Part shown: piece after piece, positions 1-64,000 of the stretch | How positions within the stretch are numbered: the stretch's first letter is position 1 | Layout of the letters: the number at the start of each line of letters is the position of its first letter | DNA from: an uncultured Pirellulaceae bacterium | GTDB lineage: Bacteria > Planctomycetota > Planctomycetia > Pirellulales > Pirellulaceae | Assembly: GCA_937928555.1 (NCBI GenBank) | Contig: CALFWR010000002.1 | Coordinates: 1 to 64,000, forward strand | Length of the DNA stretch: 64,000 nt | Reading direction: 5' to 3' | Notes under the pieces: model-generated | Told to the model about the DNA's origin: nothing | The model's input: the letters and a program-made list of their open reading frames with translations, nothing else | The model's database searches: none | Translations under genes and position numbers: made by a program

Positions 1-2
1 AT

Positions 3-704
3 GCTCATTCCCCGGAGGACCACTTCACTCCGGAGGTAGACGCGAAGTTCGTGGTCCTTCCGGGTCCGTTTGACAAGCTCTACTGGTTGCAGTACCGCAT
101 CCGGTGGAGCGAGAACGTCGTGAAGGAGCAGCGCGTACGCACGCGCGAAGACCCTCAAGGACGGTATGGAAACTTCTTTGTCCCTTGGCACTGCACGGAG
201 TTCTTTAGCGTGCCGCGGGCCAAGAGGGCAGATCATTACGCGCGGGTGCCTGGCGGTTGGGAGGCGTACGAAGCGCCGCGTGCTCTGGCGGTATCCACCC
301 CGTCCGTCTTGGCCTATTATAGCAATCAGTTGGTCAAACAGTCCCGTCCGTGGAGATCAAAGGTCATCCTCAGCATCGCCTACTCGGAGCTTGCGGTCCA
401 CGTCCTCATGGCCTTCTTGCACGCGGCCTATTATGGAATCCACTTCTGTACCTACACCCACGACGCGCGTCTGTATCACTGCGATGAAGCCCCTGCTGGT
501 CGTCTGTTCCGCATGACCGATCGGACGATGGCGTTGATCAAGACCCTAGGCGTGGCTTTCATCCTGAAGGACACGGCATATGAAGTTCATCACGTGCGCC
601 AGCTCTTCGAGCTTGTCCGTCAGTACCTCAACTTTTCCCCTCAAAACCCCCGCAAACTTGCGCCTCAGCGAGATTACACCCGAAGCGAACTGAGATCTCA
701 CTAA
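3..704 (+). CDS. hypothetical protein, 5'-truncated by window edge
   Basis: Reading frame of the 51..704 ORF is open back to position 3 (AHSPEDHFTPEVDAKFVVLPGPFDKLYW...); no family recognised. Confidence 0.45.
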   Translation, partial: AHSPEDHFTPEVDAKFVVLPGPFDKLYWLQYRIRWSENVVKEQRVRTREDPQGRYGNFFVPWHCTEFFSVPRAKRADHYARVPGGWEAYEAPRALAVSTPSVLAYYSNQLVKQSRPWRSKVILSIAYSELAVHVLMAFLHAAYYGIHFCTYTHDARLYHCDEAPAGRLFRMTDRTMALIKTLGVAFILKDTAYEVHHVRQLFELVRQYLNFSPQNPRKLAPQRDYTRSELRSH

Positions 705-1002
705 TCCCTCTATCACATTTTTTGATCGCTGCGTCCAACTGTTTTTGCTGGTCGTCAACTAGTTCTATCTCGTTACCGAAATATGACAGTTTTAGTATTG
801 GATAAAAAACAGAATGTTTGCTCGGGGAAATTTCAAATGGCTCGTGGGAACTTGTGGACCAATGATCACGATGTTCCCCTGACAAACCGGCATCAGCAGA
901 CAACTCTCGGATCGTCTGTGCTTGTACAGTGAAGCTTGCAAATACTTGAACGATGATTGTCACTACGTAAAGGCATTTAAGCATGAGTGTTTCTCTCCTC
1001 AA
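628..1002 (-). CDS. possible small secreted hypothetical protein
   Basis: N-terminal signal-peptide-like segment MLKCLYVVTIIVQVFASFTVQAQ; overlaps the convergent ORF end. Confidence 0.3.
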   Translation of the reverse strand: MRRETLMLKCLYVVTIIVQVFASFTVQAQTIRELSADAGLSGEHRDHWSTSSHEPFEISPSKHSVFYPILKLSYFGNEIELVDDQQKQLDAAIKKCDRGISEISVRFGCNLAEAQVCGGFEGKS

Positions 1003-1030
1003 TTTGCACGGAAATTAGTTGACCTGCTGC

Positions 1031-1153
1031 GAAGTTCTTGCACCCGCTTTTTCGAACCAGCGTCAGGCACTTCGATTCCATCAGGAATTCTGGGCACGGA
1101 AATCACTGGAAGTTCTTGCACCCGCTTTTTCGAACCAGCGTCAGGCACTTCGA
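1031..1153. repeat. two 45-bp direct repeats GAAGTTCTTGCACCCGCTTTTTCGAACCAGCGTCAGGCACTTCGA
   Basis: Copies at 1031-1075 and 1109-1153, identical by eye, 78 bp apart. Confidence 0.85.
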
Positions 1154-1329
1154 AGCTTCCTTCCAATTCAACTAGAAGCGGATTAGAAACTTGAAAAAAA
1201 GCAATTGCGATCGCAAACATGAGCAATCTCATAGTAATCCCGGCTTAAATCGGATACACGAAAACGAAACCACGTTGACTTACGGCTGCTTCAACGGCTG
1301 CAACTCCCACTGGACTTTCTTATCTTTTA

Positions 1330-1453
1330 GAACTTTCAAATAGAAATGTGAATCATCCGGTAGATGAAAACCACAGCGATCGTTTCATCGTATCTGAGTC
1401 GCGGATCACTGTCGGAACTGATTCTGACGCCCACGCCTCGTGAATAATCCGGG
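1330..1453. mobile_element. partial copy of MITE-like element, family A (one terminus only)
   Basis: ...AATCATCCGGTAGATGAAAACCACAGCGATCGTTTCATCG...GACGCCCACGCCTCGTGAATAATCCGGG. Confidence 0.75.
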
Positions 1454-1656
1454 ATAAAACAAACTCGAATGTTGCTGCGATCCTAGAAATTAACATGAAC
1501 GTATTTCATTTTGCTAGTCAACCACATTCCTTGAGAAACACGAAAATTCCTGTCTTCGAACGATGGCCTTGCCCCCTATACACTCTAGCTACCCCGCGGA
1601 TATTCACCGGCCTCGGCCCGTCTTCCGGCCGAAGCTCTACAACAACACCATGTTTT

Positions 1657-1730
1657 GAGGAACCGTATGCGCTAATGCGCGCACGTACGGGGTTGTGGGA
1701 GCTAGGGGCTGGCACCAGCCCTTCGCCATC
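1657..1730 (+). other. possible group II intron domain V/VI remnant
   Basis: CCGTA-TGCGC-(TAATGC)-GCGCA-[CG bulge]-TACGG hairpin at 1663-1690, followed by a D6-like hairpin AGGGGCTGGCACCAGCCCTT. Confidence 0.4.
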
Positions 1731-1787
1731 AAGTCAACGTAGGGGCTTGCTTCGTAACGCGAACCTTGGTGAAGCAAGTACTCTCAA

Positions 1788-1974
1788 CCCGGACTATTCA
1801 CGACGACGGGCGTTGATTCTACGTCTGGCCAACAGGAGCAAGGGAAAAGCTGAATTTCAACAGGAAATGTAAATCATCCGGTAGATGAAAACCACAGCGA
1901 TCGTTTCATCGAATGTGAGTCGCAGATCACTGCCGGAACTGATTCTGACGCCCACGCCTCGTGAATAATCTGGG
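1788..1974. mobile_element. MITE-like element, family A
   Basis: Termini CCCGGACTATTCAC/GTGAATAATCTGGG; flanking direct repeat CTCAA. Confidence 0.85.
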
Positions 1975-2234
1975 CTCAAAAATATCCAAAGGCTTCGTTG
2001 TTTCGGCTTACCTCTTTCGACGCCCCGACGATCGCCCGAAGTTTCGCAGGTACCTCTTCTGCAGCTTCTGCAGTTCCGTGCGAATGTGAAAGTTCTGACC
2101 AGTTGCTCGAGTCCAGATCTTCGAACATACCCGGGCTACCATTGCGTTGTGGGAACAGAAATATATACCCCCGTTCGGCTGGGCACTGAAGTGGCGGAGA
2201 GATGTAGATTGTTCTGGCGGTGATGTTTTTGACT

Positions 2235-2888
2235 GCGAAACACGCGAAAGTTGTGAGGGCAAAATTCGATCCTGCTTTTTCGCGTATTTAGCGTGTTTCG
2301 CGGTTGATGCCGATGCGCGACGGTTCCGGTGCGTCGGTCGTTTCGGCAAGGGTCACAGCTCTTGTAATTTCTGACCTTCTTCTTCAGGGCTCGAAGCCCC
2401 CGAGGCCTTACGGCCAGCGGCTCACTGCGCGGTTGCCGGAACGGCGAAAACAATGGAGTTGTGTTCGGAATTTATTGAAGATGGTTGAGCTTTTTGGTGC
2501 GGGTGGTTTTTCGATGGCGGTTTTCTTGGTCCGGCCTACGACGGTGGTGCGCAAGCGATGCGCGAGTGATTTTGACCGCGAAATACGCGAAACACGCGAA
2601 AGTTGTGAGTGCAAAATTCGATCCTGCTTTTTCGCGTATTTAGCGTGTTTCGCGGTTGATGCCGATGCGCGACGGTTCCGGTGCGTCGGTCGCTTCGGCA
2701 AGGGTCACAGCTCTTGTAATTTCTGACCTTCTTCAGGGCTCGAAGCCCCCGAGGCCTTACGGCCAGCGGCTCACTGCGCGGTTGCCGGAACGGCGAAAAC
2801 AATGGAGTTGTGTTCGGAAAGTTTTGAAGGTGGTTGAGCTTTTTGGTGCGGGTGGTTTTTCGATGGCGGTTTTCTTGGTCCGGCCTAC
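2235..2888. repeat. ~350-bp tandem duplication containing REP-like palindromes
   Basis: 2235-2539 and 2587-2888 are near-identical (gcgaaacacgcgaaag...cttggtccggcctac). Confidence 0.9.
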
Positions 2889-3023
2889 TGGTTGTGCGGT
2901 AGTGGGCCGCGGGGGTGCCGACGGCTTTTCAGTCCGTAAATGATCCGTTCCAATCATTGCGGTTGAAAGCCACACCGACGATGGAGCAACGTCAGAAGTC
3001 GCGTTTCATTCTGGTAGGGTTGC

Positions 3024-3950
3024 CTATGAAGTCGCGTTGGCGAGGCGTCCTTTTTTCATGAAGCGGCGGATGATGGTCAGCGCGAGGGTGCCCAGTAAGA
3101 GCCAAAGGAGCAGACCGATTCCGTTGCCCGCGATCCAGACGACAAAGTTCTCGAGGCCGCGGCGGGCGCTGGCGAGCGAATTCTGCCAAGCCTGAGAGAC
3201 GCGGCCAGTGAAGCTGGTGGCGACTTGGGGTTGCGGTTCTTTTTCTTCGGTGATCGAAAGCGACACGGTGGTCAGATCGATGCGGTCGGACAAATATCGA
3301 ATCCGGCCTTCCATCCGTTCGATGTCTTCTCGGACGCGGGCCAGTTCCTTTTCAACTTCGATCACATGCTGGATTTTGTCGTCGGGTCGCTCAAGAAGTT
3401 CCTGGATGCGGGTTTCAAGTTTCTTTTTGTTGACGATCCTTGCCTGGATGTCAACGTATTCTTCGCTGACGTCCTGCGCCGAGCGTGAACTGTCGATAAC
3501 AATGCCAATGCCTCCAGCTTCGCTGAGCAGTGTGTCAAAGTTGGCAACGGGGATGCGGACGGTCCATGTGCCGGTCCGCCGCCGCTGGTTGCGGGCCCCG
3601 AGATTTGCGTCGGCGATAAAGCCACCATGCTTTTTGACCATGGCGTCGACGGTTGAAGCGACCGGATCGAAGTCCTCCACAACGATGCGAAGGCTTGCGG
3701 AGTAAATGATCTTTCGGTTATCGATCGCTTCCTGCGGCGTGCTCTTCGCGTCGCTGTCGGCATTGAGCCGACTCGTCGATTCACCCATGCCCATGCCGCC
3801 CATGCCCATGCCACGTCTGGCATCCATTTCCGCTTCGCCACTTATTGCCGGAGCAGATGCGGCCTTGTAGTTGTGGTGTTCCGAGCTACAGCCATGGAAA
3901 AAGGTAAAAAGACAGCATACCGCCGCCGCAAGCGAGAGATGGTGTTTCAT
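3024..3950 (-). CDS. DUF4349 domain-containing lipoprotein
   Basis: Lipobox-like FFHGCSS; KIIYSASLRIVVEDFD...GGFIADANL...YVDIQARIVNKKKLETRIQELL...; C-terminal TM helix. Confidence 0.85.
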   Translation of the reverse strand: MKHHLSLAAAVCCLFTFFHGCSSEHHNYKAASAPAISGEAEMDARRGMGMGGMGMGESTSRLNADSDAKSTPQEAIDNRKIIYSASLRIVVEDFDPVASTVDAMVKKHGGFIADANLGARNQRRRTGTWTVRIPVANFDTLLSEAGGIGIVIDSSRSAQDVSEEYVDIQARIVNKKKLETRIQELLERPDDKIQHVIEVEKELARVREDIERMEGRIRYLSDRIDLTTVSLSITEEKEPQPQVATSFTGRVSQAWQNSLASARRGLENFVVWIAGNGIGLLLWLLLGTLALTIIRRFMKKGRLANATS

Positions 3951-4456
3951 TTCAGAGCTCTTTATTGAAGTTGTGTTTGGTTGTTACGATCAAAGGCTGT
4001 GTTTGTTACCCAGTTTTCGATGCGTTTGAAGAAAAAAAGTTCCATGTCAAAATCCGCACAGCCATCGAACGAAGGTGGTTACAGAATTCACGTGTATTTG
4101 CGTTCATTTGCGGCAAAAAAGTAAATCATTTCCGTAGTAATCGCGCGGATTGACGGGTGGACGCATTCGGTAAAACACGCGTAGTTTTTTCTTGCGTCGG
4201 TGTTGGGTTTTGGCGTGTTGTCCTCCAGCGAATCGGTCTGTTCTTGGTTTTGGGCGGTTTGGTGATTTCGCCATTCTGAGACTACTGGATGGCTGTCTCG
4301 TGTCGAGAAACTGACATCTCTGGTGGGATTACCGATGGTGCTATCGATGGTTCACGATCGATGGTTCAAACCTTCGATGAGTGCTGAAGGGGCGTTGGAT
4401 TTTACTGTGTTGCCGCAGTGCCAGGATGTTATCGTAAGTGTTCGCGGACGCTTTAG

Positions 4457-4643
4457 CCCGGATTATTCACGACGACGGGCGTTGATTCTACGTCTGGCCA
4501 ACAGGAGCAAGGGAAAAACTGAATTTCAACAAGAAATGCGAATCATTCGGTAGGTGAAAGCCACAGCGATCGTTTCATCGCATCAGAGTCGAGGATCACT
4601 GTCTCAACTGATTTTGACGCCCACGCCTGGTGAATAATCCGGG
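4457..4643. mobile_element. MITE-like element, family A
   Basis: Termini CCCGGATTATTCAC/GTGAATAATCCGGG; flanks TTTAG/TTTAT. Confidence 0.85.
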
Positions 4644-4645
4644 TT

Positions 4646-4825
4646 TATCACAAAAAGACCGGCGGGGTGGGCTACTTTCTTCGCCAGGACGGAACCATTA
4701 AAAGCAAGCACGTCTATGAACACGACGACGAATGGGATTCGTATGTCAGCATCGGTTTCACGAACTACGACAAATTTGGAAAGCCGCTGCCGGACACGAC
4801 CGAGACCGTTGACGTTATTGACTGA
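4646..4825 (+). pseudogene. 3' gene remnant truncated at MITE boundary
   Basis: Start-less frame YHKKTGGVGYFLRQDGTIKSKHVYEHDDEWDSYVSIGFTNYDKFGKPLPDTTETVDVID* begins immediately after the element. Confidence 0.55.
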
Positions 4826-5000
4826 GGTGAACAATCGCTGGCTTCAAAAACGGCACCGTCACCCGGTGGCTTGCGGAGCCCGTTGCGGGTCTGGTTTTGA
4901 ATTTGTTTCACAAGGTAAATTTTGAAAATTTGAACTGTTGGGAATCGGAGGACGTACAGCTTTTTGAGGCAATCGAAATTTTCTTCAGGAGGAATGCAAG

Positions 5001-6779
5001 ATGCATGGCCGGAACGAATCGACTGCTGTAGAGACAAACCGACAATCCAATCAACCGGGCGGGGGAAACTTTGCCCGGTTTTTGTATAACCAAAATCCGT
5101 TTTACCTGATCAGCGCCGCGGTGGTGCTGTACGGTTTTAATGGAGCCGCTGACCAGGCCGGTGCCGCGACCAGAACGTGGGGGCTGGCCGGATTGTTTGC
5201 GGGTTACACGACGTTGTTGGCGGTGAGCGCCTGGGCGATCGTGAGATTCGGAAAAGTCTGGGATGACGCGAGGTCGATCCTGATGGTGCTGCTGCTGTTG
5301 CTGCTGGCGCTTTCGTCGAGCGTGGATGTGTTTGTGGTTCAAAATCCTTCGATGGCGATGGCTCTGGCGATGGCCGGGTTTTCTTTTGCTGTTGGGCTTG
5401 CGGAGTTTTTGATTCGCTCGCTGGGTATCCGATTCAGAGCCTTGTTTCGGATTCCGATGTACCTGATGATGGCGATCAGTTTTTTCTTTCCCGTCGCGTT
5501 TTCTTTACGCTTGGAACATTTTCCGCACACTGACGTGCGAAACGTGATTTTGGTGTTTCCGTTGTTGTGTGCCGGAGCTTTATTGAGCCTTATGCCGGCG
5601 ATTCGCAAAGGCCGCCGCTATGCTGCGAAAAATGGTACGCCCTGGCATTGGCCGCTGTTTCCGTATTCTGCGTTCGTACTATTGACGATTGGTTTGTGTG
5701 GCCGGATTGCCATGGTCACGTGGTCCTTCGATTCGTCGGCCGGATTTGGGATGCTTGGGTCGTGGTTGTATGTTCCGATCCTGTTGGCGGTAGCGTGGTT
5801 GCTGTTTGAAATGGGTGTGGCGGAACAGAGTGCTTCTATTCGGCGGGTCGCGATGCTCCTGATGCTGCTTGGTCCATCTTTGGCGCCGGACTGGTCTTTT
5901 CAGGATTCGGGCAGTTACTACGGTCAACTAACAGAAGCGGTCGGTTCACCGTTTTGGCTGACGATTGTGGGGCTGGTTTTTCTGTTCGGACTGGTGAGGC
6001 TGAGGGGTTTTTTGAGTGCGAACTGGTTTGTCGGGGCGTTGTTATTGGGCCTTGCGATCGTCCGGCCCGATGGTTCGGTGGCTGAAACGGTTGGTGATCT
6101 GGAAGGTTGGGCGTTTGGATGCATGGCGATTTTCCTGCTGGTGTGCAGGGGGTGGTCGCTCTCAAGTCGCCGCGCGTTTGCGGCGACGAGTTTCGTTTCG
6201 GTTCCGGTTGCCCAGTATGCGACGCCGTTGGTCGAGCCCATGTTGGGTTCCGGGCAGGCATTGGCATTGGAAATGGCAGGCGTGATGGCAGGCGTGGTTT
6301 TGGTGGCGGGGTTTGCGGTGGGCCTTTTGTTTGGCGATCGTTTTGCGAGGCAACTGCGGGTGATCCTGGCGTTCGCTTTTCCGATCGTCGCTGTGGTGCT
6401 GGCTGGACTGGTAATCTACAGCGGGCATCGGACGATGGCTCCGATTGTTGTGACCGGTGCAGTGGCGGCGGCGAGTCTTTTATTTTGGGTTGTTACCAGA
6501 GGACGACTGCATCTTTCGTCCGCGTCGATTTCAATCGTTGCGACGATCGCGATGGTGTGTTCGCGTCAGTCACTGCCGGGGATGGAAGGCTTGTTGGCCG
6601 CGAGAGACATCCAGTTGTTGCAGTTTTTGGTGGTTGGTATCGGCTGCCTTGTGCTGGGTTTGTTTGTGAGTGCTGCCAAGGCGGGCTGGTCGGCGCCGGT
6701 TTCGCGAGGGTTCGCGAACCTTTGGCAGGAAATTGCGGAACCGTTCGGGGCTTGCGTTGAAGAGGAAGCGGCGTGTTGA
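5001..6779 (+). CDS. multi-pass membrane protein of unknown function
   Basis: 592 aa, many hydrophobic segments; AGGAGG-like site upstream (caggaggaatgcaagatg). Confidence 0.75.
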   Translation: MHGRNESTAVETNRQSNQPGGGNFARFLYNQNPFYLISAAVVLYGFNGAADQAGAATRTWGLAGLFAGYTTLLAVSAWAIVRFGKVWDDARSILMVLLLLLLALSSSVDVFVVQNPSMAMALAMAGFSFAVGLAEFLIRSLGIRFRALFRIPMYLMMAISFFFPVAFSLRLEHFPHTDVRNVILVFPLLCAGALLSLMPAIRKGRRYAAKNGTPWHWPLFPYSAFVLLTIGLCGRIAMVTWSFDSSAGFGMLGSWLYVPILLAVAWLLFEMGVAEQSASIRRVAMLLMLLGPSLAPDWSFQDSGSYYGQLTEAVGSPFWLTIVGLVFLFGLVRLRGFLSANWFVGALLLGLAIVRPDGSVAETVGDLEGWAFGCMAIFLLVCRGWSLSSRRAFAATSFVSVPVAQYATPLVEPMLGSGQALALEMAGVMAGVVLVAGFAVGLLFGDRFARQLRVILAFAFPIVAVVLAGLVIYSGHRTMAPIVVTGAVAAASLLFWVVTRGRLHLSSASISIVATIAMVCSRQSLPGMEGLLAARDIQLLQFLVVGIGCLVLGLFVSAAKAGWSAPVSRGFANLWQEIAEPFGACVEEEAAC

Positions 6780-6818
6780 AAGCAATGTGGCGACCTGCGC
6801 GGCATTGCTGCTTGGTGA

Positions 6819-9146
6819 TCAGTCGAGTTCGACCGTTTCGATAGCCGGCGTGTGGTCGAAGTGGGTGGTCGCGTTGTAGGCCCGCGCGATGACGAACAGC
6901 TTGGGACATTTCGGGACAGGAATTGAAATTTGCCAGCTCTGATTTTTTTGGGATCCGGAAATGGGAGCGAGTATGGCCACGTGGTCAACGTAGTCATTGC
7001 TCCACTTATTGCCGGTCCAGAAGCGACGGGTATTCGGGTTCTCGAAGCTGACTTTGACGGCACTGATTGCGTTGTGGTCTTCGGCGGTTCCGCTGACCAT
7101 TAGTTCCGTCTTGCTGTTAGCAGAAATGCGATGGGAAGTGATCTTAGTTTCGGGATCGGCGAATGACAGTTTGAACGAGAGAGCATCTTTGCTGTTGCGC
7201 CGGTTGTCGATGTCGGTGGCGAACAAAACCAGTCGGACGTCCTGGGCTTTGAGGTCAACATTGGGTTTGATGGCGTACGCGCGGGTGTCGAGCGTATAAG
7301 ACCACTTGCTGGAAAGGCCTGTGGGTTGAGCGAGATTTGCGTTGAAGCGATGGCGAACGGGCGACCAACCGTCGCCGGTCCAAAAGTCACCCGATGCCTT
7401 GCACCGCAGTTCCAATTCGACTTTCTTGATCCCGCCATCGGATTCCACGTAGCCGGCGAGTTCTAGCGGCGTAAGGCTGGGGCACAGTCGCATATCGTCA
7501 GAGGTCGCTGGTTTGTCGATGGCAGCGATTATCGGCTTGAAGCGTACGTTGCGTTTTGAACGCAGTTTGGCTGCCAGTTCCTGCTGTCGCTGTGGTTCGA
7601 GTTGGTCGTACAGGTTGTCGAGTTGTTCGGGGTCTGCGCGGAGGTTGTAGTATTCCAGACCGCCGGTCGCCCATTGCGTGAAGATGCTGTCGTGCATCCG
7701 CAGGCTGTTGTAAGTCGCAGGCAAAACGATGCGATTGGAGACCGATTGGCCCCAGTTTTCGATCACAATCGCGTCGCGTTGAAAGGAATCGTCGTCCGGA
7801 TCGGTCAGCAGTTTCGCGAATGATTTTCCATCGCAGGATTCGGGAGTTGGTTCGCCGGCAATCGCAACGAGGGTAGGTGTGATGTCAATGTTGGCTAGCA
7901 ACTGATCGCACTGCCTGCCCTTGGGGATGCCCGGCCCAGACACGATAAAAGGGACTCGCGTGATTCGATCGTAGGGCAGTCTTTTGCCCATGTGACCGTG
8001 CTGCGTGAAGCGAATCCCGTGATCGGAAGTAAAAATAAAAATCGTGTTCTCAAGCATGCCCAGCGATTTCAGTTGATCGCGCAGGGCTCCGATGCCTTCG
8101 TCGATGCCAGTCATGGTTCGCAAACGGTCGCGATAAACTTTGGTGATGTATTGTAGGCGGGATTCGTCGGGAGCGACGATGGCTTTCATCTCTTCGATCT
8201 GGCCATTCACTTTTTGGGCCAAGCGTGATTCGCGATCGGGAAGGGCGGCGTCGGCGTAAAGTGACTTGTGTCGCGGGGCCACCATCGGGCTGTGTTGGCT
8301 TGTGATGTGGGCGGCGATGGGAGACCAGCAAAGCATCAGGGGTTTGTTGGAATGTTTGCTTTTGGCGTGCGCTTGGATGACATCGATGGCGTGGCGGATG
8401 TCCCAGTCGGTGCGGTACTCTTGGTTTTTTCTGCAAAATTCGTCTTTTGATTTTACGAATGAAGGAAAGTCCCGGTAGCGGCTTCCGAGGGTAACGCAAA
8501 ACTCATCCCACCCGGGTGGGACGATGTCGTTCCACTTGATTCCGTTGGCATGGTCGGGCGTGAATTCGTTGTGGAGGTATTTGCCGACGTGGGCGGTGCG
8601 GTAGCCGGCCCGTTTCATCCAGATCGCGAGTTCGTTTTGCGGATCGAAATTCGAGTAGCCTCCGCTGAAGCCCAGGGCTCTCGACAGATTCGAATCGTTG
8701 ACTTTGCATTGATGACGATGCGCGTACTGTCCGGTGTAAAGACAGGCGCGGCTGGGGCCGCAAACGGGGGTCGTGACGTGAAAGTTGGAGAAGCGTATGC
8801 CGGCTTGAGCCAAAGCTTTCAGGTTGGGGAAGGCGATCGTGTCCAGGGGTTGCCGAGGGAAGTCACCGAACACGGATTCACAGTCCACGTCGTCGCTGTA
8901 GATCAGGACGATATTGGGACGCGGGTCACGAGTGTTGCTCTCTGTTGGTGTTTTGGTAGTTTGCGTTTCGGTAGTTTGCGTTTCGGCTGTTGGCGTATCA
9001 GTGTTGGGTTTGACTTTTGTTTTGGGGTCCGAGCATCCACTGCAAGGGAATCCGCAAGCCAGAGCGAACAGGATCACAATCAAAAATCGGTGCATCGAAT
9101 CGATTGCCATGGAGTTGTCTGTTAACGTTGATCCGGAATTATTCAC
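6819..9146 (-). CDS. sulfatase (iduronate-2-sulfatase-like) lipoprotein; true start probably ~9110 or ~9095
   Basis: RPNIVLIYSDDVDCESVFGDF, TTPVCGPSRACLYTGQYAHRH, FTSDHGIRFTQHGHMGKRLPYDRITRVPFIVSGPG; annotated start lies inside a MITE terminus. Confidence 0.92.
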   Translation of the reverse strand: MNNSGSTLTDNSMAIDSMHRFLIVILFALACGFPCSGCSDPKTKVKPNTDTPTAETQTTETQTTKTPTESNTRDPRPNIVLIYSDDVDCESVFGDFPRQPLDTIAFPNLKALAQAGIRFSNFHVTTPVCGPSRACLYTGQYAHRHQCKVNDSNLSRALGFSGGYSNFDPQNELAIWMKRAGYRTAHVGKYLHNEFTPDHANGIKWNDIVPPGWDEFCVTLGSRYRDFPSFVKSKDEFCRKNQEYRTDWDIRHAIDVIQAHAKSKHSNKPLMLCWSPIAAHITSQHSPMVAPRHKSLYADAALPDRESRLAQKVNGQIEEMKAIVAPDESRLQYITKVYRDRLRTMTGIDEGIGALRDQLKSLGMLENTIFIFTSDHGIRFTQHGHMGKRLPYDRITRVPFIVSGPGIPKGRQCDQLLANIDITPTLVAIAGEPTPESCDGKSFAKLLTDPDDDSFQRDAIVIENWGQSVSNRIVLPATYNSLRMHDSIFTQWATGGLEYYNLRADPEQLDNLYDQLEPQRQQELAAKLRSKRNVRFKPIIAAIDKPATSDDMRLCPSLTPLELAGYVESDGGIKKVELELRCKASGDFWTGDGWSPVRHRFNANLAQPTGLSSKWSYTLDTRAYAIKPNVDLKAQDVRLVLFATDIDNRRNSKDALSFKLSFADPETKITSHRISANSKTELMVSGTAEDHNAISAVKVSFENPNTRRFWTGNKWSNDYVDHVAILAPISGSQKNQSWQISIPVPKCPKLFVIARAYNATTHFDHTPAIETVELD

Positions 9147-9319
9147 GACGACGGGCGTTGATTCTACATCTGGCCAGCAGGAGCGAGGGAAAAGCTGAAA
9201 TTCAACAAGAAATGTAAATCATCCGGTAGATGAAAACCACAGCGATCGTTTCATCGTGTCTGAGTCGCGGATCACTGTCTCAACTGATTCTGACGCCCAT
9301 GCCTGGTGAATAATCCGGG
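9132..9319. mobile_element. MITE-like element, family A
   Basis: TCCGGAATTATTCAC...GTGAATAATCCGG; flanking GTTGAT on both sides. Confidence 0.85.
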
Positions 9320-9451
9320 TTGATGTCACGTTGAAGAATGAACCCCGTCTACGGACCGGGCAGAATATAGGTGAATGATCGGCGAGGTCACTGTTGGTTT
9401 CGCAATGTACCAGTTGCCACAGCATTAGGATCAACAATGCCGACCTTTTAA

Positions 9452-9639
9452 CTCGGATTATTCACGAGGCGTGGGCGTGACTTTCAGTTCAGTCAATGAA
9501 CGTCGTCTCAGTCCGGGTAAAACCGCTTTGGTCCACATCATCGGCGAGGTGAACCGGAATTTCCGAAGCGAACCCGGTGTCACGTTAGCTTTCGTGTGGT
9601 TCAACCCGATCAACGCCCGTCGTCGTGAATAATCCGGGT
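9452..9639. mobile_element. MITE-like element, family B
   Basis: CTCGGATTATTCACGAGGCGTGGGCGTGACTTTCAG...CAACGCCCGTCGTCGTGAATAATCCGGG. Confidence 0.85.
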
Positions 9640-9664
9640 TAATTGACGTTGAGCCCATATTTTG

Positions 9665-9831
9665 CCAGACTCTGGTGGCTTTCCCATTTCAAGCTGGATC
9701 GTTTTTTCGATCCTCTGAGGGGATACCCCTTGGTTTTTTCACACGTCACCATTTCGCAATGGTGAACTGTAGGGCGACTACCGTCGCCCAATTGTTCACC
9801 GTCGGCTTGCAACGTTGAGATGGGAAGGCTC
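9665..9831 (+). ncRNA. retron msr-msd ncRNA
   Basis: a1 GGCTTTCCCATTTCAA (9677-9692) pairs with a2 TTGAGATGGGAAGGCT (9815-9830); AGC after a1; msr hairpins GGATCG-T6-CGATCC and AGGGG-ATA-CCCCT; msd hairpin GGTGAAC..GGGCGAC-TACC-GTCGCCC..GTTCACC; immediately upstream of RT. Confidence 0.85.
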
Positions 9832-9839
9832 TTTTTCTT

Positions 9840-10847
9840 ATGCGTTTTGATCTGCCCAAATTCCGATCTGTGACCGCTCTTGCCCGTGCTGTTGGAGTGC
9901 CTGTCGGTGATCTGTATTGGCTGGCGAACCCGCGTTCACATTTGAGAAGAAACGATAGCCGGCACTACCGGTCGTGGTGGATTCGGAAACGTTCTGGCGG
10001 GCATCGGCTGATCGAGTCTCCCCTGCCACGGCTCAAGGAAGTCCAAAACCAACTGTTGTCGCAAGTCTTTGATCGGATCCCGCCGCACTGCCTGTCCTTT
10101 GGATTTCGAAAAGGTGGTAGCGTGGTCGATTTTGCCAAACCGCATGTGCGACAGGACGTCTGTCTGAAGCTGGACTTGAAGGACTTCTTTTTGCATGTCA
10201 CCACCGGGCGAGTTTTTGGACTGCTCAAAACGGCTGGCTTTCGTCGCGACCTGTCACATCTGATGGCTCTGTTGGTGACCGTTCGCACCGGCGAGGAGTT
10301 GTTGACCGTTGGGCATCCTGACCCATCGTTCACGATCCGTGATCCGGTTTATCGTCGGCGGCATCTGCCGCAAGGTGCTCCGACGTCGCCCGCGATCGCC
10401 AACCTGTGTGCGTTTGGTTTGGACGTGCGACTGTCGGGGTTGGCTCGCAGCGTGGGGGCTCATTACTCGCGCTACGCGGACGACATTTTGCTTTCGGGTG
10501 ACAGCGATTTTGGCAGACAGGCCAAGCGGCTGTCGGTTGTTGCGGGAACGATTGCCCTGGAGGAAGGCTTCGAGGTGAACTTTCGCAAACTGCGTTTGAT
10601 GCGATCAAGCCAGCAGCAGTTTGCGGCGGGGATGGTTTTGAACGATGGCTTGAGTGTGCGGCGAAACGATTTTGATGCGCTGAAAGCGATTTTGCATAAT
10701 TGTGTGCGCCACGGTCCGGCATCGCAGAACCGGTTTTCGGTGCCGAGGTTTCGTGAGCACATGGAGGGGCGTGTGCGGTGGGTGGAGACGGTGAGCAAGA
10801 ACAGAGGCCGGAAGTTGCGGGAGATATTTGAAAAGATTCAGTGGTGA
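9840..10847 (+). CDS. retron-type reverse transcriptase
   Basis: LDLKDFF, LPQGAPTSPAIANL, YSRYADDILLSG, AAGMVLND, LKAILHN, HMEGRVRWVE; preceded by msr-msd. Confidence 0.95.
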   Translation: MRFDLPKFRSVTALARAVGVPVGDLYWLANPRSHLRRNDSRHYRSWWIRKRSGGHRLIESPLPRLKEVQNQLLSQVFDRIPPHCLSFGFRKGGSVVDFAKPHVRQDVCLKLDLKDFFLHVTTGRVFGLLKTAGFRRDLSHLMALLVTVRTGEELLTVGHPDPSFTIRDPVYRRRHLPQGAPTSPAIANLCAFGLDVRLSGLARSVGAHYSRYADDILLSGDSDFGRQAKRLSVVAGTIALEEGFEVNFRKLRLMRSSQQQFAAGMVLNDGLSVRRNDFDALKAILHNCVRHGPASQNRFSVPRFREHMEGRVRWVETVSKNRGRKLREIFEKIQW

Positions 10848-10887
10848 TGTGAGCCGCTGAGAAAGCTGGACTGTGATTTAAGGGCGG

Positions 10888-11000
10888 GGCGATTGCCGGA
10901 ACGGCGGACGGACTGAGAGCGTGGGATGTTTTTTGGCGATGCGAGTTTGGTGGGTTTGTTGGTGGTGTTGTGGCAGTTCGCGTCCTTGGTCCGGCCTACA
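10888..11000. repeat. REP-like repeat (GATTGCCGGAACGGCG...TTGGTCCGGCCTAC)
   Basis: Same terminal motifs as at 2428-2539, 2777-2888 and around the RAYT gene. Confidence 0.6.
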
Positions 11001-11004
11001 TGAC

Positions 11005-11191
11005 CCCGGATTGTTCACGACGATGGGCGTTGATTCTACGTCTGGCCAAAGGGAGCAAGGGAAAAGCTGAATTTCAACAAGAACTGCGAATCGTCTGGTA
11101 GATGAAAACCACAGCGATCGTTCCATCGTGTCTGAGTCGCGGATCACTGTCTCAACTGATTCTGACGCCCACGCCTGGTGAATAATCCGGG
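11005..11191. mobile_element. MITE-like element, family A
   Basis: CCCGGATTGTTCAC...GTGAATAATCCGGG; 5-bp TSD ATGAC. Confidence 0.87.
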
Positions 11192-11201
11192 ATGACGCGC
11201 T

Positions 11202-12380
11202 CTAAATTTGCACTTCCATGTCTTCCTGAATCTCGAGTAACTCCTCGATCCAGATCCGCAAGTCCTGATCGTAGTCGCTTGCGAGATCGGCTTTGATCAG
11301 TTGACGGTGAAAGGCACTCGCTGCGTCGCGGTCGAGGTATTCGGCATCTTCGGCACTCTGAAATCGTTTCGAGGGATCAGGGTGTGTCAGGCCGCGGCAA
11401 AAGCCCATTAACAAATCGTTTCGCCAGATGTCTTCGGGAAGCAGTTCGGGAAGACGATCCCAGAGCGTCTTTTTGGCATCGATCAGACTTTCGAGCGTCT
11501 TGTGCGATTGGAACAGTCGCCGCCCCGCGATCAACTCCAGCAGCACGTAGCCCACGCTGGCAAGGTCCGACAGCGGCGTCGCTGTTTCTCCTTCGAGGAC
11601 TTCGATTGCGGCGTAAGACGGAGTGCATGTTTGCTTTGCCAGCGGATCGTCACCCGAAAACGCAGAACCAATGTCAACCATTTTGGCGTGGCCGCTACGT
11701 TTGAGCATGATGTTGGCCGGTTTGACGTCGCCGTGGATCAGCCCCTGGCGGTGCATGATGGCGAGGCCTTCGAGACATTCGCGGACGATCGCGACCGCGA
11801 CGCCGGGGCGAAAGCGGGGTTGCTCTTCACCGTAGGTAATCAAAACATCATTGATGTAGCTCCAACGTTTCTCGCTAAACCGATCTTTGACGATGCCGAA
11901 CATCCGTGGCGTCATCAAACGGCGCAAGTCAAAACCTTCGACCCATTCCATGATCATCATGCGGATGCGTTCGCGGTCCAGAAAGTTGTAGACCTGAATC
12001 AGGTTTTCGTGCTGCATGCGAGCAACCCGGGCAGCGACGTTCGCCATCCGGCCCATATCCGCGTCGTACTCCTTGGGTGTTGCGTAGCGTTCGGGTGAAA
12101 AGACCTTGATCGAGACAGGCAAGGTAAACCCGTCGGCTCCGCGGCGTCGGGTCAAGTACACGATGCCCTGCCCTCCCCGACCGATCTCACGAATCAAGCC
12201 CAGGTGAGTCGTCCAGCTGTGGCGTTTCTTCTTGACGATACTGCCGTAGACTTCCATCAGCTCGTGATTCTGAAACACGGACTGTGATTCATCGGCGGCG
12301 CGGGTGGCGGTGTCATCAAGGTCCGAGAGTTGGCCGGTCCTGAGGAAAAGCGAAGTTGGATTATCTTCGTTGTTGGACAT
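11202..12380 (-). CDS. serine/threonine protein kinase
   Basis: IGRGGQGIVYL, HGDVKPANIMLK, MVDIGSAF kinase motifs. Confidence 0.92.
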   Translation of the reverse strand: MSNNEDNPTSLFLRTGQLSDLDDTATRAADESQSVFQNHELMEVYGSIVKKKRHSWTTHLGLIREIGRGGQGIVYLTRRRGADGFTLPVSIKVFSPERYATPKEYDADMGRMANVAARVARMQHENLIQVYNFLDRERIRMMIMEWVEGFDLRRLMTPRMFGIVKDRFSEKRWSYINDVLITYGEEQPRFRPGVAVAIVRECLEGLAIMHRQGLIHGDVKPANIMLKRSGHAKMVDIGSAFSGDDPLAKQTCTPSYAAIEVLEGETATPLSDLASVGYVLLELIAGRRLFQSHKTLESLIDAKKTLWDRLPELLPEDIWRNDLLMGFCRGLTHPDPSKRFQSAEDAEYLDRDAASAFHRQLIKADLASDYDQDLRIWIEELLEIQEDMEVQI

Positions 12381-12586
12381 CGAGGTGAGAGAGCAGAAAA
12401 AGCGGTCGTTGGGTGGCTTTATTGTAATGCGGAAATCAAATTTGGCTTGCGGCCAGGAGAGATAACCTAAAATTCAGCGTGCTGAGTGCCAGCGGTTGGG
12501 CAGGCTTAACAGGGGAAATTGTCTGTTTGAGGGTTTGGTAGCGGCGTCTGTGATCCGACCCACCGTTGCGATTCTCGGGCAACACG

Positions 12587-12617
12587 AAAAAAGCCGCCAA
12601 CATTTGTTGGCGGCTCC
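12587..12617 (-). terminator. Rho-independent terminator downstream of dnaK
   Basis: On minus strand GCCGCCAACAAATGTTGGCGGC followed by TTTTTT. Confidence 0.85.
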
Positions 12618-12655
12618 TGGTTTGTTGGCAACGCAGGTTCGAAGCCGGTGCGGCA

Positions 12656-14596
12656 TCAGTCGTTTTTGACTTCGAACTCGGCGTCGATCGCGTCGTCGTC
12701 GGTGGTCGATGAGTCCTCAGGTGGTTCGTCGGCGGTCGCTGTTTCAGCGTCACCTGCTCCGGCAGCGCCGGTGTCGGCGTTGTCGTACATGGCTTTGCTA
12801 AGCGCGTGAGATGCCTGTTCAAGCTCTTTGACCGCGGACTTGATCGTGTCCACGTCGTCTTCCTTGGAGACTTCGCGAACTTTTTCGATCGCTGTTTGCA
12901 GAGGCTCTTTGTCGGAATCGGAAAGCTTGTCGGCGTGTTCGGAGATCATTTTCTCCATTTGGTAACACATCGTTTCGCCTTCGTTGCGAGCGGTGACAAG
13001 CTCAAACTGCTTGCGATCCTCTTCGGCATTGGCTTCGGCGTCGGCCTTCATGCGGTTGATTTCATCATCGGAAAGCCCGGACGACTGCTTGATCTCGACG
13101 TTGGCTTCGGTGCCGGTGCCAAGGTCTTTGGCTGAAACGTTCAGGATACCGTTTTGGTCGATATCGAATTTGACTTCGATCTGCGGGACGCCGCGCGGTG
13201 CTGGGGGGATGCCGGTCAAGTCAAACTTGTCCAGCAGGCGGTTGTTGTTGGCCATCTTCCGCTCACCCTGGTAAACCTGGATCGTGACGGCGGTCTGATT
13301 GTCAGCCGCGGTGCTGAAGACCTGTTTCTTTTCGGTGGGGATCGTTGTGTTGCGATCGACCAGAGAGGTCATCACGCCGCCTTCGGTTTCGATGCCGAGG
13401 GTCAACGGGGTCACGTCCAAGAGCAGGACGTCTTTGCGGTCGCCGGCAAGGACAGCACCCTGGATCGCGGCCCCGACAGCGACGACTTCGTCAGGGTTCA
13501 CGCCTTGGTGCGGGTCTTTGCCGAAAACGCTTTTAACCATCGCCTGGACTTTTGGGACGCGGGTTGAACCGCCGACCAAAACGACCTCATCAATTTCATC
13601 GGGAGAAAGCTTGGCGTCTTTGAGGGCTTGCTTGAGGGGGATCTTGCAGCGTTCAACAAGGCCATCGATCAGTTCTTCAAACTTTGACCGCGAAATGCTC
13701 ATCTGCAAGTGGCGTGGGCCGCTGGCGTCTTGGGTGATGAACGGCAGGTTGATGGAGCTTTGTTGGGCAGTGGAAAGTTCTTTTTTTGCATTTTCGCAGC
13801 CTTCCTGAAGACGCTGCAAAGCCATCGTGTCGGTTCGCAGGTCCACGCCGGTGTCCTTTTTGAATTCGTCGGCGACGAAGTTGATCAGGACATCATCGAA
13901 GTCATCGCCGCCCAGATGCGTGTCGCCGCTGGTGCTGATGACTTCGAAGACTTTCATGCCCTCGTCGTCATTGAGTTCAAGGACTGAAACGTCGAAGGTT
14001 CCGCCACCAAGGTCAAAGACCACGATCTTTTGCTCTTTTTCGGCTTTGTCGAGCCCGTAGGCGATCGCCGCAGCGGTGGGTTCGTTGATGATCCGTGCCA
14101 CTTCAAGGCCCGCGATCTCGCCGGCGTCCTTGGTGGCTTGGCGTTGGGCGTCGTTAAAGTAAGCCGGAACGGTGACGACGGCTTTGTTGACCTTGTGGCC
14201 AAGGTAGGACTCGGCGGCTTCTTTGAGCTTGCGAAGCGTTTTGGCCGAGATCTCCTGGGGCGTGTAGTCTTGGCCGTCGATTTCGATTTTGACGTATTCT
14301 TCGGCGGCACCTTTGACTGCGTAGGGCACCATTTTTTCTTCCGAGTTGACCTCGTTGTGGCGGCGGCCCATGAACCGTTTCACCGAGTAAACGGTGCGGT
14401 GCGGGTTGGTGACGCGTTGGTTGCGAGCGGGAGCACCCACTAGGGTTTCGCCGCTGTCGGTAAATGCGATCACGCTGGGAGTCGTGCGGGCACCTTCTTG
14501 GTTTGCGATGACGGTCGGTTCGTTGCCTTCCATGACGGCAACAACCGAGTTGGTCGTACCAAGGTCGATTCCAATGATTTTTTCGCCCTGAGCCAT
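12656..14596 (-). CDS. dnaK: molecular chaperone DnaK (Hsp70)
   Basis: [24 protein letters not shown]...; ATPase motifs; start reset to 14596. Confidence 0.98.
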
Positions 14597-14913
14597 TGCA
14601 GTGCTCTCCTGTTTCTCTTTGTTCGTGTTGGGGGTGCCGGTGTGCGGCGACGCGTACATTTACCCTGCCCTAACGACAGGGTTTTCAGGTCAGTGCCGCT
14701 AAAAGCAAAGACCGTGCCGAAAGTCCTGAGTCCGGATTGGAGGCAGAAAACGCGTGTTTTAGCTTCTTTCTGTCGTTTCGCGAAGGAGGAAATTGCCAGT
14801 GCCAAATTGGCACCGTGAAAAAGTTGGAGGGAGTGTGAAAAGTCCACAGCCAGACAGCGTTTCGGATCCCCACGGTGGCTTAATTCACCCGGTGTTGCTG
14901 CTAGAATCCGGCG

Positions 14914-15765
14914 ATGGACAAGATTTGTATTGTTGGAGTGGGGCTGATCGGAGGCTCGCTGGGTTTGGCATTGAAAAAGGCCAATTGGTGCGGGCGAGTC
15001 TTGGGTTTTGGGCGAAACGTTGAACGCTTGCAGGAGGCCGTTTCGGTTGGGGCGATTGATAAGTTTTCGACCGACCCGGGGGACGTCGCTGGCTGTGATT
15101 TGATATTTCTAGCCACGCCGGTGGGTAGTTACGAATCAATTCTGGATCAGATCCGGGAGCATCTTTCGCCGGAGACCATTATCACCGACGGCGGCAGCAC
15201 GAAAGCATCGGTCGTGCGGGCGGCGGAATCCGTGTTCGGCGAGATTCCGGCCAGGTTTGTTCCGGGGCATCCGATTGCGGGAAAGGAAAAGAGCGGTGTC
15301 GCTCATGCCGATGCGAATCTTTATCGGGACCACAAAGTCATCCTGACGCCTGTCGAATTGACCGATGCCGATGCGGTGCAAGTGGTGACTGATATGTGGA
15401 AGGCCTGTGGCGCGGTGGTGGAGACGTTGGATGTTGGTCAGCACGATCGGGTCCTTGCGGCGACCAGCCATTTGCCGCACGTGATCGCGTACGCGCTCGT
15501 TAACGCAGTCGCTGAGACGACTTACGTGCAGAAGATTTTTGATTTCGCGGCCGGTGGGTTTCGTGATTCGTCCCGCGTCGCCAGCAGCGACCCGACGATG
15601 TGGCGGGATATTTGTTTGGAGAACCGCGAGGCGATTCTTGAGATGACGTCCAGGTACCGCGAAGAATTGGCAAGGTTGGAGTGTTTGATTGAGGGCGCGG
15701 ATGGGGATGGGTTGTTTGAGCTGTTTGCCGGTTGCAAGAAGGTGCGGGATGCAAGGTTTGGGTAG
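14914..15765 (+). CDS. tyrA: prephenate dehydrogenase
   Basis: ICIVGVGLIGGSLGLALKKA; FVPGHPIAGKEKSGV; ATSHLPHVIAYAL. Confidence 0.9.
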   Translation: MDKICIVGVGLIGGSLGLALKKANWCGRVLGFGRNVERLQEAVSVGAIDKFSTDPGDVAGCDLIFLATPVGSYESILDQIREHLSPETIITDGGSTKASVVRAAESVFGEIPARFVPGHPIAGKEKSGVAHADANLYRDHKVILTPVELTDADAVQVVTDMWKACGAVVETLDVGQHDRVLAATSHLPHVIAYALVNAVAETTYVQKIFDFAAGGFRDSSRVASSDPTMWRDICLENREAILEMTSRYREELARLECLIEGADGDGLFELFAGCKKVRDARFG

Positions 15766-15804
15766 GGCGGAGTGTGGAGTGCGGAGTGTGGAGTGTGGAA
15801 GAAA

Positions 15805-15831
15805 GTGAGCCGCTGGCCGTGAGGCCTTGGG
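15805..15831. repeat. REP-like palindrome GTGAGCCGCTGGCCGTGAGGCCTTGGG
   Basis: Same motif at 2399-2425, 2748-2774, 19535-19560 and 19696-19722. Confidence 0.75.
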
Positions 15832-15964
15832 TGCACGAAGGCCGACGGATGTTGGGCTCACGATCCCATCGGTGTTGGCACTGCCTTCCGAATGATGACG
15901 AATCCGGCTACGGTTTGGGTCGAGGCGGTGGCGTTGTAGAGCGGTGCAGAATTTAGGAGTTTTG

Positions 15965-16825
15965 ATGTTGGATGTAAAAGTCACTGGAGTGCCGGAACAC
16001 TTTAATTTTCCGTGGCATCAGGGTATCGAGTCGGGTGCCTTTGAAGAGGCCGGAGTGAAGGTGCGTTGGATCGAAGCGCCCGGCGGGACGGGCGCGATGA
16101 TGAAATCCGTTGGGTCGGGCGAAGCGGACATCGGCGTTGTGTTGACCCAAGGCGGCGTTGCGCAAATCCTCAAAGGCAACCCGTGCCGAATCGTGAAGAC
16201 TTACGTGCAGTCCCCATTGATCTGGGGGATTCATGTGGCAGCCGACAGCGATATCGAATCGGTCGAACAGATTCAGGGTCGCAAATACGCAATCAGCCGC
16301 AGTGGGTCGGGGTCGCATTTGATGTCGATCGTCGATGCGTCGGAGCGAGGTTGGCCGGGCGATTCACCCCAATTCGAAATCGTGGGTGGGCTTGATGGTG
16401 CCCGCAAGGCACTGTCCGCTGGCACGGCAGAAGTTTTCTTTTGGGAGAAGTTCACCACTGCGCCTTACGTTGACAGCGGCGAGTTTCGTTTGGTCGGTGT
16501 TCGGGAAACGATTTGGCCGGCGTTTGTGATCGTGGCCAGAAATGAGTTGCTTTCAGCCGAATCCGACAGCGTGAGGGCCTTGCTTGAGGTCCTGAACGAG
16601 CAGTGTAAGTTGGTGTCCGAGTCGGGTGGTTCTGTGGCAAAGATTGCCGCCAGATACGATCTTGAGCAAGAAGAAGTCGCCCGCTGGAAGGCTTTGACGG
16701 CGTGGAATACGGATTTTGTTTGCCCGGATGATGCGATACAAACGGTGATTCGATACATTGATCGGCTGGGCATCGCGGACGCCCTCAAGGCCACCACGAA
16801 AGATGTCTGGCATACGCTGGCGTGA
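15965..16825 (+). CDS. ABC transporter substrate-binding protein-like (NMT1/SsuA-type fold)
   Basis: VPEHFNFPWHQGIESGAFEEAGVKVRWIEAPGGTGAMMKSVGSGEADIGVV. Confidence 0.8.
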   Translation: MLDVKVTGVPEHFNFPWHQGIESGAFEEAGVKVRWIEAPGGTGAMMKSVGSGEADIGVVLTQGGVAQILKGNPCRIVKTYVQSPLIWGIHVAADSDIESVEQIQGRKYAISRSGSGSHLMSIVDASERGWPGDSPQFEIVGGLDGARKALSAGTAEVFFWEKFTTAPYVDSGEFRLVGVRETIWPAFVIVARNELLSAESDSVRALLEVLNEQCKLVSESGGSVAKIAARYDLEQEEVARWKALTAWNTDFVCPDDAIQTVIRYIDRLGIADALKATTKDVWHTLA

Positions 16826-17073
16826 GCGATAAGACGGATTTTCGGCTTGTAAAGCGTGATTCGGGCGGTTTTGGGGCAAATGCTCTGGACATGACGATGA
16901 CTGGTACGAAAAATGTCGATAACACCAGACGTGGCTGGAGTCGCCAGGCTTCAGAGTTGCCAGATTCTGTTTGTCTCGGAATTCTGGCGAATCCGGCTGT
17001 GCTGAAGTGTGTGAAATAAAAAGCGTCTCGCCGGTTAGTCCGGTACGACACACCCCCATGGGAGCGAACTTGA

Positions 17074-17406
17074 ATGAGCGTTACGGTAACTGAAATTGCC
17101 GCCAAAGAAGTGAAGCGGTTCATCGAAGAAGGTGACTACGATGACGGAGCAGTGCTCCGAATCGGCGTCACCGGCGGTGGCTGATCGGGTTTCAACTACA
17201 GCCTTAACATCGTTAATGAATACGATGAAGCAAATGACCTCAAGACTGAACAGCACGGTGTTCAGGTTGTCGTCAACCGCAAAGAGGCTTTGTACCTGGA
17301 AGGTACAACCGTTGATTACTACGAAGGCATCGAGCAACGTGGTTTCCAGTTCCACAACCCCAACGCAAAGCGTACGTGCGGGTGTGGCAACTCCTTTGGC
17401 GTCTAG
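17074..17406 (+). CDS. IscA/HesB-family iron-sulfur assembly protein, predicted selenoprotein (TGA at 17182-17184 = Sec37)
   Basis: MSVTVTEIAAKEVKRFIEEGDYDDGAVLRIGVTGGG-U-SGFNYSLNIVNEYDEANDLKTEQHGVQVVVNRKEALYLEGTTVDYYEGIEQRGFQFHNPNAKRTCGCGNSFGV; TGA sits exactly at the first conserved Cys. Confidence 0.85.
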
Positions 17407-17446
17407 AACGTGATCCGATTCAGGATCCTAAAAACACTATTCCATC

Positions 17447-17480
17447 AAGCGGCTTCGAAGTTCGAGGCCGCTTTTTTTTG
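17447..17480 (+). terminator. Rho-independent terminator after IscA-like gene
   Basis: AGCGGCTTCGAAGTTCGAGGCCGCT followed by a T tract. Confidence 0.85.
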
Positions 17481-17508
17481 TTGCGGCGCGTTCCAATTAC
17501 CACTATCA

Positions 17509-17697
17509 CCCCGGATTATTCACGACGACGGGCGTTGATTCGCGTTGAACCTCACTGATACGAACGTCAAAGCTGGATTGTCGCCCAGATTTCGGTTCAC
17601 CTCGTTGATGAAGTCTAGGACAGAGACTCTTTTCCAACCCGTGCGATGATCATTGGCTGAACTGAAAGTCACGCCCACGCCTCGTGAATAATCCGGG
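17509..17697. mobile_element. MITE-like element, family B (inverse orientation)
   Basis: CCCGGATTATTCACGACGACGGGCGTTGATTCGCGTTGAACC...CACGCCTCGTGAATAATCCGGG. Confidence 0.85.
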
Positions 17698-17751
17698 TTG
17701 AATCTGCCAACGCTGCCAAAGTTGACCTGTTGGAGAACGTCCGATAGTGGG

Positions 17752-19479
17752 CTACTTTTTCTTTGCGATCAGGCTTTTGAGTTGTTTGAGTGTTTTGGTG
17801 TTGGCGACGTCGTTTTTGGTCAGGCAACCGCGTCGAGCCTGTTTGATGCCGAACTTCATGTCCGCAAAGCCACGGGTCTTGTGGGCGTCGGTGTTGATCA
17901 CGATTGGGATGCCATGGGATTTCGCGGCCAGCAGGTGACGGTCGTTCAGGTCCAGACGGAGCGGATTGGCGTTTAGCTCTAGGAGCGTGCCGGTTTCTTT
18001 GGCGGCCTGGAAAACGGCTTCCATGTCGACGTCGTAAGGTTCACGCTTGTTCAGCAGGCGGCCTGTTGGATGAGCGATCATGGTAACGTGCGGATTGCGG
18101 ATGGCTCCCACGATGCGGTCGGTGATCTGCTGACGCGGTTGGGACTGCCCGTAGTGTAGGCTCGCGATGATCCAGTCGCCCTGGGCGAGGACTTCGTCGG
18201 GCAAGTCCATGTCTCCGTTTTCGAGAATGTCGCACTCGATGCCTTTGAGGATCACGAAATCGTCGTCAGATTTTGCGTTGATGGCGTCGATCTGTTTCCA
18301 TTGGGCGAGGAGGCGGTCTTCGTCCAGGCCGTTGGCCATCGCAACACGTTTGGAGTGGTCGGTGATGGCGATGTACTTGAGACCAGCGGCGCGGGCGGCG
18401 TCTGCCATTTCCTGGATGGTGTTCTTTCCGTCGGTTTCGGTCGTGTGCATGTGCAGATCGCCGCGGATGTCTTTGTGCTGGACAAGCTTTGGCAGGTCGT
18501 CGTTTTCTGCCCAATCGAACTCACGGCGAGACTCGCGAGTTTCGGGATCGAAAACGGGAAGGCCCAACGTCGCGTACACGTCGGATTCGCTTTTGCCAGC
18601 GATCTGGGTGTCGTTCTCCAGATCGTACACGCCCCATTCGTTGACTTTCAGGCCTTTGGCTTTGGCCCGACCGCGGACGACGACGTTGTGTTCCTTCGAA
18701 CCGGTAAAGTACTGAAGTGCAGCGCCGAAGGATTCGGCCGGCACCACGCGAAGGTCAACCTGGAATTCTTCGTCCAGACGAACAGACATTTTGGTCCCAC
18801 CGCGAACGATTGTCGATGTGATGTCCGCAAAGGCGGCAAAGTGATCCATCACTGCGGCGGAGTCGGTCGAGGTCACCAGTAGGTCGAGATCGCCAACGGT
18901 TTCTTTGCCGCGCCGGTAGCTGCCGGCGAATTCCATTTGGGCGATGGCGTCGCAGGAGTCCATGTGCTGGCGAAGTTTGGTGGCGATGGCGTCGGCATGT
19001 GCCCAGAGGATTCGCTTGTTGGCGTCGGCGGCGATGGCGATTCCGTCAAGGATAGCTTGTTCTGTTTTGGCACCGAAACCGGAAAGCTCACGCACCTGTC
19101 CGGCTTCGCAGGCGGCTTGCAATTGTTCGAGGTTCTCGATACCCAGCTCGTTGAACAGAGCGGCGGCTTTTTTGGGGCCCATTTTGGGGACGTTGAGCAG
19201 ATCGAGGACCGTGCGGGGGACTTGTTCCAGGAGTTCTTCCATCTGTTGAAGTTTCCCGGTCTCGCAAAGTTCCTTGCATTTTGCGGCGACGCTGTTCCCG
19301 ATGCCGTCGAGCTTGGTCAGGTTTTCGCCTGATTCGATGAGGGAAGCAATCGGGTCGGCAAGGTCACGGATGTTCCGGGCTCCGTTGCGGTAGGCTCGCA
19401 AGCGAAAGGCGTTGGCACCGGTGAACTCAAGGAGATCGGCGAGTTGGTCCAGAGTTTTGGCTATTTTTGCGTTGTCCAT
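17752..19479 (-). CDS. polX: DNA polymerase/3'-5' exonuclease PolX (with PHP domain)
   Basis: GSYRRGKETVGDLDLLVT; PHP motifs DLHMHTTETDGKN, HPTGRLLNKR, INTDAH. Confidence 0.95.
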   Translation of the reverse strand: MDNAKIAKTLDQLADLLEFTGANAFRLRAYRNGARNIRDLADPIASLIESGENLTKLDGIGNSVAAKCKELCETGKLQQMEELLEQVPRTVLDLLNVPKMGPKKAAALFNELGIENLEQLQAACEAGQVRELSGFGAKTEQAILDGIAIAADANKRILWAHADAIATKLRQHMDSCDAIAQMEFAGSYRRGKETVGDLDLLVTSTDSAAVMDHFAAFADITSTIVRGGTKMSVRLDEEFQVDLRVVPAESFGAALQYFTGSKEHNVVVRGRAKAKGLKVNEWGVYDLENDTQIAGKSESDVYATLGLPVFDPETRESRREFDWAENDDLPKLVQHKDIRGDLHMHTTETDGKNTIQEMADAARAAGLKYIAITDHSKRVAMANGLDEDRLLAQWKQIDAINAKSDDDFVILKGIECDILENGDMDLPDEVLAQGDWIIASLHYGQSQPRQQITDRIVGAIRNPHVTMIAHPTGRLLNKREPYDVDMEAVFQAAKETGTLLELNANPLRLDLNDRHLLAAKSHGIPIVINTDAHKTRGFADMKFGIKQARRGCLTKNDVANTKTLKQLKSLIAKKK

Positions 19480-19534
19480 GGCTTGCAGTTTCGAAAGTGT
19501 TGTGGGTTGCCAGACGTGATGCCTGGAGATAATT

Positions 19535-19722
19535 GTGAGCCGTCGGCCGTAAGGCCTCGAGTGTGAAGTTCTCTCGGCTTTGAGATTCGTTCAAGCGAAA
19601 AAGATGTTTGCACTCGCAAGAATCTGATTTGTGATTGGAACGTGTTGTGGCGGGAGTCGCCGTTAAGGTTTAGGCAAAACGGTGCGTGGTTCGTACCCGA
19701 GGCCTTACGGCCAGCGGCTCAC
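19535..19722. repeat. pair of inverted REP-like palindromes (GTGAGCCG-CGGCCGTAAGGCC)
   Basis: 19535-19560 forward and 19696-19722 reverse complement. Confidence 0.7.
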
Positions 19723-19750
19723 TGGACCGCAGACACGTTACACGGACAAA

Positions 19751-20308
19751 CTAAGCTGTCGGCCAGAGGAATGCGAAAATCAATCCGATGATCAGACCGT
19801 AAACGGCACCGTCGAGAATCTCGGTCCAGACGCGTTTCTTGAACCAGACGCGGTGCAGCACGCAACTGGTCGCGTAAGTCAAAATTCCGATTGTGCCGGC
19901 CATCCGGAAGACTTTCATGAAGTCTGTGCCATCGGCACCCGGCGGGCAAGCCACGTGGGTGATGTATCCGATGGTGGCGACGGTGACCAAGAAGTACAAA
20001 ATCGTCTGACCCATGTTGACCGCCATGTTGGGCATCTCGTACACATCAAGCGTCCCGCGCGGTCCGTTGGTGTAGGCGTCGATGTACTCTTTCGATTTTT
20101 GTGTTTTGCTGTTTTCAGCATGCGGATAAATATAATTTCCCGGTGGGATGTTTTTTGAGCGGATAAATTCCATCAATTCGTCTTCATGGGGAGCTTTCCG
20201 GTGGTCGCCGAAGTGGTGCGGGAGGATCGCCCAGGCCAGAAAGCTGCAAAAGAACAGAACGACGGTGCCGATCAGAATCGGTAACCAAAGGTCGACAAGA
20301 AATTCCAT
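19751..20308 (-). CDS. membrane protein of unknown function
   Basis: MEFLVDLWLPILIGTVVLFFCSFLAWAILPHHFGDHRKAP...; multiple TM segments. Confidence 0.75.
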   Translation of the reverse strand: MEFLVDLWLPILIGTVVLFFCSFLAWAILPHHFGDHRKAPHEDELMEFIRSKNIPPGNYIYPHAENSKTQKSKEYIDAYTNGPRGTLDVYEMPNMAVNMGQTILYFLVTVATIGYITHVACPPGADGTDFMKVFRMAGTIGILTYATSCVLHRVWFKKRVWTEILDGAVYGLIIGLIFAFLWPTA

Positions 20309-20540
20309 AATTGAGGCTCTGCGGGCTGTGGATTGGTGGTTAAGTTTGCGGTTTATGGTAGCGAGCGAAGCCACAAAGTTGACAGGGTTTTTGGTAACTT
20401 TCACCAGTCCGGCTGGCGGGATCGTTGAGTTTTCCGCATCTTTGCCATATCTTCTCGACCGGCACGGTCGCGGGTATTGCCAGGGAATGGTTCGCTGTCG
20501 TTCGCTGCTCTTTGTCTACAAAAACCAGGTTTGAAACTCG

Positions 20541-21971
20541 ATGCCAAAAGACTTTCTCAAGGGAGCCCATGACCAGTACGACGTTGTCGTGATCGGAAGC
20601 GGGCTTGGTGGTCTGACAGCGGCCAACATTTTGGCGCGGGACGGTATGAAAGTTCTTCTGCTGGAGCAACATTACAAACTGGGTGGACTGGCGACGTGGT
20701 TCAAGCGACCCGGCGGTCACATTTTCGACATTTCCCTACACGGGTTTCCCTACGGCATGGTCAAAAGCTGTCGCAGGTACTGGTCCAAAGAAATCGCCGA
20801 TTCGATCGTGCAACTCGAAGGCGTTCGCTTTGACAACCCGATGTTCTCGTTGACGACGACCTTCGATCGGGAGGACTTTACCAAGCTGTTGACGTCGGAC
20901 TTTGGTGTTTCCCCGGAGTCCGTGAAAAAGTTCTTTGACGCCGCGCGAAGCATGAACTTTTACGACGACCAGAAACGAACGACCCGCGACCTGTTCGAAG
21001 AGTACTTCCCGGGCCGCGAGGATGTGGTTCGGTTGCTGATGGAGCCCATCGTGTACGCGAACGGTTCGACGCTGGAAGATCCGGCGCTGACCTACGGCAT
21101 CGTTTTCTCGAACTTCATGTCCAAAGGTGTGTTCGTGTTCCAGGGTGGCACGGACAAACTGGTCAAGACGATGGAAAAGGAACTCAAGGGCAATGGCTGT
21201 GATGTGCGGATCAATTGCGACGTGCAAAAGATCAACGTCAAGGGCGACGCGGTTGAATCGGTCGTGGTCAACGGAAGAACGATCCGCTGCAAGGCCATCG
21301 TTTCCAATGCGAACTTGCGTTCGACGATTTTTAACCTGGTCGGAGAAGATCACTTTGACGATGCGTTTGTCGACGACGCAAAGGCTGTGCGGCTGAACAA
21401 TTCCAGCACGCAGGTTTACATGGCGATGAATCCGGATGACACGGTACCACGTGAGACCGGCGATTTGCTTTTCTCCAGCACGGCCGAACGATTCGAAACG
21501 GATTTGTTGCTCAGTCGTGACATTACCAGCCGGACGTTTTCGTTTTACTACCCCGATACGCGGCCCGATGGCAAGGGACGGACGTTGATCGTTTCCAGCA
21601 CCAATGCGAATTGGGACGATTGGGCGAACATGGAAAAGGAAGAATACGAAGCGTCGAAACAGGATCTGATTGAGACGACTTTTGATGCCCTTGAAAAGTA
21701 TGTGCCCAATTGTCGCCAGCGGATTTCGCACGCCGAGGCGGCGACGCCGGTGACGTTTGAGCATTACACCAAGCACGTGCATGGTGCTTCGTTTGGAACG
21801 AAATTTGAGGGCCTTGGTGTGAGCCGGAAGTTGCCCGAGCAGGTGACGGGATTGTATCACGCGGGCAGTTGCGGAATCATCATGTCGGGCTGGCTGGGCA
21901 CGATCAACTACGGCGTGATCGTGGCGAATGATGTGATCAACCAGTTGAGCAGCGCGTCGATGCCCGCGTAG
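20541..21971 (+). CDS. phytoene desaturase/carotenoid isomerase-like FAD-dependent oxidoreductase
   Basis: [31 protein letters not shown]-terminal [22 protein letters not shown]. Confidence 0.88.
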
Positions 21972-22082
21972 CAGCGTCAGGAACTTCGGCCCATCGTGTG
22001 GTTGGCACGCAGTCGAGGTGACGGCTTTCAGTTGTCTCATTGCGCGGCGATGCGGCCGGCATGGTTCACCGGGCCTGCTTTG

Positions 22083-23372
22083 CTACTTTTTTTTGCGATC
22101 TGGCCACTTCTTTGCGATGCCGGTCGTGTATTCGGTAAGGCGGATCGAGCCGTAGTCGCTTCTTTCAAACCTTCCTGCTTTGACTTCCTCATTGATTGCG
22201 TCGAAGTATTGAGCCAAAGTTGGAAACGCGTAGCTGAGTCCTTCGTAGGCGTGGTATACCTTGCCGGAAACGTTGTGGACGTACAGAACGTCTGCCTCTG
22301 AACTGCCGATGCCGATCAGGTTCGGGTTGTTCATCCAGTCGTAGTCCGGGTCGAAGTTGTACCAGCTTTCAAGTTCGCCTGCGGCGTCACGCTCAATTTC
22401 CATGTTTCCGATCGACTCACCGACCGAAAGCAGCTTTTCAAACGTGATCAATTCGTCGACTGCGCTTGGCTGGCCATTGTGAATCTCAAACAGGGCTCTG
22501 ACCGACCGGTGCAGCGGCACGCCGATGTGCTGCTCATATTTGAGGATTTCAGCTTCCGTCGCTGGCGGGTTGAAACTGTTTTTTGCGGGCGGGTCAAGTG
22601 ATTGCAGCGTTTTCTTCAGCCGGTCCAGCGACTGTTTCAATTCAGAGTGGGCCTGAGGGTCGTGTTGCGAAAGTGTGGCTGAGTTCTCAGGGTAGTCGTA
22701 TTTTCGGTCGGTGCTGCCAAGCAAAAGAATCTGGACGCGCGGAAGAAGTTTCTTCAATTCCTCAAGCCGTGCCGAATTCACATTGCGATGACACAAGGTG
22801 AGCTTTCTTAACGCCGGGAAATTTTGAAGTGACTCCGGTTCGATCGTGCAGAGGCCTCCCGAGATGACAACTTCTTCCAGGGCGGGCATCTGTTTGATGG
22901 CTTCTGTCCAGGGCTCAGGCAAAGGTGTGTCGCGGATTTGTACCGAACGGACCTGTTTCCAATTTCTAAAAAAGCAAACGGCGTCGGGATCAACCGTGGC
23001 GTTGGCAAAACGAAGATGCATGATGTTGCCAGTGTGCAGATTCTTTGCCAGTCGACTGGCGATAGCGCGATCGATCCGTACCTCGCGATCAATCAGACTG
23101 GGGTCAAAGGAAACTGTCCGGCCAATCACTTGCGAATTGCTGTTTCCCAGCCAGGGGTCAGACCAGGCTTTTTCAACGGCACCTTCGATATGCTCATATA
23201 TGGAAACTTCCGCAAGTGTTCTGTGAAGAACATCGTTGCCGCGTTCTCGTTGATAGTTCACATAGATCGTTACCAGCGCGATCAGGGTGATGATAATAAG
23301 CAGGAAAGAGAGGCTGAAGCTGGGAAGCTTCCTGCGCGGATTTTTCAAAAGCGGGGTGTCGTGTTCATTCAT
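22083..23372 (-). CDS. single-TM protein with LRR-like region and C-terminal SMI1/KNR4 domain
   Basis: N-terminal TM LSFLLIIITLIALVTIYVNY; PATEAEILKYEQHIGVPLHRSVRALFEIHNG...; start reset to 23372. Confidence 0.75.
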   Translation of the reverse strand: MNEHDTPLLKNPRRKLPSFSLSFLLIIITLIALVTIYVNYQRERGNDVLHRTLAEVSIYEHIEGAVEKAWSDPWLGNSNSQVIGRTVSFDPSLIDREVRIDRAIASRLAKNLHTGNIMHLRFANATVDPDAVCFFRNWKQVRSVQIRDTPLPEPWTEAIKQMPALEEVVISGGLCTIEPESLQNFPALRKLTLCHRNVNSARLEELKKLLPRVQILLLGSTDRKYDYPENSATLSQHDPQAHSELKQSLDRLKKTLQSLDPPAKNSFNPPATEAEILKYEQHIGVPLHRSVRALFEIHNGQPSAVDELITFEKLLSVGESIGNMEIERDAAGELESWYNFDPDYDWMNNPNLIGIGSSEADVLYVHNVSGKVYHAYEGLSYAFPTLAQYFDAINEEVKAGRFERSDYGSIRLTEYTTGIAKKWPDRKKK

Positions 23373-23470
23373 GTGTAAACGCCACGGACATTGGAAATGG
23401 TTGGCAGAACAAAGAACATGCTTGACGCGTTGCCAGTGCGGCTTTACGTTCACCGACGAACCAAACGGGA

Positions 23471-23902
23471 ATGAACATGCCAGACGAAAATATACTTGAT
23501 GCGATTCCGCATCGCCCGCCAATGTTGCTTGTCGACGAAATTGTCTCACAGGAAGACGATTCGATCGTTTGTCGCAAGACATTTCAAGCCGAAGAGTTCT
23601 TCTTTCAGGGCCACTACCCGGATCAGCCGATCGTTCCGGGGGTGATTCTGTGCGAAGCCACCGTTCAGAGCGGGGCAATTTTGCTTTCTTCGAAAATGAA
23701 GCAGAGCAAAGGCGTTCCGGTGTTGACGCGAATGTCGGACGTAAAATTCAAAACCATGGTCAAGCCCGGCGACACGATTGAAATGTCGGTCCGGATCGAC
23801 GAAGTGGTCTCGACGGCGTTTTACCTGATCGGTACCGCAAAAGTGAACGGCAAGACCGCGGCGCGGCTTTCGTTTACATGCACTGTAGCGGAAACGGAGT
23901 AA
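23471..23902 (+). CDS. fabZ: 3-hydroxyacyl-ACP dehydratase FabZ-like
   Basis: IPHRPPMLLVDEI; FFQGHYPDQPIVPGVILCEA. Confidence 0.92.
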   Translation: MNMPDENILDAIPHRPPMLLVDEIVSQEDDSIVCRKTFQAEEFFFQGHYPDQPIVPGVILCEATVQSGAILLSSKMKQSKGVPVLTRMSDVKFKTMVKPGDTIEMSVRIDEVVSTAFYLIGTAKVNGKTAARLSFTCTVAETE

Positions 23903-23905
23903 GCG

Positions 23906-24715
23906 ATGGATTTTTTGAAACTTGCCGGCAAGTCGGTTGTCGTGTTTGGTGTGGCCAACAAAAAATCGGTCGCGTGGCACATCGGAAAAACTCTGGAACA
24001 GCATGGTACCAAAGTCATCTACGTGGTCCGCAGTGAAGCCCGCCGTGAGTCGACTGCAAAGCTGTTGGCTGATCGCCCGGTTTACGTTTGCGATGTTGAA
24101 TTCGAAGACCAGATCGTGGCGGTCCGTGATCAGATCAAAGCCGAACACCCGGAGTCGCTTGCAGGTCTGGTGCATTCGATTGCGTTCGCGGCCTATGATG
24201 AGCGCGGGATTATTCCATTTCACGAAACAGGAAAACAGCAGTTGCTGAGAACGTTTGACATCTCCTGCTATTCCTTTATCGCGATCAGCAACGCGTTCAA
24301 GGACATGCTCGACAAAGATGCCTCCGTTGTCACGATTTCGATTTCCACCACCACGATGGCCAGTGAGAACTACGGGTTCATGGCACCTGTAAAGGCAGCC
24401 CTTGATAGCTCTTTGGCTTTTCTTGCCAAGAGCTTCAGCAAATTCTCCGCCGTCCGCTTCAACGCGGTGGCACCGGGATTGCTCAAGACCAGTGCTTCGG
24501 CCGGGATACCGGGTTACGTGGACGCATTTTTGTTTGCCGAATCTGTGATTCCCCGTGGAAAAGCGGTGCAAACGCAGGAAGCCGCCGATGCGGCCTGTTT
24601 TCTGCTCAGCCCGCGATCATCGGGAATCAACGCACAGCGGATCGTGATCGATGCGGGCATGGCGATCAATTACTTCGATAACGACATCCTCAAACAACAA
24701 ATGAAAATCGACTGA
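23906..24715 (+). CDS. fabI: enoyl-ACP reductase FabI-like
   Basis: [44 protein letters not shown]; downstream of fabZ. Confidence 0.9.
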
Positions 24716-24772
24716 GTTGTTTGGTATACTGGATTCGTTGGGATTCATTAGCCTCCGATTGTCACTGAGAAA

Positions 24773-25651
24773 ATGGGAATCCGATTTCGCTGCGAGTACT
24801 GTAAGAAACGGCTGAACGTCAAGGCAAAGCAGGCGGGCGAGTATTGCCTGTGCCCTCGTTGTGAGCACGAAATTCTCGTCCCGTCGCTGGGCGATGAATC
24901 GGCTACGATTATTGAATCGCGGCGCCCGTCGGTTGGGGGTTCGGCTGTCGAACGCGATCGCGAGGTGCCTTCGGCTGGCAAGACGGTTGTGGCCGAGGTG
25001 TCACCGAAGTCGGGGATCTTTCTGGTCGGATCGCCAATGGCCAATTCAAGTCCCGGAGTTGCGGAGCTAAAATCCGAAGCGGAGTCCCGGCCTGCAAGGC
25101 AAAGTGGCGCAACAGGAGCGTCTTCAGCAGTTGACGATTCGTTGCTATCGGAATCGCAGCGGAGCACTCGGTCGAGTCGTTCGTTGGGAGACAGTGGGGT
25201 CACACCGCCGTTGTCTTTTCCTGCCGCCGAAGACTCCAGCAACGACAGTGGCAGTTCGTTCATGTTGGGCAAGCCAAAAATTCGCGTCGAAGCCAATCCG
25301 CTGCGGTCAAGACCGGATCATGTCTGGTACGCGCGGCATCGACGGCATGGTGAAAAAGGGCCGCTTCGCTCGCGCGATGTGGAACAGTTGCTGGACGATG
25401 GAACATTGCGGGCGGACTGGATTGTCTGGCGGCAGGACTGGAACGACTGGTTGCCCGCGGATGAAGTTTTTCCGCAGTTGCTGGTCAAAGAGAACGTCGA
25501 AGGCGGCGATTACGGCATTCCGGAACAGCTGAACCCGCACTCCGATGCAAGCAAGGCGGAACGAAGAAAGAAGGCCATTTTATTGAGTTCGATTGCGGCG
25601 GCTTTTCTGTTGGTAATTGTTTTGGTCTACTTGTTGGTTCGGTTGTATTAG
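24773..25651 (+). CDS. zinc-ribbon plus GYF_2 (DUF4339)-like domain membrane protein
   Basis: FRCEYCKKRLNVKAKQAGEYCLCPRCEHEILVP; VWYARHRRHGEKGPLRSRDVEQLLDDGTLRADWIVWRQDWNDWLPADEV; C-terminal TM. Confidence 0.8.
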   Translation: MGIRFRCEYCKKRLNVKAKQAGEYCLCPRCEHEILVPSLGDESATIIESRRPSVGGSAVERDREVPSAGKTVVAEVSPKSGIFLVGSPMANSSPGVAELKSEAESRPARQSGATGASSAVDDSLLSESQRSTRSSRSLGDSGVTPPLSFPAAEDSSNDSGSSFMLGKPKIRVEANPLRSRPDHVWYARHRRHGEKGPLRSRDVEQLLDDGTLRADWIVWRQDWNDWLPADEVFPQLLVKENVEGGDYGIPEQLNPHSDASKAERRKKAILLSSIAAAFLLVIVLVYLLVRLY

Positions 25652-25698
25652 CGGCACACCGGTGTGCCCATTTTGAATCAGCAGTAGTCGGGACAATC

Positions 25699-26448
25699 AT
25701 GTCGCTCAAATCTCTTTCTCTTTTTGTTCTTTTCGTTGGCTGTGTTGCCGTTGGCTGTGTTGCTTTGTCGGGTTGTGATCAGCCCAAGGCCGCTCCTCAA
25801 AAACAGGCTGGGGAAAAAGCTTCTCCTGGCAAAAAAGTCGTCGCCGAGATGACGGACGAAGAAGCAAAAACGGCTGCTAAAGTGACCGGTGAAAAAGCTT
25901 CCGCTGAATCGGAACAGTCCAAATCCGGAGACGCCATCGCTGGTGGCACCGAGTGTATGCTTGGCAGCGGCGCTCTCAAGGTGATGGCTCCTAAGGATTG
26001 GAAATCGGTGAAACCATCATCATCGATGACTTCGTTTCAGTTTATGATTCCAAAAGTCGACGGCGAAGCAGAAGACGTCTCTGACGGAAAACTGACGGTG
26101 ATGACTGTTGGAGGCAGCATGGAAGCCAACTTGAACCGGTGGTACGGGCAGTTTACTCAACCCGATGGTTCGACCACCGAAGAGAAAACAAAGATCGAAG
26201 ACATCACCGTCGCGGGCTGCGATGTGAAGATCGTCAGCCTGCAGGGTACGATGACCGAACGGATGGGCGGCGGACCGTTTGCCGGTGGCAAAATGGTTGA
26301 ACGGGAAAACTATCGAAAGTTGGTTGCTGTGATTCAGGGCGGTGAACTCGGGCAGCACTTTGTGACTTTGACCGGCCCCGGCAAAACCGTCCAGGCGAAT
26401 GCCGACAAGTTTCGGCAAATGGTCAACAGCCTTTCCAAAGTGAAATAG
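25699..26448 (+). CDS. lipoprotein of unknown function
   Basis: Signal with lipobox VALSGCD; 249 aa. Confidence 0.7.
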   Translation: MSLKSLSLFVLFVGCVAVGCVALSGCDQPKAAPQKQAGEKASPGKKVVAEMTDEEAKTAAKVTGEKASAESEQSKSGDAIAGGTECMLGSGALKVMAPKDWKSVKPSSSMTSFQFMIPKVDGEAEDVSDGKLTVMTVGGSMEANLNRWYGQFTQPDGSTTEEKTKIEDITVAGCDVKIVSLQGTMTERMGGGPFAGGKMVERENYRKLVAVIQGGELGQHFVTLTGPGKTVQANADKFRQMVNSLSKVK

Positions 26449-26512
26449 TTTTGGTCCTGTCGCAGTTGGTTGTTCTTGAATCGAACCGTGGTAACGCCGA
26501 TCGGCTTATCAA

Positions 26513-26700
26513 ACCGGATTATTCAGGAGGCGTGGGCGTAACGTTCAGTTTGGCCAATGAACAGCGAACCGATTGGAAAAGAGTCTCTGTCTTGGAGTTC
26601 ATCAACGAGGTGAACCGAAATCTGGCCGACAATCCAGCTTTGACCTTCGCGTCAGTGAGGTTCAACGCAAATCAACGCCCGTGGCCGTGAATAATTCCGG
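26513..26700. mobile_element. MITE-like element, family B
   Basis: ACCGGATTATTCAGGAGGCGTGGGCGTAACG...GTGAATAATTCCGG; 5-bp TSD ATCAA. Confidence 0.87.
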
Positions 26701-26704
26701 ATCA

Positions 26705-27376
26705 ATGCCCGAACATTCGAAACCCGTTCCCGACATTAAAGCCGTCTGTTTTGACATGGATGGCTTGATGTTCAACACCGAAGACCTTTACGACATCGTC
26801 GGCAAGCAATTGCTCGGTCGCCGTGGCAAGACGTACACGCAGGAGTTGAAGCTGGCGATGATGGGGCTGCCGGGTCCACAGGCTTTTTCGGTCATGAAGC
26901 AGCGATGCGACCTGACGGATTCCATTGCGGCACTTCAGCGGGAGACGCACGAGATTTTCGGTGGCCTGCTGGAAGACCAAATCGAGATGATGCCGGGGCT
27001 TGCGGACCTGTTGGGCTTTCTGGAGAAAAATTCGATTCCCAAAGGCATCGCTACCAGTTCCCACAAAGAATTCGCGGCCCGAGCCCTGAATGTGTTTGAC
27101 CTGGCGACCCGGTTTCAGTTCGTCCTGACCGCAGAAAGCGTCGAAAACGGCAAACCCAACCCGGACGTGTACCTGATGGCTGCGGGAAAATTTCAGGTCG
27201 ATCCGCAAGAAATGCTTGTTTTGGAAGATAGCGTGATCGGAACGCGGGCAGCGGTTTCTGCCGGAGCGACTACAATCACCGTTCCGTCCAGGCCTGTGGA
27301 GCGGTCCCAGTTTGTTGGGGCGTTTACGATTTGCGAATCCTTGGCCTGCCAAACGATTTTTGACCTTTTGTCCTGA
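26705..27376 (+). CDS. HAD family hydrolase (beta-phosphoglucomutase-like)
   Basis: IKAVCFDMDGLMFNTEDLY; GIATSSHKEFAARAL; KPNPDVYLMAAGKF; VLEDSVIGTRAAVSAG. Confidence 0.9.
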   Translation: MPEHSKPVPDIKAVCFDMDGLMFNTEDLYDIVGKQLLGRRGKTYTQELKLAMMGLPGPQAFSVMKQRCDLTDSIAALQRETHEIFGGLLEDQIEMMPGLADLLGFLEKNSIPKGIATSSHKEFAARALNVFDLATRFQFVLTAESVENGKPNPDVYLMAAGKFQVDPQEMLVLEDSVIGTRAAVSAGATTITVPSRPVERSQFVGAFTICESLACQTIFDLLS

Positions 27377-27391
27377 TACCCCTCCCACGAA

Positions 27392-28138
27392 ATGACTGAT
27401 TCATCTCCCGCCATGGCGGTTGTGCTTGCCGCCGGCAAAGGCACCCGCATGAAGTCCGATCTGCCGAAAGTCCTTTGCCAGGCCGCGGGTCGTCCGCTGG
27501 TCAGCTACGTCAACGAGGCTCTGCGAAAGGCCGGTGTTGGAAAGCTGGTCGTGGTCGTTGGCTACAAAGCCGAGCTGGTCAAAGAAACACTTGGCGGCGA
27601 CCCGGACATCGATTTTGCGATCCAAGCCGAGCAGTTGGGGACCGGGCATGCGGTGATGGTTTGCCGCGAGCAGATCAAAGATCACGATGGGCCAGTCGTT
27701 GTTGTTGCGGGCGATTCTCCGATGTTGCAAAGCGATTCGATTGCGGCGTTGTTGGCCGAGTACGCTGCGACCAGGCCAGCCTGCGTGCTGGGGACGTTGA
27801 TCCACGAAAACCCAACCGGTTTGGGGCGGATCGTTCGTGACGCCGACGGGAACTTTACCGGCATCGTGGAAGAAAAAGACGCCACCGATGAGCAAAAAGC
27901 GATCGCCGAAGTCAACATGAGTACCTACGTTTTCGACTGTCAGAAAATGCTTGGTGTCCTTGACCGATTGACTGATGACAACAATCAGAATGAGTATTAC
28001 ATTACCGACGTGCCGAGCATTTTGCTTGGCGATGGCGAAGACGTGCGAGCGCTTTCGGTACTCAAACCGATCGAAGCACTCAGCGTGAACACCGTCGAAC
28101 ACCTCAAGGCAGTCGAAGAAGCGTTGGCTTCGTCGTAA
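27392..28138 (+). CDS. nucleotidyltransferase, GlmU N-terminal-like
   Basis: AVVLAAGKGTRMKSDLPKVLCQAAGRPLVSYV; VVAGDSPMLQSDSI; NEYYITDVPSIL. Confidence 0.9.
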   Translation: MTDSSPAMAVVLAAGKGTRMKSDLPKVLCQAAGRPLVSYVNEALRKAGVGKLVVVVGYKAELVKETLGGDPDIDFAIQAEQLGTGHAVMVCREQIKDHDGPVVVVAGDSPMLQSDSIAALLAEYAATRPACVLGTLIHENPTGLGRIVRDADGNFTGIVEEKDATDEQKAIAEVNMSTYVFDCQKMLGVLDRLTDDNNQNEYYITDVPSILLGDGEDVRALSVLKPIEALSVNTVEHLKAVEEALASS

Positions 28139-28171
28139 CCATCAGCTTCAACACAACGGCCAGCATCGACG

Positions 28172-29137
28172 ATGAGAGAACTTCAAGTTTTCAGCGGACG
28201 CGCCAATCCTGATCTCGCGGCAGAGATTTGCAAATCGATGAACATCGACCAGGGAGAATGTCGGCTTGTGACGTTTCCCGATGGCGAATTTCACTGCAAA
28301 ATCGAAGACGTTCGCGGTCGCGACGTGTTCATCGTGCAGCCTACCAGCCCGCCGGTCAACGATAGCCTGATGGAGTTGTTGATCATGATCGACACTTGCC
28401 TGCGAGCGAGTGCCGAAAGGATCACCGCGGTGGTTCCGTACTACGGCTACGCGCGGCAGGACCGCAAGGACGAAGGCCGCGTTCCGATCACCGCCAAACT
28501 GGTCGCCAACATGATCACCCGCGCTGGTGCCGATCGAGTGTTAACGATGGATCTGCACGCGGCACAGATTCAGGGGTTCTTTGACGTTCCGGTTGATCAC
28601 CTGTATGCCGGTTCGGTACTGAACGAGCATTTTCTTTCGCTAAAAATTCCTCCTGAAGAGATTGTGATCGTGTCTCCTGATGAAGGGTCCATCAAACGGG
28701 CCGTTGGTCACGCCAAGCGACTCGGTGGCGAGCTCGCGATCCTAGACAAACGTCGTTTGTCGGCCGACAAAGTGGTTCAGGAGACGATTATTGGCGGTTC
28801 GGTTAAAGGCAAAGTCGCGTTGATGTTTGACGACATGATTAGCACCGCGGGTTCGATCTGCGGGGCGGCCGAATTGGTAAAAAAACAGGGAGCCCGCGAG
28901 ATCCACGTGGCGGCGTCTCACGGAGTATTTGCCGGCAAAGCGGTTGAGCGGCTGAAGAATTCACCAGTCGATTCGATTGTGGTCACCAACAGTATTCCCG
29001 TGCCGCCTGAAAAAGCCAGTCAGTTGCCGAACCTGAAAGTGCTTTCGATCGCACCGATGATGGGCGAAGCGATTCGCCGAATTCACCAGCATCGTTCGAT
29101 CAGTGAGATATTCGGGGACGAACCGATACAGGAATGA
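28172..29137 (+). CDS. prs: ribose-phosphate pyrophosphokinase
   Basis: FSGRANPDLAAEIC; YYGYARQDRKDEGRVPITAKLVANMI; MFDDMISTAGSICGAAEL. Confidence 0.97.
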   Translation: MRELQVFSGRANPDLAAEICKSMNIDQGECRLVTFPDGEFHCKIEDVRGRDVFIVQPTSPPVNDSLMELLIMIDTCLRASAERITAVVPYYGYARQDRKDEGRVPITAKLVANMITRAGADRVLTMDLHAAQIQGFFDVPVDHLYAGSVLNEHFLSLKIPPEEIVIVSPDEGSIKRAVGHAKRLGGELAILDKRRLSADKVVQETIIGGSVKGKVALMFDDMISTAGSICGAAELVKKQGAREIHVAASHGVFAGKAVERLKNSPVDSIVVTNSIPVPPEKASQLPNLKVLSIAPMMGEAIRRIHQHRSISEIFGDEPIQE

Positions 29138-29200
29138 TTTTCCGTCCAAAGCTGAAACGATAAACAGGGCAGCGGATCCGACAGATCAAGCTCACATCAA

Positions 29201-29438
29201 GCCGGATTATTCACGGGGCCTGGGCGTCAGAATCAGTTCTGGCACTGATCCGCGACTCTGATGCGATCAAACGATCGCTGTGGTTCTCATCTACCGGATG
29301 ATTCGCGATTCTTGTTGAAGTTCAGATTTTCCCTTGCTCCTGTTAGCCAGACGTAGAATCACCGCCCGTCGTCGTGAATAATCCGGGATCAGTGAGGTTC
29401 AACGCGAATCAACGCCCGTCGTCGTGAATAATTCCGGA
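29201..29438. mobile_element. composite MITE-like element: full family A copy (29201-29387) fused to family B 3' end (29389-29438)
   Basis: CCGGATTATTCACGGGG...CGTGAATAATCCGGG then ATCAGTGAGGTTCAACGCGAATCAACGCCCGTCGTCGTGAATAATTCCGGA. Confidence 0.85.
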
Positions 29439-31946
29439 TTAGAGTCGGCGAAGCAAGTTGCCCATTAGCAGGCAGCCGAGTGCGGCCAGGTAGAACCAGT
29501 GTACGATCGAGCGGCGGTTGCGTTTGGGCTGGAGCTCCTCACGGATTGAATCCGGTTGGATCGATTTCAATTTTTCTACCGCGTCTGGTAGATCGCGCGA
29601 CAGGCTGTACTCACGCGGCCAAGTCTGTTCAAAATGCAATGTGCGTGAGCGATCGGACGCGGGGTCACGCAGTAGTGCCGTCAGGTTGCCCCGATCCACC
29701 AGCGGAATGCTGGCCGTGTATTTGCCTAAACCCGTTTCCGCCACGGCGATCGATGTCGACTTGCCTTGCGAATCGGTGACATTCAACTCCCAATCCACGA
29801 ACGATTGGAACAGCCCGCGACTGTCCTGGCTGCGGATATCCAAATTCCAAAAATCCGGTTGTGTGGTACCCGCGATCTGGATACCTTCCGAATTGTTTTT
29901 CCGAATGGTCGCTCGGAGAATCTGCGCCCAAAACTTGCCGCAGTCCGGCCACGCCAGCCACTCGCCGCCCCAACGCTCGGACACATCGCTGGTGTACGCT
30001 AACCCGACACCCAGACCAAAGCGAGAGATCGCCAGCAAGGGATCACCGGTTTCAGTCACCAGTAAAGTTTGGGCACTGGGCTTCTGTTGCGTCATCACGT
30101 AGCCCAGTGAAAACGGCAGGTCGGCGTCCCCGTATCCCGACAGGGCAGGGTGGTCATTGGTTTGTACCGACGCGAACAGATCTTCCTTGATCGCCGATTT
30201 CGACGCCTGCATGGTTTCTTTGGTAAAAATCTGCGGGACGTTGGCGGGATCGTTGGTCTCATAGTACCGGCCTCGGCCCTGTTCGGCGATCATCGCCAAC
30301 AGTTGGCGATCGGCTTCCCCCAAGGCCACTGTCGAGACCGTGATGCCACTGTCGTTCATCGCGGCGACCAGTGTTTCGTGATCGGCCGGTTGGGTATGCC
30401 CATCACTCAAACAAATCATGTGTTTGATTTTAGCGTTGGCATCGTCGAGCATCTCTTTGCCGACCGCCATCGCTGGGTACATGTTCGTTCCCCCGCCGGC
30501 GGTCAGCGAATCGATATTGGCAAAGATCGCATCTTTGGATGCCGCGCCGGTGACTTCATTGACGATCACCGGTTGGCCGTCAAAACCAATCACGCCGACC
30601 TGGTCGCGGGCGCTGAGTACTTCCACGGCGGCTTTGGCAGCCTGCCGCGCAAGGGCCATCGGAACACCGTCCATCGATCCGGATTTGTCGATCACCAACA
30701 CCATCGCCAAAGACGGTTTTTCTTTTTCCTTTTCAAATCTGGAAACCAGCGGCAGGACTTCCTCGACCGGCGTCTTGTGATAGCCCCCCAGCCCAAAACT
30801 GTTTTCGGATCCCAGCATCACTAGCCCGCCGCCGAAGTCCTGGACGTAGCTTTTGAGTAATCCCATTTGCCGCGGCGACATCGCGGTGGCGGGAAAGTTC
30901 GCCAACACGACGGCGTCGAAGGCCAGCAGGTCCTGAATCGAGTCAGGTAGGCCGAATTTCCCGCGAACGTCCACCGAAAAGTCTTGCTCCGCGAGCGCTC
31001 GCTCAAAGGGTCGCATCTCTTTGGCGTCTTCGTGCAAGATCAAAATTCGCGGCTGACCGCGGACCGTAATGGTACAGCTCTGCTGGTTGTTGATCGGGAA
31101 ATGATCCTTGTCGGGAATCAGTTCCGCTGTCCAGCGACTATTGCCGGGGGTAACCATATCGACATCGACAAAGCAAAGCTGTGGTTCTCCGCCGCTAATT
31201 TGCACGTCCTGAGATTGCACCGCTACACCCCGGTGCAAAATACGCAGCTTCCCATCGATGGCGGTATTGGATTGGACTTTGACGGACAGGCGAACGACCT
31301 CGCCAACGAACGCTTGGCGAGTGGATGGCTTGAGCGAAACCACGGCCGCTTCGGGGAACTGCAGCGAACGCATTTTTCGGATTCGCACATCGATTTGTTC
31401 TTCGGCCAGTTGCTCAAGTACCGACGCAATCTGGTCGCCAGTATCCATTCCGTCGCTGTAGACCACCATCCGTTTAACTTTGCCGCCAGCAAACGAAAGT
31501 CGCGAGCGAAGGGCTGACTCGGACAGACGCGTCCGGTTGCGAAACGCATCGTCGGCCCCTGCTTCCTGCCAGGACTTGACCAGTGCGGCGAGCTGCTGGG
31601 GGGATTCCATCGGGCGTAGCTCACTGCCAAACGCAAATAGGCTCCACGAGTCACCGGCGTCGAGTGTTTTGATGGCCGTTTCGATTTCTTCCGTCGCGTC
31701 GACCACGGCGTCCAAGTCAACCGACTGCGAAACGTCAACCAGAAACACCATGTGCAGTTGGGTCGATTCGAGCGATGCAAACGGACGGCACAGCGCGAGA
31801 ATCAACAGCAGCACGCTGAGCACACGAAACGAAAACGAAGCGATACGCTTGGCCCGCGGTGCGTCGACGAGGCTGAATTTCCAGCCGACCAGCAAGGCAA
31901 TGATCGCGGCGAGCCACCATAGTGGCTTGAGTGAGATCAATTCCAT
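29439..31946 (-). CDS. VWA domain / glutamine amidotransferase-like membrane protein
   Basis: FLVDVSQSVD; VLVIDKSGSMDGVPMALARQAAKAAVEVL; C-terminal TM. Confidence 0.88.
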   Translation of the reverse strand: MELISLKPLWWLAAIIALLVGWKFSLVDAPRAKRIASFSFRVLSVLLLILALCRPFASLESTQLHMVFLVDVSQSVDLDAVVDATEEIETAIKTLDAGDSWSLFAFGSELRPMESPQQLAALVKSWQEAGADDAFRNRTRLSESALRSRLSFAGGKVKRMVVYSDGMDTGDQIASVLEQLAEEQIDVRIRKMRSLQFPEAAVVSLKPSTRQAFVGEVVRLSVKVQSNTAIDGKLRILHRGVAVQSQDVQISGGEPQLCFVDVDMVTPGNSRWTAELIPDKDHFPINNQQSCTITVRGQPRILILHEDAKEMRPFERALAEQDFSVDVRGKFGLPDSIQDLLAFDAVVLANFPATAMSPRQMGLLKSYVQDFGGGLVMLGSENSFGLGGYHKTPVEEVLPLVSRFEKEKEKPSLAMVLVIDKSGSMDGVPMALARQAAKAAVEVLSARDQVGVIGFDGQPVIVNEVTGAASKDAIFANIDSLTAGGGTNMYPAMAVGKEMLDDANAKIKHMICLSDGHTQPADHETLVAAMNDSGITVSTVALGEADRQLLAMIAEQGRGRYYETNDPANVPQIFTKETMQASKSAIKEDLFASVQTNDHPALSGYGDADLPFSLGYVMTQQKPSAQTLLVTETGDPLLAISRFGLGVGLAYTSDVSERWGGEWLAWPDCGKFWAQILRATIRKNNSEGIQIAGTTQPDFWNLDIRSQDSRGLFQSFVDWELNVTDSQGKSTSIAVAETGLGKYTASIPLVDRGNLTALLRDPASDRSRTLHFEQTWPREYSLSRDLPDAVEKLKSIQPDSIREELQPKRNRRSIVHWFYLAALGCLLMGNLLRRL

Positions 31947-33769
31947 CAGCCGACCTTCCTGCGTTGAAACAGAACGGATTCGCAGGTCACAAACAAGATC
32001 GCAGCAATCGTTAGCCAGGCCACGGGCGACCAGCCTCGGCGAATCGGTTTGAGGTTGGCTTGGACTTTCTGATTGTCAATCAGTGTCTCGCGAGGCGAAA
32101 GCAAACTGCAGGCCGCTTGCCATTGACCGGCGTCGTTTTGGATTTCGTAATGTCCTGTTTGACGCATTGTCGTGTTGCGTGTGTTTTCCAGCGTCGTCGT
32201 TTCGCCACCGGGCAGGGTAAGCGTTGAGGTGGAATTGTCTTTGCCCGGCAGAGTCGCCACCTCTCCGGTTCGCCAAGTGGACTTGAGTTCATCGGTTCGT
32301 CCGGCCAAGTGCGTGGCCGATGAATAGACCAATACGGGAAACCAAGCACTAAAGTAAAAATTCGAATCCAGCGGGTCGAGGTTGACGACAACGGCGGACT
32401 TGCCCGCTTGCGACATCCGCCAGATCAGCGGCGTGTCGTCTTCCGCCCGGACCAAAATTTCCGCCGCCGGAGACAAGGTGACCCGCCGCGCTCCAACAAA
32501 CGGTATCGAAGTCACGTCGATGTGCCGGATGACCGGATGGTCTTCGTCGGTGGCGCGCGGCAGTTTAACTTCAATCTCGTCACCGACTTCACTCCACCAC
32601 GGCGATTGGCCGGCAGGGCGAAAGGCCAGAAAATCATCGGGAGCCGATTCGCCCAGTTGGATGCCCAATTCGCCTTGGCCGACTAACATTTGACCGCCGG
32701 TTGTGACCAACTGGAGTAGGCCACCTGCGCCGCTAAAAGCAAGAACGCTGTTCTCGTAAAAGAACCTCTCCTCGGCCGCGACGCGAATCGGGATTGGCTT
32801 GACCGGATGCAAAACCAGAAAAGCCCGGTTGTCCGATTTTAGCGCATCGGTCGCCGTCACCAGCTTGACCAGCCAGCGTCCCTGCGGCGCGTTTTCAAGT
32901 TCGAACACGAGGGCCTTGTTGATCCCTGGCTGGACCGTGGTCGGGATAATTTTGACGACGTTGTCCGGCTCGCCAACCGAAAGCTCAATTTCCACTTCGA
33001 CGGGCGCATCGAAGCTGGACGCCAACTGGATCAAGGCCGACGCGCGGTCTTTGCCCGGCAACCGCTGGATGTCGCTGGCAACGATGCCGACATTGCCGCC
33101 TGCCGAGCCACCCACCTGCAGTAACTCCAACGAATCGGGAATGTCGGCGACCAATCCGTCGCTGATCAAAATCGTTCGCCAGGTTGTTTTCGCCGCTGTT
33201 TGCACCCGTGTTTCATCATTTGAGGGAGCGGTGTCCTTCGTTTCCGAAAGCGCAAATTCGTTCAGTGCTCCGTCGCGGAATGGGATTTCGGTCGGTTGAA
33301 TTTTCGCGATCGCCTCTAACAGGTCGCGAGGGTTATCGGTCAAATTGGAGATGTAACGCACGCGATCGGATACGGTGGCGATGCTACATCGCTGGGTTCC
33401 ACCGAGCGATTCGACGATTTCGGAAGCGGCCTTTTTGGCCAAGTCCAGCCGTGTGCTCAGCGAGTCGATGGCATTCATCGAGGCCGTATTGTCGATCACC
33501 AGAACGAGGTCTTTCTGATCGTCGGCCTGCCAGACCGGTTTGGCCAGCGCGAAGGCAACCGCTAGGAACGCGACCATCATCAGCAGCAAACTGAAAAGAT
33601 CTCTGAGCTTTTGAAACAGCGAGTTGGAACGTCGTTCCTGAAAAATGTCTTGCCAGAGGAAATACGCCGTGGTCGGTTTGCGATTGGGACGAACTTTCAG
33701 CAGGTAGATCGCCGCCAGCGGAATCAGGCTTAGCAGTGACCAGAGAAAAATTGGATTGGCGAATGTCAA
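31946..33769 (-). CDS. BatA/VWA domain-containing membrane protein
   Basis: MTFANPIFLWSLLSLIPLAAIYLLKVRPNRK; LVLVIDNTASM. Confidence 0.88.
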   Translation of the reverse strand: MTFANPIFLWSLLSLIPLAAIYLLKVRPNRKPTTAYFLWQDIFQERRSNSLFQKLRDLFSLLLMMVAFLAVAFALAKPVWQADDQKDLVLVIDNTASMNAIDSLSTRLDLAKKAASEIVESLGGTQRCSIATVSDRVRYISNLTDNPRDLLEAIAKIQPTEIPFRDGALNEFALSETKDTAPSNDETRVQTAAKTTWRTILISDGLVADIPDSLELLQVGGSAGGNVGIVASDIQRLPGKDRASALIQLASSFDAPVEVEIELSVGEPDNVVKIIPTTVQPGINKALVFELENAPQGRWLVKLVTATDALKSDNRAFLVLHPVKPIPIRVAAEERFFYENSVLAFSGAGGLLQLVTTGGQMLVGQGELGIQLGESAPDDFLAFRPAGQSPWWSEVGDEIEVKLPRATDEDHPVIRHIDVTSIPFVGARRVTLSPAAEILVRAEDDTPLIWRMSQAGKSAVVVNLDPLDSNFYFSAWFPVLVYSSATHLAGRTDELKSTWRTGEVATLPGKDNSTSTLTLPGGETTTLENTRNTTMRQTGHYEIQNDAGQWQAACSLLSPRETLIDNQKVQANLKPIRRGWSPVAWLTIAAILFVTCESVLFQRRKVG

Positions 33770-34728
33770 GCGACCAGGCCTCCGCGTCGAAGGATATCCT
33801 GAATCACCCGGTCAAAAGAAATTTCGGGCGTCGTCGAAGCCAGGCCAATACCGCGTTTGGCACAGGATCGAGCCAACTGTTGGTTCCAATTGGCGACCGC
33901 TTGCTCGTACAGCTTGGCCTCCCGTGGCGTGATGGTAACGCGGCGTCGTTGCGACGTTTCAACGCATTCCAATTCGATATCGCCTTTTAGTTCACAGCGA
34001 GTGTCGGCTTCGTTTTGAACTTGAAGACAATAGACGTCGTGCTTGTGCCACTGTAGATAGCTGAGCCCATCATCGAACCCCGTTGGGAACAGGAAATCTG
34101 AGATGACGATCACGACGCTGCGGCGCTGGTGCCGGGCTTGGAAAAGCCGACTGCAGGTGTTGAACTGGCTGTCACTGCCACCAGTCTGCGCATCCTGCAG
34201 GCCTTTCAAAAAAGGCATCACACTGCCGCGTCCACGACATGGCGTTAACAGCGGCGTCAGGTTTTCAGAGATCCCATAAACCGCCAATCGATCCAAACAA
34301 TTCAGGGCGATGTAACCCAATCCGGCGGCCAGTTGTTTGGCGTAATCGAACTTCCCGGTCATGGACTGACTTTGGTCCAGCAGAATATAGATCGTGGCGT
34401 CTTCTTCGACCTCGAAAAGCTTGATCACCAGATTCTCAAATTTGGCAAACACGCGCCAGTCGATCGAACGGTAGTCGGCTCCCATGTAGTATTCGGCGTA
34501 ATCGGCGAATGTGATCCCGGTGCCTTTTTTCATGCTTTTTCGATCGGCCTGCAACGATCCCGAGAGTACCTTGCGGGCGAGCAGGTACAGCGAATCAAGC
34601 CGGCGGATAAAGTTGGGGTCGGTCAGCATAACGGGCACTGGAGAAAAAATCTTGGGAGGACGAAGGGCTGCGATTGGCAAAGTCGGCGAAGTCGGCAAAG
34701 TCGACGAAGTCAGCGGCGCGGTTTGCAC
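33766..34728 (-). CDS. DUF58 domain-containing protein
   Basis: FADYAEYYMGADYRSIDWRVFAKFENLVIKLFEVEEDATIYILLDQSQSM. Confidence 0.93.
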   Translation of the reverse strand: MQTAPLTSSTLPTSPTLPIAALRPPKIFSPVPVMLTDPNFIRRLDSLYLLARKVLSGSLQADRKSMKKGTGITFADYAEYYMGADYRSIDWRVFAKFENLVIKLFEVEEDATIYILLDQSQSMTGKFDYAKQLAAGLGYIALNCLDRLAVYGISENLTPLLTPCRGRGSVMPFLKGLQDAQTGGSDSQFNTCSRLFQARHQRRSVVIVISDFLFPTGFDDGLSYLQWHKHDVYCLQVQNEADTRCELKGDIELECVETSQRRRVTITPREAKLYEQAVANWNQQLARSCAKRGIGLASTTPEISFDRVIQDILRRGGLVA

Positions 34729-35778
34729 CTAGCCGCCGAGGGAATCAACGACGCTCTGGACGATCGAGTCGGTGCTTTTGCCATCGGCCTCTCCTTCGAA
34801 GCTAAGCATGACCCGGTGGCGCAGCGCCGGCAGAGCCATGCGATCGATATCTTCTTTGGCGACATGAAAACGACCGTCAAGCAAGGCACGCGCGCGGGCC
34901 GCCGCGAGAATCGCCTGAGCACCGCGGGGGGACGCCCCGTAGCGAACAAATTGCTTGACTTCATCGGGGGCATTGGGATCGGTTGGGTGGGTCGCTCGTA
35001 CTACCCGAACCAGATGGTCCTGAATCGGCTGGTCGATCGGAACGTCACGAAGCAGTCTGCCCATTTGCAAAATGTCCTGGCCGGTCGCGACGGAGTTGAT
35101 TTCAGGCGCCGAGTTGCCGCCGGTACGATTAAGGATCTCTGAAAACTCATCGTGGCTGGGCAGTTCCACGAACAGCTTGAAAAAGAAGCGGTCAAGCTGC
35201 GCTTCAGGCAACGGGAACGTACCGTCCTGTTCGATCGGGTTTTGCGTGGCCAGCGTAAAGAACGGCAACTCCAACTGATGAGTTTGCCCAGCCACGGTGA
35301 CGGATTTTTCCTGCATGGTTTCCAGCAGCGCCGACTGCGTCTTGGGCGTTGCTCGATTGATTTCGTCGGCCAGCAAAATATTGCAGAAGACCGGCCCCGG
35401 TTGGAACTGAAGTTCCTTGCGTCCGTCTTTGTCGATCAAAATCTGCGTTCCCACGATATCCGCCGGAAGCAGGTCGGGCGTGAATTGGATGCGTTGGAAC
35501 TTCAGGTCGAGGGCTTGGGAGATTGTGTTGACCAAAGCGGTCTTTCCCAAACCGGGGACTCCTTCCAACAGCACATGTCCGCCGCAGACGACCGCGATCA
35601 GTACGTCTTCGACGATCTTTTCTTGGCCGACAATAAAGCGGGCGACTTCGTTGCGAATTCGGTTAAAGGTCTCGATAAATTCACTGGCAGCCTGTTCACT
35701 GTTGGGAGGAGATACGGTTGACACGTGGTTGATTTCCTGAAGTTGCGTAGAGAAAGTAGAAGGCGATCGCTCCGCCAA
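34729..35778 (-). CDS. MoxR family AAA+ ATPase
   Basis: VCGGHVLLEGVPGLGKTALVNTISQAL; LLADEINRATPKTQSALLETMQE; LATQNPIEQDGTFPLPEAQLDRF. Confidence 0.96.
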   Translation of the reverse strand: MAERSPSTFSTQLQEINHVSTVSPPNSEQAASEFIETFNRIRNEVARFIVGQEKIVEDVLIAVVCGGHVLLEGVPGLGKTALVNTISQALDLKFQRIQFTPDLLPADIVGTQILIDKDGRKELQFQPGPVFCNILLADEINRATPKTQSALLETMQEKSVTVAGQTHQLELPFFTLATQNPIEQDGTFPLPEAQLDRFFFKLFVELPSHDEFSEILNRTGGNSAPEINSVATGQDILQMGRLLRDVPIDQPIQDHLVRVVRATHPTDPNAPDEVKQFVRYGASPRGAQAILAAARARALLDGRFHVAKEDIDRMALPALRHRVMLSFEGEADGKSTDSIVQSVVDSLGG

Positions 35779-35789
35779 AAGTCGAATGG

Positions 35790-37505
35790 TTACTCGGGAG
35801 ATTCCGTTTCGTGGATATTGGTGAAATACTGTTTGACGCCGTCTTTGAGGTCTTCGGGGATGTCTTCGCGTTCGACGAAAGATTCGAACTGTCGTTTGAA
35901 CTCCCGCTGGGTCGCGGCGGCGCGTCGCTGGCTGACGCCCGTGCCGTCTTCGGCAGATTCGACTTTGGTCAGTGAGGGACCGTTGCCCTTGAGTCCCTTG
36001 AGCGCGGTGTTCTGGCCGTTGTCGACCAGTTCATCCCGTTGGTCGCGCGTGGCATCGCTGGTTCCTTGGCCGGCTTTTTTGCCACCCGGTTGATTCGATT
36101 TCGCCAGTCCCAGTACGCCGCTTTGACACTGCGAACACTTTTTGCTGAGCTTTTTCAGTTTGGCTTGGGCGCTACGCTTGCGAGCCATTTTGGCCAGCTT
36201 TTTGCCAAGTTTGTCCAGCTTGTCGCGTACGCCTTTTTCGCACTGCTGACACTGCTGACACTGCTGACACTGTTGGCAATTTTCGCACTCTTCAAATTCG
36301 TCTTCGAGTTCTTCAAGGTCTTGGCGTTCGAGTTCCTCAAGTTCTTCGTCGAGTGCTTCGACGGACTCTTCCAAGTCCTCGATCAGTTGCCCAAGTTCAT
36401 TGTTTTCAGAGTTCTGACCATCACCGTCATCAGGGTTGTTGTTGGAGGATTTACCGGCTTGGGAGCCGGTGCCGTCTTTCAGCGATGATTTCTTGTTGCC
36501 TTTTTTGGAGTTCGATTGTTTGCCGCGCGATTTGGAGGATACTTTACGAGCGGCTTCGGCCATCCGTTTGGCGATGGCCTTCAGCTTGGCCAACTCTTTG
36601 CGTTTTTCGCTTAGCTTCTTGAGGTCTTCGGCGGTCAGTTTTTTGGGTTTAAGGTCTTTGATGTCCGCCGAGACTTGGTCGTACTTTTTCTGTTTGAGTT
36701 TTTCTGCCAACGACTTTAGTTCATCCGATTTCCTGAGTTCTTCAGCGGCCTTGTCCAACAGCTTTTCGTCTTTGCGCTGATTGAGAGCCTGGGATGCTTT
36801 GTTGAGTTTCATCTCCAAGCGGGCGTACTGCCGCATGGCTTCTTTCACATCTTTCGTTTTGTCCAGTTCGTCCACCCACTTGCGCAGCTTGTCCGGGTCG
36901 AGCAACTCTTTTTCCTGTTCGTCGTCGATGCTTTTTTCAAGTTCGTCGATCAGCTCTCGGAGTTCTTCGTTGGCGGTTTCGGTTTGGACAAGCGATGCCT
37001 GTTCCAGTTTCATTCGTTCCACGACGGCTTTGCTGGGCCCTTTGAGTCCAAGTGTGACCGCGAGGGTAACGAACACGCCGGCGAGGGCCGCCAGACGCCA
37101 AGGAAACGTATAGCGAACCAAATCGGCATCGGATTCTTTGACCAACGCCTCGGTTTGCTGGGCTTGCAGGTCGTAAAAGCCTCCTTCGCGACGGTCCGTG
37201 GCGAAGTGGGCACAAGACGAAACGCTGTCTTTGAAGCCAAAAAATCCGTCGGCAAATCCGGCGGCTTGATCGGCCGAACGCCTGCCCAGCCAAGTCGCCA
37301 CGCCTGCCGCCAAGCTCACGACGCCGGCGACAATCGGCCAAGCTTGCCAAGCAACCGCGTAGCCGGGTATCACATAAAACAATGCGATGACAGTCATGCA
37401 AACGCCCAATGCCAGCAACGCCCAGAACAGCACGTTCCAGAGGTGGTGACGGTTGAGTCGGGTCCGGATCGAGTTGATAAACTCGTTGACGGGTTCTTTG
37501 GTCAT
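35790..37505 (-). CDS. membrane-anchored coiled-coil protein with CxxC repeat tract
   Basis: Two N-terminal TM segments, long K/E coiled coil, CENCQQCQQCQQCQQCEKG and CSQCQSG. Confidence 0.85.
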   Translation of the reverse strand: MTKEPVNEFINSIRTRLNRHHLWNVLFWALLALGVCMTVIALFYVIPGYAVAWQAWPIVAGVVSLAAGVATWLGRRSADQAAGFADGFFGFKDSVSSCAHFATDRREGGFYDLQAQQTEALVKESDADLVRYTFPWRLAALAGVFVTLAVTLGLKGPSKAVVERMKLEQASLVQTETANEELRELIDELEKSIDDEQEKELLDPDKLRKWVDELDKTKDVKEAMRQYARLEMKLNKASQALNQRKDEKLLDKAAEELRKSDELKSLAEKLKQKKYDQVSADIKDLKPKKLTAEDLKKLSEKRKELAKLKAIAKRMAEAARKVSSKSRGKQSNSKKGNKKSSLKDGTGSQAGKSSNNNPDDGDGQNSENNELGQLIEDLEESVEALDEELEELERQDLEELEDEFEECENCQQCQQCQQCQQCEKGVRDKLDKLGKKLAKMARKRSAQAKLKKLSKKCSQCQSGVLGLAKSNQPGGKKAGQGTSDATRDQRDELVDNGQNTALKGLKGNGPSLTKVESAEDGTGVSQRRAAATQREFKRQFESFVEREDIPEDLKDGVKQYFTNIHETESPE

Positions 37506-37545
37506 GTCGGGTTTCGGATTGAAATGGTGTGGGGATTGTTTACGT

Positions 37546-40500
37546 CTATTTGATTGAAAGCTTTTTCTTGAGTTTCGGATAACGACCGACATTCTTGGCA
37601 AGAAGTTTGTCCTGGTCGATCGATTCGAGGGCTTTCCTGGCGAGGTCTTCTTTACCAAGTTCGACCAGGACTTCGGCGTATTCGACCAGTCGGTTGAATT
37701 TGGCCTGGTCCATCTTTTTGGTGCATGCGTCAACCGCGGCCTTCAGCGAGACTTCGGCCTGCTCGAACTGTTTTAGCTTAATCTGCTCATGAGCGACCTG
37801 CCGCCAAATCTCTCCGTTCACGGACTGCGTTTTGGCAAGTGTGGGACCAAAATTGGCAATTTCTTCGCTGGAAATCAGCTTGGCTTCCTTGATTGCGTCG
37901 AGCCCCATAATGCCATCGCGACAACCGCTACAGCTTTCCTTGATGCCGCTTTGAAAGTGCCCTGATCCGACGCCGAATCCGGAAATCGATGCCAGCTCCC
38001 AAATCTGGTGAATTTGCTGAAGCCGTTTTTCTGCTGACGTCGATTCGTTGAGAAGATCCAGTTTATTGCTGATGATTTCCCATTGATCATCGACGTCTGT
38101 GTTGGAAAACGGTTCGAAGGAATCCTCCTCGTCATCGTCGTCGGATTCTTCCTGGTCCCTGTTGGCCAGATGCTCTTTTTCGAGTTCCGCAATCCATTGG
38201 CGATACGCCGCCGTTTGGCCGGTTGATACGTGGGCGATCAAATTTAACGAAGGAATCTCTGAACCGTATTCGGCGTAGTCGGGATGTCCGAACTTTCGAA
38301 AGATCGGCAGCAGCGTTTCGGCTTCGTCTGTCGATGCGATCTCGAGTTGTTCCTGAAGCGGGCCACCAAGACTGTCAACGATTTCTTTCATCATCCGCTC
38401 AAAAGACCAGGCATTGTCTTCCGGTTTGATGCTGTTTAACTCGTCAAGACGTTTGATCACGAGTTCGCTGTTTCCACGGCGAAGATCCTGGGTAAGGTCT
38501 GCGGCATAGAGAGCCCGGTTGAACTTGAATTCGCTGTTCCGGTTTTCGTCATACAGGTTTCGGGGTTCCAGTTCACTGGCGATTTTTTTCAACTCTGCGG
38601 CGATGAAGTCGGGAGTCGTTTTGCCGCGAGCGAGCAAAACCACGGCAAGCTTCCGCTGCATGTTCGACTTGAATTCGGTGCTGTTGAATGTTTCGGCAAG
38701 AGTTTCGAGCCGCTGATCGAGGCTCTGTGAAGGGAGCTTCTTTTTGTTTTTGCTGTCCGGGAGCGAGGCAATGAAGGCCTGGCCAAGAAGTTTGGTTTGC
38801 GGGTTGCCGAACTGTTCAACGAACCCCGGGAGGTTCTGTTCAACTTCAGCAGTGAACGATGCCGAAGATTCGTCCAGTTCCAGTTCGTCGGGATTGTTCC
38901 ACATCTGATTGCAGAGCTTGCGAGCGAGTTCGTGGTGCCCACCGGTGATCAGGGTTGCCACGGTTGTTCGACTTTTCGCGCGGTTAGGGAAGCTTGCGAT
39001 CACGCGTTCGACAGCGTTTTTGTTGCCAAGGTTCTGGAACAGTTTGACGGCGTGAGCGACGCGATCTTCACGGTCGCTGCTGCTGTAGAAGCTGGAATAT
39101 TGATTGCGACGTTTCTTGAGATACTTTTTGCTCCACGCATCGGCAAAAGGTTTGGCTTTTTCAGCAAAATCGGCTTGCTCCGAGAGATCGTTGATTCGAG
39201 CAAGGACAGGTGTTTCGGAATACTCTTCGATCGTGAACTTGCTGGCGTATGCCTGGGCAATCATGTCCGTGCATTTCCAGACACAGTCTGTCGGCAAAGT
39301 TGTGTCCCACATCAGGAAGTAGTAGGCGAGGCCAAACTTGGCACCCAACTGCAAGTCGTCGCCGTCAAGAATCCGGACAAGTTCGCTTTGGTATTCCGTG
39401 GGCGTTTCAAGTCGCTCGAACCCGCGAGGTTCGTTTTTGTCGATGCCTTTGGTTTTCTGCGCGTAGTCGTCAGAGGTTTTGGCCAGCATCAGGGCCAGTT
39501 CGAGGCTGCGGGCAAGTCGCGGGTGTTTGGCGTTTTTGGTTTCCCCCTGGACCCATTTGATCGCCATGGGGAGTTCTTTGGTGTCCAAAGCGGAGTTGAG
39601 GAAGTTGAAAAATGCAGGAATGAAGACATCGGTTTGGGAGCCATCGAACTGGGGTCCAAGTTCGCGATACGTTGCGTCGAGTTTGGCAACCGCTGCGGCA
39701 GGACCTTTCCTGTTGTTGTCGCTGGCACTTTCGTAGGTTTTGGCGAGAAAGGACGAGAGTTCGCTGGAGATGCGGGTGTTGACCCAGAGTTCTTCGCCGC
39801 CCTCGCGCTGAATCAGTTCGTGTAACAACTTGAACCACGTGATGTCGGCCCGGTTGTTGATCATTCCGGCAATCATCTCCGACTGCCCTGCCGTCTGCGA
39901 CAGGTAGCTTCGCGCATTGGAGCCTGCTTTGGCCATCAGCGAGTTGCCTTTGTCGAAGGCGGCGATCCATTGTTGAGTGTCACTGCGGTCCATCCGAGAA
40001 AGCGTTCGTTTCAGGTACTCCGGGAATTCATAGGCGTCAATTTTGAGATCGGAGAATCGTTTTGCGGCCATCAGTTTGGCAACCTGGTCGCCGGTTGATT
40101 TGCCCAACAGGGCAGCGTAATGCTTTTCTACCTTTTTGCCCGCATCGGAGAGTTCGAACTCGTTGCGGCCCTGACTGAAAGAATCGTTGTCGCCAATCTC
40201 CGCGATAAAGGCCTGCAGTTTTTGCTGCTGCTCTGCGGGCAGTTGCTGAATCTGGTCAAACTGCAGCGCCACCGTCTCATACAGGCCAGCCATTCCCTTT
40301 TTCGAATTGTCGCCGTTGACGACACGGAGGATGATTCTTTCGCCAAAGGTCAGGTCGTCCTTGCGGTCCTTGAATTTTTTCTCAAGGAGATCGGCGATTT
40401 CCAATTCTTCCCAGCGCAACGATTCGGCAACCTTTCCCAACATTGAATCGCCGTCGTTGTCGATGATGGGATCAAAGGTCGCGATGTCGTCCACGAAGCT

Positions 40501-43500
40501 GGAGCAGTTGCGGAGCTGGTCGAGAAATTTGTCTGCATCGGTGGCACTGCGGAACTGGTTTGCGATCTGATATTCCAGATTCAACTGGTTCAGTGGTACT
40601 CCTGATTCTGCTGCGACCCGTGCGGCGATCAGGGAAAGGCCACCGCCATTGCCCATCGCCCCCAGCGTGCTCTGAAACTGCTGCGAAGCCATGCGTTTTT
40701 TGGTCGGCATCCGGTTTGGGTTTTCAAAAAGTTTCCGTCGCTCTTGGAGGGAACCCAAAGTTTTTTCGGCCCAGCGTTCAAGCAGTGCTTCGGCTCGCTG
40801 GTAGTCGCCGGTGTCCGCAAGTGCGGCAAGGTAAGTCGGCAGGCTTCCTCCGGATCCACCAGGCATGCCCATCGGCATCATTCCCGAGGAAAAAGAAGAG
40901 GATGGTTTGGCAGAACTTATTTCCAGGATGAAATCATCAAGGTCAATATCGCGTTTTGCTTCCCGCCAGACTTCGATGACTTTGCCGATTCCCACCAGCG
41001 GCGCGGCACGCTTTTTCCGGGCGGCAGTGGCTGTCGACTCGAGTGTGGAGCGGGCGACGTCGATAAACTGTTCGTTGCTCGCGGCGTACAACCCGACAAT
41101 GCTTTTGAGTTGTTCCAGAGACGTGTCGTTGCCGGATTGCGAGAGTTTTTCGTACACCGGTTCCAAACCTTGCTCTCGCTGTGCAGCTTCCATGGTCCCG
41201 AAGTGTCGGGCGAGAAATTCAATCGGAGTTCGCGCTGGCGATACGGGTGCTTCGTCGTCGGAGTTGTACTGAAGGCCACTGCTATAAGCGTATTGAACGA
41301 ACTGACCTCCTGACGCTTGATTGTTTTTCGGAGCTTTGAAACGGGTTGCGGCGTTGACTGCCAGGGTGACAAAGCGATCGTAATCGATTTCTGCTCCTGC
41401 TTCGGCTGACCGGAGTAGTGCGGTGAAGGCGGTTGGGCCCAGTTGGGGAATCTCCATCAACTTGAGAAAGGACTCGTCGTGAAGTTGCTTTCGCTGCGGC
41501 AGCATCTCGCGAAAAAGTTTCCTTTTTGATTTGGAAATTTCCTTGAGCTTCTCTTCGTTCAGTTTTTGACCGCTGAGAGTGTAAAGATTTGGCAAGTATT
41601 CGTTGCCACCGATCGCGACGTTGTCAGCGAGGCTTGAAGCCATCGCGACGGCCCAAGTGTGATCTTCTTTGGAGTCTTTATTGGCAAGGACATGATCAAC
41701 GGAGGCTTTGATTAGTCCAAACCTCGATTCGAGCGAGGTTTCGTTTTGATCAAGGTTTCCAAGCAGCGCTGGACCGACTTGCGACATGGCTTTGGCGTCG
41801 AATTCTGCAAGGCGACCGGTGATGTCGGTTCCCTTTTCCAGCTCAAGCATCAACAGGCGAGCTTTGACCGCGACGTCCTTTTTGCTGTTTTCGGCGACGC
41901 GGGCGTAGACTTTGATGGCGTCTTCTTTTTTGGAAAAGGATTCCAGTGCGAAACCGTAAATGGCAAGTTTTGTGTTTGAGTTATCGTTGCCCGGATCCAT
42001 CTTTGCCAGAAATTCGTCTTCGATGCCCAACGAGCGGACTTTGGAAAGGAACTCCCCGGTCGCGTAGCTGCCGTAACTCATCTGGTCCAGATCCAGTCCT
42101 GTTTTGGCGATGCCTTTGAATTCGTTGACCAGCAAACGGACCGCCGCATCATTTTTGCCAGAGTCCACCAGCTTGCGAATCCGATCGACCGGTGCGGGGG
42201 CCGATCGGCTGCCGCTGAACATTCGCCCCACCATGCCGCCAAAAGAGTTGGAACCTGTGGCGGCCAGCTTGTTCTCCATTTTTTCGGCTTCCTTGCTCAA
42301 GCCAAGGTTTTCGAAAACCTCCACCAGTTGCATTCGCTGCTCCTGGGCCAGGCGTCCTCGCCGCAATCGCAAGGCGGCGGATTTTGCAGACGCCAGAATG
42401 TTCCTGTTGTTTTCTGCTTTAAGGTCGTCGGTGATTCCCTGGGTGGCGATGGCGACCAATGCGGAATCGACGGTCCGCCGCAGTTCCCGGGAAAGCGGGA
42501 GGTTGCGGAGTTTCTCCAGCAGTTCATTGGCTTTGTTCCACTGCTGCATGTGACAGGCCAGGCCGGCGGCCATCAGATGTATGTCGGCACTGGGTTTTTC
42601 CGAATCGAGCATCTGCTGAAGGTACTCATCGAGAGGCTTGATGGCTTGTTCTTCGGGTTTGTCGATGTTGGCCGGATCGAGTTGAATCTTTTTCCACAAC
42701 AGCAGCCCGCGGAGGATCGGGTTGTTGGCTTTGGCGATATGCGGACCGTATTTTTCAACCCACTCTTCGCCGTCGATTTGCTCGTCAGAAGAAAACGGCA
42801 TGAATGACTGGTTGTCATTGGTGACATTCAGGATGCTGGTAATGTGTTCGGGAAAATCGGTCAACGTGGGTGGAAAATTGAGAGGCTCAATCAGCCCTGA
42901 ACTCCCACGTCCAAAGGAAGGGAACATCGATGCGTTCGATTGGGGGTTCTTTTTGGAAAGTTTGATTTCGTCGTCGAGCAGTCGGATCCATGCTTCGCCG
43001 CCAGGTTCAGAGCGGACCGCTTGGGCGATCATTTGAAAGGTCCATGGGCTCATGTTGCTCGCGGGGGCTTCGAGGTACCACGTGCGAATTTTTTGGGCCA
43101 GCAGGGTTTTCTGGGAATCGGACAACTGGTGCTCGAAAGATGCCTCGCCAAACATGCCACCTTTGGAGAGATAGCTGGCAACCATTGCGATCGAGGCAGA
43201 ACCGGGTTTGAAATTTTGTTTCTTTTGTTTCTCAAGGGCTTCGTCGAGAAGAGCATGATGGCTTTTGTCGGCGCCGGCGGCCTGAAGGGCGAACATGAAC
43301 GCCAGTTCGGGGTAGCGTTTTTCAAATGTCCTGTATCCCCGCACGGCCTGATCGGGCTCCATCGTGCCGGTTCGCATTGTTGACAGCGCAGAAAGTGCGA
43401 GAAGATTGGTGTCGTCAGGGTATTGAGCCAACAGCGCACCGGGATCCTGCATCACACTCTCGGTGATGTCGCCCTCGAGAGCAAAAATCAGCTTGGCGTT

Positions 43501-46500
43501 GCTGAAGCCGGCAACACGGCAGCTTTCTTCAATCGCGGCTTTGGTATCTTCGTCCAGAGAATCGGCGATGGTTTTCAGATGGATCAAAGCCATCCGATGA
43601 CACTCTGCACATGAACTGGGAATCGAAAAACTGATCCCTGAAGGGCCCGGTTGAGAGCTTGCAAAGGGCGAGAATCCGTATCCGCGATTTTCGAGGTAGT
43701 CATAGGCGTCGCTCTGTGTCCCGGATAGCAGCATGAACTGATAGGCGTCTGGTGGAAAAGTATTTTCGAGCTCCAGCATTTGTGATTCGAGGTAGCCGGG
43801 TGTCTTTTTGAGGCCCGCAATTTCGGTGCTGGATCGCAACAGCTCGACAAAGGAATCGATGGCATCGGAGGTGTACTCCAGTTGCTCGTCGGTAACGGCG
43901 GCGAGGTATTTCAGGCGATAGTCGTCGGAGTGTTTGGAGATGTGTTCCTGAATAAACTGCCGGGCCAAATCCCATTCTCCGGCGGAGATAATGGCGGCCG
44001 CGATTTTCTCCAGCTCGCGCGGTCCCGAAGTGGATCCGCCGGCGGCTTCGAGAAGCATGTTGAAGCCTTCGTCGGGCTCACCGTACTGAATCATCAGGGC
44101 AGCCATGCGCTCTTTGGTGGACGAAGTTTTATCCAGGGCATCGGCGCGGCGGAGGGTTTCGAGGGCCTTGTCCCAGTTGCCTTCGCTTTCTTCGAGCCGC
44201 GCGATTTGTTGCAGCAGAGGAAGGTTGTCTTTTTGGATGCGGGTTGCTTCGAGGAGTGCTTTGCGGCGACCCTCGTAGTTGTCGGCCACCCGGTGGGCTT
44301 CGGCCAAAGCGAGAACCGGTTCGATGGACTGCGGGTTGCTCTTCTTTCGCTCTTCGAGCTTGCGGATCAGTTCGTCGATTTCTCCCTGCTCTTGGGCGGC
44401 AGTGGCGAGTTCTCGCGACCAACGCATGCGGTCGGCAAGCGTTTTGGATTCTTCATACTGCCGCCAGTAAATCCGTTCGGCTTCGCTGTACTGACCTTTT
44501 CCCAGGTGCCGATCGGCGAGAGCCATGTGCAGGTCGGTGTCTGCGGGGAACTTGCGGGTTGCCGCCCGAAGGACACGAATCGAATCGTCCGTTCGCCCAA
44601 GCCGATCAAGAATGCCCGATTCGTTGAACCAGGGAAGCAACGAACCTGGCGAGATCTTTTTCCACTCGCCAACCCACGTGAGTGCCTGTTCGAGTTCGCC
44701 ATCGCGAAGCAGGAACTGGATCAACTGCTGCACGTTGTTGCTTTTGCGGCCGCCGGCAAGTCCGATCTGGCGAATCGATGCTTTCGCGGCACTGGTCCAG
44801 TCGTTGCGGCGGGCAAAGAGCCGAATCTGTTGGCTGGCCAACATCTGGATCGTTTCCTGCTGCGATTTGGCGTCCGATAGCGGATTGTCCTGTGCGGCTT
44901 GCAGAGCTTTATCGATCAGTTGATCGGCCAGTTGGTCGCGTTGGTCAACCTCCAGCAGTTCTGCCAACAGACAGGTTTGGGAGACGGTGCGTTTCTCGTT
45001 GGCGGTGAGGCGCCTGGTTGTTTCTTCCAGCTTTTCGGATTTCGTGATGACCTGGATGGCCTGCCCCATGCAGCTGTTGAGGTCCAGCACCGTTTGCGAG
45101 TAGCGAACGCGGGAAAGAGCCCAGGGCACGGCTTGCTCGTGCTTTTTCAAAGCGACTGCTGCGGTGCAAAGCTGTCCGAGGTAGACCGGGTTGAGCTTGA
45201 AGTCCTCGAATCGGGCGAACATCAGATCAAAGGACGCCTGGTGCTCCTGCCTCGCGGCGAGCAGTCGGGCGACGCGGACGAGTTTGCTTCGCGAGCAGTC
45301 GTCGCCGGCGATGGACTTCCAGATTTCGATGGCCTGTTCTTTTTTTCCGCTACGATATAGATGATCGGCGAGGGCTTCGGTGGCTGTTTCGCTTTCGGGA
45401 AACGCGGCGATGCAACTTTCGAACATGCGCAATGCGTTGGCGGTGTCTTTGTACTGGTCAAAAAGTCGCGCTGCCCGCAGGTAGGCGTATTCGGTGTTCT
45501 CACTGACGGCGACGAATTGATCGATCGCTTTGGTGATCTGCTGGGGCGCGTCGGCGGCCTGGGACTTTTGGTGAAGCCGTGCAAGTTTAAGCTGCAACTC
45601 CGGGTCGTCTGCGTTTTGCTGGATCAGCGATTCGGTCTGTCCAACAGCGAGGTCAAACTTTTCTGCTTTGACCAGGGCGTCGATGTAGGCTTCCCGGGTT
45701 GATCGCTGGCCGGGCGTGAGGTCGACGATATTTTTGAATTCGGCAACAGCGTCTTCAAACGTTCCCAGTTCGAGCATTAACTTTGCGTTAGCCTGCCGCA
45801 GCGACAGGCGTTTGGAATCGGCTTTGACAAGTTTCGAATAATGCTCCTTGAGACCCAGCAGGTTGTCCTCGCGACGGAAGACCTCTTCGATCTGGCCGAG
45901 GATTTCTCGTTCCAGCCATGTGCCGTTGCCGACCTGGGCGAGGGATTGCTGGTAGATTTCGAGTGCTTTGTCGCGTCGACCGCTGCGCTGAACGATGTCG
46001 CCTTTGCGAAGCTGACGCATGACTTTGCGGTAGGGATCTTTGGTTTTTCCGATCAGGTCGGTGGCCAGTTTTTCGGCTTCGTCGTAAAGCCCTTCTGAAA
46101 TCTGAAGTTCGATGACTTCTTCGACCAACCAGGTATCCTCCGGATTGTCGGCGATCAGTTTTTGCCAGATCTTGATCGCCTGATCATTTTGGCGGTTGCG
46201 GATAAACAGCTTGCCACGCAACTGGGCGATCTTGTTGGACAACTCTTTGGGCGGTTTGGCGTCGAAGGCTTTGGCGAGGTCCGCGAGGGCCGTTTCGAAA
46301 TCGAGCGTGCGTGATTCGACGACGGCTTTTTCGTACCAGACTTCGGCATTGCCGGGATCGTTTTTCAGCGCCTCGCGAAACTGTTCCAGGGCTCGGGCGT
46401 CGTCTCCCTGTCGCGTGTGGAAAAAAGCCAGCAGCAGTCGGTCGTTGGTTGCCGAGGACTTTTCGGCTTGTGTGGTAAGTTTTTCTCGTAGCTGCTCAAC

Positions 46501-46704
46501 AGATGCGTGATCCAGCCAGGTGTTATAGAAACGGTCAAACAGGTAGCCGGCGTTGGGTCGACGGCGCAGCGCCTGGTAGTACTTTTCTGATTTCGCGTCA
46601 GTCCCGTCTTTGGAATCCTGAACAACAACAGCGCCCGGCAGAGGCGAGACGATCTGGTGGGTCGAAAAGACAATCGCACAAAAGAGAATTCCGTATCGAA
46701 TCAT
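37546..46704 (-). CDS. giant (3052 aa) secreted/periplasmic TPR protein
   Basis: N-terminal signal-like segment; repeated TPR-like helices (ALEQFREALKNDPGNAEVWYEKAVV etc.); internal CAECH. Confidence 0.9.
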   Translation of the reverse strand: MIRYGILFCAIVFSTHQIVSPLPGAVVVQDSKDGTDAKSEKYYQALRRRPNAGYLFDRFYNTWLDHASVEQLREKLTTQAEKSSATNDRLLLAFFHTRQGDDARALEQFREALKNDPGNAEVWYEKAVVESRTLDFETALADLAKAFDAKPPKELSNKIAQLRGKLFIRNRQNDQAIKIWQKLIADNPEDTWLVEEVIELQISEGLYDEAEKLATDLIGKTKDPYRKVMRQLRKGDIVQRSGRRDKALEIYQQSLAQVGNGTWLEREILGQIEEVFRREDNLLGLKEHYSKLVKADSKRLSLRQANAKLMLELGTFEDAVAEFKNIVDLTPGQRSTREAYIDALVKAEKFDLAVGQTESLIQQNADDPELQLKLARLHQKSQAADAPQQITKAIDQFVAVSENTEYAYLRAARLFDQYKDTANALRMFESCIAAFPESETATEALADHLYRSGKKEQAIEIWKSIAGDDCSRSKLVRVARLLAARQEHQASFDLMFARFEDFKLNPVYLGQLCTAAVALKKHEQAVPWALSRVRYSQTVLDLNSCMGQAIQVITKSEKLEETTRRLTANEKRTVSQTCLLAELLEVDQRDQLADQLIDKALQAAQDNPLSDAKSQQETIQMLASQQIRLFARRNDWTSAAKASIRQIGLAGGRKSNNVQQLIQFLLRDGELEQALTWVGEWKKISPGSLLPWFNESGILDRLGRTDDSIRVLRAATRKFPADTDLHMALADRHLGKGQYSEAERIYWRQYEESKTLADRMRWSRELATAAQEQGEIDELIRKLEERKKSNPQSIEPVLALAEAHRVADNYEGRRKALLEATRIQKDNLPLLQQIARLEESEGNWDKALETLRRADALDKTSSTKERMAALMIQYGEPDEGFNMLLEAAGGSTSGPRELEKIAAAIISAGEWDLARQFIQEHISKHSDDYRLKYLAAVTDEQLEYTSDAIDSFVELLRSSTEIAGLKKTPGYLESQMLELENTFPPDAYQFMLLSGTQSDAYDYLENRGYGFSPFASSQPGPSGISFSIPSSCAECHRMALIHLKTIADSLDEDTKAAIEESCRVAGFSNAKLIFALEGDITESVMQDPGALLAQYPDDTNLLALSALSTMRTGTMEPDQAVRGYRTFEKRYPELAFMFALQAAGADKSHHALLDEALEKQKKQNFKPGSASIAMVASYLSKGGMFGEASFEHQLSDSQKTLLAQKIRTWYLEAPASNMSPWTFQMIAQAVRSEPGGEAWIRLLDDEIKLSKKNPQSNASMFPSFGRGSSGLIEPLNFPPTLTDFPEHITSILNVTNDNQSFMPFSSDEQIDGEEWVEKYGPHIAKANNPILRGLLLWKKIQLDPANIDKPEEQAIKPLDEYLQQMLDSEKPSADIHLMAAGLACHMQQWNKANELLEKLRNLPLSRELRRTVDSALVAIATQGITDDLKAENNRNILASAKSAALRLRRGRLAQEQRMQLVEVFENLGLSKEAEKMENKLAATGSNSFGGMVGRMFSGSRSAPAPVDRIRKLVDSGKNDAAVRLLVNEFKGIAKTGLDLDQMSYGSYATGEFLSKVRSLGIEDEFLAKMDPGNDNSNTKLAIYGFALESFSKKEDAIKVYARVAENSKKDVAVKARLLMLELEKGTDITGRLAEFDAKAMSQVGPALLGNLDQNETSLESRFGLIKASVDHVLANKDSKEDHTWAVAMASSLADNVAIGGNEYLPNLYTLSGQKLNEEKLKEISKSKRKLFREMLPQRKQLHDESFLKLMEIPQLGPTAFTALLRSAEAGAEIDYDRFVTLAVNAATRFKAPKNNQASGGQFVQYAYSSGLQYNSDDEAPVSPARTPIEFLARHFGTMEAAQREQGLEPVYEKLSQSGNDTSLEQLKSIVGLYAASNEQFIDVARSTLESTATAARKKRAAPLVGIGKVIEVWREAKRDIDLDDFILEISSAKPSSSFSSGMMPMGMPGGSGGSLPTYLAALADTGDYQRAEALLERWAEKTLGSLQERRKLFENPNRMPTKKRMASQQFQSTLGAMGNGGGLSLIAARVAAESGVPLNQLNLEYQIANQFRSATDADKFLDQLRNCSSFVDDIATFDPIIDNDGDSMLGKVAESLRWEELEIADLLEKKFKDRKDDLTFGERIILRVVNGDNSKKGMAGLYETVALQFDQIQQLPAEQQQKLQAFIAEIGDNDSFSQGRNEFELSDAGKKVEKHYAALLGKSTGDQVAKLMAAKRFSDLKIDAYEFPEYLKRTLSRMDRSDTQQWIAAFDKGNSLMAKAGSNARSYLSQTAGQSEMIAGMINNRADITWFKLLHELIQREGGEELWVNTRISSELSSFLAKTYESASDNNRKGPAAAVAKLDATYRELGPQFDGSQTDVFIPAFFNFLNSALDTKELPMAIKWVQGETKNAKHPRLARSLELALMLAKTSDDYAQKTKGIDKNEPRGFERLETPTEYQSELVRILDGDDLQLGAKFGLAYYFLMWDTTLPTDCVWKCTDMIAQAYASKFTIEEYSETPVLARINDLSEQADFAEKAKPFADAWSKKYLKKRRNQYSSFYSSSDREDRVAHAVKLFQNLGNKNAVERVIASFPNRAKSRTTVATLITGGHHELARKLCNQMWNNPDELELDESSASFTAEVEQNLPGFVEQFGNPQTKLLGQAFIASLPDSKNKKKLPSQSLDQRLETLAETFNSTEFKSNMQRKLAVVLLARGKTTPDFIAAELKKIASELEPRNLYDENRNSEFKFNRALYAADLTQDLRRGNSELVIKRLDELNSIKPEDNAWSFERMMKEIVDSLGGPLQEQLEIASTDEAETLLPIFRKFGHPDYAEYGSEIPSLNLIAHVSTGQTAAYRQWIAELEKEHLANRDQEESDDDDEEDSFEPFSNTDVDDQWEIISNKLDLLNESTSAEKRLQQIHQIWELASISGFGVGSGHFQSGIKESCSGCRDGIMGLDAIKEAKLISSEEIANFGPTLAKTQSVNGEIWRQVAHEQIKLKQFEQAEVSLKAAVDACTKKMDQAKFNRLVEYAEVLVELGKEDLARKALESIDQDKLLAKNVGRYPKLKKKLSIK

Positions 46705-47000
46705 CGAAGGCGTCCGGGGGTTGAGTTGTGTCCGTCTTTACGAGCCTATCCGATTGGATATCAGTTTTCAAAGAAATGATTGAAAAAGTTGGACAACATA
46801 CTTGCCGGCAAAAAGGGGGGTGCCCGGTCGAGCGATAGAATTGCCGCAAATGGCGTGCGATTTGTTGCGGTGCAAGAATTTTGCGGCGCGGCAACGGACT
46901 GCCAGGCCGTGAGAAATAATGGGAGCCGATGCGGTAGCGCACGGGGCTTTGTCGCCCTGACAAAAAAGGCGAAATGGGAGATGTGATTTGGCGATGCGAT

Positions 47001-47984
47001 TTACTTCGCCGGTTTCTCTGTCGTCTTCATCGGTTCTTTGGTGTTTGCCCATTCTGCCATCGAGTCGTCGTAAAGCCGGACGTCGTTTCGTTTGACGATT
47101 TGGGTCAACACGAACCATGGCGGGGCAGCGTGGAGGCCTTCGTTACAATAGGTGATGACCTCTTTTGACTCGAGAACGCCGTGTTTGGCGTAGAGTGCGC
47201 GGAGTTGTTCGGCGGACTTGAAGGTGCCGTCGGCGTTGAAGTTATCTTTCCAGAGGATGTTGACGGCGCCGGGGATGTGTCCGCGTCGCTTGTGTTTGTT
47301 GCCGGTGTGAAAAATGGTTCCCGCTTTTTTTCCAGAGAACTGGTCTGCAGGTCGGCCATCGATGAGAGACGTTTCGCGGTCTTTGATTCTCTGTTTTACG
47401 TAGTCAAGATCGGCAATCAGGTTGCTGTCTTTGGATTTGATCTGGTAGTTACCACGGGGGAACTGTTTGTTCTTTTTGGTTGGCGTGTTGGTTTTTGACC
47501 ACAGCGAAAATCCGCCGTCAAGGATCTGGACCTTCTGGTGTTTGAAGATCTTCATCATCCAGAACATGCGCGTGGCAATTCGGCTGTCGAGTCGATCGTA
47601 AAGGACGACGTGAGTGTCGTTGCTGATTCCGAGCCGCATGAACAGTTCTTCTTCGCCGGATTTAAGGATGTTGTAGCGGTCGGCTTCCTGTGGGTCGGTG
47701 ATGTCGTCAACCCAGTGAACAAACTGGGCACCGGGAATGTGGCCGTTGATAAATTCACTATGAATCTGTCCCAGTTCGAGAATGCGAACGTTCTCCTGCC
47801 GGGAGAGGATCGAAAGCTCCTTTCCGGAAATGATCGGCGAGAGCGCTTCTGTTGTAAGCGTCGCGGCGGGAGTCTGTTTCTTTTTCCCGTCCTGTGCGTT
47901 CGCCTCCACGGTGCAGAGAAAGGCCAGTATCATCGATAGCAGGACTGTTGAAACTTCTCGCATTAGTTGCTCCCGTTTTGCCAT
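47001..47984 (-). CDS. sulfurtransferase with two rhodanese domains, secreted
   Basis: VRILELGQIHSEFINGHIPGAQFVHWVDDI; VITYCNEGLHAAPPWFVL; signal peptide at MREVSTVLLSMILAFLCTVEANAQ. Confidence 0.85.
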   Translation of the reverse strand: MAKREQLMREVSTVLLSMILAFLCTVEANAQDGKKKQTPAATLTTEALSPIISGKELSILSRQENVRILELGQIHSEFINGHIPGAQFVHWVDDITDPQEADRYNILKSGEEELFMRLGISNDTHVVLYDRLDSRIATRMFWMMKIFKHQKVQILDGGFSLWSKTNTPTKKNKQFPRGNYQIKSKDSNLIADLDYVKQRIKDRETSLIDGRPADQFSGKKAGTIFHTGNKHKRRGHIPGAVNILWKDNFNADGTFKSAEQLRALYAKHGVLESKEVITYCNEGLHAAPPWFVLTQIVKRNDVRLYDDSMAEWANTKEPMKTTEKPAK

Positions 47985-48045
47985 AAGTATAACTGGCTCG
48001 CCATGCCGCCAGGGGTTGGTTGGATTGTTTTGAGTGGTGTCTTTG

Positions 48046-48972
48046 TTACGACAGCCCCATGGCTTTGTCGACGTTGGCCGAAATTTCTTCCAGCCGCTGC
48101 ATGTTGCCGCCGCTGACTTCGGCCGCTGCGTATCCATGGTAGTTGATTTCCAGCAGCGCTTTACGGACATCGGCCCAATCGACATCGCCTTCGCCGATTT
48201 TTTTGAACTTTCCGTCGGCTCTTGAAAATCCTTTGAGGTCAAGTTTGACGATTCGTTTGCCCAGGGCGCGGATCCAGCCGCCCATGCTTCCGTATTTCCA
48301 GTGGTTGCCGACGTCGAACTGCACCCCCACCAGGGGCGAGTTAAACGCGTCCACAAACTTGATCAGCGAGTCTGCGGTTTGGGTTTCGAGGGGACCGTCA
48401 TGGTCGTAGTGCATTCTGTTCCAGACGTTTTCAATGGCGATGGTGATGTCGTGTTTGGCAGCGACGGGAAGCGCTTTGCTGATATTCGCGATGGAGCGTT
48501 GGTTGATTTCTTCAACAGTGCCGTCTTTGCCGTGACCCGCGACAAGCAGGACGGTTTTGCCACCGATTGCGTTGGTGTGCCGGATGGCATCGATCAAGTC
48601 CTGAAGTGCCGTGGCCCGCATGGTTGCATCGGGCGAGGAGTGGGTCTGTTTCCAGTGCGAACCGATGACTGTTCCGTCAACCGGAAGGCCGCTTTCGGCG
48701 ATCGCCTTTTTGGCTCCGTCGATGTCCGTATTTGTAAACCGAAGGGGGGAATCCAGTTCGATCGCGTCGAAGCCGGCTTTCTTGGCGGCATTAAATTTGT
48801 CGCTCAAAGAGCCTTCAACTCCGACCATGCCGATTTTGAGCGTTTTGAATATGCGACCTGCCAGTGAAGCGTCTGCCGGGTTTTCAAGTTCGGATGCCGG
48901 TGCGTTGGTTGCGATGATTCCACAAGCGGTCGAAGCAGCAGTTGCGCTGCCGATGAATAGACGTCGATCCAT
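48046..48972 (-). CDS. sugar phosphate isomerase/epimerase (xylose isomerase-like TIM barrel)
   Basis: MDRRLFIGSATAASTACGIIATNA; GVQFDVGNHWKYG; HGYAAAEVSGG. Confidence 0.88.
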   Translation of the reverse strand: MDRRLFIGSATAASTACGIIATNAPASELENPADASLAGRIFKTLKIGMVGVEGSLSDKFNAAKKAGFDAIELDSPLRFTNTDIDGAKKAIAESGLPVDGTVIGSHWKQTHSSPDATMRATALQDLIDAIRHTNAIGGKTVLLVAGHGKDGTVEEINQRSIANISKALPVAAKHDITIAIENVWNRMHYDHDGPLETQTADSLIKFVDAFNSPLVGVQFDVGNHWKYGSMGGWIRALGKRIVKLDLKGFSRADGKFKKIGEGDVDWADVRKALLEINYHGYAAAEVSGGNMQRLEEISANVDKAMGLS

Positions 48973-49247
48973 GGCTTAACCTTGACAGTTGTTATCAGAC
49001 ACTTTGGGCATTCTAGTGGAAATTTCGCGCCAAAGTCGTTTTTATGTTGACGTGATTTTGCCAAACGACCTGCTCCCGTTGCAGCGTCTTTGTCGATCGT
49101 CTGGGGGTTTGGGTCAATCGTTATTCGCGAGGCGTGAGAGCCATGGCTAACTCAGGCAATGACGACAGAGGTTACCCACACCAAAAGCTTTGGCTTGCTC
49201 CGACTTCTGGGAGTCTGCCGGAGTCTGCCAGAGTCGTCGCGGTTAAT

Positions 49248-49434
49248 CCCGGATTATTCACGAGGCGTGGGCGTCAGAATCAGTTGAGACAGTGATCGGT
49301 TACTCTAATGCGATGAAACGATCGCTGTGGCTTTCACCTACCGAATGATTCACATTTCTTGTTGAAATTCAGTTTTTCCCTGGCTCCTGTTGGCCGGACG
49401 TAGAATCAACGCCCGTCGTCGTGAATAATCCGGG
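49248..49434. mobile_element. MITE-like element, family A (inverse orientation)
   Basis: CCCGGATTATTCACGAGGCGTGGGCGTCAGAATCAG...GTGAATAATCCGGG; TSD TTAAT. Confidence 0.9.
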
Positions 49435-49937
49435 TTAATCAGTGATAGGACGCAGAGCAGAAGATTGCTGCAAGGGTGCGGGTAGAGTGCTGGCGGCCCT
49501 GCAAAGAATTCGTTCTGCCGGCGATTTGATGGGTGCGACAGGAATCCCACTATCAAAGAATTGATGTTCGGCTGTGATTGGGAGTGAATTTCGATCAATC
49601 GGCTAGTCGTTCAATGGACCGTCGCCCGAGCCGAAATTGGTCCGATGTTGTTCGCGGAGGCCAAAAATCTCCGTTTGCGGGCAAGAATCCTGGAAAATCT
49701 CCATTCCCAAGTCCTTTTGGCCTTGGTTGAGACTGCTCTCGCCGATAGCCTCTGAAGCAACATTGAAAAGCAAACAGTTTTTAAGCCATTTGGTATGTTC
49801 CCAAATCGATGGGAACATTCAATCAATCGCCCGGGAGTCGGTTCCCGGTAGAAGGACTGATTGGATTTGTCTTCTATCCAAGTTCTGAGAACTTTTCTTC
49901 GCAATGATTCGGTAGGTGATAGTCGTGCGTCCTGTTG

Positions 49938-50195
49938 ATGCTGCTACCAAATCACGTTCCAGACTCTGCACAATGGGCATTAGCCATCAAGAAAAACAAG
50001 AATACGTTCGCAAAGATGATGCGCGAACGAAAAAAGAAACAGAAGGCTGACGAGAAACGACAGCGGCGTCTGGAGCGGAAGAATGCTCCCGAAGAGACCG
50101 GAATGATCGAAGATCCGTCAAACGATGCGAGTGATTCAGAAGATAGCGAAAACGCAGAATCGGGCACCGAAAGCGTCGAAGACCAGATACAATAA
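49938..50195 (+). CDS. small basic conserved-looking protein (NKNTFAKMMRERKKKQKADEKRQRRLERK)
   Basis: Highly charged lysine/arginine-rich core; upstream of cold-shock gene; start uncertain. Confidence 0.55.
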   Translation: MLLPNHVPDSAQWALAIKKNKNTFAKMMRERKKKQKADEKRQRRLERKNAPEETGMIEDPSNDASDSEDSENAESGTESVEDQIQ

Positions 50196-50268
50196 TTGGA
50201 ATCAATTTTTGGACACGCGTGATTGCCAGGTGGCGTTCATGGGTGCCAGCATTTTTTTTGAAGTTTGA

Positions 50269-50478
<210 letters not shown>

Positions 50479-50542
50479 GAATTAGTCTCTGTTGTTGAAG
50501 TATCGAAGGTCGTCAGGATGACTGCCTTCGGTCGGGACCAGT

Positions 50543-50836
50543 ATGTCACAAAGCGAACCAACTACATCTGGCGGGCCAAAAGGTCCAAAGATATGTCCGG
50601 TCTGTGGCAAGGCCAGCTATTCGGCGGCCGGAGTCCATCCTCAATGTTCCGTCAAACGTGCTGACCTTGAGCGCGCCAAAGTGCTCAAGGCCAAACAGGA
50701 AAAGGCGGAAAAAGAAAAGAAGAAAGTCGCCAAGTCGAAACAAACGACTCGCTGGCAAAAACAGTGCCCCAAATGCAAGGCTTCACTGCATGTACGCAAG
50801 AAGCAATGTGATTGTGGGCATTCTTTTTCAACTTAG
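50543..50836 (+). CDS. small zinc-ribbon protein
   Basis: CPVCGKASYSAAGVHPQC...CPKCKASLHVRKKQCDCGHSF. Confidence 0.75.
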   Translation: MSQSEPTTSGGPKGPKICPVCGKASYSAAGVHPQCSVKRADLERAKVLKAKQEKAEKEKKKVAKSKQTTRWQKQCPKCKASLHVRKKQCDCGHSFST

Positions 50837-50962
50837 ATCTTTGCCGCAGCGACGACGTTCAATTTCATTGTTTGATCCAGCTGCATGCGACCAGCTATTC
50901 GCTTTCTGTTTTGCAGGCTGGCCCTGATCTACCTCTTATTTGTGCCGGCCTTTCTGTATCAG

Positions 50963-51148
50963 CCCGGATTATTCACGAGGCGTGGGCGTCAGAATCAGTT
51001 CCGGCAGTGATCCGCGTCTCTGATGCGATGAAACGCTCGCTGTCGTTTCATCTATCGGATGATTCGCGATTCTTGTTGAAATTCAGCTTTTCCCTTGCTC
51101 CCGTCGGCCCGACGTAGAATCAACGCCCGTCGTCGTGAATAATCCGGG
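50963..51148. mobile_element. MITE-like element, family A (inverse orientation)
   Basis: CCCGGATTATTCACGAGGCG...GTGAATAATCCGGG; TSD ATCAG. Confidence 0.9.
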
Positions 51149-51252
51149 ATCAGAGACGCCCGCTGTCTGTCGATGCGTCGACCTGTTCTGCCGAATCTCC
51201 GGCAACCCGGCCGCTGCGGTGTCCTTTCGTTTTCGTTGCGGCGCAGTAAAAA

Positions 51253-51400
51253 GTAAGCCGGACCAATCGCAGCGCTGCAGAGGTAAGGTTGCGCGGAAGA
51301 ATTGTGTGTGAGGAAAGTTCAAAACGATAGATGGAGGCAATGCGCGGTTGCCGGAGCGGCGCGTCGGCGATAAATCGCCAAACGCTTGATCCGGCCTGCT
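51253..51400. repeat. REPIN-like repeat left of RAYT gene
   Basis: GTAAGCCGGACCAATCGC...TTGATCCGGCCTGC; matches 52013-52160. Confidence 0.88.
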
Positions 51401-51458
51401 TTTTGCGACATCATGTTGTCACAAAGCAGTCGGATCTTTGGGGTTGAGTGGCTGAGCA

Positions 51459-52016
51459 GTGTCTGATTATCGACGATGGTTTGTTCAGGGCGGAACGTTT
51501 TTCTTTACCGTGGTGGCGTACGGTCGTCGACCCATTCTCACCTCTGACCAAGGCCGCAAGTTTCTTCGCAAGGCGATCGAATCGGTGCAGGGGCGACATG
51601 CATTTTCCCTGATTGCGACGGTCCTCGTTCCGGATCATTGGCACTTGGTCATGCAGTTACCGCCGGGTGACAAACGGTATTCCCTGCGGCTGAAACAAAT
51701 CAAAGCGGAGTTTTCGGATCAGTGGCTAGCGGCCGGTTTGCCGGAAGCGAATGTCACACCGTCCCAGAAGAAAAGGGGTGAACGCGGCATTTGGCAGCCA
51801 AGGTTTTGGGAACATGCCGTTCGCGATGAAGATGATCTTGAACGGTGTGCCGACTATATTCACTGGAATCCGCGCAAGCACGGTTTGGTAAAGAGAGTTC
51901 GTGATTGGCGGTGGTCTTCGTTTCATCGATTCGTAAGGCAAGGCCAGTACGATATCGATTGGGGTGGGACGGCGCCTGATGTGGGTGAAAGTGACGATTG
52001 GGGAGAGCCAGCGTAA
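51459..52016 (+). CDS. REP-associated tyrosine transposase (RAYT, Y1-type)
   Basis: GGTFFFTVVAYGRRPIL; VLVPDHWHLVMQLPPGD; YIHWNPRKHGLVKRVRDWRWSSFHRF; flanked by REPIN-like repeats. Confidence 0.92.
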   Translation: MSDYRRWFVQGGTFFFTVVAYGRRPILTSDQGRKFLRKAIESVQGRHAFSLIATVLVPDHWHLVMQLPPGDKRYSLRLKQIKAEFSDQWLAAGLPEANVTPSQKKRGERGIWQPRFWEHAVRDEDDLERCADYIHWNPRKHGLVKRVRDWRWSSFHRFVRQGQYDIDWGGTAPDVGESDDWGEPA

Positions 52017-52158
52017 GCCGGACCAATCGCAGCGCCGCTGAGGTAAGGTTGCGCGGAGGATTCGCGTGTGAGGAAAGTTCAAAACGATAGATGGAGGCAA
52101 TGCGCGGTTGCCGGAGCGGCGCGTCGGCGATAAATCGCCAAGCGCTTGATCCGGCCTA

Positions 52159-52160
<2 letters not shown>
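52013..52160. repeat. REPIN-like repeat right of RAYT gene
   Basis: GTAAGCCGGACCAATCGC...TTGATCCGGCCTAC; abuts metH stop codon. Confidence 0.88.
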
Positions 52161-55902
<3,742 letters not shown>

Positions 55903-56208
55903 GACTGTGACTTTGCTGGATATGAGAGTGTTTGGTATGAGCCAGAGGCGAGTCTGGGCGTCCACATTTTAGCTGGCATCGCGAAATTGTTCTATGCGAA
56001 CGGCTTTTGCTGCAAGGTGGGCCTTCACGAGCAGCGTTGGGTGGAAGTTCTCACTGTGGAGGGAATTCTGACAGCGATGGCTTGAGGGAATTCCCGAATT
56101 TGTGGCTGAAAAGCACGATTTTGCCTGGTGAGCCCGCTCGCCGCTCAAGACCCTTTTCGCATGGGTCGATGAAAACTTAATACGTACGCACTGTCAAAGG
56201 ATCGTCTT

Positions 56209-57576
56209 ATGGACGCCGCCACATCTCAAAACACCTTTTACCGGACAGGAAAAAGCTCCCGCGGAGCTGTGGTTCGCCAGGTCACCCGGCGGGACGGAAA
56301 GCCGTCATGGATCCGGATTGATGACGCTGAAAATGCTGTCGGCGATCTACATTTTCGAAGTGTCAATCTGGAGGACTACGTCGCGCAGATTCGCAGTCGG
56401 CAGCTTTCCGAAAGGACAGAAAGAGCCAGGCCGGATGCCGGTCAAAGTGCGAATGATGTCGCTGAAGTGTCGGCATCGTCTGCGGCAATTGAAGCGATGG
56501 AGGTCGTCGCAAAAATTGATTCGGGTTTCGCATGGCTGGAGCAAGCCAACCGGGATGCGGCGGAGCAAGATGCGAGGTCCCTGGTCGAGTTCGAATCAAA
56601 GCTAAATGACAAAGTCGATCAGCAGGTTGCTTTTCGCAAGGAGTTGGCTCAGGAAATCGCGGTCGCGATTGCCGAGGTACTTGTTGACAAAACAGCGGCA
56701 GCAGAACCGGCAACGGTCAAGGAAGAACCATCGACTGCGACGCCTGATTTGGGGCGCATCCTGATCAGTGCCCGATCTTCGCTGATCGCCGAAGACGATG
56801 AAGTTTTCGTTTCCAACACCGATGTTGCCCCCGAGCCGATCCAGGAAATATTTCCCATCGCACCGACTTCGGATCAGGCCGGCGCAGAGGAAGTCGAGCA
56901 GGAAGACTTCGACGATGATGACGTTTCGTTGTCGGTCGCGGCATGGGCGGTTCCACGGTTCGCATGTCCCGAGGTGGTGAGTCGTCTGATTGGCCAACCC
57001 GCCATGATGCGGGCCGCGGACAACTGTGAGAAGATGTTGACCCCGTTCGGAAAAACGATTGCGGTAACGTCTCCGCGTCGCGGTACCGGTGTGACGACGA
57101 CGGCGCTGGCGATCGGGCAGGTTCTCGCCCGAAGTGGTCGGCGGACGCTGTTGATCGATGCCAACCTAGAGAACAACGGGCTTTCCCGTCAGGTCGGTTT
57201 GAACAAAATCAGCTGGCTTCCGGTTGTTGATCCGATTGGCGAGTCGATTGTGCAGGAGTCAGAAAGCGGATTGTGTGTGATGCCGTTGAATCTTGAATCG
57301 ACCAACGGATTTCTGCGTGGCATTTCGACACTGGATTTGCTCGAAATGTGCCTTGGTACGGTCTGCAGCGAATTCGATGTCGTGATCATTGATGCGGGAA
57401 ATGTTGACGGTATGGTCAATGGGCTGTTGGCGACCAATCAGTTGATTGACGCCGTTGTGCTGGTTTCCGACGATGTCCAAGCGGATGATTTTCGCGAGGC
57501 CCGCGAGAGCCTGATTCGCCACGGAGTGTACAAGTTTGTTGCGGCCAATAATGCGTTTCGCGGCAAAGCGGCGTAG
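56209..57576 (+). CDS. CpsD/CapB-like or ParA-like ATPase
   Basis: IAVTSPRRGTGVTTTALAIGQVLARSGRRTLLIDANLENNGLSRQVGL; DVVIIDAGNV. Confidence 0.8.
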   Translation: MDAATSQNTFYRTGKSSRGAVVRQVTRRDGKPSWIRIDDAENAVGDLHFRSVNLEDYVAQIRSRQLSERTERARPDAGQSANDVAEVSASSAAIEAMEVVAKIDSGFAWLEQANRDAAEQDARSLVEFESKLNDKVDQQVAFRKELAQEIAVAIAEVLVDKTAAAEPATVKEEPSTATPDLGRILISARSSLIAEDDEVFVSNTDVAPEPIQEIFPIAPTSDQAGAEEVEQEDFDDDDVSLSVAAWAVPRFACPEVVSRLIGQPAMMRAADNCEKMLTPFGKTIAVTSPRRGTGVTTTALAIGQVLARSGRRTLLIDANLENNGLSRQVGLNKISWLPVVDPIGESIVQESESGLCVMPLNLESTNGFLRGISTLDLLEMCLGTVCSEFDVVIIDAGNVDGMVNGLLATNQLIDAVVLVSDDVQADDFREARESLIRHGVYKFVAANNAFRGKAA

Positions 57577-57629
57577 TTGCTGCACGGTGTCGGGCCTGTT
57601 CTGTCCCGGAACCAAGATTGCCTTTTCAA

Positions 57630-57819
57630 CCTGGATTATTCACAAGGCGTGGGCGTAACTTTTGGTTTACGCCAATGAACATCGCACCGGTTGGAAAAGA
57701 GTCTCTGGTCTGGACTTTGTCAGAGATGTGAACCGAAATCTGGGTGACAATCCAGCTTTGACGTTAGCGTCGGTATGGTTCAATGCAAATCAACGCCCAC
57801 GCCTCGTGAATAATTGGGG
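57630..57819. mobile_element. MITE-like element, family B (diverged)
   Basis: CCTGGATTATTCACAAGGCGTGGGCGTAAC...CAACGCCCACGCCTCGTGAATAATTGGGG. Confidence 0.8.
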
Positions 57820-57857
57820 TTAATTTCTGGCTGTCTCTGTGCACTATATTCTTTTTT

Positions 57858-59381
57858 ATGAAAGATCACTTTGCCGTACTCGTCCTCGTTCTGATCCTGG
57901 CTGGCGGGTTGGCGGCGCGATGGTTTTCGATGGCCGAGCCAATTTGGCTGGACGAGTGTCATACGGCGTGGACGGTTGCCGACGGTTCGGACGTGGTTGC
58001 TTCCCGGGCAGCCGATGGCAATCAGCCGCCGGTTTTCTTTTGGCTGGTGTGGTACGCTCAAAGTCAATTCGGGGTCAGCGTTTTTTCGCTGCGTCTGGTT
58101 TCGCTCGTTAGTGGGCTGCTGCTAATGGCTTGCGGCAGCGGGTGGGTTTGGAAGGAGACGCAAAGTGCCGCCGCGGCGTGTGTGTTTGCGGGCCTGGTGG
58201 CCTTTGACGGACAGTTCATTTTCTACGCGACCGAAGCAAGAGCCTATGCCCTAGTGCAGTGGCTTGCGCTTCTTCAGGGCGTTTGCTTCTGGCGGTTGGT
58301 GCGGGCCGAAGGTTCCGGCTTGATGTGGGCGGTCTTTGCGGTGCTGTCGCTGAGCATGATGTATTGCCACTATATGAGTGGCTGGTTGTTGGTGGCCGAG
58401 TTGATTTTTGTGGGTGTCACCATGGCGGGCGGAAAACAGCAGAGCAGGGGGGCTCTGATTGGACTATTGGTGGTGTGTGCTTTGGTGGCGGTGTGCCTAG
58501 TGCCGATGTTTGCAGGGATCGGCGAAGTCGCGTCGCGAAAGGAAAACTGGCAAGCCGTTTCGTCGAACGTTCGATTGTGGGCCGATGTGCGACCATGGTT
58601 CCTGTTCTGGATTCTGTTGCCGCTGGCGTTTGTGTTGGGAGAAAGGTTCGGTGATCCGGTGAGTTCCAAGGTGGGGCGGGATGACTGGCTGTTGGGTTGG
58701 TTGCTGGTCTGGGCGGTCACGGGGCCGGCGGGAATCGCGTTGTCGGCGGGTGTTGGCGTTGCGCCGCTGGCGCTGGTGAGGTACTCGGTCGTCAGTTGGG
58801 TGGCGTGTGCACTTTTTGCGGCCGTTTGTGTTGCCCGGTTTTCGGGAAAGGCGGCCTTGTCCGTTGCGGTAATGGTGGTTGCCAGTTCGTTTTTGGGCAA
58901 CGACTGGGCTCAGGAGCTTGTTGTTCGCCGTCAGCGACCAGTGTTTCGCAACGAGGATTGGGTGACGCCGGCGCGGCAGTTGGAAGAAAGTTCAGCAGGT
59001 CGTCCGATCTTTTTGTTTGCCAATGTGATCGAAGACAGCAAGTCCGATCTTCGCGATGATGAGCGGTTTCAGCGTTACCTGAAATTTCCGCTTCTTGGTG
59101 GGCTCCATTTGTCGCCCGATAAGGGGCTGGTGGGGCTGATTGAAGAAGCGGCGATCATACCGATGTCGACGTGGGAGCCGGAGTTTTCGCAGGAACATCT
59201 GGACAGGATTCGGGAGCGAAGCGGTTGCTCGATGGTGGTGCGGGGCGAAGTTGAGTTGGCGGATCAGTATCCCGGTCTGTTGGAGGAAGTGATCGGCAGA
59301 TCGGTGAACTTTCGGTATTTGCTCAACGGTGAGATGCGGTCGAGCAATGTGCGGGTGATAGAAGTGAAGCTGGTGGAGTGA
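57858..59381 (+). CDS. glycosyltransferase family 39/PMT-like membrane protein
   Basis: FSMAEPIWLDECHTAWTVADGSD...NQPPVFFWLVWYAQSQFG; many TM segments. Confidence 0.75.
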   Translation: MKDHFAVLVLVLILAGGLAARWFSMAEPIWLDECHTAWTVADGSDVVASRAADGNQPPVFFWLVWYAQSQFGVSVFSLRLVSLVSGLLLMACGSGWVWKETQSAAAACVFAGLVAFDGQFIFYATEARAYALVQWLALLQGVCFWRLVRAEGSGLMWAVFAVLSLSMMYCHYMSGWLLVAELIFVGVTMAGGKQQSRGALIGLLVVCALVAVCLVPMFAGIGEVASRKENWQAVSSNVRLWADVRPWFLFWILLPLAFVLGERFGDPVSSKVGRDDWLLGWLLVWAVTGPAGIALSAGVGVAPLALVRYSVVSWVACALFAAVCVARFSGKAALSVAVMVVASSFLGNDWAQELVVRRQRPVFRNEDWVTPARQLEESSAGRPIFLFANVIEDSKSDLRDDERFQRYLKFPLLGGLHLSPDKGLVGLIEEAAIIPMSTWEPEFSQEHLDRIRERSGCSMVVRGEVELADQYPGLLEEVIGRSVNFRYLLNGEMRSSNVRVIEVKLVE

Positions 59382-59451
59382 GTGAAGAGCTTTGCGTGCA
59401 ATTGTGGTGAGGGCTTCTAGCGCTGAAAGCCCTCACCCCGGTGTGCAAAAC

Positions 59452-60543
59452 TTACTTGGCCATTTCGTGCTTTCGCTCGGGGCGGGGTTGGCCCCATTTG
59501 ACTTTGGCTTGAACCTTTTTGTCGGCGGGCATGATAGGGCTGTCCCAGCCAGCCATTTCCTCAGGCTTGACGTCCAGGCGATAAGCCAGATTGTTGTACG
59601 TCACCGGGTTATAGGGGCCGACCAGTGCAACGTTGGCGTCGGCGGTGATCTTGTCTTCCAGGCCCATTGTCCACAGGCAACCGTTGACCAACAGGCGGCG
59701 GAAGTCGTCGTCGAGAATGTCTTCGGAGGCACCGGAGGTGGTAGTGAAAACGCGGCCTTCGGTGCCGGATTTGCTGGTGTACGTTCGCACCCATGATCCC
59801 GGGCAGGGCTTTTTGCCGTCTGCTTTGGGCGAATCAGAGGTCATCCCCTGAAGTGGTTGTGAATGGGTCAGCACCACGCTGTTGGGCATCGGGTCGGTCC
59901 AGTATCCGCCGCACTGAGCCCACGGGTTGGTTACGCCGCGAAGGATGGGATGGTCTTTGGCTGAATCGACAATGATGTGTTTGGTCGACATGACGTGGTT
60001 CTTGCCGTAGTGGCCGGCCCATGACTCACCCAGAATCTGTCGACCGAATCCGCCGACGTAGTCTTTGCCTTTGTACTGGCTGTCATATTTGGCGAATTTG
60101 GCATCGGCAGGGATCTTGAACGCGTGGGTTGAAGTCCTGAGTCCAACAACCGGTCCGCCTTTGTCCAAGTAGTCCACCAGATGCTGCATCTGTTGGTCGG
60201 GAAAGTTTTGAAAGCGGAGAAAGACAAACGCCAGATCCGCCGACGCGAGGGCTTCCATGCCAGGCATGTTGTTGTTGCCGGGAATGATGTAGCCTTCTTT
60301 GTCGACGTTAAACAGGACGGTACACTTGAATCCGAAATGTTTGGCCAGCAGTCGAGCCATCGCCGGGCAGGTTTCTTCGCTTCGGTACTCGTGGTCGCCC
60401 GCAAGGAAGACAATATGTTTGCCTGCGCCGATTCCGCTGGAGCCTTCGTCGTGATACACCAGCGGTTGCGAGGAATCCTGTGCGTGACTGAATCCGGACA
60501 GGAGGCTGGCGAAAAGGGCGACTGCGAGGAACAGGTTCTTCAT
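59452..60543 (-). CDS. ThuA domain-containing protein
   Basis: KHIVFLAGDHEYRSEETCPAMARLLAKHFGFKCTVLF...; GRVFTTTSGASEDILDDDFRRLLVNGCLW. Confidence 0.88.
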   Translation of the reverse strand: MKNLFLAVALFASLLSGFSHAQDSSQPLVYHDEGSSGIGAGKHIVFLAGDHEYRSEETCPAMARLLAKHFGFKCTVLFNVDKEGYIIPGNNNMPGMEALASADLAFVFLRFQNFPDQQMQHLVDYLDKGGPVVGLRTSTHAFKIPADAKFAKYDSQYKGKDYVGGFGRQILGESWAGHYGKNHVMSTKHIIVDSAKDHPILRGVTNPWAQCGGYWTDPMPNSVVLTHSQPLQGMTSDSPKADGKKPCPGSWVRTYTSKSGTEGRVFTTTSGASEDILDDDFRRLLVNGCLWTMGLEDKITADANVALVGPYNPVTYNNLAYRLDVKPEEMAGWDSPIMPADKKVQAKVKWGQPRPERKHEMAK

Positions 60544-60678
60544 GGAAAGCTCGAAATGTTGATGTCGATGGCGAAACGTTTGCCGTTTTCATATTCTATC
60601 TTTTGCGAATTCGCGAAACCAGCACCTTGGCGAAAATAAGGTCGCTGGATCGTTCGGTTGGCTTTCGGTTGGCTTGAA

Positions 60679-60754
60679 CCCGGATAATTCACGGGGCAGG
60701 GGTGTGACTTTCAGTTCAACACAAACCAGCGCCCGTGGTCGTGAATAATTCCGG
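60679..60754. mobile_element. 76-bp internally deleted family B MITE-like element
   Basis: CCCGGATAATTCACGGGGCAGGGGTGTGACTTTCAGTT | CAACACAAACCAGCGCCCGTGGTCGTGAATAATTCCGG. Confidence 0.75.
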
Positions 60755-61876
60755 TTAAATCAGGACGCGTGAGGGATCAAAAGGTGTCATGTCAACTTCC
60801 GGCGTTTTCTCTTCGATCAAATCGGCCATGGCAAGCGACGCACCGGCCGATAGTTGAAGACCTGTCTTGAAATGACCGGTGGAGACGAAAATTCTTTCGC
60901 AGGCAGGCATTTTTCCCATGTAGGGAAACGCATCCCAGGTTCCAGGCCGCAATCCGGCCCATGATTTGACGATTTTCCCGGGCGTCAATGCGGGGATCAG
61001 TTCGTGGGCGTCGCGGGTCAGTTTCTCGAGGGCTTCTTCGGTGGTGGTTTCGTCAAAGCCGACTTTTTCGATCGTGGCCCCCACAAGAACATGACCGGTG
61101 TCGCGGGGCACGATGTAGCGGTTGCCCTTGTTGATGATCGGCAAATCCAGTCGTTGGTCTAGGAAGTACAGCAACATCTGGCCGCGAACGGGCACCATGT
61201 CGGGTCCTTGTCGCTGCATGCACCGCATGATCGCTTGCTGAGTCCACGCGCCGCAGGCCCAAACGACGGCGTCGAATATGTGCTCGCTGCTGGCGATCGT
61301 TACCGCGACGTGGTTGGTTGTCTCGCGGACCTGTTGGACGTCGCAGTTGGGTCGCAGTTGCACGCCAAGGGACTTGCAGGCGGATTCGAGTGCTTCAAGG
61401 TGTCGGGGGCTGCATATTTGAGATTCCTGCGGCGTGTAGGCGGCGCGAAAGGCGTTGCCGTGCACCAGTTTGGGGCAAAGGTCCGGGTAGCGCCGGGCGA
61501 CTGCTTTGGCATCGATAAAGTCAACCGCCACATTGCGTTCGTGCCAGTACCCAACCGAACCGACCAGCGATGCGACTTCGCCAGGCGAGGCGGCCACATA
61601 AAGTCCACCGCATTCCCGGTAGCCGTTGTCAATTCCCGTCAGCTTCATGAGCTGATCCGCCCATTGTTTGTGAACGCGGTTGCTGATCGCTTCGAGTTGT
61701 TCGATGGGGTGGGTTGCTGTTTCGAAGTTCGCCGGATATAGCACCCCGGCACCGGCCCATGATGCTTTGCGGCCAAACGCCGATTCGTCGATCAGTGTGA
61801 CGCCGTGCGAACGTCCCGCAAGTTCCCACGCGAGCGACAGCCCGATGGCTCCGCCGCCAATGATTGCGATCTTCAC
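60755..61876 (-). CDS. thiO: glycine oxidase ThiO-like FAD-dependent oxidoreductase
   Basis: KIAIIGGGAIGLSLAWELAGRSHGVTLID; WAGLRPGTWDAFPYMGKMP. Confidence 0.88.
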   Translation of the reverse strand: MKIAIIGGGAIGLSLAWELAGRSHGVTLIDESAFGRKASWAGAGVLYPANFETATHPIEQLEAISNRVHKQWADQLMKLTGIDNGYRECGGLYVAASPGEVASLVGSVGYWHERNVAVDFIDAKAVARRYPDLCPKLVHGNAFRAAYTPQESQICSPRHLEALESACKSLGVQLRPNCDVQQVRETTNHVAVTIASSEHIFDAVVWACGAWTQQAIMRCMQRQGPDMVPVRGQMLLYFLDQRLDLPIINKGNRYIVPRDTGHVLVGATIEKVGFDETTTEEALEKLTRDAHELIPALTPGKIVKSWAGLRPGTWDAFPYMGKMPACERIFVSTGHFKTGLQLSAGASLAMADLIEEKTPEVDMTPFDPSRVLI

Positions 61877-62637
61877 TGGGCTTGCTCCATCAGCCTCGCG
61901 ACTTCTTCAATGGCCGTCAGGTCGCTGAACAACTGCGAGTTTTCAGCGCAGCGTTTTGAATCGGTTGACTCAAGGGTTTCGGTGTTGACCCATTGGAGCA
62001 GGTTGACCAGGTCGGGGCCTTCGTCGATGTCGGTCAGTGGGCGCAGCAGTTTGGCTTGCAAGTCATTTTCACGACATTTTTCCAGCGACTGCTCCAGTAC
62101 CTGTTCGGTGCTCCACTGGATCTGTTCGAAAACTTCCGGGGCCGGCCGATTCAGTCCCACCAGGTAGTAGCCTCCGTCGGTGCTTGGCCCGAATACGACT
62201 TCGGAATCGGCAAGCAATTCGAAGGCTTGGGCGACGTCATCGAGAGTCAACTGCGGAGCGTCGGATCCGATCACGACCACGCGGCGGTCACCGGCGTCGA
62301 ATCGGTCGGTGAAGAACTGGTTCATCCGCTGGCCCAGGTCTGCATCGACCTGGGGCACGAACTGCCAGTTTGGGCTATCGTTTTGCGACGTGAAGCTTTG
62401 GAAACTGTCCAGGGACTGAGCTGTATTTGGGCTGTAGACGATGAAGCTCTGGTGATCCGCGGTACCGAACCTGCGAATGTGATGGCCCAGTAGAATTTGG
62501 TAAGCTTTACTTGCTGCGGAGTCGCCGATCGACTTTGCGAGGCGAGTTTTAACTCTACCGGGTTGCCAATATTTTGCGAAAAGTCCCAATGAATTGCCGA
62601 CTGTCATGCTAGTGTTGAATTCGTTCAATTCGTTCAC
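61873..62637 (-). CDS. DUF2064/TIGR04282-type glycosyltransferase
   Basis: FAKYWQPGRVKTRLAKSIG; VVIGSDAPQLTLDDVAQAFELL; VFGPSTDGGYYLVGL. Confidence 0.88.
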   Translation of the reverse strand: MNELNEFNTSMTVGNSLGLFAKYWQPGRVKTRLAKSIGDSAASKAYQILLGHHIRRFGTADHQSFIVYSPNTAQSLDSFQSFTSQNDSPNWQFVPQVDADLGQRMNQFFTDRFDAGDRRVVVIGSDAPQLTLDDVAQAFELLADSEVVFGPSTDGGYYLVGLNRPAPEVFEQIQWSTEQVLEQSLEKCRENDLQAKLLRPLTDIDEGPDLVNLLQWVNTETLESTDSKRCAENSQLFSDLTAIEEVARLMEQAQ

Positions 62638-62759
62638 AATGGTGGATGGGTGAAATGTTCCGGTAACTGATTAGAATAGCAGAGTAAGATCAATCGTCAG
62701 GCGAACAAGTCGTGAATGCTTGTGAGTGCCTGGCTCAACAGAGAAACGAACGTTGACAC

Positions 62760-64000
62760 ATGGCGGAATCGAGCGCCAAAAACCTGTTGAAACTGCTCGA
62801 AAAGAGCAAGCTGGCCGATCCGGACCGGCTCAAGGATTCGCTTTCGTCGTTGTCTGAAAAAGCTGCCGGTCGACGTGTCCGTCAGGATGAACTTGTCGGA
62901 CATCTGATCGAAAGCGGCATCATCACCCAGTGGCATGCCGATAAACTTACTGCCGGCAAGTACAAAGGTTTCTTTCTGGACAAGTACAAACTGCTGGGGC
63001 ACCTTGGCACCGGCGGAATGAGCAGCGTTTATCTGGCCGAATCAAAGAGTACCGGTCAGAAGCGAGCCATCAAAGTCCTGCCAAAGAAAAAGGTCTCTGA
63101 CAAAAGTTACCTTGATCGCTTTTATCGCGAAGGCAAAGCTGCCGCCAGTCTGAGTCACCCCAACGTCGTTCGCATCTACGACATCAGCAATTCGGGTGAC
63201 ACGCATTACATGGTCATGGAGTACGTCAAAGGCTCGGACCTGTACGAGAAAGTCAAAGACGAAGGGGCGCTCGGTTTCGACCAAGCCATTGATGCGATCA
63301 TTCAGTCGGCGACCGGATTGCAGCACGCTCACGAGCGTGAGATGGTACACCGTGACATCAAACCGGCCAACCTTTTGATGACCGATGAAGGGGTGGTGAA
63401 AATTCTTGACCTTGGGCTGGCGCTGTTCAGCGAAGAAGGGGAAGAGTCGCTAACGGTTCTGTACAACGAAAAAGTAATGGGCACTGCGGATTATCTTTCG
63501 CCCGAACAGGCGGTCAACTCTCACGAAGTCGACCACCGTGCTGACATCTACAGTCTGGGCTGTACGTTGTATTTCTTGATCGCGGGTCGGCCGCCATTTG
63601 ACAAGGGGACCCTTGCCCAGCGGATCGCGATGCATCAAACCAAAGAGCCCGACGGCATCGAGACGATTCGTCCTGATACGCCCCGGGGGATCATCGACAT
63701 TTGCACGCGGATGATGAAGAAGAAGCCCGAAGATCGATTCGCCGATTGCGGCGAGATCATCGCGGCGCTGAAGAACTACAAAAAAACCGGATCGGGTGTG
63801 ATCGAACACGGGTCTGGCAAATCGGCCGCAGCGTCGGATTCTGGTTCTTCGCTGAATGCCGTGGATGATCCGATCGCCAGTGCGGACAAAGGTTCGATCA
63901 AGCAGCAGGTGGCGTCGCTTTCGAACGTTAACTTTGCAGCAGAAGAGCAACAGCCTGTGGTTCACCATAACGAATTCGAAGTGCAGGCTCACCAATCGAT
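62760..64000 (+). CDS. serine/threonine protein kinase, 3'-truncated by window edge
   Basis: MAESSAKNLLKLLEKSKL...YKLLGHLGTGGMSSVYLAES; MVHRDIKPANLLMTDEG; GTADYLSPEQAVNSHEVDHRADIYSLGC. Confidence 0.93.
   Translation, partial: MAESSAKNLLKLLEKSKLADPDRLKDSLSSLSEKAAGRRVRQDELVGHLIESGIITQWHADKLTAGKYKGFFLDKYKLLGHLGTGGMSSVYLAESKSTGQKRAIKVLPKKKVSDKSYLDRFYREGKAAASLSHPNVVRIYDISNSGDTHYMVMEYVKGSDLYEKVKDEGALGFDQAIDAIIQSATGLQHAHEREMVHRDIKPANLLMTDEGVVKILDLGLALFSEEGEESLTVLYNEKVMGTADYLSPEQAVNSHEVDHRADIYSLGCTLYFLIAGRPPFDKGTLAQRIAMHQTKEPDGIETIRPDTPRGIIDICTRMMKKKPEDRFADCGEIIAALKNYKKTGSGVIEHGSGKSAAASDSGSSLNAVDDPIASADKGSIKQQVASLSNVNFAAEEQQPVVHHNEFEVQAHQS

Follow-up and report, generated by a model that had tools for sequence, protein, structure and literature searches.

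The window, by which we mean the whole stretch of 64,000 nucleotides analysed here, carries a retron on its forward strand. A noncoding RNA of 154 nt is followed by a reverse transcriptase (RT) gene, and the two lie between a sulfatase gene upstream and a Ser/Thr kinase gene (11202–12380) downstream. The original prediction described a full retron layout directly 5' of an RT with a YADD motif, and every element of that layout was found where it had been placed. The features of the locus are as follows.

9677–9830, forward strand: retron noncoding RNA (msr–msd) from the start of a1 to the end of a2, with a fold z of −6.9, a covarying alignment of 25 sequences and a covariance-model match at 9676–9833
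9677–9692, forward strand: a1 repeat arm, GGCTTTCCCATTTCAA, pairing with 9815–9830 over 16 bp, with covariation in homologues
9693, forward strand: predicted branching guanosine in CAAGC, with an AAG that is invariant in 25 homologues
9696–9713, forward strand: msr hairpin 1, GGATCG-T6-CGATCC (arms 9696–9701 and 9708–9713), from the sequence and the MFE fold
9715–9733, forward strand: msr hairpin 2, with eight pairs (arms 9715–9722 and 9726–9733), loop ATA and the conserved core GGGG[AT]TACCCC, from covariation
9761–9800, forward strand: msd hairpin, with an outer stem (9761–9767/9794–9800) and an inner stem (9772–9778/9783–9789), from pairing and double changes
9815–9830, forward strand: a2 repeat arm, TTGAGATGGGAAGGCT, holding the Shine–Dalgarno-like GGAAGG (9824–9829)
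9840–10847, forward strand: retron RT of 335 amino acids that lacks its family's N-terminal extension, from PADLOC RT_other/RT_outgroup, Pfam RVT_1, AlphaFold2, Foldseek and the alignment

Direct reading gives 16 contiguous pairs between a1 and a2, three of them G:U, and puts the ATG of the RT (9840) 9 nt past the end of a2, both as predicted. The first msr hairpin was likewise seen in the sequence and in the MFE fold. The second had been described as AGGGG-ATA-CCCCT; the hairpin is present, but that extent is only the inner part of a stem of eight pairs. A search of the whole genome from which the window comes, a draft of 168 contigs that is 91% complete, found one copy of the retron RT. The same genome encodes three further RVT_1 RTs that are not close kin (G000:C73:7882–8505, G000:C24:14608–15219 and G000:C17:430–903).

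The reverse transcriptase and its family

Pfam assigns the 335-residue protein to RVT_1, and the PADLOC models that score highest on it are RT_other (406.5 bits, 5e-122) and RT_outgroup (387 bits, 2.9e-116), with RT_XIII third at 294 bits. The type II-A model reaches 188.9 bits compared to 406.5 for RT_other, and a group II RT model 37.9 bits (1.1e-9). The AlphaFold2 model has a mean pLDDT of 92.6, and when it was compared with the PDB using Foldseek the first 18 matches were all retron RTs, headed by Ec86; group II, DRT and DGR RTs ranked lower. The YADD motif and other residues typical of the family are intact, and D112, D214 and D215 are invariant in the RT alignment. Region Y (VTG) reads AAG, where the family has LAG, VAG, VTG or ATG with the glycine invariant, and the NAxxH of region X was not located. 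Neither Pfam nor the AlphaFold2 model gives a fused extra domain. The protein is a retron-lineage RT, not a DGR, group II or DRT enzyme, and its predicted place within the retron clades is upheld by the PADLOC scores and the top 18 Foldseek matches. One member of the family, L023 from genome G051, has YGDD instead of YADD.

Named relatives of the RT are spread over the Planctomycetota, Acidobacteriota, Myxococcota, Pseudomonadota, Verrucomicrobiota and Actinomycetota. The window sequence is joined in the RT tree by those of the complete genome G199 (L031) and of G211 (L032) at 100/100, and next by those of other genomes of the same genus, which is probably Mariniblastus. The RTs of Myxococcus and Pyxidicoccus fall inside the same family and have the same top two PADLOC models as the window RT, over their full length. 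Support for the inner forks of the tree is weak. Its outgroups, three retron RTs from outside the family, have long branches, so the deep placement is drawn chiefly from the PADLOC scores. From these sequence comparisons we assign the window RT to the myxobacterial retron clade, the RT_other/RT_outgroup of PADLOC. Within the genus of the window a homologue is present in only 6 of 28 genomes, and the copy in one of these (G213) is split between reading frames. Among the Planctomycetaceae, the family of genome G438, the RT family occurs in 68 of the 81 genomes sampled and in 59 of the 69 that are of good quality, which is unusually common for a retron.

Conservation of the noncoding RNA

The RNA has a minimum free energy of −78.9 kcal/mol, compared to −49.4 ± 4.3 kcal/mol for dinucleotide shuffles (z −6.9), and none of 200 shuffles folded as well. 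Stems in which CAAG follows a1, with arms 140–180 bases apart, were found directly 5' of most related RTs. In the alignment of 25 sequences the positions that are invariant or nearly so are the AAG of the branch region (25 of 25 homologues), the core of hairpin 2 and the GTT that begins a2. The invariant AAG includes G9693, which had been named as the candidate branching guanosine and is still the base from which branching is predicted.

The RNAalifold consensus pairs a1 with a2 and forms hairpin 2. Compensatory double changes occur in 14 of the 20 pairs of these two helices, 96.8% of cells are paired (79.6% in shuffled alignments, 40–53% in slid controls) and the covariation score is 0.491 compared to 0.187 in shuffles; none of 500 shuffles matched the alignment. 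Because the sequences were chosen in part for the a1/a2 stem, the statistic for this helix, with double changes in 9 of 10 aligned pairs, is partly favoured; hairpin 2, which has 100% of cells paired and double changes in five of eight pairs, is free of that selection, as is the covariance model R1 that was built from the alignment. The arms of a1 and a2 form 10.4 of 14 pairs with their own partners and 6.4 when crossed between homologues, a difference that is only indicative because the own anchors were picked as the best scoring. The length of msr hairpin 1 varies among homologues. The msd hairpin is found in nearly all of them, and in the four Mariniblastus sequences (the window, L031, L032 and L002) its stem is 92.9% paired with four double-change pairs. 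A long msd hairpin of nested stems, and covariation of the a1/a2, msr and msd stems in homologues, had both been expected of a retron and are both borne out.

Of 78 named relatives, 69 have a match to model R1 where the RNA should lie; one of them is Myxococcus qinghaiensis, with 30.4 bits 5' of its RT. In the window the model has exactly one match. An Rfam scan of positions 9000–12000 returned no family for the msr–msd, giving one chance match only, and part of the value of the model is that it finds across several phyla an RNA with no Rfam family match.

The Shine–Dalgarno-like GGAAGG lies inside a2, and the homologues in G199 and G211 have similar purine-rich runs. Its position means that folding of the RNA could compete with translation of the RT, so that in the window the two may be mutually exclusive. 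We rejected this arrangement as a device of the whole family, since it was seen in the short clade described below and a few other members only.

The missing N-terminal extension

Of 80 named relatives, 77 have an N-terminal extension of about 100 amino acids; the exceptions are the short G211 copy, a copy split by a stop codon (L100) and a copy cut by the end of its contig. In a structural model of one full-length relative the extension is a small helical domain, and it has no Pfam match. Myxococcal retron RTs also carry an N-terminal extension, of unknown function (PMC6868368). In the alignment the RTs of the window, G199 and G211 start at their core, and the matches of the window RT to the two best PADLOC models begin at position 80 of 407 and position 143 of 481. 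L100 was considered as a fourth short RT and rejected, as its extension is there but cut off by the stop codon.

We also considered whether the extension might be supplied in trans. A profile of the extension was positive in all six control genomes known to bear it, with E-values of 5e-21 to 5e-32, but found no credible copy in the three genomes with short RTs; there was none in the genome of the window, and the best matches in G199 (E 0.0046) and G211 (E 0.34) lay in frames with stops, so supply in trans was rejected. Given that the short RTs form one clade and that the extension is absent from all three genomes, it was lost once, in the short-RT lineage inside the genus of the window. The window retron was filed as a derived variant of the myxobacterial clade because that clade is defined by RT phylogeny.

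The three short RTs are 57–59% identical in pairwise comparison, with dN of about 0.37–0.39 and dS of about 2.5 or saturated, and all three members keep the noncoding RNA. Purifying selection on the RTs together with retention of the RNA means that both are still maintained in the absence of the extension. Synthesis of DNA is probably selected for in this lineage as well, because the RT sequence and the RNA stems are conserved, and the extension would then be dispensable for msDNA synthesis.

The same facts bear on whether the locus is a decaying remnant that has lost its N-terminal domain and its function and is disappearing from the genus. The patchy occurrence there (6 of 28 genomes) and the frame-split G213 copy are what decay would leave behind; the window RT is nevertheless a full-length reading frame with all motifs intact and dN constrained, the short clade shows compensatory changes in its a1/a2 and msd stems, and three independent members at about 58% identity have all kept the RNA. 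We regard decay as very unlikely.

Neighbouring genes, mode of action and known systems

Neither neighbour of the window retron is shared with its two closest homologues. The short RT of G199 lies between genes for an HTTM protein and a 513-residue protein of unknown family, that of G211 is flanked by an FtsX-type permease gene and tRNA-Leu, and no neighbour gene is common to the three copies. Across 82 loci of the family, judged from reading frames within about 6 kb, there is likewise no common neighbour, the most widespread clusters being ABC and regulator proteins of generic kinds, scattered in position. PADLOC gave no match around the G199 retron; around that of G211 its matches were limited to generic ATPase models hitting an ABC transporter. 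No effector gene or domain was found adjoining or fused to the window RT, in line with the original prediction.

Three neighbouring genes were weighed as partners and rejected. The kinase matches the PADLOC kinase models as a general kinase only; 26 of 28 genomes of the genus carry it, and in G199 and G211 it lies away from the retron, next to DnaK. The sulfatase is absent from both the retron and the kinase loci of G199 and G211. In the Planctomycetaceae, a membrane-like gene of about 240–290 codons with no Pfam match lies directly 3' of the RT in 17 loci (L115:5330–6193, L152:7019–7732 and 15 others), but in other genomes it is far from the RT, and it probably belongs to the core gene set.

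The absence of an effector is normal for the myxobacterial-type clade and so not by itself surprising. The original prediction was right that no effector is recognisable, but it overlooked the missing extension. It is the absence of the extension that is new in this survey, that of an effector being expected.

A MITE-like element of about 187 nt, with terminal inverted repeats CCCGGATTATTCAC...GTGAATAATCCGGG, is abundant in this DNA. It has about 12 copies in the window, where chance would give 0.45 matches to its ends and 27 were found. Scoring of 40 out of 736 initial candidates from the whole genome gave at least 40 copies that are near full length. The copies in the window include the following.

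1788–1974, 4457–4643, 9129–9323, 9450–9638 and 11001–11195: copies of the MITE-like element
17508–17701, 29202–29391, 49246–49434, 50959–51152 and others: further copies of the same element

The 195-nt direct repeats flanking the retron are part of this high-copy family and were rejected as its boundaries. A tRNA-Leu(CAA) gene (L063:5016–5099) lies 122 nt past the short-RT retron of G211 and is a possible insertion site.

The three unrelated locations of the short members, one of them just upstream of a tRNA, and the position of the window retron between copies of an abundant terminal-repeat element could be read as the marks of a retroelement, selfish or mobile, able to move from site to site. 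This is the least probable reading, to which we give scarcely any weight, as there is one copy per genome, the unit has no integrase or transposase, and the flanking element is an unrelated high-copy repeat that was absent from the retron and kinase loci inspected in related genomes. Retrotransposed msd copies were also rejected, as no second msd DNA copy was found in the genome.

We consider it likely that the locus is an intact retron of the myxobacterial type (PADLOC "outgroup"), that it is present once and lacks an effector, and that its msDNA–RT complex acts with unlinked host proteins. A single transcript would carry msr–msd and the RT, and a1 would pair with a2. The RT would bind the conserved msr hairpin, prime from the 2'-OH of G9693, the branching base by analogy, and copy the msd upstream of a2, giving a branched msDNA of perhaps 70–80 nt with a long hairpin, its ends again placed by analogy. 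Because no adjoining gene is conserved with the retron, the complex would most likely work with host proteins encoded elsewhere, probably core ones, in place of a dedicated adjoining effector. An anti-phage role is no more than a possibility.

Tripartite defence systems make up most of the retrons characterised so far (PMC12548924), and the window retron might be a split one, in which a dedicated but distant effector, a toxin, is restrained by msDNA–RT and freed on infection. Remote partners would not all be visible, because the genome is in 168 contigs and 91% complete. We think such a split system unlikely: none of the 82 family loci has a linked partner, the three short members have unrelated neighbours, the adjoining kinase is a core gene found apart from the retron in G199 and G211, and the family is near-universal in the Planctomycetaceae, unlike patchy defence systems.

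Returning to the effector-less retron, a bolder and distinctly tentative suggestion is that the short-RT lineage represents the bare minimum of RNA and RT core, with its msDNA in a host-integrated, non-defence role with core proteins. If true, the Planctomycetaceae would be the second bacterial group after the myxobacteria in which a solo retron is near housekeeping status (68 of 81 genomes). A member made up of RNA and RT core, beside long-RT relatives in the same genus, offers a simple test of the role of the extension, and such a minimal retron a way to ask whether msDNA alone has a function. The compact RT and its 154-nt RNA may also interest builders of retron editing tools. We found no in-depth description of Planctomycetota retrons in the literature searched, most subscription journals lying outside the search.

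Among known systems, the best solved structural match to the RT is Ec86 (Eco1, type II-A; 7v9x/7v9u), with a TM of about 0.75–0.82 at 25% identity. Ec86 has the same RNA layout of a1–msr–msd–a2 but a linked effector, where the window retron has none. The type XIII model is third best, far below RT_other and RT_outgroup, and nothing near the window RT was recognised as a type XIII partner gene.

Myxobacterial retrons were the first to be discovered (1984). The defence model drawn from Escherichia coli retrons does not readily account for them, as it requires an effector and they are without one. Mx162, Mx65, Sa163 and Ne144 are myxobacterial retrons that we take to be of the same type as RT_outgroup/RT_other. 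Their likeness to the window retron lies in the RT family, as seen in the tree and the top PADLOC models, a noncoding RNA 5' of the RT and the lack of an adjoining effector. The window RNA, at about 155 nt, has an msd that is much shorter than that of Mx162. Myxococcal RTs also carry the N-terminal extension that the window RT is without (PMC6868368). The prevalence of the RT in the Planctomycetaceae resembles the pattern in myxobacteria, where msDNA occurs in 27 of 28 strains and is inherited vertically (PMC6868368). Retron-Bth1 is similar to the window retron in having no apparent effector; it is, however, a disrupted plasmid- or phage-borne locus (PMC12548924), whereas the window retron belongs to a whole clade that typically has none.
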